64,000 bases of DNA from Pseudofabraea citricarpa (lineage: Eukaryota > Ascomycota > Leotiomycetes > Helotiales > Dermateaceae): positions 62,001 to 126,000 of the forward strand of contig JAPWGK010000019.1 of assembly GCA_029641185.1 (NCBI GenBank). Reading direction: 5' to 3'. The notes beneath the pieces are model-generated. The model was given only the letters and a program-made list of their open reading frames with translations. It was not told where the DNA came from and made no database searches. Position 1 is the stretch's first letter; each line of letters opens with the position of its first letter. The translations under genes were made by a program, and so were the position numbers. This document shows positions 1 to 64,000 of the stretch, piece after piece.

Positions 1-3000
1 GAAGCGGCATTCAAATCAGCGGGAGCGGTAGATTGCGCATGTGCCTGCAGAGGGGGACTTTGTTTCTAAATATACAATTGGAGATGGGTAATAGGGAGGA
101 TGGGAGTAGTGTCGTCGTAGGAGTCGTCGTACGTATCATCCGTGGGGCCTTGCGCAGCAGCTCATCATAACACGGTTGTGCTTGGAGAGTAGCCTCGTTT
201 ACGGCTCCTTTTCTACGTGGCTTGTATGGATCGCTTTGGACCCCCGCAACATTTGCCGGTTGGTAGGACTAAGGCAAGGCTCGCACGGATGAACTACCAA
301 AGCCTTGTGAAGGAGGCTGAGGAAGTTATCTCCCGACTAGCTATCAGGACCTCTCTGGCTTTTTGGGTTCTCTCTCCTGAAATTATAATTCTATTTAGTT
401 TTATTAACTAGAAATTAAAATTACCACTGAGCTGGCGAGGCTCCCCGGCAAGATAAAGTTGACAAATGACGCCCGTGGCAACCAGGAATTCTGGTCTGGA
501 TATAGCACTCTCCCCTGAAAGTGCTTCAGCGTATTTTTGTCTAATTTTGTTTGATTGAAAATATATTGACAAGTTGTAGTCCTCTTGAATTTCTAAGAGA
601 GAAAGAGGAGATGTTTTCGCCTACAGGGCTTTGGAGATGTATGTAGGCCGTTGGCTCTCGACCTAGATTATGTGTTTTATTTCAAAGATGTGGCAGTGCT
701 AGAGAAGGATGGTAACAAGCGATTCGAATTTACTCTGTAATCGAGTAGAAGAAATTGTTTGGATTCTTATTTCTTTTCTTCTTTTCTTCCCAATAGGAAT
801 TTGTGGCGATACAAGCGAGCGTAGAAGAAGAAGCAGAGGAAGCAAAAGAAGAGGAGAAAGCAGAGAAAGAAAAAGAAGATAAGAAACGGAGAAACGGAGA
901 AACGGAAAAGCGGTAAAGTGATGTTCAGCAATAGATTGTAAACTTCTAGCTTGATTGGAAGTTACAAGCTTATGGAAGAACCCGTATGGAGGCTGAGCCG
1001 TATTAGCGATATAGCAAGAACACCGCCCATTTTCCGCAAACAGCTTTTTAACGTAGCTTTCGCAGCGGCTTCTACTGTAGCCAAATAATTTTCTATAAAC
1101 TTCGAGATCCTCTTGCTTGGCTTGACACGTGTTTCCATTGTTAATAGAAATATGTAACTACACAATAGAAAGAGAGATACTCGGAATGAGTACTGGTTTT
1201 CAAATCGATTTATACTCGGTATATTGTTAAAGAGAAAGCAAACACCTCAGAGTGTCGTAGCTATAAGACTCTTTTCACAATATTATCATGGTACTGCTGG
1301 AAGCTCCAAGTAAATAATATTCATTACCCTTAGGATAGTCTTTCTGATTCTTTCTAGGGGACGGAATTGACCCAGATGGTGGAATCCCCATTTATTTTAG
1401 TGGCAGTCTCATGATAGTGCTAAATAGCACGAAAGTTAGCAAGGAATTACTCGTTCAGAATCGGTAATTCGAGAGGTACATTGCTATGACCAAGACGCAT
1501 GACTCGACACAGGCATTCGAACCTGTTATTGCACCACAGCACCGCATGCAGCGAGCGAGTTTAGTAATCTCGTGGAACTTTGCTTTGATCTAGTCCAAGT
1601 AAACATACTTTGATAACACGTTCTTATCGCTCATATACGTATGCTCTCACATCACGCAGGTAATAGGGGTCGAGGAAAATGATGCATCAACTCTTGAGAG
1701 CCCCTTCTTTTCCTCTATCAAGTGTTCTATAACAACATCAAAATCAAACGAACTTCATCAACGCAAGCACACGCAAAAATACCACGTATTATCGCGCGGG
1801 GAGTAAACTCAATCCCCTAAGAGGAAATAAAGAGCTAGTAAATTCTAAAATAGTAAAATTAAATTTGTGGAGTAAAAGGCTTTGCGTCACTCCGTCGGTA
1901 CCAGAGACACGGGATAACACGCTATAGGTCTTGAGACGAATAATCTACTTTATAACTCCCCATTCTTATAAACGACGCGCCGCTGGATAAGGTTGTTGTA
2001 GATGAGTAACGCTGTCGTTTACTTTTCCTCTACCTCGAGTACGGCATCAATTTTCGGCTCTTTTTTTTTTCAACCCCAATTTGTGTGCATAAAGAGCAAC
2101 GTCATCTTCATTTGTTGCCCTTTTCACTCGAAACTGGAGCTGGGTTTCCTTGAATTCTTCGAATTATATACCAGATTATTGGGACAACGACCGAGATGTT
2201 CAACCATGCCATACTTCCATATTCTTTAAGTCAAAATGTCCACAAAGATGAATGATGTATGGATCGATGATATCCATTGCAATCATCTATCAGATATGAG
2301 TGGAGTAAGGTTATCTCTGCATCCACTTTTGCTTCTGTCAAAGTGCTACGAATAAGTTGACCATGCCTGAGAAGCAATAGGGTTATACAACTGGAAACGA
2401 GATAAACACAACTCCACGAATCTATTCCCTCTTTTGTTGATGTTCAACAAAGATTTTTCTTAGGCGCGTGGAAGGTTTACAACCATTTCTCACTTCGGAG
2501 ACGTGTTAGCCAGATATCAATTCATTTACATACCCTCGTCTCCCACTTATCAACCAGTCATCTGTATAGATGCAACCACACAAGCTATCCACAGCACTTC
2601 CGCAAACACCGGACTCGCACCAAGCAATACCACGAGTTAACACCACAAGTCCTTGACACTTCTCAAGGATAAATAAAACCTTTCCTGTGCCGCATTCAAG
2701 TCAAAATATGAGTAATGTTCCTTCTCATATTTCCGGAACTATCCTTTTCTCGGTATTTACAGGCAAACGCTCTACTACATTCGTGTATTTCATACGACTT
2801 GACTTTTCAAAAAACGGTGGCAGCGTTAATCATCCTATAAGTCTCAGCTTGAGGGGGACGCAAGATGTTTTGGCGGTGGCGATGGTTGGCATTAAATGCT
2901 ATGGCAACCCGTGATCATACACCACAGTCACATATCCAATCACCAATACAACTGGACAAATACAACCATACAAACTAGTCCATCAAATCTATGGCGCGAA

Positions 3001-3603
3001 TTTTGGCTTCGAAATTCTGTGGAAAATGTTGATCAGTTTCAGCTACGACCGAAACACGATCCAAAGACCACCATTCTGGATATGGCAACGCTGTAGACAT
3101 ATTTAGGACGACTTATGGAGAACAGAGCGAGAGTGCTAAGGTGCCAAAATCTCAAATGGTTTTAATCTTTTGTCTCCTCTCTTATGGCAGATGTGTCTGA
3201 GATAAACACACTTTGAAATTAATAACTAGCCTTTTACAGCATCTGGCAGGAACAAGATCAATTAAGTTGTATTGGTTCTGTTTGACTTGGTCTACAATTT
3301 TATGTCATCAAATCCTTGGGATGGAGAGGTACGATATCTGTGGTATGCCATACGATTTCTCAGTGGTCAAGCAAACATCACTCTAGGATTGATCCAACAA
3401 GTTTATAACTATCATATCATCATTCTTTGGAGTACGAAACCTGGGCCTCGATCTAACAAAGCAGCTTAAACTTCAGCGTACATCAGTTGGATAAAAGACA
3501 GACGCCTTTAGCTAAGGGCGTAAAGCGTTTGCTTCAGACCTCGCCCATTTTATCTCTACAAGCAGATCATGAACAAGAAAACCCCAACCAGTTCAGATCA
3601 TCC
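1..3603. other. Left intergenic / relic region, no supported gene
   Basis: No convincing complete gene was seen. Two short coding-like fragments on the plus strand are worth noting. Around 660-739 an open stretch ends in a hydrophobic-then-charged peptide (FKDVAVLEKDGNKRFEFTL, then TAA). Around 797-916 a Lys/Glu-rich stretch follows an AG and ends in TAA. These could be the last exons of a decayed gene. A 58-codon ATG-started frame on the minus strand at 962-1138 is basic and open but has no recognisable family. The rest is AT-rich and full of stops. Confidence 0.5.
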
Positions 3604-4389
3604 TCAATCGGGATGTTGTCTTGTCAAGATCCAAGATCTCCAAATGGCCTTTATATATTCAGCTTCCCATGTCAAACTCTTGCATTGCCCACGAGCCAGT
3701 GCAAGAGAGAAAGTCTCCGGAAACGATTTTCTCCATATATCCTGGAATCTGGGGTCAAAACAGGTATTCTTGTAATTATCTCGCTCTTCTATTGTATCGA
3801 ATTCAATACCGCGATATATCGTTGATGACGGTTGCGCAACATCGATGGGACCTGTAAGACTTTCTTTAGACACATAAGCCAAAGATGAAAGGTGGATTTC
3901 AACGGTGTTGAGCAGGAAACATACGCTTTAAGTCATCTCTTGCGAATACAAAGTCCGTATCCATCCTCTTAGAAGATTCGATATAACAGGTTCTTTTGTT
4001 CAGCACGGTTTCGTCTTCCCTTTTATACGTTACTTCTACTGGGTCGCCAATATTATGTCCGCTGCTTTCCTCAAAGAGCTGCTTGTACGCTGATATATTT
4101 ATAAGGTTATGCCCTGTGTTTTCGTTGGACCATTCGAGCGAGAAGACAAACTCGAACGCTTGACTGGAAGCCTTATTAACGCAGGTGATATCTTCGACCT
4201 GTAGTATCCCAAAGTTAGCTGCGGACAACAAACCCGGTGGATAAGAATGATGGATCTCACCTGTCCGGGAATACAACTTATTCCATCTGCGTAGGTCGAA
4301 TCTGCTCCTGTTGTGGTCTCGGGTGGACTCGGTGGTACACCCCCATTATTAGCCGTCGTCTGAGGTTGATCCAAAGCCGGTGTATCCAT
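3604..4389 (-). CDS. Hypothetical protein, three exons
   Basis: I do not recognise this family. Reading on the minus strand, exon 1 is 4389-4261 (43 codons, starting MDTPALDQPQ and rich in Pro/Thr), intron 4260-4199 (GTGAGA...CTACAG), exon 2 begins at 4198 with VEDITCVNKA and runs to a phase-1 GTATGT donor near 3925, and exon 3 runs from the TTACAG acceptor near 3852 to the stop at 3604. The frame is continuous across both joins. The last exon is acidic and aromatic (around FDTIEERDNYKN and FPETFSLALARG) and looks like a compact globular domain. The 5' end is uncertain. An upstream open frame (about 4400-4600) has coding character and could be joined through a weaker GTGAAC donor with a 52-nt in-phase intron, which would replace the ATG used here. 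It lies upstream of, and opposite to, the gasdermin-like gene. No function can be stated. Confidence 0.5.
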
Positions 4390-4669
4390 GATCTACGAGA
4401 GTCTGGTTCACACTCGTTCTAGAATGAATCGACACGAGCTCTCGGAGCATGAATCCGGACGTCTTTCCGGTATATCTCAAAGTGTAGAAAGCTCGACACA
4501 GCTGTTCGTAGATTCGTTCGTTGAGTTGTGCGTCGATCTGAGATTGTGGAACGAATGTTGAGGTGAATTCAAGAAGCTTATGGAACAAGGCTTGAAAGTT
4601 TAGCCGCGGTGTAACACAGGTAAGTAAACAATAGTATTGAGGAATAAGAGAGCGGGGTGGTATTGACAA

Positions 4670-5210
4670 CCAGAATAGATAACATCTAGCACCTGGCGAC
4701 CCGCTAGCCCATTTTATCTAAGAAAGAAAAAGCTGGCGGGAGAAACTTCCTTCAAGAACCTTATGGTACCATCGCTCTGCATTCTAGGTAGTGAGGAGCA
4801 TATCTAAAGTTTGGCAACAGTATCCAACATTGCAGTAATCATATTATCCTTAAGGCGATCTTGTTCTCAGTCCTGGAGCTTGATCTCCCACTCCACTCAT
4901 TTATGGCCAAGGAAAACTGTCCGCCTGCAAAACGTAGAGTTCGATAGTTTCGGCGCCCAGCAGCACAGGTTACATGCCTTTCGTCGAAAATGGAGGGCCA
5001 GCAAAAGCAAAAACAAGCTGAAGTGCATGTGAATGATCACAAAGTCACTGCTGGATAGGCAAGGTAAATCGGAAGAGGCCTAGTTCAAACCGAAAATCAA
5101 GAGTTACAAGCATATATCTCTAGTGTTTCCCTCCCTTCTCCTCTCGTCCTTCACTTACAGCTTCGATATTACGTACACCAAATTTCCAATCAAAGCTCAT
5201 TGTAGACAAG
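4670..5210. other. Intergenic, presumed promoter of the gasdermin-like gene
   Basis: About 540 bases without a supported gene. The part next to the ATG at 5211 is pyrimidine-rich (CTCCCTTCTCCTCTCGTCC around 5127-5150), which is common just upstream of fungal start sites. No specific operator was identified. Confidence 0.4.
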
Positions 5211-6029
5211 ATGGCGGCTGAGGTTCTACAATTCCACAAGACAAAAGACTACGACCTCCCTCCCGATGCGATCCAACTTGGGAGTCTTCTCGAAGCCCCT
5301 CAGTATCCAGACGAGATTCTAAACAAAGGAGAAATTATATATATCTCACCAGCACCGACTCCCGTGGTGCTAACAAATTGGAGGCAGACAAATACAAATG
5401 TCAAGCAAGGAAGAGTCGGCTTCTGGGCTCGATTTACACACATCATCAATGTTGGTCCTGAAATGAGTGTTACTAGAGACGAAAAGTACAGTTACGATTA
5501 TTCCTTTGATCGCCTTGTGACGACATCATTCTATCCTGACAAGGCATATCTCGATCAATCTTTACAACAACCGCGGATCAGGAGTTATTTGACTGGGGCT
5601 AAATACTCTCCTATATACATGGTTACAGGAGTTAAGGTGGTTCGTGGAGCTAACTCTACAGTGAAGACAAATATATCCAAGGCTCAGAGAGGTGAAGCAA
5701 AAATTGGGGTTACTGCTACCATCTTTAGTCTACCAGTCAACATCGGCCCAGAGGCTCAAGGATCAACGGATAAATCAGAAGAAGTATCGTTCGGAGGGCC
5801 ATCTAACATTGAAAACTCGAACGAGTTTGTGATCGCATATCGTCTTTCCAAGATCACTTTTCGAAAAGTGGGGGATTACTGGGAATACCGAAGTCAGAAG
5901 CACATTGATGGAAATGGAGGAACGATGATGAGCGGCGAGAGAATGCGGGAACAAGTTGAGGAAGCTGTACTAGTCCACAAAGATGAGGTTGCATCGAACC
6001 TTGAGCAGGAATGGGAGCGCTCAGATTGA
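5211..6029 (+). CDS. Gasdermin-like pore-forming protein (HET-Q1/RCD-1 type)
   Basis: Intronless, 272 residues, ATG at 5211 in a good context. Fungal gasdermins of about this length (HET-Q1 of Podospora, RCD-1 of Neurospora) form membrane pores and cause regulated cell death. HET-Q1 is activated when a subtilisin-like partner removes its short C-terminal tail. What is seen: no signal peptide, a beta-rich body, a strand-like PIYMVTGVKVVRGA segment (about residues 137-150) followed by alternating Gly/Val hairpins, then VIAYRLSKITFRK (about 207-219). This layout resembles the strand pair around VVTEV... and LAFRV.QL in animal gasdermin N-domains. After about residue 230 comes a Gly/Met loop (HIDGNGGTMM, 231-240) and an acidic amphipathic helix to the end, matching the autoinhibitory tail of HET-Q1. 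The next gene downstream on the same strand, 442 bases away, encodes a subtilase, the usual neighbour of this family. The family call is by fold-level pattern and context, not by a search. An unrelated beta-rich fungal protein is the alternative. Confidence 0.7.
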   Translation: MAAEVLQFHKTKDYDLPPDAIQLGSLLEAPQYPDEILNKGEIIYISPAPTPVVLTNWRQTNTNVKQGRVGFWARFTHIINVGPEMSVTRDEKYSYDYSFDRLVTTSFYPDKAYLDQSLQQPRIRSYLTGAKYSPIYMVTGVKVVRGANSTVKTNISKAQRGEAKIGVTATIFSLPVNIGPEAQGSTDKSEEVSFGGPSNIENSNEFVIAYRLSKITFRKVGDYWEYRSQKHIDGNGGTMMSGERMREQVEEAVLVHKDEVASNLEQEWERSD

Positions 6030-6471
6030 CGCGTGAGACCAGAGAAAAATAGTGAGGATGAATGAGCTATGAAAACATGAAGTCTTGAAAACATTTTGAC
6101 TCTAGTGGTTTGCCTATTTAACTTTTTCAAAATTATTGCTTCGTTTCCAAATCATGAGTAGTACTAGTTGTCACACCAATACTTGTCTACTATTCACTAT
6201 GGCTCTGCGCTTTCTGGTCGCATGATTCTCCTGCCCGGACTTGTCTTTTTAGCATGAGTCTGTTTAGAGATTGTCAAATTCATTATTATGTTCATAATAA
6301 GGTTAAGGCAGTTCCGGCCGCAATCTTGGTCTAGGTGTTCCCTTACGGCATCGTTGTTCGCCGCATTCCAAGGCTCTGCTCAGCTATGCTGTTCGCAGCG
6401 ATCACAGGCCAATATTCTGGAGGAGAATTGACACCACTATAATCCATCCCTCACGCGTATGAGCTTCATTT
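6030..6471. other. Spacer between gasdermin-like gene and subtilase gene
   Basis: 442 bases between two genes on the same strand. It contains the 3' end of the first gene and presumably the promoter of the second. No further gene is visible. Confidence 0.5.
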
Positions 6472-8326
6472 ATGAACAGCTGTCTTTCATCATCTGAAAT
6501 GTATACTTACATCAAAACCACTGCCCTTGAGGCTACTCTTCCTGTTGATACCAAAATTCTAGATTGGTGCGCATCTATTGAGAAAGCGTCAAAAACACAA
6601 CATTCAAGCAATCGCAGCGCCAGCCTTGACGAGCGGACACGGGACGGCTGGGAAACAGAAACATCAAACTTCGGGTCGGAACCAATGTCACCAGGAGTAT
6701 GCTTGTCTCGTGGCTCTCCAAGCGATCTTGGGAACGTTGATTATAATGCAACCCCGAGATCTTCAATTGTAAGATATATATGCCTGCGATCCACTTACAC
6801 TAGATATTTTGTATGGCGTATTATATTCACATGTTTCAAAGAAAGGGACCTCCGTGGACATCCAAGTGTATTCGCATACAATCAAGAAAAGAATTTCGTA
6901 CTCAGCTGTCCGCGCCACCACCGAGGAAAACAAAAACTGCATCTCTTTATCCCTAGTTAAAGAACTCGGTCTCAAGATTCACTCAAAACCTGCTCCAGCG
7001 CATGGTAATTTTGATAGCAACTCGGTCACAGATGAAGGTGTAGTCAAACTGGCATGGAGCTTTCAAAACAACTGTACAAAGAATACCGACTGTCAAGTTA
7101 TACGTGGTTTCACAGAAGAGGGCTGCGAGATAAAGCTTGATGAGGCTTTTTTCCCAGAGCCGCCCCCTTCGCCTCCAGAAACCGCGTTTTCGGAGCCCAA
7201 AATCCCAGTACCTCCGCCTGAGACCCAACGAATAATTTCAAGGGATGGTGGATTCTTTGATGACTGCAGTGGCACATTTGATGATAGCGGACACAAGTAA
7301 GTTTCCCAGGAGGATTTTAATGATTTCGGTGGAAATTCATGTTTAATGAAATCCAGAGCCACATCAGCCGATACGTATATTAAGGATTTCAAAGCACAAG
7401 TACATCAGAGGATTCAAAGCAACAAACCCCATCCTATTAGGCCGGTAAAAATTGCTATCCTAGACACAGGGGTTGATGATAAGAATATGCTCATCAAAGG
7501 ATTAAAGAGCCGACGTTTCATATTGGAAGAGAAAGGGTTCGTTGGAGACGATGAGAGCACACAAGATACACATGGCCATGGGACTCACATTACAGCACTT
7601 CTCTCCCAAATAGCACCCGAAGCACAAGTTATAATAGCTAAAATATCCTCTGGGCAAGAAATTCCACCGGAAAATCGAATAAGAGATGTATACCATATCC
7701 CATCAGTACAAAACCCCACACTCGCTAACTAGATGACTTTCAAGGCAATAAAATGGGCCATAAAAGAAAAGGTCAATATAATCAGCATGTCTTTCGGATT
7801 TAAAGAGTCCCAGCCTTTGATTAAGAAAGCTATCAAGCAGGCCTCCGACAACTCAATTTTGATGTTTGCAGCTGCCTCCAATGAAGGAAAAGGTTGGAAA
7901 CCGACATTCCCAGCCAACGACGAAAACGTTTTCTGCATATACGCCTCAGACGGTAAAGGAAATCGAGGAAAGATGAATGCGCGTTCACTCGAGAGACAAG
8001 AATGCTTTGCCACACTTGGTGTTGCTGTCAAATCTGCATGGCCAGACCCACGGGGCATTGGAGAAGCGCGAAAGTCGGGAACATCCTATGCGTGCCCCAT
8101 CGCAGCAGGCATTGCAGCATGCATCCTCGAGTTTGCAGCTCTAAACCATATGTCGTACCATGTACTTGACGCGTTGAAATCAAAAGAAGGCATGCAAAAG
8201 GTGTTTCGTAAGATGGCAACAAAGGGAGATGATCTGGATTTCCTGTGTCCTTGGGAACTCTTTAACAATTTCTTTCGTGACTCGACCGCCGTGGATTTGA
8301 TTAGTATGTGGCTAAATATTAGTTGA
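6472..8326 (+). CDS. Subtilisin-like (S8) serine protease with retropepsin-like N-domain; HET-Q2-type partner
   Basis: Four exons: 6472-6768, 6842-7296, 7357-7687 and 7733-8326, total 1677 nt, 558 residues. Introns start GTAAGA, GTAAGT and GTATAC and end AAG, CAG and TAG. Residues 1-99 are unrecognised. Residues about 100-215 look like the retropepsin-like domain common in fungal proteins, with the usual IS..LV.ELGL block (NCISLSLVKELGLKI) but no DTG/DSG, so that domain is probably not catalytic. A Pro-rich linker follows. The S8 domain is complete: Asp287 in AILDTGVD, His325 in HGHGTH, oxyanion Asn411 in AAASNEGKG and Ser479 in SGTSYACP. There is no signal peptide, so it is probably cytosolic, as expected for an intracellular activator. 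It sits directly downstream of the gasdermin-like gene, on the same strand. The inferred role is proteolytic release of the gasdermin tail. The S8 assignment is firm; the substrate is inference. Confidence 0.92.
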
Positions 8327-9036
8327 CTTGCCATAAGAAATGACATGGGAGAATAAGCGGGACGTAGCTTTTATGTATCAAGCTATTAAGATAAATTTCA
8401 ATCTCTGATGATCCCAATAAATCGTTCTTTGCCTAAAACTGGAGCTCTTAGTATCAATAATTGGAAATTATTTTTCCAAAATCTCTTTGAAGGTTTATTT
8501 TAGAATAACTCGTTTGAGTGACCAATAGTCTTAAATTTAGCAATGAAGGAGAATATTAAAGTAAGATATCGAAGGTTGAACTCTCCTTATGCAAACTAGA
8601 AGGCATATTTCATAAAATTGTGGATAGCTTTAGACAAAGTACTGACGGTTGAAGTTCTGTCAACTCAGAGAACAACTTGCCTCTTGCGAAGATCGTTGAA
8701 ATGGTTTGGGTTAAGCAACGAAAACCATTCAACCAACGAAGCGACCTACTCCTCAAATATTTTCAAATTATTCAAAACATTTTTGAATAAACGTGCAAAT
8801 AGATGAAGACTAGTTAGTTATGCTAACTTTTAATGGTATTGCCTAAATTAATTTCCTAACACGCTAATATGTCTTAGTGGCCATTCGGTCCCAAGAAAAA
8901 TAAAACTCTGGATCCACTCATCAATCGTATTATTAAAATCGAGTACCAGATTGGGAAAATCTCAGATATATTCTTTACTCTCCTTTCAAAACAGGACCTC
9001 GAGAGTTAATTGCCTGCTGAAACAGATTGGATCGAC
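8327..9036. other. Intergenic, AT-rich
   Basis: About 700 bases, AT-rich, with short frames only (a 62-codon frame near 8618-8806 uses a non-ATG start and has no family resemblance). No supported gene. Confidence 0.5.
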
Positions 9037-10059
9037 ATGACTAACGACGAGCATCTCGAGATGCTTGGGCAATTCGAACGAAAGAAAGCGAAAGAATTAG
9101 AAACGAGGACAATCGAGACCTACAATTCAACCAGCCAGCTGTGTGCAGACTTGTGCCGCTCGATTAATGAACTACTCTTTCCCTCTGTGAACTGTCCAGA
9201 TCATACATCTCCCCCTGGCGAGGTAAGAGTTGAGATCGAATCAAGGCACTCAATGGGGCACTTGTTTTGGTGTCCAATAGCTGGTGTGTGGTATAGCACA
9301 AATAATTGCAAGCCTACATATGTCTTTGAATGGAGACACGGGCAGGAATTCATAGGAGCAATCTTTGGACACGAAGCAAAAGATGAGATGTTCTCTGCCC
9401 TCAATCGACTGTCACTGTGCCCAGCTGCGGCGGAGAGATTTCGGCGCGGACACCTGACCTTGGTTCCAGATATAAACAGGGACCAATCCAATTTGGAGGA
9501 ATGGGAAACGATAACTCCTCGGCCATATCGTATCAAGGTTATCAACCCATTCGGCCCGGGGATGCAAGATAAAATTCAAGCTGGCGAGAACGACATCACA
9601 TGGAACCAACTCAACGGCAAACCTGTTGATTTCAAAAGCCCCTACCGACCACGAGCTCGTTACCTTTACTTCCATTACTGTCTTTCGGTCCTCCGTCTCT
9701 CCTGGATGTTTGCCGGATACAACTGGGACTGCACAAAAGATCTGCTCAAGGCAACTTGCTGGAGGACAAAAGGGACGTACATGAAGCCAGCTATGCTTAG
9801 AGCATTTATGGATGAGCTTGGAGAGGAGGCAGAGGATATTCTTGAAGTGCAAATTGAACGTCACCATGAGCCGCCTACAAGCGACGGGGCGGCGGAAGCC
9901 TTGCTTGGCCAGATTATGATGGATATGGTTCAAAATTCCTGGCCTGAGGAAAGAGAATCACGGAACCATTCTGAGAACTTCTTTCCCATTGAAGTATATA
10001 TGAACGCGGTTAAGGCCGTCGAAGAAAACCCCGAGAAGTTGAGAGAACTCAACAGCTAG
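9037..10059 (+). CDS. Degenerate HNH-type fungal protein
   Basis: Single exon, 340 residues from the first ATG (MTNDEHLEML). The open frame extends upstream only through non-ATG codons. The layout is that of the fungal HNH_2-containing proteins: a helical N-terminal part, a central block WCPIAG...IFG...LSLC (about residues 84-135), a basic IKV strand region, the DGK/HRP-like segment GKPVDFKSPYRPRARYL followed by YFHYCLSVLRLSW (about 197-228), and a distal GTYMKPAMLRAFMDELG block. In typical members the central block has AHI and HE.FD histidines. Here the first is replaced by Thr-Tyr (KPTYVFEW) and the second by AERF, so nuclease chemistry is doubtful. There is no signal peptide. It lies between the subtilase and the sugar-kinase-like gene in the accessory island. 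The family call is from memory of the pattern; function unknown. Confidence 0.6.
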   Translation: MTNDEHLEMLGQFERKKAKELETRTIETYNSTSQLCADLCRSINELLFPSVNCPDHTSPPGEVRVEIESRHSMGHLFWCPIAGVWYSTNNCKPTYVFEWRHGQEFIGAIFGHEAKDEMFSALNRLSLCPAAAERFRRGHLTLVPDINRDQSNLEEWETITPRPYRIKVINPFGPGMQDKIQAGENDITWNQLNGKPVDFKSPYRPRARYLYFHYCLSVLRLSWMFAGYNWDCTKDLLKATCWRTKGTYMKPAMLRAFMDELGEEAEDILEVQIERHHEPPTSDGAAEALLGQIMMDMVQNSWPEERESRNHSENFFPIEVYMNAVKAVEENPEKLRELNS

Positions 10060-10708
10060 AGATTGCTTTTCGTTCTCTAAAAATATTTGATTTTTTTTTA
10101 ACATCGAGAGGTGTAATATTATTTCCCAAAGCGTGTCAATGCTCTCCTTTGTTGAATTATTACAATCGAGGGGGGTTAGCTCAAGATGTAAGATGTCACT
10201 TAATCGGCTAACACTCAACGGAAAAAATATTATCATAATTCGCACATCTACCCTTGTAATTAAGCTAGTACGCCTCAGTGATTATGCACATTTTCTCTGC
10301 CATGTTCTTCTCATTTTATGGCTATTATATAATTCAAAGAGCTTGTGGTAGTTGTAAGCGGACTGGCGGTTAATTTAATTCACCGTATGCAGGCAGTGTG
10401 ACTGGATATCTGATTGGTAAAGAAACCATGCAATCCAACATCCGGCTGCATTGAATCACAGTGGAGACACTGAATATCGCAATTCACAAGGAAATAAACT
10501 GGACCCCAATCTGTTATCTGACCGAATAAGTGACGGGCAGAAAACATGTGCCCACATTGCGGGGCAACCTTCTTGTTCTAGGGGGGAAGATGAAGAAATT
10601 CTAAGCATCTGTGATCTATTACCATACTTTAAGAGCAGGAATCATCTTGTCTTGGATTTAACCTCTTCTGAGTAGCCTTGAAACCAGAATCCTCAAAGCC
10701 CACCAAAT
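10060..10708. other. Intergenic
   Basis: About 650 AT-rich bases. A 74-codon non-ATG frame at 10451-10675 has no recognisable family. Nothing else is seen. Confidence 0.5.
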
Positions 10709-12138
10709 ATGGATGATTATCGAAAAACTACAATGGAGGCGCTCTTTGAGGCTGCGACAGAGGAATCGCAGTCAGGAGATCAACTTGATGATGCAGTGAG
10801 GAAGTGTATGTTGTCTCCATTTACGACAGGCAAACGTCAAGACCGTTAGTTCGATCAGATAAACATATTAATATTTGGGTCGCATGCACAGTTCTAGCTC
10901 CAGGATCAGAGGTGCTATCAGTTACTGGCAATAGACCTGGCCTCTGGACACGATTCGCCCGGGTTGACACTAAACTGGCCGACGGAACCCCCAAGTCTTA
11001 TTTTCTGAAGGTATAACGAAGTTTTTCTAGAAAGCACCCAGGGAGTTTGCATGGTAGATGCTAACAGATACTGTGTGTTTGGCTTAATGCAGGTAGCGAC
11101 CGGCGAGAATGGGCTGAGCATGATGAGAGGAGAATTCGAGTCTTCAAAGGCTATTAATTCTGTTATTACAGGCTTTGCACCCAGGGCTGTAGGGTGGAGT
11201 ACATTTCAATCTAACCCAGAGTTTCACTTCTTCCTCCAGAATTTCCACGAGATGAATCCAGAGCTTCCGGATAGGACGAACCTCACTTCTAAACTAGTAG
11301 AAATGCACAAGAAGAGCGCCGAAATGCATTTGAAAATGAAGGCAGAGCATGAAAAATCAGGAAAGCCAAAATTTGGATTTCATGTCACAACTCATATGGG
11401 AAGTTTGCCACAGGACAATAGATGGACGGATACCTGGGAGGAGTTTTTTGTACAAGGTTTTAAGAGGATGCTCGAACTTGAGGAGAAAGTGCAAGGCGAA
11501 CAGCCTGAAAAGATGAAAGAGATAATCCCACAACTCTTTGAAAAAGTTATTCCCCGTCTTCTAAGACCCATGGAGACAGATGGCAGGCGAGTTCAACCTA
11601 CACTCATTCATGGTGATCTTTGGCATGGAAATATTTCGATTGATACAGCGACAAACGAGCCAATTGTGTACGATGAGTGCTGCTTCTGGGGCCACAATGA
11701 AAGTAAGCTCTCTTTGATTTTCTTCTTCGAATTTCGAGTGTCTTAACATCTCAATCAAGATGATCTTAGATCATTCCAAGATGGACCTCGCCACAAGCTG
11801 GGCCGTCCCGCACGTATGGCTTATTTAGCCAATTATCCTGCTGCTTTCCCCGCGGAAGACTTTGAATCACGGAATGCTCTTTACCAGCTGTGGGTTTACT
11901 AAAAGTCCCAAAAGTGAATGTCCACCATTCTAATGCGGCAGATAGACGATATTACCTCCACGATTCAGCATTGTTTCCCAAATTCAATAAGCTTCGCTCG
12001 GAGTAAGTACATAAAACATAATAGATCTGCATTTGAAGCTAATAAAAGATAAGATTTATTATCGAAGCGAATAAATTGGTCTCTATGTATCCAGACGGGT
12101 ATGAAGGATGGCTGAAGAACCAACCCCACAGAAACTGA
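10709..12138 (+). CDS. Fructosamine/ketosamine-3-kinase-like phosphotransferase (APH fold)
   Basis: Six exons: 10709-10805, 10892-11010, 11093-11702, 11760-11889, 11946-12002 and 12054-12138, total 1098 nt, 365 residues. All introns are GT-AG and 51-86 nt long. The family phosphorylates fructosamines or ribulosamines on glycated proteins, or related small molecules, and is often annotated protein-ribulosamine 3-kinase in fungi. Visible marks: the glycine-poor nucleotide-loop region after APGSEVLSV, lysine in SYFLK (strand 3), GFHVTTHMGSLPQDN (substrate-side segment), WEEFFVQGFKRMLELEE, then the catalytic HGDLWHGN with Asp and Asn, and the metal Asp in YDECCF. The C-terminal lobe is more divergent than usual: after CCFWGHNEN the normally conserved tryptophan-rich turn is replaced. 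It is convergent with the NLR gene (120 bases between stops). Probably cytosolic; activity plausible because the catalytic residues are kept. Confidence 0.9.
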
Positions 12139-12258
12139 TTTCAGAATTATTTAAGGCAAATTATCTAGAAAATGTCGAGTAGAAAGTTTATTCATTGTTA
12201 ATTTACATTGATCTAAGAACCTATTCGTTGTCAAGTAGATTCAAACAACCGTTTGTAG

Positions 12259-15200
12259 TTATGAATCGTTTAGTATAGCTTTATGCCCCACTCCTCGTCT
12301 TATAACAGCAACCTCAGCTTTGGCAACAAATATTAGATCTCCCTTTCCAGTGAGTTGAAAAATGAATCGATGACTTCTATCGATCCATTCGTCTGGGATA
12401 AACATATGCCTGGTAAAATCATTTCCATCTCCAGAAAGCATTAATGAGCAAACCCAGAGATCTTTATTAAGGAAGAACAACGTTGAACGGTTGTATCCAA
12501 TGACATGGTCAATTTGCGCAGTCGTATTATCAAAACGGCCAAGGACAGATACTTCCTTACTGTCTGTTCGACAGCTGGAAGTATCGAGTAAGCAGAAATG
12601 TGTTGTCGAAATTTTTCTGTGAAACCTTGATAACTTCAAGACTAACATTTTGCCATCAGCCGAGGTATCAACGTCTTGAATAGTGAGCTTTCCATCTAAA
12701 TCACATTTTAGCTTTATTCCATCAGCGACTGAGACTTCTTCCAAGGTTTTCCAATTGTAGAATTTCAAAAAACTGGGCTCGATGGAGATAAGCTGGTCGG
12801 AGTTTGTTGGATCATTTACCCATCTACCAATAGAATTCGCGTGGAGAGACCGCATAACCTTATCACCTTGAAGTTGAAATACAACTATTTTTTCTGTTGT
12901 AAGTACCAGAAGATACGATCCTTCAATATTAAATAAGATCTGCTTGACAGGGCTCGTCAAGTGCGTGGTGAACACGTCCGAAGCAATCTCCCATTCCTTG
13001 CGATGTTGTAATTGCTTCACAAGCACACTATTTGACCCGTCCACGCTCGCAAGGAAGCCTCGTTTTGTGTTCCAGACCATATCAGATACCCAATACCTCG
13101 ATGTATGTCGGTACATATTTTTGAGCTTTTTGCCTGTTGTGGTACTGTGTAGCACGACTAAGCCATCGTGCATTCCGCAAAGAACAGCATCCCCATTGGC
13201 AAGGCAAGCAATTGCTGTTATTTCGACGCGAACTTCCTGTGATGGTGAGTTAAAATCTTCTACCACCATGGCAATAGCATCAGACATGCTATCTGTACTC
13301 TGTGGCTCAGATAGCATTAGTAACGGTGGTGCCCAGACATTGCACTGGGATTCGCGAATATCGATCAGCCTTTGACCGTCGCTGCTAAAAGCCATGGCTC
13401 TTAAATTGAGATCGGAAGTATAAATTATCCTGTGGAGTAATCTTAAAGTTTGGAACTCATAGAGCATGATTATTCCCGCGCTACTGCCCACTGCTAAAAT
13501 GCGGCCATCAGGACTGCTAGCAAGTATTGCAGCTTCTGAATCTTCAACAATTGCAACAAGTGTCTGTTGATCTGGATTGAAGATGGCTAAAGTCCCATCA
13601 ATATATGTGACAGCTAATAGGCCAATATCAGGGTTCGGATTGAATTTCATCGCAGTGATTGCTTCAACTGGCTGTTCCATATTTAAAGAGTCGTCAGAAG
13701 TGATATCTTTCTCGCAAAATCCGATATATTCGTCATTATCCAAGTCCGTCAGAGTTACTGGTTGTCCCCTATGGATTGTGGCAAGCATATTCAGGGCTAG
13801 AGAGAAGCTAGCAGAAGTAATATCACCTCCTCGGAACAACGAAACTGCACCACGGAGATGGTTTTTCCTGAGCTTAGTGCTCACAGATTCTCCATCTGCT
13901 GTGCGCCTAATCAAAATATTATTACTTCTCGTAATTGCCATAAGGTTTTGATCTTGGTCAGCGAAAGAAAGATCAAGTGGCTCCCCCGGTGTATTTCGAA
14001 GCCATATTTGATTTCCATCAGCAACATTCCATAACCGGAGTTTCCTGAGTCCACCACATGCTAAGAGGTCTCCAGTGAGATTGTACCGTAATATTTTAAC
14101 AGACTCTTCGTGTTGTAGGACTCGCAATTCTTGGAACGTGATGTAGTCGTAGATGTAGACAGCTCCGCTATGGAGCCCGACGGCAAAGCTAGAGTCCCCA
14201 TACGCAATTGCCGTTGCTGTTTCCCCATTGAAATAAATACTGCAAAGACGGTCATCCCATACACGGCGGGACAGTCCCATGACTTTTATGCCCTTGAGGT
14301 CTGTATGCTGACAGGCTATAGCACTCTCGGGTGGTGATAGAGGAGGTATCAAACTAAAGATCGAAGAAGGGCATCGTAATAAGTTTTTGCCAAACTTCGC
14401 TACCAATCGAATTAAATCAACAGACCACTTTTGGATCACTTGTGTTTTCTGATCCAAAAGGGGTCTGTACTTTGCTCTTGCTTGGAGATACCCATGCAAA
14501 TTTTGCGAGGCTCGAACTAGAGCACCAAGTTCACCTCTGTAGGCAATATGCTCGATCCAACTGAAAGAGTTTGTTGTTAGAAATGCATGTAGTTGGTCAA
14601 CAGATTCCGTGTCATCAGAATGGATCCTTCGTACATGATCGCTGAAGAATATACATGCATATTCTGCGAATGGGCAGTCTGTTATTCGCCGTTCTATACG
14701 GACGACTGAACGCCCAGATAATCCTTGTGTCCGTTTAGGTCTCATGTGACTACTCCGTAAGAACTTTAGACAAGCCGAGCCCAGCTGGAGATTCGCATCT
14801 GCCAAATCCACTCTAAATTCAGATGCAAGATCTGGACTAAGAAGAAAGTCTCGAACCGTTTTGTGAATCAAGCACACTCGTTTCATCTTGTCAACATAAA
14901 TAAGATTGCCACAAGAAGATTTGATAGTGTGCTCAAAAATTGTTATATTGAACTCAATTCTGAGCGCATCTGCAAGTTCCAAAACAGTGAGTGGGCGAAA
15001 AGCACATGCCACAAAATTTAAAATCGCTTTTGAAACTTGCTTTCTGTCGTCACCGTCAATTTCTGGCTTCGAGAGAGATTTAAGTGTTCGCTCATATAGC
15101 TGATACATGCTCGGTGGCACCTCCTCTAGGGTCTGTTCAACCTTTTCAGCACTGTAAGCATGATTTGCTAACTCGTCCATGACAAGATCGGTCCAGAGAA

Positions 15201-17125
15201 AAGATCCTTCTGATTTTTGGGTAATTCTTTCAACGAGGTCTCCTTGAGCTCCATCAAAAAGATGCCTCAGAGCTTTGGATTTCGGTCCTTTTTCCACAAA
15301 TTGTCTGATGCTATCGTATGTGTCGTCGAACGAAATCTGCTGTTCTTGGATACGGTCACTGAGGAGTGAAAGTTGAGCCTGTATCTGAATGGAAGGGCGG
15401 CTGGTTAGTAAGATGCGCAAAGCGAAGCTAGGCTCAACCTTAGCCAGCATAGGAAGAAGGGTACTATAGTCCTTGCATTCGTCCAAAGCATCTATCACCC
15501 AGTACTGAGGTTGCTCAAAGGTACATCTGAAGATACCGGAGATAAATAATTTGCGCCATATTAGTTTATCGTTGTCTTTTTCCAAATTCACTCCATTCTC
15601 CTTCATAGTGAGAATCTTCTCTCGAACATTGGAGCTCAGAAGTGCCATTTGGTATGCAAGCGAACGAAGCATGCCGCTTATTGTAGACTTTGTGCGGTCT
15701 TCAGAAGAAAAATAGTAGTAGCTACAGTCCAGATTTACACTTTCAAGGTGGTTGATAACTTGGCTTGTCAATACCGATTTTCCTGTTCCCGGCATCCCAG
15801 AAAGCCATATCACTCTGAAAAGGTCGGATTCTTTTAGACTAAGAGAGACTGCCTGTTCTCTTAGAGCGCCATCTCTCCACTCATGGAACGTCGGTTTGGA
15901 GGTATACCACGAGCACGATTTCGGCATACATAAATCCTCAAGTTCTATAAGGTCACCATCTGGCATTTCGTGAACTCCCAGATAGTCTCGCAATGCATGG
16001 AGTTGATTCAGGTGAGAAGCATGTCGCTGAACAGATACTATGAACGATTATTAGTTGCAATCAAATCAAAGTGCGTGTGCTTTCTTACCGTCTCTTAGAA
16101 TTGATTCCACAGTGTGGCCAAGCGCGCTGCGCAGAGTAATAAAATCGCGATCTGTTGGTTTCTCAAATTTGCATAACCCCCGATGATTTTTATTCAGGGG
16201 CATTCTTTGCTCGTTTACGTAGCCTAAAGTTGCAGATTGCTGATTGACAATCATTCGGGATGATCCTGCCCACGTTTCTAGGGTTTCATAGAAAGAGAAT
16301 AGCTTCAAATCCTGCGAGTAGCGCGGAAAGTCACTGTTGATTAACTGAATCATTGCTGACGTCGGATTGAGATCTTGAAGGTAAGGCTTTTCCCCGTGGA
16401 AAGGTGAAATGCTGATGAGAGTTTGAGCCAATTTTGAGCTCTCAGAACCTCGGTGTGGTGTTCCCAGAAAGTAAAGACTATGTATACGTCTTCCTAGTTG
16501 CTCATAATTTGGGTTGACACGTGCTTCAATGTATGCCTAATCGCAATTTAATTAGCTTAGGCAATACTTATTGAAAGATTGGACGTTAACAATACTTTCT
16601 TAGCAACTAAGCCACCCATGCTGTGTGCGATAAGAACAATCCGACTTGCCACAGATGATCTAATTGAAGGCGAGTTATTCAAAGCACCTAACAAGGACTC
16701 AGCAATATCATGCACATTGAGAATACTGCCTTTAGTATCATTCCACCTCGATTTGTAACCAAAAGTATGCACGCGGACATTCTGAAAAGCAGGGTCTTTC
16801 GATAACCACTCTTGTGGCCAAAAATGATGGAGCTTCGTGCTAAAACTCCAGGTCTTTCGGGAGCCTCCACCAAGACCATGTATAAATATAAATTCGAGAA
16901 GCGGTTCGGAGGGGGAATGGATTGTGGTCAGGCCTAGGGGTCCCCAGGTGTCTTCCTCTTCAAAAGGAAGTTGATCGTACAATTGCAATCCAGATAACAC
17001 CTTCTCTAACGAAGCAAAGTCGAATTTTGTGTTCTTCTTCCGACGTCGACCGAACTACAACAAATAAAGCATCAGTCGCAATTCACGATGAGCCGGTACT
17101 TTGTGGAACTCACAGGTATATCCAT
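12259..17125 (-). CDS. NLR/STAND protein: alpha/beta-hydrolase (SesB-like) - NACHT - WD40
   Basis: Four exons on the minus strand: 17125-17114 (only MDIP), 17054-16596, 16536-16089 and 16037-12259; total 4698 nt, 1565 residues. Introns of 59, 59 and 51 nt are all GT-AG. Domain order: a basic N-tail, an alpha/beta-hydrolase with oxyanion motif HGLGGG (63-68), nucleophile elbow HSMGG with Ser about 148 and FLGTPHRGS about 185 (SesB-like effector domain), then a NACHT NTPase with Walker A GMPGTGKS (387-394) and Walker B WVIDALDEC (about 486-494), the HKTVRDFLL motif (about 698) of the winged-helix part, and a long C-terminal region of degenerate WD40 blades (about 880-1530). Fungal NLRs of this design sense non-self or damage and activate the N-terminal effector on oligomerisation. 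Several are heterokaryon-incompatibility genes. The WD repeats are divergent rather than near-identical, so it is not a rapidly homogenising het-d/e-type repeat. Both the nucleotide-binding and the hydrolase residues are intact. It shares an island with the gasdermin/subtilase pair. Confidence 0.95.
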
Positions 17126-18014
17126 GACAGTTGAGTTTTGCGAGGACTGGAGATGGTAAGTTTGATCGGCGAGAGACTTCCAAATTCCGCAGAGCATATG
17201 CAAAGTAGAGCATGATTTTAATTATTTCTCGAGAAAAAAACCAGAGAATGATGGTTATCGTATGACAATGAGGCTCAGCTGCGGGGATCACACTCAAAGT
17301 GGGCGCGTAAAGTGATTAACATGCAGGAGGATCTGGCGGCTACGCTTCAACCAAATAGAACGAACGACGTTTGAACTCTATGAAAAACAAACACAACACT
17401 CTAAATTAGGCCCAGCATCTCAAATATGCCATATCTAGCATGAAATGCGATGTCAGAAAGCTTCGCAACCAAGAAAGCACTATAGAGGAACACAAGGCGC
17501 CATCAGAATACGAGACATCTAGACGCGCAACTCCGAGGGTACAATATTAGGCTTTTATAAACCGACAGAATAGATAGAAAGTTTCTCTCATTACTTCTAC
17601 TGCTCAGTTATTTTTACTGAGTAGCTTCGCTTTCTTCCTGGACACTACCACTCAACAGAAGACTAAAGTATTCCTATTAAACGGATTTGTGATTATCTCG
17701 CTTAATAAACTGGGGAATGAAGCATATAATGACCAATAGATAATGAATACCCTCGGTCATTCGATTTACTACCTAGGTAGCTTTGAGAATTTTGGCTAGG
17801 TGTACTTGCCAGAAGGTGCATTCTGGAATGAGATATCAGCTCCCAGATCAAAAATGAATTTTAATGTTATTTAGGTAATTAATATTTAGGTCTGTAGTTT
17901 CTGTTGCCAATTTACCATTCGTAAAGCTCGACTGAAGTGTTCTCTTATCAAATCATAATTTCAGTAACAAGCACTGTAAGATATAACTGATGTCTTGAGA
18001 AGAAGAAGAAAACT
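17126..18014. other. Intergenic, presumed promoter of the NLR gene
   Basis: About 890 AT-rich bases upstream of the NLR start. No gene and no recognisable regulatory motif. Confidence 0.4.
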
Positions 18015-18458
18015 ATGAGCAATTCAGCAGCTACCTCATTTTCTTCTTCTTCTTCTTCTTCTTCTTCTTCTTCTTCTCAGAGTACGGAATCTGACAATCC
18101 AATGTATCATTGCGTGTTTTACTGGGGTATCAATTTTTCCAAGGCGACTCGTTTCAGGCTTGTTCTGCTGTGTGAATTTCTACTTATTTCCCCAAAGAAA
18201 CCATAATCAGTTGTGTTTAGTTGGCTGACATCTCCTTACTTATCCTTCTAGATCCTCGACACTTTCTTCATGGATCTCAACCAAGACAGAGCATCAACTT
18301 CGCAAGCCTGTTGCAACTTCATTGGATGCTTGCTAGCAGCTGCTGCACTAGCGTGTCTTCAAGAAATTGTTGATGAAGTTGGTGCCGGACTTTGCTTCGT
18401 TATTGTAGTTGGTATCATATCTCTATATATTTTACTACTGATCTATAAACGAGGGTAG
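18015..18458 (+). CDS. Possible small two-exon membrane protein with poly-Ser head
   Basis: Weak candidate. An ATG frame at 18015 encodes MSNSAATSF followed by a serine run from a TCT microsatellite. A second frame at 18252-18458 in the same phase encodes ILDTFFMDLNQDR and then two hydrophobic segments (FIGCLLAAAALACL and LCFVIVVGIISLYILLLIY), ending in a short basic tail. They can be joined in phase by splicing to the CTTCTAG acceptor at 18251, but the available phase-0 donors (GTGTTT at 18114, GTTCTG at 18162) are poor. The second frame alone, ATG at 18270, would be a 62-residue two-span membrane peptide. No family recognised. Confidence 0.3.
18034..18078 (+). repeat. (TCT)n microsatellite
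   Basis: About twelve TCT units in a row, inside the candidate small gene, where they encode a serine run. Confidence 0.9.
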
Positions 18459-20068
18459 GGTTGGTATTGGAGGCAAGCAAGAGAGTGTGTAGTGAGAATG
18501 AAGCTTTGGCTTGTTCTCAAGGGTAATTTTCAACTGCGTTCAAACCAGAACTAAAAAAAAATCAGATAGCCCGAGGATCAGGTTTAGCTCCTAATAAGCC
18601 CAATATCAAGAGCTGGTACCTAGTTACGTATATTAAGTTGTCCTCGAGCGGCTTGAAAGCAGGTAACAGACAATAACAACACTTTTATGTACCTAGGTAT
18701 GATTGTTTGCACAAACGACAACCACACATTTCAAAGCAAAATATGTTTCTAGGTGTTTTAAATCGGCTGCTCAAATCGAGCAATTTCACATTGTTAGATT
18801 AAGAAATTAAAAAGTTTTAAGACATGAATCAGGCATATCTATCATTGTGATATACCGTAAGGTCATGAAATACGATTCAATGTCGCTTGACGGAACGCTA
18901 AGAATCCGATATGCCCGTAGCCACACTTGTGATCAGAGGCGAATTCTCTTGGTTTGGCACTAGAAGACCTCTGAGCCATTTTAACTCTGATTTGCGGACT
19001 TGCGCACTTCCGATGTGCTTCTTCCAAGCTTTTCAAGAGCTTGAATTCCGGGTGAGATGCCTAAATCATGGTTCGTAGCCCACATTTCTCGGGTCGTGCC
19101 ATGATTTCCATGAATGATTTTAGGTTGGAGCCTTCCTTCGTCTTTCTTAACTCGAAAGAAACTTCGATAGTCTAATCCATTCTGCATGAAAATATCAAAG
19201 CTACTCGGTATGCTCAAGGAGGAAAATTAGAAAATGTGGAGAGGGGAAGAAAAGAAAAGAAAAGAAAAGAAAAGAAAAAACTAGTTTCTGTAAATGATCA
19301 CACGATCATGCGGTTACGAAGCTTGAGTAGTGATCCATGCCTATCAATAATGATGTGCACTTAAAATATTTGTAAAGTAAGACAATTGTCATAGGACTTG
19401 TTCTCTGATATCAGAAAAGGGCCGTATTTGTGCTACTATTAATTAGCCTTAAGTATTTAAACTAACAGTGTTTCTCTTATCTAATTCTCATTTGCTCAGA
19501 CTAATAAATAACATGGCAATAAAAGTCTATTCGGGCTTGTACGTGCTTAGTCTCGTGTTATATACTTTGCATAAGTGGCTTGGGTGTGCCCACTTCGTAT
19601 TCAGTATGAAATTATCCCCAAATATATTGACGTGATATTCGGTCGAAATAATCGAAAAGATGGCATTTCTCTAAAATACCTATCTTTGAACTCAGTATAG
19701 GTATATCTAATTGTTATTCAATATAGAATAGTGTTTTCTCAGGTAATGGTAATTATCAAAACAAAGCTATTAGCACCTGGCATGATTGTTCCCTGTAAAC
19801 TGCAAGGTTGGCACTCCATATTTCAGACCGAAAAGGTTCGGAAGTATCCCATGTCTATTCTGCGAAAGTCATGCTACCCATATGCGGCTTTTTCTATCTG
19901 CCAATGTCTTGAAATATTGGGTCACATTTGAATCGCAATACTTGGCATTGCAAGCTCTCACAATCTGGAACTATAAAGCAGTTCTTCCTGCTCTAACGTC
20001 ATCTCCAACAACAGTTTTCTCATCACTTTTGATTCTCTCCAAAGCATTATCCTTCATCACACGAAGCT
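18459..20068. other. Intergenic with a possible gene fragment
   Basis: About 1.6 kb, AT-rich. On the minus strand around 18981-19187 a frame open from an internal ATG (MQNGLDYRSF...) to TAA has coding-like composition but no intact start or family. It may be a gene relic. An AAAAG repeat lies at about 19241-19276. The final 100 bases are the likely promoter of the FAD oxidase gene. Confidence 0.4.
19241..19276. repeat. (AAAAG)n microsatellite
   Basis: Six to seven units of GAAAA in tandem, intergenic. Confidence 0.85.
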
Positions 20069-21618
20069 ATGATTCCAATTACTCGTACTCTTTTCGCTTA
20101 TGCGACTTTATTGAGCATCGGCTTCTCTGGAACTTCTGCATTTCCCCAAGCTTCAGATGGTACTGAGCTACAGACTTGCCTTATCAATGCTGTTGGCGGA
20201 GATGCCGCACGCGCTAGGTTCACTGAGAGCCCGGGCTTCCTGGAACAAAATGTCCGCGTATACAATGGAAACTACAAGTATATCCCAGCTGCAGTCACCT
20301 ATCCATCAACTTCTCAAGAAGTCTCAGCCATTGTCAAATGTGCTGCAGGCAATGGACGAAAGGTTCAAGCCAGGAGTGGAGGTCATGACTATATCAATAA
20401 GGGTATGCAGTACTTTGTTTAAAAGTTGGGTTTTGTTGCTGACCTTTCTCAGGCATAGGAGGGGCAAATGGAGCCATAGTAGTTGACATGAAGAATTTCC
20501 AGAAGTTCGAAATGGACGCATCGACAGGAATAGCCACCGTGGGTCCTGGCACCATCCTCGAATCTCTCATCAATAGACTCCATGAGAATGGAGCCCGCTC
20601 AATGCCTCATGGCGTGTTTCCAACAGTAGCGGTTGGTGGTCACGCAACCGTGGGCGGTTTTGGCTTCTCTGCAAGACGAGAGGGCTTGACTTTGGATAAG
20701 ATGAGAAATGCCGAAGTTGTACTTGCCAACGGGACAATAGTTCGTGCTTCTGCATCTGAAAATGTCGATTTATTCTGGGCCATACGAGGAGCTGGTCAAA
20801 GCTTCGGCATAGTTACTGAGTTCAACTTTCAAACACAACCTCAACCTCCAGAGATCTGGACCTATTCTTACAGTGTTTCGTCGAACAATGCTAAAGATCT
20901 AGCCGATGCTGTCAAGTCTTTCAACGAAATAATCCGCGATCCATCGCTGCCAAAGGAACTCTCTGTTGCAGGGAATTTCATCAATAACTCTTTTACTATG
21001 AGTGGCCAATATTATGGTTCACGAGATCAGTTCAATGCAATCAACATTCCAGGCCGGTTTTCCCGTGTCGACACAACGACAGTTATCCAAGTGACGTGGA
21101 TTGAACTGTACAGAGCAACTCTAGAAGAAGCAGGAGGTCTACGAGATCGCAATGCTACTGGAGTCTACTTCTATGCCAAAGATGCAGCTGTCCCATTTGG
21201 CGCCCTCCCATCGAATAGTAGCATAGATGCGCTATTGGAGCTTGCAGTTTCTGGGGACCCAGGAAAGTCCAACTGGTTCTTCAGAATGGATGTACTTGGA
21301 GGAGCCACAAGAGAAGTTCCAGCCTCTGCCACTGCCTTCCCTCATCGTGAAACTGCATACTTTTTCCAGATAATGGCAACCACCGACGACGAGACACCAG
21401 CTGAAACTCTTAAATTCGCTGATGAGATCATCAAGCTAGGCAGTGGGGCTGACTTAGGGACCTTTGGAAGCTATGTTGGCTCTTCGGATGCAAGAATTTT
21501 GGGTACACCCCAGGAGAAATACTGGGGTCTAAATTTGGGGAGACTGCAAGACATCAAGACCTATATTGATCCAAATGATGTGTTCTCAACCCCTCAAGGG
21601 GTGAAGCCAAAGGTTTAA
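20069..21618 (+). CDS. Secreted FAD-linked oxidase, berberine-bridge-enzyme-like (FAD_binding_4/BBE)
   Basis: Two exons, 20069-20402 and 20453-21618 (intron GTATGC...TCTCAG, 50 nt), 1500 nt, 499 residues. A typical signal peptide (MIPITRTLFAYATLLS...TSA) sends it out of the cell. The FAD domain shows the covalent-flavin His in ARSGGHDY and the pyrophosphate loop VGGHATVGGFGF. The usual second covalent Cys of bicovalent members (HG.CP) is Phe here (HGVFPTV), so the flavin should be attached by one bond. The C-terminal BBE motif is present (KYWGLNLGRLQDIKTYIDPNDVF), with a shortened stretch before it where family members normally have an NY.D block. Such enzymes oxidise sugars, oligosaccharides or secondary metabolites. 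Neighbouring reductase and transporter genes hint at a small metabolic cluster, but there is no backbone synthase in the window. Confidence 0.93.
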
Positions 21619-21974
21619 ACTGGCTTTCATAAAGCTGTTACATTGTCTTTGGCCCTTCTTCAAACTAAAATTAATAGGACTGTTGGATAGTTAGCAGTAT
21701 ACTAAAGAAAGTCAAGGGCATCAAAGTAGCTCGTTCATTTATCCCAGAAGTGTCGCTTAATTGAAGGCCAAGTTCAATTTCAAGTTCAATTTTTGTGAAA
21801 ATCCAGCTACTTAAATTTGTTCATAATTCACATGAAAAAGGCCGTGTTGGATCTAAATTCATCCTTTCAACCTGCTACACCTGCTTACTGTGTAGATAGA
21901 GGGCAGGCGAGAAACTTATAAGCGAGCGTACATTTCAAAAAAGAAGCAAAAAATATATCCTGAAGAGGAGGTTT
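21619..21974. other. Intergenic
   Basis: 3' flank of the FAD oxidase gene up to the tRNA-Trp pair. No gene seen. Confidence 0.5.
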
Positions 21975-22046
21975 TGAACCACACCCGATTCGAACGGATA
22001 ACCTTTCGATCTGGAATCGAACGCGCTGCCGTTGCGCCAGCGGTCC
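21975..22046 (-). tRNA. tRNA-Trp (CCA), copy 1
   Basis: 72 nt, no intron. On the minus strand: acceptor GGACCGC pairing with GTGGTTC (two G-U pairs) and discriminator A; D-stem GCGC/GCGC; anticodon stem TTCGA/TCGAA with loop TTCCAGA, anticodon CCA; T-arm ATCCG TTCGAAT CGGGT. The sequence is identical to the copy about 200 bases away. Confidence 0.95.
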
Positions 22047-22176
22047 CAAGTTGCAGTGCCGCTTTCTTGGGTTTTTTTGCCTCTATCTCACTTTATGAAT
22101 GGATCACGGTGCCTGTCGCTAATAAAAAGTACTGGGAGCATAGAAACTCCAAAAAGAGAAATCTAAACGGAGGTAT

Positions 22177-22248
22177 TGAACCACACCCGATTCGAACGGA
22201 TAACCTTTCGATCTGGAATCGAACGCGCTGCCGTTGCGCCAGCGGTCC
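22177..22248 (-). tRNA. tRNA-Trp (CCA), copy 2
   Basis: Same 72-nt gene, same strand, 130 bases from copy 1. The flanks differ apart from a short AGG(T/A)TTT-like 3' flank, so this looks like a local tandem duplication kept identical in the tRNA body. Confidence 0.95.
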
Positions 22249-22645
22249 CGTTTTGATTTGTTTGTGCAAGAAATCTCTTATTTTGTATTACTCATGCGTT
22301 AAACGAAAAAGGCAAAAGTGCGGAGAAGAGTGATGATCACATGATACTGTTCACCCCATTTACCAAACACTCCAAAGCATTTCTATACAATCATTATGCT
22401 AAGCCTAGAGTGCCTTATGTGTTACGCAAATATTTGATATATCTCTTTATAATTTTTCAAATCATATTTAGACGTTGAATACAAATTTAACGCAAGTTCG
22501 CTTCGAAATTTTATATTTATGTTATCGCTTTCCACGGTGTGCCAGCGCTTCCACATGCATTTACAGACTTAAATTTACTTATAGTGTTGTCTCAAATACA
22601 TTTTCTTACAGGCATTCTTCACCAATCTTATGTATACCGCAATAT
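22249..22645. other. Intergenic
   Basis: About 400 AT-rich bases between the tRNA pair and the 3' end of the aldo-keto reductase. Nothing recognised. Confidence 0.5.
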
Positions 22646-23717
22646 TCAGTGCCAGTAGCGAAGAGGCAAAGATCTCGTTTGTTCCCATCCATCATCGAGT
22701 GCTTGTACAACATCATCTGGTAACGGTCCCTTGTCCAAAGCCTCCAAATTGTCCGTCAAATGACGAACACTACTTGCACCTACAACTACCCCATCCCCAA
22801 ATTCCCTTTTCAAAACAGAATGGTGAGATAGCCATCTTAGGGCAGCCTCGGACTCTGAGATCTTGTGCTTCGCTATGACGGGCCGTAAGATATCAAGGGC
22901 AGCAAAATTAGCATCCGTCCAGTAACGGTTACGATGAACCTGGCCTTGCTTCTGATTGGGATCAAAACGCTCTCCCGTACCAATCTCGGTTTGGTCACGA
23001 TAGTAGCGGTTGGTAAGGAGACCACCAGCCAGTGGGTTAAAGACGTAGAAAGACAGGCCATAATTGCGAAGGCATGGAACAAGCTCGGCTTCAACAACTC
23101 GGTGCTGAGCATTGTACAACCCTTGGTAAACGCTGGGCATGATCCAGTTGTTCTGCTTGCAGAGTTCGCAGATCCTGGCAACCTCCCACGATTGATAGTT
23201 ACTAATGCCAAAGCGCTCAAAAAGACCTTCCTGGTGCAAATTATTGATTTCACGAAGTGTATCCTCGAACGGCGTTTTTCGGTCTGGGCCGTGCAAGTAA
23301 AAGATAGATAACTTTTCAGTGTCTAGCGTTTTGAGACTTTTGGTAAGGCCTGCTCGCAAGTCTGCTGCCGAGTGTGTATAATCTTCTTCTGAAATCCATT
23401 TCATATCCTTTCCAGCTGTTGGGTAAAGCTTTGTTGCCATTTGAAAGCCTCGTTTCTCCCAGCCGATAGCCCCGAAGTACTCTTCGGTTGAGCCATTGCC
23501 ATAGACTCTAGCCGTGTCAACTTCTGTATGGCCATGGCTTTGGAATATATCGAGTAGTGCGATAGTATCCGCATGGGAACTGACGCGCACGCCTTCGAGA
23601 CCTAGAAACACATTAGACTAAACACAGGATTTCTGAGAGCCAAATCTACTAACCTGGCTTGCCAATTGTCATGGTACCAAGAATAACCTTGACGTTTCTG
23701 ATAAATTGAGAACCCAT
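22646..23717 (-). CDS. Aldo-keto reductase, AKR7 (aflatoxin-aldehyde-reductase) type
   Basis: Two exons: 23717-23654 and 23601-22646 (intron GTTAGT...TTCTAG, 52 nt), 1020 nt, 339 residues starting MGSQFIRNVK. A TIM-barrel NADPH-dependent reductase of aldehydes and ketones in the cytosol. Catalytic tetrad visible: Asp in EVDTARVYG and its Tyr, Lys in MATKLYP, and His in FYLHGPD. The YQGLYNAQHR and FNPLAGGLLTNRY blocks are typical of the AKR7 group, and the NADP-binding tail (GDGVVVGASS) is present. Length is normal. Tail side faces the tRNA pair. It may act in detoxification together with the neighbouring oxidase, which is inference. Confidence 0.94.
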
Positions 23718-25268
23718 TTTCTTACTCAAACAAATTTTCGGACGTGAGAGAGATGCAAAACTTTATGTTTTGATGGTATTGATAATGAGGGAGAAATGAT
23801 CTTGAATGTATGTGGATAGGATGTGTATGCAAGGCAAGGAGGATGTATATATCGATTTTGTAAAAACCGACTCGTGACAATATATCGGCCGAAGCAGATT
23901 CTTAGACTCCTATTTCCGCTAAATCCATCACAGACTCCCTTGCGCAAAATGCTGCAACGGAAATAAAAGACTGCTCGATAAAATTAACAAAGACGAAACG
24001 CGCCATGCAGTTATTTTAGTTTAATAGGGATAAATTCTAATCCAATCCCATACCAAGTCAAAATTGTCTAGGCATTTCACTAAAATACTAGGTGATTTGA
24101 TTTCCCTGGAAACCTCAGAAACTGTATTCCATTTAAACGGAACGGGATATTATGAAATCAAAAGTGAAGAATGTCTGTAAATATGAAAAGTGGCAATTGT
24201 TTCGAAAATTGCTTTTCGTGGCTAGCTAGCTGGCCGTGCGCTTCGTTTTCAGTTCGTAAAAATCTCAACTATGCTACTTCTGTGTATAGTTATTTAGGTA
24301 TAATACGTGCATGGCCTTCAAGGGACGTTGTGTTGTTAACACTGATCACAAAGGCGAAGTTTCGATCCATCCATCCATCCATCCATCTATCACGGCAAGA
24401 TTATACTATATATGGTATGTACGACAGTACTCCTAGCAGCCGGTCGATGTATACATTGAAAAGGTATCATTGGACTCGTTATAAACTGATTTTAGAAAAC
24501 TGTTAATTGCCTTTCTTATCAAATCAATATCTGGACTGGGAAATTTCTATTGATCCATGGCTCCAGAATGTTATTTACTAAGAATATGTTTCACTAATCA
24601 AGCACAAAAGTACAAAATAAATTCGTGTTGTTTTCTGGTATAATTCATACTTCAATATTTTATCTTGCGGTATGTTTGTTGGAATAAGCTGCGTCTCCGA
24701 TGCTTGCATCTGCAATTCCGGTAGCTGCATTTCGCTTAACTATTTCAATTCCAGTCTATGCATTATTTCACTGGAGATTATTGTAGATCATTTTTCACGA
24801 CAATTGCTTCTCTCGTGTTTATTTTGTGCCGCAGGAAGATACCCCCCCACCCATCCGCCCCGTTTTGTCATACTCTGAACTGATTAGATTCCAGGCAGAA
24901 TAAGATCAACTAAATACAGTGTATGTTAGTAGTCAGTCATAATAAGCCAATCATTAAGCCGCGTTACACCCTTGCTAGTACTGGTAACTGGATGTGGAAG
25001 GTGGATATTCTAGTCTATTGCAGGTTACGTCCTCTTACATACTGCACATGATAGTGGCTGCCCATCCTACCAGTCATACTTTATCAAATACCAACATTAG
25101 GCAGACTCTACTATTCCCCCTCCCTCTCCCCCATCTCCTCCCCCCAAATATACTCTAGCGCCACGCCACCATGTCGCAAACTAATTCTGCCTAGAGGCCG
25201 CCACTTGTTCAATTCCAGAGATTTTCGTTTCTTAAGTGTTTCTTGACAAAACATCTTTCTTGGTCAGA
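23718..25268. other. Intergenic with CATC repeat
   Basis: About 1.55 kb without a supported gene. Contains a short (CATC)n run near 24364-24387 and pyrimidine-rich sequence next to the MFS start (CTCCCCCATCTCCTCC around 25127-25143). Confidence 0.5.
24364..24387. repeat. (CATC)n microsatellite
   Basis: Five to six tandem units of CATC. Confidence 0.8.
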
Positions 25269-27325
25269 ATGGACCCTTCTACAAAGGGTGTCACAAGCAA
25301 TGCCATCGACTTTGATCGGCTCGAAAGTAATGAGAAAGTCATCAACGAAACCATCGACGCCGAGCTAATTTCAAAACCTAATGCAAAAGCCGACGGAGAT
25401 GAACCAAAGTATCTTGGGACGGGGGAACTGTTCCCCGTTGCGATTTCAATGGCACTCGCAATCTTCATTATAGGTCTCGTAAGTATTTTTATTGCTATTT
25501 CAAAGAAAGATGCTGACCTCGGAATGCCAGGATGATACCATAGTAGGAACATCGACTCCCACCATCTCGAATGAATTCCATTCATTGACAGACATCGGGT
25601 AGTATGGTTCAGCATGTAAGTTACGAAAAGCGTTAAACGTCGCTTACGGCTGCGCGCTTAAGGATTTCGGTTGATAAGAGTTATAGACCGGCTCACAACA
25701 CGTTCAACCCAGTTTTTTTATGGGAAACTCTACGAGCAATTCCGAGTGAAATGGGTTTTAATCATAGCCGTAGCCATCCTCGAACTTGGGTCTATCGTGT
25801 CTGCCGCAGCACCCAGTTCAGCTGCGTTTATTATTGGAAGGGCCATTTCTGGTTGTGGCGCTTCCGGAATTATTACTGGAGTTTACATGTGAGTCCTATC
25901 CCCTTTCCTCCTCTGCTTGATCGGAAATTTTGCACTCTAACTTAGAATTATGCCAGCGCCATTGCTCATTCTGTTCCACTTCGTTTAAGACCAATTTATA
26001 ATAGTACGGTTGGAGCTCTCGAGTGCATTGCCTCCATCGTAGCACCGGTGATTGGAGGTGATCTGACAACCTATGTCAGCTGGAGATGGTGGTAAGTAAT
26101 GCAGGCTCTAATTTGAACGAACAAAATTCTGATAACATTTGGGATGAGATAGCTTCTGGATTAACTTACCAATCGGTGGATTCGCGATTATTGTTCTTGT
26201 CGTGTTTTTTAAGAACTCGGGGAATCAGAAAATTCCTGAAGGTTCCGTCGTTTCCAAGCTCAAACAGCTCAACTTTCTCAACCTTTTTGTATTCTCCGGG
26301 AGTGTCGTGTGTCTGTTACTGGCTCTTCAATAGGGTGGTATCACATACAGTTGGAGAAGCGGCAGAATTATTGCTCTTTTGGTGGTCTCCGGAACTGCAT
26401 TTGCCGCCTTTGTTGTTCTAGAAACGCTATGGAGAGATAGCGCTGTTATTCCCGGGTCTATGCTACGCAACAAGACCGTGGGACTATGCGTCTTGTATGC
26501 CTTCTGCGCATCGGCAGCTTTTAACCTTACAGATTACTTCGTGAGTCATTTTGAATCATAAAGTTACAAATAATAGAAACCTGTGGCTAACATATGTCTT
26601 CAAAGTTGCCCATCTGGTTTCAAGCAATCAAAGGTGCCTCAGCAGCCAAGTCTGGACAGATGCTTCTCGCGTCCATTATATCCCTCTCCATTGCCGCCAT
26701 CAGCTCTGGCTTAATCCTCTCTTTTGTTGGCTACTACGCACCTCTCATGTTTCTTGGGTCCACCATGATGGCTATCGGATTCGGTTTCCTCACAAGCTTC
26801 AAGCCAACTACAGGACGCTCCGCATGGATTGGATGGCAAGTGATGTATGGTCTTGGTATGGGACTGTCAATCCTCCGACCTTGGTCGGCTATCCAGACTG
26901 CGCTTGCACCAAAAAGTATTCCTGCTGGAATGACAGCCATTGCCTTTGCCATAAGTACAGGTGCTGCGCTTTTCATCTCTATCTCGCAGAATGTTTTCAC
27001 GAACCTCCTCCGACAAGGTTTGTACAACATCCCTGATATAGAGGTAGACAGAATCACCAAGCAGGGGGCAACAAATCTGCTGCAAATTGTACCTGCATCA
27101 GAAAAGTCACGAGTGTGCAATGTTTATAACTTTGCGATCACAAGAACTTTCTGGATCTGTGTGGCCGTGGTTTGCTTGGGGATGTTGGCTGCACTAGGTA
27201 TGGATTGGAATTCTGTCAAAAAGGATGAGGAAAATAAGGATGGTGGGAAAGAACGGAGCAATGCTTCAAATTGGGGGCATAAAAAGCATCTTAGCCAAGG
27301 TCCGTACAAATTCGGAAATTGCTAA
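25269..27325 (+). pseudogene. MFS drug/toxin transporter (DHA2, 14-TM type) broken by two nonsense codons
   Basis: Six exons can be followed by homology and splice sites: 25269-25478, 25531-25615, 25687-25888, 25957-26091, 26153-26540 and 26606-27325. Together they are 1740 nt, in phase throughout, about 579 codons. The family exports drugs, mycotoxins or siderophores by proton antiport. Recognisable blocks: DDTIVGTSTPTIS (motif D1-like), FFYGKLYEQF, GRAISGCGASGI, AHSVPLRLRP, FWINLPIGGF (first residue Cys across the splice) and LPIWFQAIKG. Two in-frame TAG codons interrupt it at 25600-25602 (DIG-stop-YGSAY) and 26331-26333 (LALQ-stop-GGITY). Both replace a tryptophan that is nearly invariant in the family, so each is a TGG-to-TAG change. 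No frameshift was seen. Splice sites remain good, so the loss looks recent. Sequencing error at two sites is the main alternative. Confidence 0.85.
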
Positions 27326-28819
27326 TGATGGAATTCTTGGTCGACCAGAGCAAGTTACACAATTATTGGACTAGCGGTTGTACTTTTCCATCAGATGTGG
27401 GTACTTGATGTTACCTTTGATGTCGGCGGACCGGCGATATTGTTGTGAAAAGGTTTTCTTTAGAAAACTATTTAGGTACATAAGGAGCTCGGCTCCTAAA
27501 TTTTAGTATCTAGCTATTTGCATTTCGGCAACATATCTTCCTCCAGTTCGGGTAGCCAATCATTTGCTCGGGGGTTTTTCTTCCTTTTTTTTCCTTTTTT
27601 TCTACGAAATTTTACATCTTTCGCCTCTCCTATCTTCGGAGTTGTGATACCCCATTCACCTTTTATTAATACGGAATTAATCGTACGAAGATAACAACTC
27701 TTTGGATGAGATTTTCTACTGAGATATCAAATAGATGAAAGGGATATTCAAGTTCCGTCCTGAATTCTGATTTGAAAAAATCCACTGATAGTAGATTCAA
27801 GTTTTTTTGCTTCAACGAGAGTTTTGGCGCAGTTTGTCGTTTACCAGGCATTATCACTCCTCTCTTCTTCTTCTTCTTCTTCTTCTTCTTCTTCTTCTTC
27901 TTCTTCTTCTTCTTCTTCTACGTCTTACCATGTTGTATAACCAATTCAAAAAGTTTAAAGCAAAATATAGGACCTGTAAACAGTAATGAATGCCAAATTG
28001 CTTATTATAGCTACATCGAGCTTGAAATATAGGTATATTTACGTGGCACTGAGAACCTTGGTCTCCCAAGCTCCCCTAGATAATCCATGTTATTCTTTAC
28101 GTAAGCAATACGTCGACCGGAGATGGAGATAAGTGCTCGGGAGAATCATCGCTATAAAATTGATAAATCTGTAGAGCTTGAGTGCTTCGGCCGAAGTTAT
28201 TTCGGCCTGGGCATCGGTCGAGAAGGGTCATCGCTTAGACTTATTCTACAAGCGAGCTATAACACCGAAACTCTCTCGCTCATCTTCAAAGAATCAGTGA
28301 CTAGAAGCCGACTGACAATACTCGGAATATCAAAGATTACTCTGTATCTTTGCTATCGGATAGTCAAGAATTTTGCTTTGTAGAATGGCACATTGGAAAT
28401 GCCTTCTTATATCTAACCGGGGGTAAAGTGCGCTGGTAGCCCATAAACCCGCCGAAACCGAGCTGCGGGTACTCACTGGATAGCTTATAATATTGACATT
28501 CAGTCCGCGGAGATAGATTCTGCATTCTAAGCGGGGATTAGAGTCTACCTCCGCAATGGCCAGGTAACTAAGATAGATTTCCTTCTCGGCGGACAATAGA
28601 ATTAATTCGGCTGAGCCAAGCAAATCTTTAAGAAAGAAGTCCAAACTTGAAATGATAGGAGCCTCTAAGCCAAATTCTAGTGCTACTAAGAGAAATGAAT
28701 TATACTTGGCGCTTCCCTCGAAGACGATATATATATGAGTGAGAGAGACTTCCTCTACAGAGATCATCTTACAAGCTCATCGGTTTACTTGATTTCCTCA
28801 GTCTCAACCAAGCATCAAT
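27326..28819. other. Intergenic, repeat-bearing, possibly degenerate element
   Basis: About 1.5 kb. Contains a long TTC microsatellite. From about 28100 to 28780 both strands carry moderately long open frames (86 codons plus, 145 codons minus starting at 28767) with repetitive CGGCCGAAG/CTTCGGCCG-like words, which fits an old repeat or relic more than a gene. No transposase signature or terminal repeats were identified. Confidence 0.4.
27862..27918. repeat. (TTC)n microsatellite
   Basis: About nineteen uninterrupted TTC/CTT units. It creates long artificial poly-Phe and poly-Arg frames on the two strands. Confidence 0.95.
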
Positions 28820-29545
28820 ATGAAGACCTCAGTTATCTTCTCTGCATTAGCACTGTACCTTCCAGCAACCCAAGCAGTCAATCTAGCAAACTATAATGCA
28901 GAATGCGGAGTCGAGGAAGAATTTCGGCCCTGGTACGGAGAGTGAGTCGCTTCCTCGTAGCTATGCAACAACAAGAAAAAGAAAGAAACCCAGCAGTTCT
29001 CATGTACTGACGGAATGTAGATGGTTAAGATCTGTCGAGGATCCAGCATCGACATCCGAGCTGAATGCCTTCTGGAATGAGAACGGCACGTGGTGGATCA
29101 GAGGGGTTCCACATACGGCGCCAGAATCTTGGATACCAGCGCGACTTGCTATCTATCCCGCTGATGGATCAGTAAGCTGGAATGTGCGTTCTGAGGGAGG
29201 AGGGGGAGTAAAATAACGAACTACCCACTAACAGAAAGAAATAGACATTCCCCAATACCACGATAGTTGATTCGGAGACCGATATCTTGAAGTCGTATCT
29301 GGTGCAGGGTGTGTTGCAACTCAATCGTGCGAACGGCACTTGCACGAGCACTTAGTACGTCTCCCATTCCTCGCTCTGAGTTTTAGAAACACCCTTTTCT
29401 GACTTGCTTGCCTAGTTATCGTACTCGGATTTCTATCCTGAAGGATGAATCAACTAGGCTTACGAATCTGGTTCCTCACACGGGCAATATGATGTTTTAC
29501 CGAGGGCTGGACGTGAGAGCAAGCCAAGATCCTTGCATTTTGTAG
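28820..29545 (+). CDS. Small secreted protein, unknown function
   Basis: Four exons: 28820-28941, 29021-29183, 29245-29354 and 29416-29545, total 525 nt, 174 residues, with GT-AG introns of 60-79 nt and the frame intact. It begins with a clear signal peptide (MKTSVIFSALALYLPATQA), followed by a mature chain with few cysteines (AECGVEEE, NGTCTST, QDPCIL) and two Asn-X-Thr sites (ENGTWW, PNTTIV). It contains a Trp-rich block (WNENGTWWIRGVP). I know no family for it. Size, secretion and multi-exon layout fit a cell-wall or effector-like secreted protein, but this is inference. Confidence 0.7.
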
Positions 29546-30140
29546 AGCCGTTTATTACAGAAGCGTCCTTTTGGCGAGGGTCTTGTGTCATGTAGAATAC
29601 TTGGAATTGCTGCTCGTCAAATACAAAACTGAAACCCTTGAGTAGTGTTTCTAAGAATACTCTTGCCCCATTTTCTCCTCGTTACTCGCGATCTCGCTTT
29701 TAAATTATGGCATTGAATCGTTCGCCTTTGACTTCTCCAAAGACAACTGTATAATAGTAGTACGCTAAGCTCGTGCAACACTTTAGATAACTTGTATCAC
29801 TACTTAGAACTGTATCGAGGATGATATCGTAAAATGTCAAATTGAAAGCCAAATCTACAGAAGAGCTATTAGATATTTATTCTATCAGGAGTTTAAAAAT
29901 ATTTTTTACAATTCTCCTCCAATTTCTCTCCTCTCGGCATACATTTTATTGCGTGCTAAAACCCCTCTCTACACCTTGCTCTTACTAAGAACGGACAAAT
30001 TCTGTTGTGTAAAGATAAAAGTAAATAAAACAAAAAGTAAACTAAGAGGCAATAAAAAGGTTAAAGGTAATTAAGGAGAGTTTCGAAAGCCGCACAACTT
30101 TTCCCCACTCCTCCGACTCGAACAGAAATAAACAAACCAT
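29546..30140. other. Intergenic
   Basis: About 600 AT-rich bases between two 3' ends (convergent genes). No gene. Confidence 0.5.
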
Positions 30141-32883
30141 CTACGACCAGCCAGAATTCCAGCTTCCACAGCGACTCGCGGTATTAGGCTGCTTGTTCGC
30201 AGCATAGCAATCCTTCCATTGTTGATAACATTTGGCATTGGCTGAATCATAACTATCCTTACCTCCAAACCAGATAGCCCAGATACTATTGCTCTTGCAA
30301 CTATTGGAATATGTCTCTTTGCACGAGGAGTACTGTGCGTCACATGCATCCTCGCATGCATCACTGATGGACGGTTTCTTGTAAGATCTGCAGGAGTTGG
30401 TGTCTGGTGAGGTGTAGAGCTTGAAGATGTTGCCGGCATTGTAATCAGGTCGAAGGTTGTTACATGTGAGACATGGCATGGGTACATCGCCTAATGGAGA
30501 GTCATTGCTATATCCATATCGATAGTTGGAAGGTTGGGTGCAGATATTTGTTGATGTAGGAACCGGAACGCAACTCGAAACTGTAGTCGATGTATATGGT
30601 GTTGTGGCAGCAGCACTAGTTGGGGTACATGTGTAGATCGATGTTGAAACACTGGGTGTTGGAACTGGAGCTGGGTTGGGATTCACAGGAGGATTCTTGC
30701 TCTTGCAACTGCTCTTAGAACAGTACTTTCCTGGACAGGAAGAAGAGCAATAAGTCTTAATGGTCGTGCACCATCCTGCAAAATCGAAGCACTTCAAGTT
30801 CTCTGGCCAACCAGCATTCAAGAAACACGAAGCAACTTGTACAGCAACCCATTCCGCAGCAACGCCACATGATTTACTGTCGCTAAAATCAGGCATTGGC
30901 GAGGAACACCAGTTTCCGCATTTGTATTCGCAGGTTGGTGTAGGAGTGACTGTGGTGAGCTTGGTACAAAGAGATGCAGTTGTCGATGATATGGTAATAG
31001 TAGGGGAACTAGTTGGGCGTGAAGATGTGGGAGATGTTGTGGTGGTCGGGTATGTGTTTGATGTTGAGGTGGATGAAGTGGTCGAGCTCGTAATTGGATA
31101 GGTGCTTGAAGTGGATGTAGTAGTTGGGCGGGTAGTTGCATAGGTACTTAATGTGGATGTGGATGCGGATGTCGAGCTGGTCGTTAAAGAACTACTTGTG
31201 CTAGCGCTTGACGAGCTCGAAGAGCTTGAAGATGTTGTTGGGTAACTACTGGTGCTAGAGCTGGAAGAACTAGAAGAACTCGTGGTCGGTGTGGTATAAG
31301 TAGAAGAAGTGGTAGAAATGGTTGAGCTGGTTGAGCTGGTTGAGCTGGTTGTTGGATAACTGCTTGTACTGGTGCTTGAAGAAGCTGTGGTAGGAGTACT
31401 ATAAGTGGAAGAGGTAGTTGGATAACTGCTTGTACTTGTACTAGTGCTGGAAGAGCTTGAAGAATCCGTGGTAGGAGTGCTGTAAATAGAAGAAGTAGAA
31501 CTGGTTGTTGGATAGCTGCTTGTGCTAGTCTCGCTAGTGCTTGTGGAAGATGTCGAAGTTGATGTGGAGCTCTCAGTTGAGGTAGTTGAAGTAGCTGAGC
31601 TTGTGCTAGTCGCAGTTGAAGTGCTGCTAGCAGTAGACGTGGTGCTTGTGCTAGTCGCAGTTGAACTGCTCTCAGTCGAAGTACTGCTGGTAGTTGACGT
31701 AGTGCTTGTGGTGTATCCACTTGAGCTGGTTGTAGAAGATGATGTTGTGTCAGTGGTGCTTGTCTCCGATGAAGTGGTTGAAGTAGTGCTAGTAGAAGAT
31801 GACGAGGACGTGCTACTTGTGCTACTGGTCTGCTGGGTGGTAGAAGAGCTTGTCGACGATGTGCTATAAATTGAACTGGTGCTACTTGTGGTACTTGAGC
31901 CAATTGAGGGGCTATAGGTAGACGATTTTGAAGTCGTGGAGGACGCAGCAGTCGAAGAAGAAGCCGAGGAAGGATATGGTCCAGCCTTGCAAGGCTCAGT
32001 TGACTCCATATCCGTAGCAACATAAAGGTTCAGAGCAGAGCGTCCACCACAAGTCTGCGTTGCATCACCTTTGCAAGGCATATTACAAGTAGAGGCAGAC
32101 AGTGGCTGTGTACCATTACCCATGACCACGCCGCAGTAGCACTCACGTCCGTACTCGACACCAGCAAAGTCAAATCCACCGACACGGCATGCTGATAGAC
32201 ACTTATTGACTGTCATGTTGGCTGCTGGAATTTGGCTTTGAGGCCATGCCAAAGTACGACCGCTCGTGGTTTCGGAGTAGCATCCTGATTGCATTTAGTT
32301 ATGTTTTTCTAAATTTATCAACTAACATACCCAATGGCTTGTAGCTGGAAATAACAGTTGGGTCAACAGTTGGGAAGGTCGGATCAGAATAGACAGAGAT
32401 AATGTTGGAACCACCACAGGCTTCAGTCTTATCACCCGTGCATGGGTAATTGCACTTGCTCTCGTCGGTGGCTACTCCAAGAACGGAAGCACCACAGTAG
32501 CATTGGCCATAGTATTCTAAGCCAGCGTATCTGGACCAATTAGTAAAGTCATAGTTCGCAAACCAAAGACAGCACACCTATAGTCATTTCCTATAGAATT
32601 GTTAGCACTTAGAATTCGAGAAGTGAATGGGCTACTAACCTTTACAAAAAGCAGTACACTTCATGACTGTCATGTTCTGGGTAGGCGCAGCAGACCACTT
32701 ATAGAGAAGTGCACCCTCGGTACCAGCTGGATCGGTATAGCATCCCGAATAAATGTAAGGAGTGTAATCGGTACAAGAGGGTTGTGCCGGCTCGCCATTA
32801 CGGCCAACAAGAACAGCAGCGTTTATACCAGAGAAATAGGCGAGGGCTGCTGAAGCAGTAATGAACGAGTTGAAGACCAACAT
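30141..32883 (-). CDS. Secreted WSC-domain glycoprotein with long Ser/Thr-rich stalk
   Basis: Four exons on the minus strand: 32883-32640, a 13-nt micro-exon 32590-32578, 32530-32331 and 32284-30141; 2601 nt, 866 residues. Introns of 49, 47 and 46 nt are all GT-AG. A signal peptide (MLVFNSFITASAALAYFSGINA) is followed by two WSC carbohydrate-binding domains (about 42-135 and 153-235; blocks YAGLEYYGQCYCGA and FAGVEYGRECYCG), each with the expected Cys pattern. A low-complexity Ser/Thr stalk (about 250-590), likely heavily O-mannosylated, precedes a cysteine-rich C-terminal region (about 595-866). No transmembrane segment or GPI signal is evident at the end, so it is likely secreted or wall-bound by its sugars, unlike the yeast Wsc sensors. 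The micro-exon supplies five codons in the middle of WSC1 and is needed for the frame. Long frames on the opposite strand of the stalk are artefacts of its repetitive codons. Confidence 0.95.
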
Positions 32884-33143
32884 CTTGTAGGAAAAGAAAA
32901 AAGAAGATGTATGAAAGAAATGAAAACCGGCTGATGAGGATACCCAGAAAATAGAGAAGGGAATTCATCCATATATAGATCTGGAGGCTTCGGACAAAAA
33001 CACAAAACCATGAAAGCCGACGATGTGTGCTGTGGCTCCCACAGAAAGTGCCATATTTTCAGGAACCCGACGATGGCTTGATGAGAGCGGGCCAGTAATC
33101 ATACGAGCTTGAAGCCTCAACTTGAACTTGCAAGTCAGGTACC

Positions 33144-33638
33144 TCACTGTGGCGTTGGCATACACTCGGTGCCTGGGTTGAACGGAGAGCAGAGTCCAGG
33201 ATTACCCTTTAGAACCCTGCAGGTGTCGGTCCACACTTGGGGAAACCCTGAAAGGTCCATGGTCTCGTCCATAAGTGATATGGTCACAGCGTGCAATATG
33301 CATATCCTGCATGCATTTCCCCATTTTGGCGAGTTGCTTATTCCGAACCCTGGAGAATCAATATTTCCAGGGTTGATCTCTTACCGGCAAGGAAAGGTAA
33401 CGACTCTCCTGGTACTCCCAGAGTATGATTCTATGACAAGATACTCGGCCACGATGTAGCCATTCTTCGCGTCAACCGAAAGACGGGTGGCTTCTGGTGA
33501 TACAATAGTTTGTTCTTGCTGGTGTAAGAGACTTGAGAGAGTCGATACGAGAGGTGCAGGTCCATCCCGGGAAAAACACACTAGAACGTTGATACTGGGC
33601 CTAAGCGAGCTAGAGTCGAAGGCTAAAAGCGCCAGCAT
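33144..33638 (-). CDS. Candidate small Cys-containing protein, two exons
   Basis: Not recognised. Exon 1 is 33638-33385 (ATG start, MLALLAFDSSSLRPS), donor GTAAGA. Exon 2 is 33306-33144 after acceptor TGCATGCAG. The intron is 78 nt. The sum is 417 nt, 138 residues, and the join is in phase. The exon 2 product has several cysteines (ICIL, DTCRVLKG, PGLCSPF, GTECMPTPQ) and looks coding, as does the tail of exon 1 (SVDAKNGYIVAEYLVIES). There is no clear signal peptide. It is upstream of the WSC gene on the same strand. Alternative: chance open frames. Confidence 0.4.
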
Positions 33639-35028
33639 TTCCTAATCTGGATGCTGCAAGGACTAAATAAGTTTAGCCAGGTACCAACGAACAATCTCAT
33701 TTTGATCCGAAGCTGTGATCACCCCTTTTTTCTTCCTCTTTCTTCACTTTCTTCCTCCGTGCGATATGCTTATCTTTCTCCAGTGCTGATCTCCTTGGTC
33801 GCTTCGCTTCTTCTTTCTCTCCACATTTATCAGCTGCCGGTTCACCAAACTATTGAAAAAGCGTTGCAGAAATTTCCTAGGCCTCACATTTTTGTAGCCT
33901 TTTAGGTCATCTGAAATTCACGACCGGAGATGTGTGAAATCCGGACAATTCTGTTGCCACCGAGCTGGGCACTCTAAACCTCATGAGATGCAACTTCTTC
34001 GCCGATGACTTCACTTCAACTTCTCGCTTCCGATGCCTCTGCTTGCTGCAGCGCTCGTATACAAACTGCCGGCCACCAGCCACCGCTGAGACGGCATAGT
34101 CACAAAGACTCGCGCATGTCCACATTCTTTCTAAAGCGTCTTCCCGTCCTTACACAAACCAAGCTTTGTACTTAGTCACCTGCATGGCAAACAGCCCCCG
34201 AAGGAAAGTAAATCCGAGGTTCACGATGGCTTCAGCTGAATTTTTGACGCTATCTTATAAAAGGTTGGACACAGACGTGCGAGGAGAGCCCAAAGCTCGT
34301 TTATTCATTGTTTATACGAGTGATTCCCCAGGTTAGCTCAGACGTCAAGGTTATTTTTGGATATTGTAAACATACTCTTGCTGTGATCCCATCTGTGCCC
34401 AACCAGGCCAATCCACAAAGCTCACATCCATTTGAACCTACACTCGTTCACGAACCCATGTGTGCCTTCAAGTTGCCAAGCCCTTCCAGACCGCCCACAT
34501 ATCCTAAATGCTAGAAGTGAGGTACGAGACGCAACAAAAGGAGCCAACAGCCCGGCAAACCTCACTATACCATGGCGAGCAATCATCACTCATTCTCAAA
34601 CACGCTCTAGAAAAGCAGGTCGACTTAGCTTTCAAGCTAGAAGCGGAACCGAAAGCCATCTTCCAAAAGTCTGGACATCCGATGTTCCGAGACTGACCCA
34701 GTGCTAGCAGTTCATCGGGTCTCCCAGCGAGCTGGCAAGGGAGCTAGCACTTGGTACTGTAATTGCTATGATGTACCTTACCCAGTCATAGTGTAGTATG
34801 AGCTACTTGTGTTCTGCTTAATGAACTGTTACACATCTGCACTCAATAAACTGATCGTCATACCTTCCGCTCACAAAAAATGCATCTCACTAGTAGATGC
34901 GAACAAGGACAACTTTTGACAATTCCATTTTCTTCCGTGCTTATTCACTTAGCAAGTAAAGCTAGCTAAAGAACGCCTTCATACTAATTACAAGAAAAAC
35001 ACCAAATCCACTCTATACCGTGTCCCAC
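33639..35028. other. Intergenic
   Basis: About 1.4 kb. Short frames only (91 codons or less, non-homologous, mutually overlapping). Ends at the 3' end of eIF3a. Confidence 0.5.
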
Positions 35029-38000
35029 TTACTGCTTATTTCGCAAATGTGGGGGAACATATCCACCCTTGGCACCAGCAGGCTTGAGAGCTGGAGTAGG
35101 CGCCGCTGGCTCTTCGGTGCGGCGAGGGGCACGTTCAGCGGGAGGGGTAGGAGCAGGAGCAGAGGCAGAGCTCTCTCCGCCAGTCTTAGCAGCCTCACGC
35201 TCTCTCCAGGTTGGTTTAGCACCGGCGAGGGCGAGTACTGGACGACCGGTAGCCGCAGGGCGATCTCTTGAATCTGTTCGCTCCATCGCTGGAGCTCTAG
35301 ACGCAGGCGGCTCATAGGATCTTGGGACAGGCTCGGTTCGTGCAGCTGGAACTCCACCTTGCTCGGCTTTGAGCTTCTCCTTCTCTCTCCAGCCCATCTT
35401 GGCACCGGCCAGCGGCAGAGGGGGACGTCTATCGTTGCTGTCACTACGCTCCATAGGAGCTCCCCTGATTGGTGCTGCCCGCCCAGCCTCCTTCTCCTTT
35501 CTTCTTCGCTCAGCTGCCTCCTCTGCTCTTCGCTCTTGCAAGGCTGCCATCTCCAATGCCTCTTGGCGTTCTCTCTCGCGAACAGCCTTGAGTTCCTGGA
35601 ACTCGGCACGCTTCTTCTCATCTCTGGCAGCCTTCTCCTCGGCCTCCTTTGCTGCTCGCTCCTCTTCTTCTCGGAGTATTCTCTCTTGTTCTTCACGTTC
35701 ACGCTTATCGCGGGCTTTGCGCTCCTTGAACTCCTTGACACGTGTTGCTTTTGCCTTCTCAAACTCTCTTTCAGCATCACGGCGACGTTTCTCAAACTCG
35801 TCATGTCTGCGCTCAACAACTGATTCGCGGAAGCTCTCGTAGTGTGGCATCAATCGGCTCAATCTGTTCTTGAGTTCGACATTCTCCTTGTGCTTCGCCT
35901 CGGCATCCTTCAGTGTCTGTGCCTTTGTCTTCTCAAATGCGCTCAAATCACGCTCGCGTTGTGCTGCGTAATCCTCGGGCAACTTCTTGGCTTCCTCCTT
36001 TCTGAAAGCTCGCTCAAGATGGTCAATACGCTTGCCAGTGATTCTCAATTTCTCATTGACATCCCTCTTCTCACGTTCCAATTGAGCCAATTTCATAGCA
36101 CGGAGAATGTTGCCATCGACGTTGTCCAAATTCTCCATATCAATGTCCAAAGCCTTAGTACCGATCTTGAGGTCGGCAATCTGTTTCTTGAGTTCTTCCT
36201 TGCGAACACGGTCCAACTCGGCCTTCATGCGCTTCTCCTCACGATCTTTCTGTTCTTGTGCAAGCCGTTTATCTTCAGCCTCTTGAAGTTGTGCTGCTCG
36301 AATACGTTTTCGGGTGGCGTCTTCCTTCTCCTTGCGCGCTTGGATATCAGCAGCCTCTTCCTTACGCTTCTGAATGACATCCTTGCGAGCGAGTGTCTCA
36401 CGGTGTTCCTGCTCAGCACCAGCTCTAGCTCGAGTATATGCTTCATCTCGAGCACGGATTCGTGCCTCGTTGAACGACGGATCTATGTACTGACATGTAA
36501 TAAAGAGCGATTTAGAAAGACGTGTGAGTTGGGTTCGGACAATTTCAGATGGGGTATTTTGAAGACGCTGGACTGAGCCGACCTCAGTCTCGGCTGAGCC
36601 TGCGCTAGAGCCGCCATGAGCAGCCTTTGCAGAAGAGAAGACGTCAGTATCAAAGCTCAGTACACCAGTAGCATGGTCCATTCTAATAGCAAGATCTCCT
36701 TTTTTGTTACCATTCATGATGAATTTCTCAACAGTATCGTGAGTAACTTGGAATGGCTCTGGGAACTTGGCAAGGTTCTCGACAAAGCTGAGATCAACAG
36801 TCTCATAAACTTGAGATAGCTGTTGGAAGAGTCTAGTGAGAATGACCTGTTGCAGTGGTTGAATATACTTCTCCATCTCAGCATCAGCTCCAATCTGTGC
36901 AAGAATTGGGGAGATCTTCTGACAGATAGAAAGGGGATGGAAATCGACCTCGAGAATGTTATAAAGTTCTCGGATCTCTGGTCTAGCGCGCTTGAGAAGA
37001 CCCTTGCTCATAGCATCTTTGAAAAGGATTGCACGAGTTGGAGCCTGGGCCATTCCAAGGAGCTGTGTAAGACGGGAGTTCTTGTTCTTCTTGGCCTCGT
37101 CAACATCAACGAGAGCTCCGCGAGATCTCGATGTGCTAATGACGGGAATGGCTAATGCGGAGAGAAGAACAAATGAAGCAGCCTTGGAGAGGTCAGCCTC
37201 GGAAGTCGCTGGGTTATCAGACTTCTTGCTCTGGCCAGACGCAACCATAGCAGCGGATTGGCGGAGAAGGTTGTAAAGACGTGCCCATCCAGCAGCATGG
37301 AACAGATAATTTTCGCCAACGAGGAAGATACGGGTCAACTTCTCATAGTAGTTGGCCATCATAACGTTCTTTGGTGGGCGCTTGCTCAGGTTGAGTAAAG
37401 TGTGCACATCCTCAACACTTCTGAAAGCCTCCTGCCAGAGCTCAAGCTCGACTGCAACATTCAATTGTTGAAAACGGGTCTCAAGATGACGTTGAAGGGT
37501 ATCCGGGTCGTTGAGGTTAATAGCATGCATCTGTGCCGAGTATTTTGCAGCAGTCTGCACATGGTTTCTGAGCAGCTCACAGAGTCTGCGGAACTCGGTC
37601 TTTCGGGTGTATTTCTGGCAGAACTCGAATGCCTGCATAGCAGTGCTCTGGTACATAATCTCCAGGCGTGCATTGTTTCTGAGGATGTCGAGAACAGTGC
37701 GGTATGTCTCCCAAAGGAATTTGAGCCATGGTGTCACAATGGCACGATCTGTGCGATCTCGGGATTGTTCACCGGAGACGGTCGAGAGAAGGATAGATTC
37801 AGGTGTCTCGCTGGCTTCGAGATCGTCGACACTGCTGGTGGCTGCGGTGGTCTCGAGGGTTGACTGAACCTCATCTGCCTTTGCTTGGGCGGTCTTGACC
37901 TTCTCCTCTGCTAGTTCGATAAACTTCTTGAGGACCAACTGTATGACACTTGTTAGCCTGAACTCATACAGACCTCGCGTGCATTAGATCGTACCTCGAT

Positions 38001-38261
38001 AGTGCCAACATTCGTGTTCTGACTAATATTCTTGTACTGGTATAAGGCATCCTTTGCCAATTTGCCCTTCTTCTGCTCGACGGACTGCTCGACCAAAAGG
38101 AGCATAACCGGCTCCAGCGACGCAATGGGGACATTTCGAGATCTCTTGGAGGTGATGTTCTCGTGGAGTAAACTGAGGGCGGCTTGTGACTGGCCCACGC
38201 CCATGAGCTCATGAGCGCGTTTCAGCACATTTTCGGGCTTTTGCTGCGGCGGCGGCGGCAT
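35029..38261 (-). CDS. TIF32: Eukaryotic translation initiation factor 3 subunit A (eIF3a)
   Basis: Two exons: 38261-37995 (starts [16 protein letters not shown]) and 37938-35029; the intron is 56 nt (GTACGA...TACAG); 1058 residues. eIF3a is the largest scaffold subunit of eIF3 and binds the 40S ribosome and other eIF3 subunits in the cytosol. The N-terminal two thirds is the helical TPR-like/PCI region ([15 protein letters not shown], then [29 protein letters not shown] and the winged-helix part [24 protein letters not shown]). The C-terminal third is a very long charged coiled coil rich in Lys/Glu/Arg (about 560-900). It ends in RPLP/GAK-type repeats ([20 protein letters not shown]) and the basic tail [10 protein letters not shown]. 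The gene is head-to-head with the G-gamma gene. Long frames in the opposite direction are shadows of the charged coiled coil. Confidence 0.97.
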
Positions 38262-38976
38262 GCTGGGCAAGATCCTGATCTCGTTGATGCGATGGGGATC
38301 AGATCGTGCGTGCGATGTCAAAGGCTTGGGCGACGTCGACGACGGCGATGATGATCGTGAAATTTGTGTGTAGTGGGAAGTCGGTTAGAGTCACGCGCGC
38401 TAGGCCTAATCGGTCGCTGCGAGGCTGAGAGACAGAGAATGAAGCCAGCGTGCAAGCTTTCACAGAGGCCAAGTAAGTGTGCGGGAGAGAATCGTCTGGC
38501 GCAGGTCTATGCGCGCATGAATGCTTCAATCTCAAGTCATCACATTTGTGAAAATTGTTCTCCAATGTCACATTCGCTCTGTTTTGGGCAGTCTCGACCC
38601 ATGTAACTATTGCCCGCGCTGCTGGCTAGCCGAAAGCAGACGATCCGCGACTTTGCTCCTGGGGGACCACCAAGCAATCTCCTTTCAGCGACAGACACCA
38701 CAACTTCAACCTCTACCACCCATTCGTTCCTTACACCTCTCCCGAAGTCGTCGTCGCAGGTCCTCAATTCCATTCTCAGCCTCTTCTTTCAATCTCAATC
38801 ACCAGTACGCGCCCCCCACGACCTCCATCTACTCCCCCATTGTCAACCTGCGGCACGATCGAGGTGAACTGACCGAGCTGCTGCAGCTGATTAGGAGTCC
38901 GACCCGCTTTCCCAGACCAACCACACGACGACCACGTTTGCTCACGACCGACACGACTGACAATAATAATATCAAC
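38262..38976. promoter_or_regulatory. Divergent promoter region between eIF3a and G-gamma
   Basis: 715 bases between two start codons facing away from each other. The half next to the G-gamma gene is C/T-rich (for example CTTCAACCTCTACCACCC near 38705), as usual for fungal 5' leaders. No specific element identified. Confidence 0.5.
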
Positions 38977-39320
38977 ATGCCTTCATACGCCTCCCGCGAT
39001 GTTGGAGATCCATCCCAGATCAAGAAGAACAAGCAATCGATGGCCGATCTCAAGCTCCGCCGCCTCACAGAATTGAACAACCGCCTGCGAGAGGATCTGG
39101 ACCGCGAAAGAATCCCCGTCTCGCAAGCATCCAAGAGGTAGGGAGCCATTGACACCCGCGATGCAGTGGGATTTGACATCTAACGCGCGCGCTCGATAGT
39201 ATCATCTCGTACACAAACAGCACCAAGGACTTCATGGTCCCGTCAGTCTGGGGATCGGTCGACAAGAAGGATGATCCATATGCGCCGCAGCAGACCGGAG
39301 GGTGCTGTATCGTCATGTAA
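38977..39320 (+). CDS. gng-1: Heterotrimeric G-protein gamma subunit
   Basis: Two exons, 38977-39137 and 39200-39320, 282 nt, 93 residues, intron GTAGGG...GATAG (62 nt). The family partners G-beta at the plasma membrane in pheromone, nutrient and development signalling. Features: a GGL-type helix (KLRRLTELNNRLREDLDRERI), the well-conserved segment SYTNSTKDFMVPSVWGSVDKK and the C-terminal CaaX box CCIVM, with the upstream Cys for a second lipid. Length is standard. The preceding open frame from 38521 is 5' leader, not coding. Confidence 0.97.
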
Positions 39321-40044
39321 TGCGAGAGAGGATGAGGGGAGAAGGGCGTTATACAGGCGTACGACGGTTTTCTATTTTGCTTTTCATTTCACGGCAGCCA
39401 GCACGCACGCATGCACGCAAGAATCCAGCCACACGACCACCCACGGCGAATTTACCTCTCCGTTCAGCGAATTGTAGCATTTCGGAAACACAGCAAAGGG
39501 AGGATTTCGTCTTTTTATTTTCATTTCATTACAAAGAGCGAGACAGAAGCAGGGCTCAAGAGTTTGGCGGGGGAGAGCGAGGGTGTCAAAAACTATCATG
39601 TAATATTGGGGTTCGAGCTGGCCACATGTTTGCAACTCTGCTCGAGCAGCGAGAGGGCAATTCGTGGCTGGCTTAGAGACTACCCAAAACAAAACTTCTT
39701 TTATGTACAAAGCCTTTCGGGTGTCGGTAATTGGAATTATAGCTGTATGGAATGTATTGTGTGTCAGAAAAGAAGACGATTTGACGCTCGCTTTCCGACG
39801 AGTCGATGCTTGTGTGTGTGCATCTCGCTATACGTAACTCGGGCTTATCATCATGCCTTGAGGTACTTCTCGTAGCTAAGTATTTTGAGGGCGTTACAGG
39901 ATGTGTGGATTGATTGATCACCAAGCAACAAATGCCAGCTAGGATGCCTTAGCTACCGTAGCGAACTCACGAACCTACACAAGTCAAGTGATTTCGAAGG
40001 TTATCCATCATCAAGACCAGACTTACAACTTTCCAATTCCAACC
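39321..40044. other. Intergenic
   Basis: 3' flank of G-gamma and 5' flank of the Rdx-family gene, about 720 bases. No gene. Confidence 0.5.
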
Positions 40045-41585
40045 ATGTCGTCTTCTCAAGCACCAAGCAACGCAGCCAAAGCCGGGGCCGAAGTCAACGC
40101 AGTAGGAGAATCCATCATTCTGCCACGGGTGACCATCCAGTTCTGCACGCAGTGCAAATGGATGCTCCGAGCAGCCTATGTACGTTACGCCGTCCGCACC
40201 CATCACTCATCCCCCATCTTCTATTTATCTCCTCCTCTCTCTCCGTTCTCTCCTCCTTATCTGCTATCTATCTTTATTGCTTTTTGGAGGGGAGAGACGC
40301 CGGGTCTGGCCGTTTTAAGGTTGCGAGATTCATGCGCGCAGTTTCAATGCCAGGCCTGAGCTTGGAGGATGAGTGCGTACGGTGCAGAATGTGGCACGTG
40401 ATGGCATCCAGGGAAACATCATGAACGGTAATGCGGGGGAGAGGGGAGAGCTTCTTTTTTGGGGGGAGGCTTTTCCTTCTTCCCTGTGGAGGGGTACGTA
40501 CAGCAGAGATGAGTTCGGATTTTGCTTTGGGGGCTCAAGTGAGAACCTGAAGTGTTCTTGCTTTCTGTTAGCTGGGGAAGATGGAAGATGGGGGCGAAGA
40601 AGGCAGTACACCTTCACCCCCTCCATGAAGCTATTCACAACCTGATATTCATTGATCCTTCACTGTTATGTACCCTTCTTTTCTCTGAAGTCAAAGAAAG
40701 AAGCCTAAAGAGCACAACCCGTTTCAAGAGCTAGAAGAAAACCGCAAACATATCTCCCATTCCTCTTATATCCCTATAGAAGCCATCACTTACTTGCAAA
40801 CCTCTCGCACCCAAAAACAGTACGCACAAGAGCTCCTCTCCACCTTCTCCACCTCGCTGGGTGAAGTCTCGCTGCAGCCCAGCACGAGCGGGACCTTCAT
40901 CGTGCAGCTGTACTACCTGTCGCCGACGGCCTCGGCAGGCACAGCGCCCTCGAAGCATCTGATCTGGGATCGCAAAGCGCAGAATGGCTTCCCAGGTACC
41001 TAACCTATGCTTTCCCCATGCTCTGATATCCTGACTGACCGACGCGCCCTCGGGCGAGATACAGAGACGAAAGAGCTCAAGCGCCTGATCCGAGATGTCA
41101 TCCAACCAGACCGAGATCTCGGCCACGTCGATAGGCATTCCAAGCCCAAGACAAATGCCAGCCCGGATTCCACAGAGCAGAGCAGCGCCAATGTCGACGG
41201 CGACATCAAGAGAGAGACCCGGGCCGTCAATGAATATGGTTACCAGCCCAAGAATACAGCCGCCAAAGACAATGCTCAAGGCCAGGATGAGAAATCTAAA
41301 GACACCAGCAGCAGCACCTACCAGAATCCAGAGCTCGATCAGCAAACTGATAAGAAGTCTCTCTTCGAGACCGAGACCGTTATGTCCGGCGTCCCGATCC
41401 CCAAGGCTGTCAGTCGTTTGCAGGAGAGTGGCGATCAGAACCAGAATCAGGGAGAAGGCTCAGAACAAGGCCAAGGAGGGCAGAGAAAACCACCCATGGA
41501 GGCTGACGATAAAGTCGAGTTCATAGGGGCAGAAGGGAACGTAGGTGGTGCTTGTAAGCCGGGAGATGATTGCTGGGAGGGCTGA
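40045..41585 (+). CDS. SelW/Rdx-family protein with thioredoxin-like CxxC motif and long disordered tail
   Basis: Three exons: 40045-40179, 40821-40995 and 41065-41585, 831 nt, 276 residues. The first intron is 641 nt, very long for this genome; the second is 69 nt. The Rdx (SelT/SelW/SelH) fold is a small redox module. Here the active motif FCTQC (about residues 33-37) has Cys where animal proteins have selenocysteine. The strand-helix order follows: CTQCKWMLRAAY, then YAQELLSTFSTSLGEVSLQ, the ligand-face strand TFIVQLYY, HLIWDRKAQNGFPE and the C-terminal helix TKELKRLIRDVIQPDRDLGH. The last half (about 125-276) is a low-complexity hydrophilic tail, not part of the family fold. It ends CKPGDDCWEG. 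Confidence 0.9.
40180..40820 (+). other. Long first intron of the Rdx-family gene
   Basis: 641 nt from GTACGT to AAACAG. It is more than ten times the typical intron length of this window. Frames inside are short and unrelated to known proteins. An alternative transcription start inside it cannot be excluded. Confidence 0.7.
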
Positions 41586-42281
41586 CAAGAGGAATCAAAT
41601 CGAATCAACTCAGATATGAAAGAAAGAAATCTTGCACATAGGAAACTAATTTCATTTCAACTCAACACTTGCATCCTCCAAAGACAAAGAGGTCATTTCA
41701 TAATCCCGGAGCACAACAACCAGAAGACTGCTCTACTAGCCCCCTTTCTCCCACACTTACACAATCATTCCAAGAGCCAGCACAGCGAAGCACGCCAAGT
41801 TCGAGCTACACACAGACAAAGAGGTACATTATCAAGTTATCGAATCGCGAGACGCATAAAGACGGAACCAAACCCCCCAGCAAAGTAAGTTTTCATATAC
41901 ACACAAAAAGAATCCCACCCCTTCCTGACCAATTATACACCAAACCCAGCTTTTTGGCCGTATTGAGATCGTGTCGTAGCTATGGTCATGGATCCGTTCG
42001 TCATAAGAGTGTCGGTTTCGAAAAAGGAATCATGTGTACAGTCGATTTACCCTGTCGAGAACTAAGGTGGCGCCTTTAAGCTGATCGCGCAAATAGGTAT
42101 GTTTGTTGGGTGGTTTCGAGTTTTGGAGATGTTGCAAAGAGTCGATTGAGAGGTAGGAGGAGGTGAGAAGGAGGGGTAGAGCGCGTTGGCGATAACTTTG
42201 GGCGGTGGTGTACTCGAAAATTATCGCATTTATCTGCGGCCGAACCTGCTAACACATGGAAGTTGGAAATTGTTCACAAAG
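41586..42281. other. Intergenic (convergent 3' ends)
   Basis: About 700 bases between the Rdx gene and the 3' end of PP1. Contains no supported gene. Confidence 0.5.
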
Positions 42282-43461
<1,180 letters not shown>

Positions 43462-44254
43462 TGCTTCTGTCCTCTCGTGGGAAGAAGGGACGGGGGTGTG
43501 TTTGTGTTCTCCGCAATATCAGTCCGGCGGGGTCTCAACGGCTCCTTGGATCGAATACGCTGTTAGGAGGACTGTGATTCACTTCTCGATCTGACGCGCC
43601 GGGAATGTTAGCCAGGTGATGTTCTGGCTGCGGGAGCAAGTGCAAATTCTTGATCGCGTTGGGGGGTTTTTTCGGTGGCGCGGCGTGCGGGCTGCAGAAC
43701 TTACAATGAAGTGATATCGGCCTCAAGAAAGATTTCTACCGCAAGCTGCTTGGGGCTATGCCTTTCTGACGGTTGCTGGCGTGTGTAGACGTCGCAGGAA
43801 GTGGTGAAGACGCAAAGTTCACCGCTGGGGCCACAGGTGAAATGGGGGGTGGTGGGTGGTGGTTCGAGTTGAGTGGTGCAGCTGATGGTAGACGCAGTGT
43901 TAATGATCCGCAGAAATGCAGGATATGACGATAGGAGCCCGTTTGTGAATGGTGATGGGGATCTTTTGGTGGTTGACTCGATATTTCGAGGTTGCCGGTG
44001 AAAACGGATCCTGTCTTTCCACAAGCGCGCTAAGTTTAAGGTATCGCTTTTGTCAAGGAGCCAGCGGCCACAACACGAATACGCTTGCCTAGGGAGGAAT
44101 TCTTGATTCAGCGTCGTCGTCAGATGCCTTCTACTCAGTATACTTCAGCAGATGGAGATGACTTGGGAGAGAGAGGGAGAGAGAGGCAGATAATTCCGTG
44201 GGCGTTTGTTGAGACGTGTGGGTGGAAGGGGCCAGTTTTGGATTTGGCTTTGGG

Positions 44255-44282
44255 AGGTGGTGGTGGTGGTGGTGGTGGTGGT
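44255..44282. repeat. (GGT)n microsatellite
   Basis: Nine tandem GGT units followed by GC-rich sequence. Confidence 0.85.
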
Positions 44283-44540
44283 GCAGCGCGGGCAGTGAGA
44301 GGGAGTGCGTGGGTGCGTACGGTTAGTTAGGTAGGTAAATAGGGTGTGTTGCTCGGTGCAGCAGGACAGCGACAGCAGCAGTGGTATGGTTATGTGGTTA
44401 TGTGCTCTGGAATGCCAACGGTGATTAAGCTGGGGGGAACAAGAATGCCAATGTCACTTGAGTTTTGAAAGTGTGAATAATCTGGGGATGGTCAAGGGCG
44501 TGGGCGTGGGCGTGGGCGTTGGTGTTACGTCGATGGAGCA

Positions 44541-44624
44541 CTGTAGGCTATAGGCTGTGGGCTGCGGGCTCTAGGCTGTTGGCTATAAGCTGTAAGCTGT
44601 AAGCTCTGAGCTCTAAGCTCTACA
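44541..44624. repeat. Heptamer minisatellite, 12 degenerate units
   Basis: Twelve consecutive 7-base units of form CTNNNRG (CTGTAGG, CTATAGG, CTGTGGG, CTGCGGG, CTCTAGG, CTGTTGG, CTATAAG, CTGTAAG, CTGTAAG, CTCTGAG, CTCTAAG, CTCTACA) with perfect 7-base spacing. It is immediately preceded, about 20-40 bases upstream, by a GGGCGT hexamer run (about 44495-44520). Confidence 0.85.
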
Positions 44625-47600
44625 GTACAGTACAGGTTGCTGCCTTCTGGAAATACTGATCGATCAGGCTGTCTGTCGGGCTTAGGCCCCGAGACCCCCA
44701 AGAACCCCCCCAAGAACCCCCCAATCCCTTCCCCTTCCAGGCCTGCCAGGATTTTGGAAACAAGCGCCCACACTGAAAAGCAGCAAGGCGATCCTCCCTA
44801 TTTACCACCACAGCCTTACAACATCTACCACTTCTCACGCCGCTGCTTTTCCCCCACGACCCCTCTCCTCTCTCCTCTCCCCTCTCCCCCTCCCCTCTCA
44901 TAAACCCCCCCCCCTGAGTCCATCATTGGCTTTGGCGCTTATGTAGCCTCTCTGCAAGTCTCGCTGACCGGTGATAAGTCTGGCTAGCTGCAAAGCCTCT
45001 GACGCCCGCTTTCCCACTTTACCATACATATGCCTCCACTACGACTCTCCACTCGTACACGACAGCTTGCGTGAGATCTTGCATTCTAGGCGGTGCTCTG
45101 CTGCGAGGAAGGAAAAGTCCAACGAGAGCGAGGCACGATGACCAAGAGGATACAGTCGACACCATCCATCCCCATCCATCACGCTCGCCGCCTTCTAGAC
45201 GCCGACTTGCATAGTCTCGGGAATATTTCCTCTCGGCCTCCAAAGGAATAGATCAGGATGAAAGCGGCTGGGCGTCGAGTCTGCCCAAACCATAATTCAT
45301 GTTTTCATCGATGCAGATAAACACGTCGCTTCTTTCAAGTAAAGCTGCAGAGCTAGAGGAAGCAGGATTCCCTTTTCGACCTGGTTATCTGGCTTGAGGT
45401 CCTCGAAAGCATCCGCCCATTTTATCTCGCTGACTAGATCCAAGTGGGTCTTGATCGCAGCAGAGTCGGTACCCATCAGATCTATACCTGTGGGATAATC
45501 TTCTCATCTCCAAAACAAAAGCCGATTACTAAATTGTGCTCACTGATCGAGATTTCGTGTCTGATCACGCAGCTGTTACAAGTGATCTTTTCTTTGTTGG
45601 GAGATGCAAGCGAGGCACAACAATTGCCTCCAGCTTCTCGAATCGGCAATTAAATCGTCAAGTGATAGGAAAGTTTTTAAGCTTTGTTGTCAAGCTTATG
45701 TATCTCGACTCTCATATCCTCAAGTCTTTGGCACGGATCCTAGTTTCATCTCGTCATACCGTACAGAAAGAGAGAGAAAAAGCAAGGCTTCAATTGACGT
45801 GTTCGTGGAGACTGCTCGCCTAGTCCAGGATCCCTTGTTTTTATTTTGATTTCTCCCGGCATGAACAGCCTGAGCAATTTTTCTTGGGTGTTGATAATTT
45901 ACTCAAGAAAAATTGTCTCAGCACTGACAGATACATGGACATGGTTCAACGATGCGACTTCTGCGTGGGGAAGCCAATCATCACATCGCTATCCTCTTGA
46001 TTCGACCTTTCGAACTCTGTAAAGGATCATGTCACAGATGTTATTGACCCGAGGAGGGGTACACGCAATTCCGGCATTTGTGCTAAACGCCATGTCTTCG
46101 ATAACGAAACATTTGTGCTTCGACCACTTCCATCACCATTACATTCATCGAAGAAAAGTCGAGTCCAGAATGGAGTCACAAGATCCTTTAGCTTTTCTGC
46201 CGACATCAAAGTATAGCAAACTTACAACAATGGGGTCTTAATATTCAGTCGACCTGAGTTACATAAAACACCCAACTTCTTTGTCGATATAAGATTATAC
46301 AAAATTTATAGCATTGTAGTCTCAATATTCAGTTTGGAATCGAGCAACCTAGCCACATATTCTTTCAATATTATAAGTAAACGGCAATGAATGGCAAGTA
46401 CAATAGCAACGCTAACAAAATCACACCTGGCAATAGGATACAAAAACCCCTCCAAAAAAGCAAAACCCAGCAGAAAGGCGAATCAAGAAAACCTCATACC
46501 CCAAGCTCAAAGCAGGGTTCTCTCACCTTTATATACTCTAAATACACTTGAGCTCTGCAACAGGTGCTTCTACCAGCTTTGTATATCCTCGTAGCAAGGG
46601 CGGGCAAAACATATCATGAAGAAGCTCATTCGATTTAGTAGATATTAACTGCTAAGAATGATAGGCTCAAACCAAAGCTTAGGTATACAATGACGGGAGA
46701 ACAGACTATTAAAAATGGTTGTTTGTAAAAAAAAAAAAATTCACCAAGTATCCTATCCGATTCGGTGAACATAAACCGTCAGAAGCGACAGGCTTCTACG
46801 AAGGACATTTTCATATTTTCATGCAAGAATAGGGAGTAAAGCGTTATCTGCACCGCTGGATATAGACTGATGGACGATGGTATCTTTCGTTCTTGGTATA
46901 CGCCCCTCGTGTCCAAGGAAGGGGTTTTTCAATTGGTCTTGAGGGACACGAACATCGAATGTTTGGATCGCGAGAATTCGGGAACGCTTAACTTCCTTGC
47001 CAGCCCAGAGCCATATGAAAATCATCTATAGCATATGGTCCATATGGTTTTAGCCCTCTTATCCAATGCCCTGTTGGAGCATATATAAAGAGGCGACGCA
47101 AACATGAACAGGTTTTTGATGCAGCGCTAGTCTTGACATCGCTACCCACACGGTACGTTGCCCTCGCCTGAGAGGTTCTTCGCCGCGTAGCAGATGAGTT
47201 CGAATTCTAGAGGAAGGAGAGCAATCTCGACACAGACGCAGATTCGGGTTCAAGCCCGCTGGCTTGCGAGAGTACTGGCAACGAAAAATCAACTGACAAT
47301 AAGAATTCCTTGCACGGTCTATCCACTTTACCCAAGCTATTATTTTAACCCTCACGCCTTCCCTCCCGCATGCTCAACCTCATATCTGGCTGTGTTTCTC
47401 ATGCTCATATTCTGGGTTGGGCTTATAATCGCTCGAAGGACTCGGCGCCGGTGTTGAGGAGTTACAGATAACCGTTGCTCAACTTACCTGCTCTTTCTGT
47501 GGGGAGATGGTGCGTTATATGGAAAGCTGAGGCCGGTTATTCTTAGATCTGCATAACTTGTAAGTTGCAATTCTGATTCAAGTATAGAAGGCAACCTCTC

Positions 47601-49290
47601 AATGGTTGTTCTCTTCGAATGCTACAGTGAATGAAGCCACATACAGGTGACATCCTATGAGTTGGTGGGTGCGGAAGTCAGGTTCATCCTTTACGGTTAT
47701 TTTATTTCGTTGTAAACCTATTTCTGAACTCCCAATCGCTTTGTTGCTAAAAATAAAAACCCTTGACTAATTCTAGCATAAACTCTTTTTCGGATTTGTT
47801 GTACCTGGAAGCCTTTATAGTCTATTATTACCTCTGTGATTTACCATCTAGTCTTTGTCAACCTCCCTAGCTATGGTTATAACTTAACACCTGATATAAC
47901 TTAACACCTGATGGTAGACCATAGCATGCACTCATGTCATCATACAACCAAGCTCGCTCCTCAGGTAGCAATGGAGCACTTGGTACTAATCCAAGCCAAG
48001 CCGGTTGCAGTCAGATTGAAGGACAAAAGAATAAAAGACATACTAAATTTAACGACAATGAAATGAATGATAAAAGAAAATGAAAAAATCCTCGTTATCT
48101 AAACTTTTTTTTTTTTTTTAGCTCGCCTTCTTTCGGCAACAGATACACCAGTTCAAAGACGAATAAACTAATCCTGATACGAAAGTGTGTTCGCCAAACA
48201 TAGCTTTGTCCTATTGTTCTAGTTCACGAAGCTTTTCATTTGCTCGGAGCGGTCCTGTTGTTGACCCTTGAAACTGCCGCTCTTAGCAATTAGATACTGC
48301 TTAGACTCGCTGCTCATCTAAACTATCAAGCCGTCTTTCGCGGCAGCATCCTTACGCGTAAGCGCTTCTTCAATTGCAACTCCTATCGGTATCTCTGTTG
48401 ATTTTGACCATATATTTCGGGGTGCTGATTATAAATCAACCCTCAACGCGCGAGTACTTGATGGTTATTTTTACCAGCATAGCACCCGTTGTTGTTTGCA
48501 GTCAGGTACACGAGTCTTGATTTGTTGCGTTCTTGTCTTTACGTACCGCTCTCGCCCTTGGCTCTTGCCAGACTTGACTTCCTTGGCAGACCAGCTCAAG
48601 GAATACGAATAGATACTATAGAGTGCTCGACCCTGCTTATGCCAGATTCTAAGTGATTGCTTAAATGCAACAGCTAGTTTAGGTATCAAAGTTTGATGCT
48701 ACCTACCTAGATATATAAAGTATATTTCTCAACTTTGGAATCTTCCCTGCTACGTGTATCAAAAACCAGACCTTACCAGTTATAAAATCCTAGTAACACG
48801 CATTCGTTATATCAAGCGTCTTTACTTCTCGCATCATCGTGAAAGCACAAATATAACCACAATTCTCGCTACACAAAACCTACTAAGTAAGTCCTACAAG
48901 GACGGGTCAACAAGCCCAATCTGAAATTGGTCGAGCTTGATTGATAACCAGCCTTGGTAGAGCCAAACGATTTGAAAACTTTCAAGTCTTGAGGAGAGAA
49001 GCGGTCACTCGGTTCAAACAACTCTTACAAATAACCTACTCACATGTACAAAACCAAGGATCCGCACGCAAAACCTACTTACCTATTTACTTACCATCAT
49101 GTACTCGTACAATGCACAAGAAACCATGTCAAAGAAAAGCAAAAAACACCTCTCTTCCTCCCCTCATCTTCCATCCTTACCAGCTAGCGGCCAGAAGAGG
49201 GAAAAGAGGCAGGTTGCATATGCAACAACCAGCTCGGTTAGAATATCCACGCCGTTCATTTCCAGCATCAACAAAAACCAAAAAACCAAG

Positions 49291-49314
49291 AGAGAGAGAG
49301 AGAGAGAGAGAGAA
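49291..49314. repeat. (GA)n microsatellite
   Basis: About twelve GA units, next to the tRNA-like gene. Confidence 0.8.
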
Positions 49315-49341
49315 AGAAAAAGAAAAAGTAAAAAAGAGAGA

Positions 49342-49467
49342 CGCCGCTGCTGGGATTCGAACCCAGTGATCCGAAGACTGCAGCCGCGTGACGCAGGTGC
49401 TACTTGTTGTAACGACACCTACCCCCACGCAGCCGCATCCAGCATAACCGCATCTGGCAACAGCGGC
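49342..49467 (-). tRNA. tRNA-like gene with long insertion, Ser/Leu-type; isotype unclear
   Basis: On the minus strand a perfect T-arm (CTGGG TTCGAAT CCCAG) is followed by CAGCGGC, which pairs fully with GCCGCTG at the 5' end 126 nt away. A long variable arm (GTC TTCG GAT) and an A-box-like start (TTGCCAGATGCGG) are present. The anticodon stem is best drawn as TGCGG/CTGCA with about 45 nt of loop plus intron, but the D-stem is poor and the anticodon cannot be fixed. It may be an intron-bearing type II tRNA or a decayed copy. Confidence 0.5.
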
Positions 49468-50958
49468 CTTTTTCAGGTTTGCTTTCGTTTTGATCCTGCA
49501 GACTCCTAAAGAGAACATATACATGGATAACCCGCGGGGCTTTGCTCGCAGTGCTTGTGCTTGTGCTTCTCGGGGATACCATCTCGCGGGATATTCTCAA
49601 ACAAGAGCTGTTCTCTGTACTTTTTCTTTTCTTTCTTTTTTTTTCTCTTTTCTTTGGCCTGCTCCTCTTGGACGTGTGGTTTTTTTTTAAGCGTGCGGTG
49701 TGGTATTCCCCGGAAGGTATAAAGACATAGAGGATACTTCTACCTAATCTTCTTCTTGCTTGTGATGAATGCTTATAATAACTACGTTACATGTTTCTGT
49801 TGGAAGAGTAGTCACGTCGACACGTGATACGTTCGTGCCTATAGAAAGGCCTCCTCCCCTCCTGTAGTTGACTTCCTCCTTCTTCCTTAGACAAGTCAAT
49901 GACCTTCGAACAAGAGCGTTTAATTCACGGACCGAATACATGGCGCCAAATCGACCCATTGCTTACAGTCAGCCGACAGTTTCTTTATTGGAAAGAAATT
50001 AAGAAGAGAGGAACTAATATATCCTCTGATACGATCACTTGAGAGCAAATCAAACATTCAACGAACAAAAGGTGTTCTTTAGATTCAACCCAATTCCATT
50101 CACCTACTTATACTCTAGTATTAATAATATACCTATACCTGTAAAGGAAAAGTTAAGCGACCCCTCCTGCTCCCACAGCCGATACGCAAAACACCGACAC
50201 GTAACATCCCAATAAGCAACAAATAATAACATCACGCTAGAAATCTGCTATAGTAAATGTATCATCTCACCCGCACAGCAGTACCAAGCATATCACAAAA
50301 TCACAAATCAAAAAAAGCACCAAAAGAACAAAAGTCGGCCAAGGCAAAAAATCATCAAAAAATCCAGGAATTCCATAAAAGAACTCCCTGCCGTTTCATT
50401 TTTCATTATCCACGCTGTGCACACTCCTCCCTGGATATCATCCTCTTTCTACTCGTTTACCATATCTTTGCCGTCTGTCTCGATAATGACAAAAACAAAA
50501 AAGGAGAGATGCCCCGCTCTCTCTCTCTTTTGGAACACAAAATGAAAGATGCCCCCAAAGTACCAAACACCGTATTATCCCTAAAAATGAGGGCGACAGG
50601 AAAAACAATAAGAGAAAAAGCTTCAGTCATGAACCATCCTCCTTCTCAACCTCATCATGGACCCTTGGAACGAGAAACCCATATTTTACAAGAAACTGCG
50701 CACAGATACCCATGATCTAGCGGAGACATGTTCGTAAAGTGAACAGACTTTGCAAGCAAAAAAAGCAGATATGAAACCTCCCACGCTATGCTGAAAAAGA
50801 CGATGCAAAAAGAGAATGCGAAGAAAGAAATGTAGGGGAGAGGCGCCATGATGCAAACGACGAATGCAGTTTTAAAGGCCAGATGCGGGTATCAAGAAAA
50901 CTCCACGACCCTTCAAGTAAAAATTTCTTGAAGCGGCCTCCTTCTAAGGGCTCTTCTT
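49468..50958. other. Intergenic
   Basis: About 1.5 kb up to the 3' end of the LRR gene. Polypyrimidine and A-rich tracts, short frames only. A 152-codon plus-strand frame (50257-50715) uses a non-ATG region of biased composition and is not supported. Confidence 0.45.
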
Positions 50959-53548
50959 CTAACCCAAGGTTCTTCCACTGTGTATTGTTTGTTGGCTGTT
51001 AGCCCTAGGTGTTGTGGGACTTGGTCGTATGGTACTTGCTGGACTGTAATCCGCGTTGTATCCTTGACCGTTGCCGCTCTTTTGGGTGTCCCAATTTTCC
51101 TCGCTCAAAACGCTGAGCCACCCATTGCCGACTTCATTCCGTAAAGCCTCAATCTTCTTCCGGTATATCTCACCACTAACGTTCCAGTCCTGGGGCTCTT
51201 TGGATGGAGCTTTGATGGTAGGCGGTTCGTAACTGGAAACAGTCTCGATGGGAGGAAGTCGAGGAACAACAGAAGTATCAATTTTTGGAATGTCGCCGGT
51301 GGATTGTGTTTGTCGCTCCGAATGCACATAGGATGGGACGGTTCGAGGTGACGGGTCTGGACTGATTCCGTATCCACTATCCGATCCAACCGCGGCAGCT
51401 GTGGCCTCTTCCACTGAAAACCGTACACCTGGCAATGGCTTGCTGGGAGAATTGTCCGTACTTGAAAGGTCGACGATCCTCCGCTTGGACGCACGTTTTC
51501 GCCGCCCGGAAGCACTTCGATTTATTTCGCTCATTGTTGAACTAGGCGCTGGCCTTTCTTTGCGTAGGACCGCCGGATCTCGAGGTGCCGTATATTCGAT
51601 GATGGGCTTGTTGACATCTACGGCGGGAAGGCCGTAGTTTGGCGGCGGTGGTTTGACAACCGGAACGTTGGGCTTTTCAGCTACACGTTCCACCAGACTC
51701 CTTCTTTCCGTATATCCTGGACCATATGTGTCGATCAGAATATCTTCCGTATAGCCCGGCGTTTTTCGGAAAAGGTTGAAGATGGTGATCCTATACGTGC
51801 CGTGAGTTTTGGTGAAGGGATTGCCAGTAATCCATATCTCTCGAATTTCAGGAATGCCTGTCAACCTGGCGAACTCGGTAGGATCACTGATCTTGTTGTC
51901 TCGCAGATCAAGTCTTTCGAGAGGGTAGAGCCTTTCGATGCCGGCGATGGAGATGAGTCGGTTCGAACGCAGATTTAGCGCAGTGATGGCTGGGAGAGGG
52001 TTCCTTGTCAGAGAGTGGAGAGAATCAATCATGCAGTTCGAGAGGTTTAGGGCTCTCAAAGCTGTCAATGAAGCCAGACAATCCGGGATCTGCGCAAACA
52101 GGTTCGAGGATAGATCAAGAGAGTGGAGAGTGTTGGCCAACGGAGCCAGACTGGCTGCGGATATCGAAGTGAGGCCATTATCTGCCAGACTGAGGTGCTT
52201 CAGGAATCTCCACTTGGACGATGGCAGTATGCCCATCGACAACAGATTTGAAGAACTTCCACGACCGTTATTCCACCCGTCTGATAGGCTTGATTGCGAG
52301 CTACCCGATCCTGATCTCTTCACCTTGTATGATCCTCGTAAGTGCCCGTGAGCTGATCCAGTACGCGAGCTGGTGGGCCGTATCGGAGAATTGCTTCTGG
52401 GTCGTGCCTTGGTAGGAGATTTCGCTCCATCCGAACCCGATCGTGCGAGCGAAGAGCGTCGAGATTCGTCATCGTCGCTATGCGTGCGTTGATCCGGAGA
52501 TCCAGGAGACCCCGGATCGGAAGTTGACTTGACCAGCTCAGCGTGCGGGAGGGTCGGGCTTCGTTTGGGGCTCGATGATGTTCCCCAGGTGGTCGTGGGT
52601 GACATCTGTGCCTTGGATGATCTCCGCCTCCTCTTGTCCATATCGTCGAGGACGATGTTGATCAGTAGATCTGCTGGATCGTCAACTCCCGCTCGCTTCA
52701 CTGTCAGTGATCGGAGCTGCTCTGCGAGTTTGTCCCAGCCAAAGAATTGCCGGATGTCGATGTCACTGATCTCCAATGCACTTATGTTCTTGAAAGCGAT
52801 CAGGGGAACAGCAGTATCGAAGGGGAACTCTTCGTAGCCCTCGATGAGTCGTGCACGTCGATCCGGTGCCAATCTCAGGCAAGGGATCTTGGTGAAGGCA
52901 GAATACAGGTATTTTAGATCCGCTTCAATGGCGGCTTTCTGCTTCTCCGTCTTCGCGGCGGACCCCGAGGAGCCTAATCCAAAGTTCGACCACAAGGAGG
53001 ACATACCAGACATCACGCTGCGTACACTGGATACAGAATGAATGGAACCATGGTCAGAACCTCGTCCCTTGGGTCGTTGTGACTGACTCAGGAAGGAGAC
53101 ATAATTCGAGGCTGATGTTTCATGGAGGTTTTCTATCCGCACATTCATGGGGCCAACAGGGATGCTCAAGTCTTCAAATCGGGAGAGAAGATAGAAAAGA
53201 TGATGGGGTGTGAGGGCGAGTTTGGCAGGCTTGATATTATGGGACGCAAAGCTTAGGTAGGGGAGGGAGAGAGCGGCTGCGAGAGTGCTCGAGGTAGTAG
53301 TTGATGAGGCAGAAGAGGCTTGATTGGTGATTGTGGGCGAGGTTGGTCCTGCTCCAACCGTTCCCGCACTTTGTGAGCCATTATTAGGATTCTTTTGTCG
53401 TCGTAACTGCAGTGCATTTGCCAGAGCCTTCTCGTGCGTTCTCACAAAGTGAGCCAAGTTCTACGGAGCGAGCTGTTAGCAGCGATCGATGGGAGAGGGT
53501 CGGCGTGCATACCTTGATAAAGAACTGCCCATCCTCAGTATCCATCAT
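50959..53548 (-). CDS. Large leucine-rich-repeat protein
   Basis: Two exons: 53548-53513 (MMDTEDGQFFIK) and 53460-50959 (intron GTATGC...CGTAG, 52 nt), 845 residues. The start is the first of two adjacent ATGs; an in-frame stop lies just upstream. A helical/beta N-terminal part (about 1-260) with segments such as LTPHHLFYLLSRFEDLSIPVGPMNV is followed by a Ser/Arg-rich disordered region (about 290-410). Then come about five to six LRRs (about 430-560: LSLADNGL, LDLSSNLF, LNLSNCMI, LNLRSNRL, LDLRDNKI) and an LRR-cap-like segment (WITGNPFTKTHGTYRITIFNLF). The remainder is low-complexity with SPSKP-type motifs. The layout resembles fungal relatives of STK11-interacting protein/nischarin-type LRR adaptors, but I cannot confirm that. 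Likely cytosolic adaptor. Confidence 0.88.
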
Positions 53549-54394
53549 TGAGGATGCATATGGCAATTATGTAGGAAATTCGAGTCTGAAGCGCCTGCTC
53601 ACCAGGTCCTGTCCTCCAAAAGTGAAGTCGGTCGCTGCCTTGTATCTCCAACTGGAAGACGAGTGCTCGCGAATTAGACGGGCGACTCGGGGAAGTGTAA
53701 TGAGGAGGGGTCTGCAGAGTGACACAGCGTCGTTAGTAAAGTTTCGAACTTGGTCGAGACACTCAGGGTGCGATGTGACAGGTGACAGCGACTTTTGAAG
53801 CCGACGGATGGATGCACTGCACTGCTCGACGTTCACGCGCAGCTCATGCCATTTCTCAGTCGAGTACCCGGCAGTCTACTTGAGCAGCCCTCGAGCGCAA
53901 AGACGGCAGACGGTGAAGGACGAGTGCGTGAGGGTTGGGCGGGAGAGAAGAGTGCTCGATCAGTAGGCAAGACCGCACAGCAAACAGAACATACCTCGGA
54001 TTACAAGAGAGTAGTGCTAGGCACCGGAAGCAGAGATGACTGCTCGGCGCTCGCACAATGAGGCAGCAGGCGGGTTCACGAGGAGCGACAGTCGAGCACC
54101 TTTATCTGGTGGTCGAGACGTGCAGTAAGTAGTAGTAGTAGTACCGACGAGTTGAGAAAAGTTCTGCCGCCGACTCTCAGTCGATGCTCAGGCGTGTGGT
54201 GCACAGGTAGAGGTGGTGGTAGTGGTGGTGGGTTGTATGGGTGTACTGTGCTGTAGGTTGGGATGGGCCAATAGTGGGGATATGGGTATGGGTCTGGTCT
54301 GGGTGGAAGTTAGGAGTCCTGGCTCGCGCATATGCATGCAAGTCCGGTCGCTGGTGCTCCACCGGTGGTGCTTTCTTCGGCCTAGGAGGCTAGG

Positions 54395-54450
54395 ATGTGG
54401 ATGTGGATGTGGTGGTTGTGGTTGTGGTTGTGGTGGAGGTGGATGGGAGA
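54395..54450. repeat. (GATGTG/GTTGTG)n hexamer-like repeat
   Basis: GATGTG repeated, then GTTGTG repeated, within a GT-rich strand. Confidence 0.75.
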
Positions 54451-54631
54451 GGAGGGGAGAGGATCGGGTCAAACATCCATTGCATCGTCCATGTCCAGAG
54501 GGTCCGTATTTGTTGTACTTGGAGCCGCAGGTGATGAAAGAAAAGAGGGACAGAGGGATTGTTGATTTATTTTTGGTCCTCTTTGTGAGTCTGGCGGGCG
54601 AGTGGATGCTCAGGACAATAAGATGTGTGTG

Positions 54632-54660
54632 AGAGAGAGAGAGAGAGAGAGTGTGTGTGT
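54632..54660. repeat. (GA)n(GT)n compound microsatellite
   Basis: A run of GA units passing directly into GT units. Confidence 0.85.
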
Positions 54661-55049
54661 GCTGTATTGTTATTGTTATTGTTTCTGGCTCTTGGGCTTG
54701 TGTTCTTATTTTGCTCTGTTATTGCGGGTAGCCTTCAAGCGTTCATTTCGGCCGGAGAGTCAGTGCGTAACGCTGCATCTGACGCTAGAGCGTAAACGAG
54801 CTGCTAACGAGCGACGCTTCAGCGTGTGCGTGTGCGTGTAAAGCGATGCCGTATATTTATCCCCTGTAGCCCCCGTACACCAGGCCAGGACCCTTTAAAA
54901 AAAAATAAAAAAAAGATATCACCCGTTTGATCAGCAAAACAGAGATACGTACTATACTGCAGTCTGCATGCAGTATTTAGAGACGGTAGAGAACCTACAG
55001 TACGTTGGCTGTCAAAGCACAGGCACAGTAGTAGCCAACAGCATATATA

Positions 55050-55072
55050 CCTATTACCTATTACCTATTACC
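55050..55072. repeat. (CTATTAC)n heptamer
   Basis: Three tandem units of CTATTAC/CCTATTA with a partial fourth. Confidence 0.75.
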
Positions 55073-55805
55073 TCCGCTATACCTGTCTTGCCCCGCCATC
55101 GCTGCACCTCATTTCAATCTCGTACGGTATATCTTCAGCGTGGACTCGTCCTGTGAGCCTCCTTTCCGCCTGCATCCACAGGACCACAGGATTGAGAATT
55201 TTGAGATTGCATGAGAGCACAGGCGCCTTCATCCCTGCGCGCATCCCACCAATCCAGCATGCAGCATGGATGCCATTTGATGGCTCCGAGTAGCACCCAT
55301 GGTTGACCCGGCCGCATCGCCAGTCTCGCTGAGTGCCCTAGAGTACCCCCAACCAACCAAGACACGCCCCTACAATAGTGTACACACCCCCTACCACCCC
55401 CCTACCACCCCTCTGTACCCTCCCAAGATGCCGCTCAAGACAAGAGGCGAAGGTCAAGAGGGGTCCAGCACCAGCACCAGCACCAGGAATGGGCAAACAT
55501 GAATTCTGTATATGCGACACCCAATCAACACCACCCGCTGGCCACCCCGCGCAGACGTCGTCGTCGCCAGCACCAGAGGAATGCTGGGGTTAGCCCTCGA
55601 CTCACGCACGCGAAGGAGCTGGAGCCAAACCCTCTTATCTTCACTTCACCGTCGCCATCAACCATCACTCATCACTCGTCACTTCACCGCCTCGGCACCG
55701 CAACGGCTTGCAATCCAACCCAATCCGCAACCCCTCGCTCGCTCGCTCACTCACTCACCACTATCGCACCATCGTGAGAACCTCATCACATCCCTCCATC
55801 GCAAA

Positions 55806-55862
55806 CCACCCACACCCGCACCCACACCCACACCTACACCTACACCTACACCCTCATACACA
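55806..55862. repeat. (CACACC/CACCTA)n hexamer repeat
   Basis: About eight hexamers, first CACACC/CGCACC-like and then CACCTA-like. The strand is C-rich without TTAGGG units, so it is not a fungal telomere tract. Confidence 0.8.
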
Positions 55863-58800
55863 CACCACCCACCATCTGGAGCGGGCTATGGTCGTAAAGA
55901 ATGCTGCTTACAATACGCACTACGGAGCATTCCCCTACCCCCCTAAGAACTAAGGACGGGGGTCACTGTGCCACCCCAACCCCCAAGCAAATCATCATCC
56001 ATCATCCATCAGCCTGGCGAGACACAGCCTCGTGTATCAAAGGTCAGCTGTAGCCGTGTAGCCTCCGGCCGGAGACCAAGCTGCACATGTCACGACTCGG
56101 TCACACACACACATCTACTGTATGCCACGCTGAATCACGGAAGCCACTGATTCATGGTAGGAGGACCCCTATCCTGACTCAGCTGGCCACTGCCCCTACT
56201 TCGGATGGGGGAGGAGGAGGAGGAGGCGTGCGATGTGCAGTATATCTTCCCCTTCGCAAGTCTGCGTGCAACCTCGTCGGCATGCTAGTGCAGCAGAGGA
56301 ATTCTCCAAAGGAGCGCACTTACCACCCGGTGAACGGTGTGTCGCGCTCCAAAACACTGCAAAAAGCAATCATGACGCCCTTGTGCATCGCCGGCCTCGT
56401 TTATCTGGCGATAATTGGGTGGCAGATTGGACCTGATGTCGGCCTTGGACATTTTGGGATCATGCTGCATATGGCTTGGCTCAGGGATTTCTCCAGATGA
56501 TGCTCTTTCGACTCGACGAACGTGCGATTCTGCTACATTCCAATTGATACACATCTGACTTTGCATTCTTCAGCGAAGGTTTCAGCTCAGCTCAGCTCAG
56601 CGCAGCGCCCTCACGCAGGCTCAGCAGAGACAAGACCGCTGCACATGATGATTCCACGGGCATGCCGCATAGCATAGCCAGCCAGCGCAAGGAGTCGTCG
56701 ACGGAGCGAGAGCATTCGGAGTTTGGAAACAGAAGTAGAAGAGGGTGATGGGACTCATGGGAGATGGCGTGCCATTTGACAGCGGTGAGGCTTTCCGGCC
56801 GGTTTGAGGGCCCAATGACTGTGCCAAAGCTTAAATCTGATCTTATCAGTTGACGCGAAGTCGCTCGCTTGCTCTCGTCTCGCACAGACATCTGAGGATG
56901 CACATCATTCGGAGGGACCTTTGCCCTTTGAACGAACAAGATCCCACGGGTCCCCGGCGGTAAATGCGCCTACACGGTACACCATACACGACACAAAACG
57001 CAGAACATCATCTGTTCCTTCATGCAACCCCCGATCGCCTGCTACATACATGCAACAGCGCGCAGAATTACTCGTTCCTCAGAGGCGCATCCTTTGAGCC
57101 ATGCTCTCTATGCTCTACTCGGCGTGGTTGGCCAGCCATCACCGAGCGGCACCTTAACCGATGGGTGATGGTTCATGAAGAGGTCACCTGCTCGCAGCCA
57201 AGACTGGGCGATGGGGCATACGGTTAAAGCGCCACCAGACACATTCATGGGGAGAATGGGTCTTAAGCTTTACCTACATTTCTCGTTCTTGCTTCGGGTG
57301 GAGAGAGACACCAGCTCTGACGTCAACGTCTTCAATGTCCATTCGTGGTCTTTTGTCTTTTACCAGCTACAGCCTTGTTGGTGGGGTGTACGTGTTCTGT
57401 AAATACCCCGCTATAGGCCCCTCCACCAAGACCACCACGAACCTGGTGAACCTTAAAAGGTCTGTTTTTACTTACCGGATTTATGTCCTCAGAACACGCC
57501 ATTGGACCCTCCCGCACCTTCTACGCCGATGCTCGGCTCCCAGTGTCTTTCCTTCCTGCGAACACTTGGATCTGGCTTGACAAGCGTGAAAGATTAAGCA
57601 AGGCTATGACCGAGTACACCTACCTCGTAGACGTGGCGAAACGCTCTTAATTAACAACCATATTCATACAAGGACAGATATACCAGCAGCCAAAGAACTC
57701 AAAAGTCTCAAAGTGATCAATGATGAAACTCGCCAACTCTGTTGATGAGCCTTTGTCAATTAATTGGCAGAACATGCACGGAAACTATGGCGAGTCCGCC
57801 CACATCTCGATCCATGACTTTGATATCAAATAGGAAAAATCTGCGTGGGGTCCCAAGTGTGTCTGTCGTGCTGCAGCTTCAATCACACCTATTCCCTACG
57901 TGACCTTTTGTCCTTGCGAAGCAGCATTTTCGATCATCGCCGGCAGATTGGATGAATCAAGGCAGGAGAGAAATAGAAATGGCGAGTTTGCCGGTCAAAT
58001 TTCACACCCACGCCTTTCAGAAACTCCGTGGGCCAGCATATCCGAATATACACTTGTCGATACTTGCTGCCCCTTGCAAGTAATATCAACAGTCACGTAT
58101 TCCTCGATCCCGTGGCCCGTGGGGTGGGAGAAGAGAAGCGGTATACAAGAACAAAGGAACCGCTTCATCCAATCCAGTCTCTTGTAGACGGATGCTGAAG
58201 ATATACATGGCTGTTAGTGGACCACGTATAACATACCGAAGAACTAAGAATCAAGAACCATGCTATCTGTCATCAAGATCCCGCTCCCGTTCCTGGTGGC
58301 TAGCACTAATGGCACATCGGAAGACACATGCTCGGAGTATCTTTTATCTCCCTACGAAAAAGGAAAGGAAGAAAGCGATTGTGAGGCTGCTTTACCGCCT
58401 ACTCTGTTGTCAGCTGAGTTGAAGGTTGGCCAGAATTATTCAAATAGGCCACGAAGAGTGGGTGGTGAACAAAAAGGCCCATCTCGGCTCCTGGCTTGGT
58501 GTACTGTCTCAGTACCAGGCGCTACTATCAGAATAGGAAAGTACAGACCGGTACCAGACAGGCAAAATCCACTTCTTAAACAAAAGACTAAGAAAGATTC
58601 GCCTTGCGGAAACAAGAGGTTGTTGATCAACGAAACTGGAGTGAAGAGTGGATAGTGCTGGTAGATCTTTACTTTCTCCTCGGTAATCTGTGTACTACTG
58701 GTACTGCATACGACAGTGTGGAGACACGTGGATGGATACAAAGGCATATAAAGTGCTAGGTAGGTATCGAGTGGTTGGTTTTCGTAAGGTATGTGAATTT

Positions 58801-58913
58801 CTGTACAGCGGTGGAGTGGAAATTTCATCATACCGCTTCTTTCTTGTCTGGGGAAGTACTGTGGTACAAAAGTCAAAGTACCTGTACTGTAGATCTTCGT
58901 AGCAGCGGTGGCG

Positions 58914-58936
58914 GGTCTCGTCTCGTCTCGTCTCGC
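58914..58936. repeat. (GTCTC)n pentamer
   Basis: Four tandem GTCTC units. Confidence 0.75.
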
Positions 58937-59421
58937 TAGAAACCCAGCCCACTTACTTCTCTGTACTGGCTACACTAAACATGTATGTAGGGACTTAGCC
59001 GCGCGCCTTGCAAAGAAACCGAAACGAGAGGATATAAAAACTCTGCTTCTGCGAGACCCTGAATGATGACTAATATGTTTGTCTACCGGCATTGTCAATC
59101 CTCGTGCGGTACCTTGGCGGCAGGCAGGTGAGGCTGACTAGATCAGATCAGATTTTTTCCCTCGTATCACATGAATACCAACCCACACTGTTGTTACTAT
59201 TGGAGTTGGAGTTTTTGACCGCTCATTCTTCAATAGAGAACATCAACCACACGAATTTCAAAACTGTACTCCGACATGACGTGAGTCCTACACCCTACGT
59301 ACGTACGGATATATCGGTGATCGGTACGGCGTAGGCATGAAAGACACAACCGTGCGCCGCCGCCGCCGGGGTCGGTTAGGTATCTATTTACTTTAGATCG
59401 GTACCTAACGTGTCGAAGGTT

Positions 59422-59444
59422 AGTCAGTCAGTCAGTCAGTCATT
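59422..59444. repeat. (CAGT)n tetramer
   Basis: Five tandem CAGT units. Confidence 0.8.
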
Positions 59445-60481
59445 GTTAGGCGCCTACTTGCCTTGTTTCTTGTTTCTTTGTACTCTTGAGGAGGAGCGGT
59501 GAGTCCCAACTACCTCAGCTAGGAACTCCATGTAGCATCAACAAGTTGGACCCTATTCTTGGCGACCGCACCTGGCTCGTGATTGGTCGCTATCTTTTTT
59601 TTTCTTCCTCTCCCTTTCTGCTATTCTTGGTCATGCCATGTATGGAGGTCCTGATTCGTTGGTCGGCTGGGCGTTTCTTAGCTCGCGGCGCTTATGGGTA
59701 TGGGTATGGCTTTGAGGAAAGAGGAAAGGAAAAGAAAAGAAAAGAAAAGCCAATTCAAATTATACGAGCGGCTTTGCCCGCTCGCCGCTTACTGGCTTGC
59801 TGGCAGTCGACTTGTGTTTTTTCAAGGGAAGACGGAAACGGATCAGGCTCGCTTAGAGGGGTTATCTCATGAATGTATGAAATGAATGACAAGAGAGGGG
59901 ATCTGACAGCAGAAAGAAAGCACGCAATAGGAAAAGAGAAGAAAGAGCACTCGAGAATACCGCTGCTTCTGCTGCAAGGAATATGGTGGTGGATGAAGTG
60001 GACGATAACATCCATCATGGTGGTCAGAGTTAATGCCTCAAGAAACGTGCGTGTATGGATTTCGCACTCGGTTGTTGACCCTTTTTTTCTTTTCTTTTTT
60101 CTGTTATGATCTGCGACATGTTTATTGTCTCTGACTTGTACAACAACGCCAGCTCATCTTTGTTTAATTAATCCATCGCGTGTGCGTCACCCGCTGATTA
60201 GGTAGCGCCTGGTGCTGTTTATGGGGTCGTGTTTATGTCGTCCATCGATCGGTACTTCTGGCAAATGTGTGTCATTAAGTCATTTTTACATGATACATCG
60301 GTACTTCTGACAAGCGTTCAGATGTCAATGCAACGGATAGTTATCGAAAGAAAAGAAGAGAAGAAAGAGAAAAATAAATAGAACAAACGAGCATGCTAGC
60401 CAAGACAGAAATCGAAGGGGTCCAGTCCTCCTCATCTGACATTGTAATATCACAATACAGCCTAGGCGTCTTCGTAAATTC

Positions 60482-61601
60482 TCACGACAGTCTCGACTCG
60501 CGATTCGAGCAGATCCAGTAAGCCGGGACAGCATCAACGACGCGGCGAAACCTGCACCATCTCTGGGCCGTATTGGGCACGGGCAAGACCTCAGTCTGCG
60601 GCTGCAAAGTCTTGAGGACATCAAAGTACGAAGCCGGAAGCCGCAGCGTGAGCTGCTGCAGCCGCGGTCCAGTCTTCCGCACGAGCTCGTCGACGGGCTT
60701 GAGCCAGATGGCCTCCAGGTCAGGCGCCGGCTCGTCGTGCACCGGCTGCGGAAGCGTCCACGTGTGCATCGTCACCGAGAGGGTGCGCAGCTTCAGCGAG
60801 CTCAGAGCTGCCCACACCTCGTCGTACCGTCGCTTCCCGGCTTGCGTCGAGGGGAAGAAGCGGAAGTACCAGTTGAACTCGAGCGAGGTGAGGAGCGGGA
60901 GGCGCTGCGGCAGGAAGAACTCTGGCAGGTGGAGCACGATGGTGTCGTCGTCGATATGGAACTTGGTGGTGTGGTAGAGAAGACGGATGCCTTCAGAATA
61001 GCTAAGACATGCAAATCAGCCATGGATCTTGGGAGACTTCCAGATACGGAAGGGGCCTTTCTCTGTAGACTTGCATCTGACGGCACGTATACAGGAGTGC
61101 CACGTCTAGCTTCTTCTCCTCTCTCTCAATCCCATACCGCTTCCTGTCTCTCGCTGCACCACAGCTGTCGTCGCATACGGGATATCGACAGATCATGTGA
61201 TACCACCCCCAGCGCTTGGCCTGCGAGACGTCTCTCACACGAGCAGGCGTGAAGCCAAAGCCCTCAATCGTATAGCCCTCCAGGATCTCGCCATCCTTCC
61301 ACGGGTGCTGGGCTGCGATGCGAATCAAGACGGGACGGTGTCCGAAGACGAGCTCGTAGATCTGCAGCCGCAGATCGAGCGGGAGACGACCCAAGAACAA
61401 GCTCTGATCTTGTGCCTGCACTCTCTCCTGGTTTTCTGATGCTACTGACAACCTTCGACCTCGCACCGTCGGCTGGAACAGATTCGCTATCGGTTCCGTT
61501 TGGTTGTTGATGTACTTTGCTGGGCGTGCTGGTGGGCCGTGGATGATCCGCCGCAGTCGTTCTAGCATCCCGGGGGTTTCTTGTTGCTTGGGGTTGTTCA
61601 T
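60482..61601 (-). CDS. DUF7730/F-box-like fungal protein with GC-AG intron
   Basis: Two exons: 61601-61075 and 61001-60482, 1047 nt, 348 residues. The ATG at 61601 starts MNNPKQQETPGM. The 73-nt intron begins GCAAGT and ends TTAG, a non-canonical GC-AG intron. It is supported because the join rebuilds the family hallmark LLYTCRQIYSEGIRLLY across the splice. The N-terminal domain carries LPLDLRLQIYELVFGHRPVLI, typical of this large fungal family (sometimes called F-box-like or 2EXR-like). The C-terminal half is a beta/helix domain (LTSLEFNWYFRFF, LRTLSVTMHTWT). Function is unknown for the family; F-box-type substrate adaptors are one idea. Members are often in variable gene sets. Confidence 0.85.
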
Positions 61602-62427
61602 GGCGTTGGTTAACTGGTTGGTAGCATCTAGAGGTTTAAGGAATATTTGAGGTTGAGATATTACTTACGGTACCTACGTACTAATTTCTTTTATTGAAGC
61701 CACATAGACATCAGATGTAGGCAGCAACGAGTTGCTCGTGGGGAGATGTCATGTCTAACTGGTGGCGATGCTGGGTAAACATTGATCCGAGCCCGTCATG
61801 TCATCAACTCAACTCCGCCAGAGAGCTATTCTTCTTCTTTGATTACGATTCTAGTCGATTCTAGTGATTTTTTAGATTTGCAGATAAGCTTCAATCATAT
61901 AAGCCCTAAGTAAAATTGGAATAAAATGAGATACGAAATACAGCATTGCGTAAAATCTTTAGGATAGCTAGACTGAGACTTCGTGAGAGAAATGCGTTTA
62001 CGTTGTCAAATTGTTAATATGCTCAATCAAACTCGTCTGTATCGTGGATACCAAGTAATATTGGAAGGACTTATACTTTGGCTTGTATTCTAAGTGTATT
62101 TTCTCCAAAAATCTCGAATGTTTATCTCAGTTGTCTCAAAAAGCTACGTCGTATTTAACTTCACGGAAAAAAAAAAGAAACACCCCTCTTAATTGTGACA
62201 CATTCCACATCCCTCAATTCCCTTACTTATGATTCAAGAAACCCAAAACCAAAAGAGGAAGAACCACCCAAAGAAGACACACTCCGGTCGATAGAACAGA
62301 AGAACATAAAGTAGATAACACTAAAAGCTCCGCTCCCTCGCTTAACCAGTTCCCATGACAGCACAAAATCCCCAACCGACACAGACCAACCAAAAAAAAA
62401 AATAGCACAAAAAAACAAGAAAAGGAG
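61602..62427. other. Intergenic
   Basis: About 800 AT-rich bases. No gene. Confidence 0.5.
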
Positions 62428-62543
62428 TGAACAGAGTGGGACTCGAACCCACGCCACTTTCGTGACCAGGAAATTACTGATAACAGTAAGGGAGTTAAGG
62501 AGTAACCTTAACCTGGCGCCATAACCAGCTCGGCCATCTGTCC
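62428..62543 (-). tRNA. tRNA-Leu (AAG) with 34-nt intron
   Basis: On the minus strand: acceptor GGACAGA/TCTGTTC with discriminator A, D-stem GCC/GGC with GCTGGTTAT loop, anticodon stem CCAGG/CCTGG, loop TTAAGG..T with anticodon AAG at 62509-62507, intron 62505-62472 directly after position 37, long variable arm CAC GAAA GTG, T-arm GTGGG TTCGAGT CCCAC. Mature length 82 nt. Confidence 0.95.
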
Positions 62544-63129
62544 TTTTTGATGTCTGCTTTTGCTCTTAACTTACACTATATTGGGGGTGGATTTCATGGG
62601 AGAAACTACAAAGTAAAAAAGAACACCAAAATCAACACTCAAAGGAACGGAGGGTTTGCAGGTGCGTTTGAGTTCCTGCTTTGGTATATGCTTCTTTCTG
62701 TTTATTGCGATTTATAGAATTTTGAAATCGCTGTTGTGTTTATATATGAGTGACAACCACTGGTGTCACTCAAATCCGATCCAATTTCTCCTTCTCTCAT
62801 CCTCACTTAGATAAGTAGCATTGAGATACTAAGCATGAGAAGATAGCACGGTGATTTCTTTGTATCTCTCGAGCTTCTAACTTTAGGGCGAGGATAATTG
62901 GTATTACCCCAGACTTGTAATGAACCTCAGGGAAGAAACTAAATTTTGGCATGTACAATATTCATCATTATATATCATGTAAACTACGTTCGGAACTCCG
63001 GCCATGCATCTAATCTATGATGCGCTCACTCCCTTCTTGAACTCCAAAACCTTAGAAAAACATCTGTTCCCCATTCTTATGTAGCCATGCCTGTCATGCA
63101 ACTTATACGCCACCCCAATATGCACCATC
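62544..63129. other. Intergenic
   Basis: About 590 AT-rich bases between the tRNA-Leu and the 3' end of the SNF2-type gene. No gene. Confidence 0.5.
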
Positions 63130-64000
63130 TTAGCCCTTCTTAGCAAATACAAAGCCAACCTTACATCTCTCATCCTCCAAAACGTCTACGAGGATTTGGT
63201 CGTTGAGAACTGTCTTGATGTTCTCGACTTGTTCATTATCATAACCAAAGACATCTTTTGTCTCGCCGAGGAAGACTGAAGTGTCAACATGACTGTACCG
63301 CATTGAAGCCTGCATCTTGCCCTTGGATTTCTTCTTTTGCGCTATACGCTCTTCTTGTTCTTTCATGTTAACTTGAGAAGCCCGAAGTAGCTTGAATGGT
63401 GGTTCTTCCAAATCGTCATCACTATTGCTCGTCACTGCTTCCATAGACTCGGTTGGTAGAATGCGCTCAACACCAAGTCCCTTGCAATCACAGCCCAGTA
63501 AATCATGAGTCTGACAACCGGCATCGACATTTAGCGTAAAAAGATCACGCAGTTCCTCAGCAGAGAAGCTAGCTTCGTTCTTCTTACCATCCACAACACT
63601 GTCTGCTAGTCCCATCTTCGTAACTTGACGTTGATAAATCTTCTCATCCATTCCTCCAGCCATTAAAAATCGATAGATCATGACAGGGCGTTTTTGTCCA
63701 TCTCGATGAATACGTGCCATTGCTTGAAGATCTGTCGCTGGGTTCCAATCCACATCAAAGAGGATGAGACGGGAGGCACCTATCAAATTCAGACCGGCAC
63801 CCCCAGACTTCGCTGATAAAAGAAAAGCGAAATTTTTCGATGCAGGAGTTTTGTTGAAAGCATTGACCATATCCTGGCGTTTTGAGCTTGGTGTCTTGCC
63901 ATCAAGACGAAGAAATGGTAAACCTAGAGAAGCAATATGATTCCCAAGTATATCCAGAGTCGATGTATAGTTTGAGACAATTACAATCTTTTCAGAAGTG
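63130..64000 (-). CDS. RDH54: SNF2-family DNA translocase, RAD54B/RDH54(TID1)-type, C-terminal part
   Basis: The gene runs off the right edge; about 290 residues are visible, open in one frame from 64000 to the stop at 63130. It shows the second RecA-like lobe of SNF2 ATPases: EKIVIVSNYTSTLDIL, LRLDGKTPSSKRQ, LLSAKSGGAGLNLIGASRLILFD, WNPATDLQAMARIHRDGQKR (motif VI) and YRFLMAGGMDEKIYQRQ. The wording IHRDGQKRPV and the later Cys-containing segment (CQTHDLLGCDCKG) favour the RDH54/RAD54B group over RAD54 proper. The family remodels DNA with Rad51/Dmc1 in homologous recombination and removes stalled recombinase from chromatin. The basic KKKSKGKM stretch and the C-terminal domain are intact. Confidence 0.87.
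   Translation of the reverse strand, partial: TSEKIVIVSNYTSTLDILGNHIASLGLPFLRLDGKTPSSKRQDMVNAFNKTPASKNFAFLLSAKSGGAGLNLIGASRLILFDVDWNPATDLQAMARIHRDGQKRPVMIYRFLMAGGMDEKIYQRQVTKMGLADSVVDGKKNEASFSAEELRDLFTLNVDAGCQTHDLLGCDCKGLGVERILPTESMEAVTSNSDDDLEEPPFKLLRASQVNMKEQEERIAQKKKSKGKMQASMRYSHVDTSVFLGETKDVFGYDNEQVENIKTVLNDQILVDVLEDERCKVGFVFAKKG

Follow-up and report, generated by a model that had tools for sequence, protein, structure and literature searches.

A fungal gene for a predicted pore-forming protein lying directly beside a protease gene raises the question of whether the two act together and, if so, whether they form an allorecognition locus. Such an arrangement is found in Pseudofabraea citricarpa within a window of 64,000 nucleotides (the whole stretch of DNA analysed here, C11:62001-126000 in a genome of 43,985,132 bases on 43 contigs), for which a sequence-only reading had proposed a system of the het-Q1/het-Q2 type. 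The two genes very probably constitute a two-gene cell-death module, in which a cytosolic subtilase of the Q2-L type would sense a trigger and activate a fungal gasdermin. This interpretation draws on the predicted gasdermin fold, the intact catalytic residues, the tandem layout, the linkage seen at the other two gasdermin loci of the genome and the similarity of the proteases to one another. Published work is cited below from excerpts of the sources (PMC10989679, PMC10197012 and the 2025 review PMC12881547).

The gasdermin gene occupies positions 5211..6029 of the plus strand as one intronless exon, with the ATG at 5211 and the stop codon at 6027-6029, and its translation yields a protein of 272 aa. 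The assignment of this protein to the gasdermins is borne out by profile search, in which it matched both RCD-1 and HET-Q1 over the pore-forming domain, and by its predicted fold. Comparison of a structure prediction with RCD-1 had been set beforehand as a check, and the model, of moderate confidence (pLDDT 69.5), displays a fold resembling the gasdermin N-domain, matching RCD-1-1 in Foldseek with a TM-score of 0.57 by query length at 4.9 A. RCD-1 of Neurospora crassa and HET-Q1 of Podospora anserina share with the protein, besides the profile match, a comparable length and a short C-terminal tail; for RCD-1 the fold matches but identity is low, amounting to 17% over 208 structurally aligned residues of RCD-1-1. 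The HET-Q1 structure 9uv9 was absent among the 50 fold matches listed for the model. As the earlier reading had pointed out, the size of the protein is near that of HET-Q1, given as 278 aa in PMC10989679. The bacterial gasdermin 7n51 gave a weak profile match (E 3.9e-4), and the nearest relatives by both sequence and fold are fungal. The predicted pore-forming N-terminal domain comprises residues 1-240 (5211..5930, plus strand), as outlined by the RCD-1-1 alignment, which covers model residues 5-241, and by the conservation of residues 1-232, where the mean pairwise identity among the protein and its six closest homologues is 0.59.

Residues 241-272 (5931..6026, plus strand) form a predicted removable inhibitory tail, with a variable acidic linker and the end W268..S271-D272. 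The short C-terminal tail that had been proposed is present, spanning 32-40 residues with a variable linker and a conserved end, and its inhibitory role is predicted. Across the same seven sequences, mean pairwise identity falls to only 0.29 for residues 233-266 and is 0.73 for the last six residues; W268, S271 and D272 are invariant in all seven, as are M240 and E243 within the variable stretch. The net charge of residues 241-272 is -6. When the last 32 residues of 12 family members were scored, 11 were negative and one, P0022, reached +6; an acidic tail is not universal in the family. Judging from these features, the short acidic tail may hold the gasdermin inactive, and a candidate site for cutting by the protease lies after M240. 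Both proposals stay conditional because the confidence of the model is moderate, with pLDDT below 50 across residues 242-266. At the M240 column, 43 of the 44 aligned sequences carry L, F, M or Y, a conservation that may instead have structural reasons. For HET-Q1, a cut has been reported at F238 with a loss of about 40 residues (excerpts of PMC10989679 and PMC12881547). M240 could be the counterpart of this residue, which is not alignable because the chain in the solved HET-Q1 structure comprises 232 residues. For tests of cleavage and inhibition, the conserved W..SD end and the hydrophobic M240 position are direct targets.

The S8 subtilase gene follows in tandem on the same strand, 442 bp away, at 6472..8326 (plus strand). 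Its four exons (6472-6768, 6842-7296, 7357-7687, and 7745-8326 or 7733-8326) join into a continuous reading frame whose one stop codon is at its end. Beginning the last exon at 7733, after an intron of 45 nt, gives 558 aa with D287, H325, N411 and S479, and beginning it at 7745, after an intron of 57 nt, gives 554 aa with D287, H325, N407 and S475. The 554-aa form is preferred on sequence grounds because it drops four residues without counterpart in the alignment with Hyaloscypha P0081 and because a CTAAC branch-like motif lies upstream of its acceptor at a normal distance. The homologue search, the Pfam scan, the P0081 alignment and the comparison with other S8 genes of the genome were run with the 558-aa form. 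The proposal of a complete S8 protease holds in that the catalytic set is intact, with the numbering D287/H325/N411/S479 exact only in the 558-aa form and N407 and S475 applying in the preferred one. Over the first 60 residues, maximum 19-residue Kyte-Doolittle means of 0.89 and 0.71 were obtained, and the lack of strong N-terminal hydrophobicity agrees with the suggested lack of signal peptides.

The first intron (6769-6841, with an AAG acceptor) is uncertain. When single introns of 40-159 nt were tried, 39 GT/AG pairs kept the frame open, namely the chosen one and 38 others, and a strict scan, in which the acceptor had to be YAG and a CTRAY branch motif had to be present, returned no intron. 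An intron chosen from sequence features among so many is what a degraded or silent module might present, with one or both genes no longer working, as occurs in birth-and-death families; against this, neither frame is interrupted before its end, the catalytic set is complete and the gasdermin retains the conserved C-terminal end, which makes decay very improbable.

The Pfam Peptidase_S8 domain matches residues 281-505 of the 558-aa form (E 6.8e-25), corresponding to 7445..8164 on the plus strand when the coordinates are taken from the 554-aa gene model. The 280 residues before it (6472..7444, plus strand) are a candidate sensor or regulatory region. The Pfam scan of the protease matched nothing beside S8 and no recognised sensor domain in these N-terminal 280 residues. 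Scoring the 7999 candidates sharing most words with the protease gave 283 homologues. Among the 120 of these that were listed, query coverage is 97% for P0081 of Hyaloscypha hepaticicola and 64% for the next best, and the N-terminal region is covered by P0081 only; the N-terminal 251 aa of the window protease are 26% identical to P0081 (E 9e-7 for the single comparison). Relatives of the window proteins occur in Trichoderma, Fusarium, Xylaria, Hyaloscypha and further Ascomycota, which together with the introns points to a filamentous ascomycete. That gasdermin activation involves these 280 residues as a sensor module of an undescribed type is conceivable but unlikely. Residues 99-211 may resemble a degenerate retropepsin-type fold without the catalytic aspartate, and if so, an inactive protease would guard an active one; PDB sequence searches gave no support for the retropepsin-like resemblance. 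A further fungal protein, P0083 (548 aa, source name PAC_01091), carries two S8 stretches in one chain.

Whether the two genes are more than neighbours can be judged from the rest of the genome. Four gasdermin queries found the same three gasdermin genes, in the window, at C39:712.1-712.9 kb and at C9:403.9-404.6 kb, and a protease gene lies less than 10 kb from the gasdermin gene in the window and at both other loci. On C39 (locus L012 3514-7969 of G000:C39, minus strand), a protease with DUF7580 before S8 is followed on its own strand, after 757 bp, by the gasdermin (286 aa). On C9 (locus L013 1731-8653 of G000:C9), the gasdermin has 293 aa and shares its strand with S8 frames no more than 4080 bp distant, an AAA ATPase gene on the opposite strand lying in between; the S8 frame there has a long N-terminal part without a Pfam match. 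Along the coding strand, the gasdermin comes first in the window and on C9, and the protease comes first on C39. Both proteins could be genuine members of their families and yet adjoin by chance, the protease having another intracellular role, and S8 genes are not rare, with at least 34 domain matches in the genome falling into at least 23 loci (grouped by hand, the counts being lower bounds). However, all three gasdermin genes detected have an S8 gene within 10 kb, for which the chance is about 1e-6 under uniform placement, a rough null because immune genes may cluster. In addition, the best S8 matches to the window protease in the genome are those beside the other two gasdermins (91.2 bits for C39 and 65.5 for C9, followed by 45.4 for C43 and 26.0 for C34), so that the gasdermin-linked proteases resemble one another in sequence comparison. 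Chance proximity is accordingly hardly probable at all. In other sources, the gasdermin P0003 and the protease P0080 come with longest contigs of equal length (280,683), as do P0078 and P0194 (33,056), and the equal sizes point, indirectly, to linkage of each pair. As for the gene link in related genomes, whose absence was to count against the proposal, the paralogous loci on C39 and C9 and, indirectly, these equally long contigs speak in its favour. Elsewhere among the S8 loci, C12:34357-35481 (minus strand) and C12:82415-83539 (plus strand) score identically and lie 48 kb from each other, oppositely oriented; the matches of both are interrupted by stops, which may reflect introns, and the two look like an inverted duplication.

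The pairing of a gasdermin with a subtilase belongs to a kind already described. About 1900 fungal gasdermins from 400 genomes have been reported, some 80% of them clustered with protease genes, about 63% of S8 type, and these clustered proteases, termed Q2L, are often multidomain (excerpts of PMC10197012). The pair in the window fits this picture. The HET-Q2 and Q2-L S8 proteases share with the window protease the S8 domain, the full catalytic set and an adjoining gasdermin gene. HET-Q2 has 388 aa (PMC10989679), whereas the window protease is about 170 residues longer, with S8 as its only Pfam domain. The lack of an annotated architecture is not unusual in itself, since, of some 1500 Q2-L sequences, no more than about a third have been given one (PMC10197012).

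The het-Q1/het-Q2 pair itself fits less well. In Podospora the two are different genes occupying a single locus as idiomorphs (PMC12881547), an arrangement rejected for the window, whose contig carries both in cis; the protease, moreover, exceeds 388 residues. The gasdermin, the complete S8 protease and the gene link of the earlier proposal stand, and the label of a het-Q1/het-Q2-type allorecognition locus goes too far, given the cis genes and a protease of 554-558 rather than 388 aa. A true het-Q-like locus would have strain-specific alleles, and fusion of unlike strains would join the active protease of one with the cleavable gasdermin of the other. Both protein families are those of het-Q1/het-Q2, the gasdermin lengths are close (272 aa against 278 in PMC10989679) and such families are often a source of allorecognition genes (PMC10197012). 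With the genes in cis, however, a protease that is active at all times would kill its own cell unless the gasdermin allele were resistant, and together with the protease length this renders such a locus quite improbable. In layout, the locus corresponds to the commoner type of cluster, in which a sensor protease accompanies a gasdermin. The best functional model is the two-gene cluster of P. anserina, in which a CHAT-TPR sensor protease and a gasdermin adjoin in one genome (excerpts of PMC12881547), although the protease there is caspase-like and here a subtilase. RCD-1, according to the same excerpts, acts by pairing of two alleles without cleavage, whereas the neighbouring protease suggests cleavage here. 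Bacterial defence loci likewise place a gasdermin beside a protease (excerpts of PMC12881547 and PMC10197012), but the window genes are eukaryotic, with introns in the protease gene and closest relatives among fungi.

The pair is well supported, and we read the protease as the sensor and the gasdermin as the executioner, with cleavage and killing inferred. The short acidic tail would keep the gasdermin inactive until the N-terminal region of the protease responds to a signal and sets the S8 activity free; the signal might be foreign cytoplasm received through hyphal fusion, or else a virus, a bacterium or some other invader. Cutting of the gasdermin near M240 by the protease would follow, and the freed domain of about 240 residues may oligomerise in the plasma membrane and kill the hyphal compartment. 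What such sensors detect is named a major open question in the excerpts of the 2025 review (PMC12881547). With this locus, the pyroptosis-like systems of fungi gain a further S8-gasdermin module, and one genome with three gasdermins and three neighbouring proteases, at least one of the others with a different N-terminal domain (DUF7580, on C39), is open to comparison.

Finally, an NLR-type gene lies about 3.9 kb beyond the pair, in three frames at 12259-17054 of the minus strand, with a PGAP1-like alpha/beta hydrolase, an NPHP3_N/NACHT-like NTPase with a winged helix, and WD40 repeats. Together with the gasdermin-protease pair, it possibly forms a small cluster of immune genes. Between the protease and the NLR-type gene are a fructosamine-kinase gene and, beside the protease, a frame of 349 codons (9010-10059, plus strand) whose match to HNH_2 is weak and below threshold (E 0.032). 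At 17-64 kb, Pfam scanning of 8 of the 13 frames of at least 200 codons left one of the eight without a match; the matches there were to FAD oxidase, aldo/keto reductase, WSC, eIF3a, LRR and DUF7730, with a sub-threshold GGL match in one frame.
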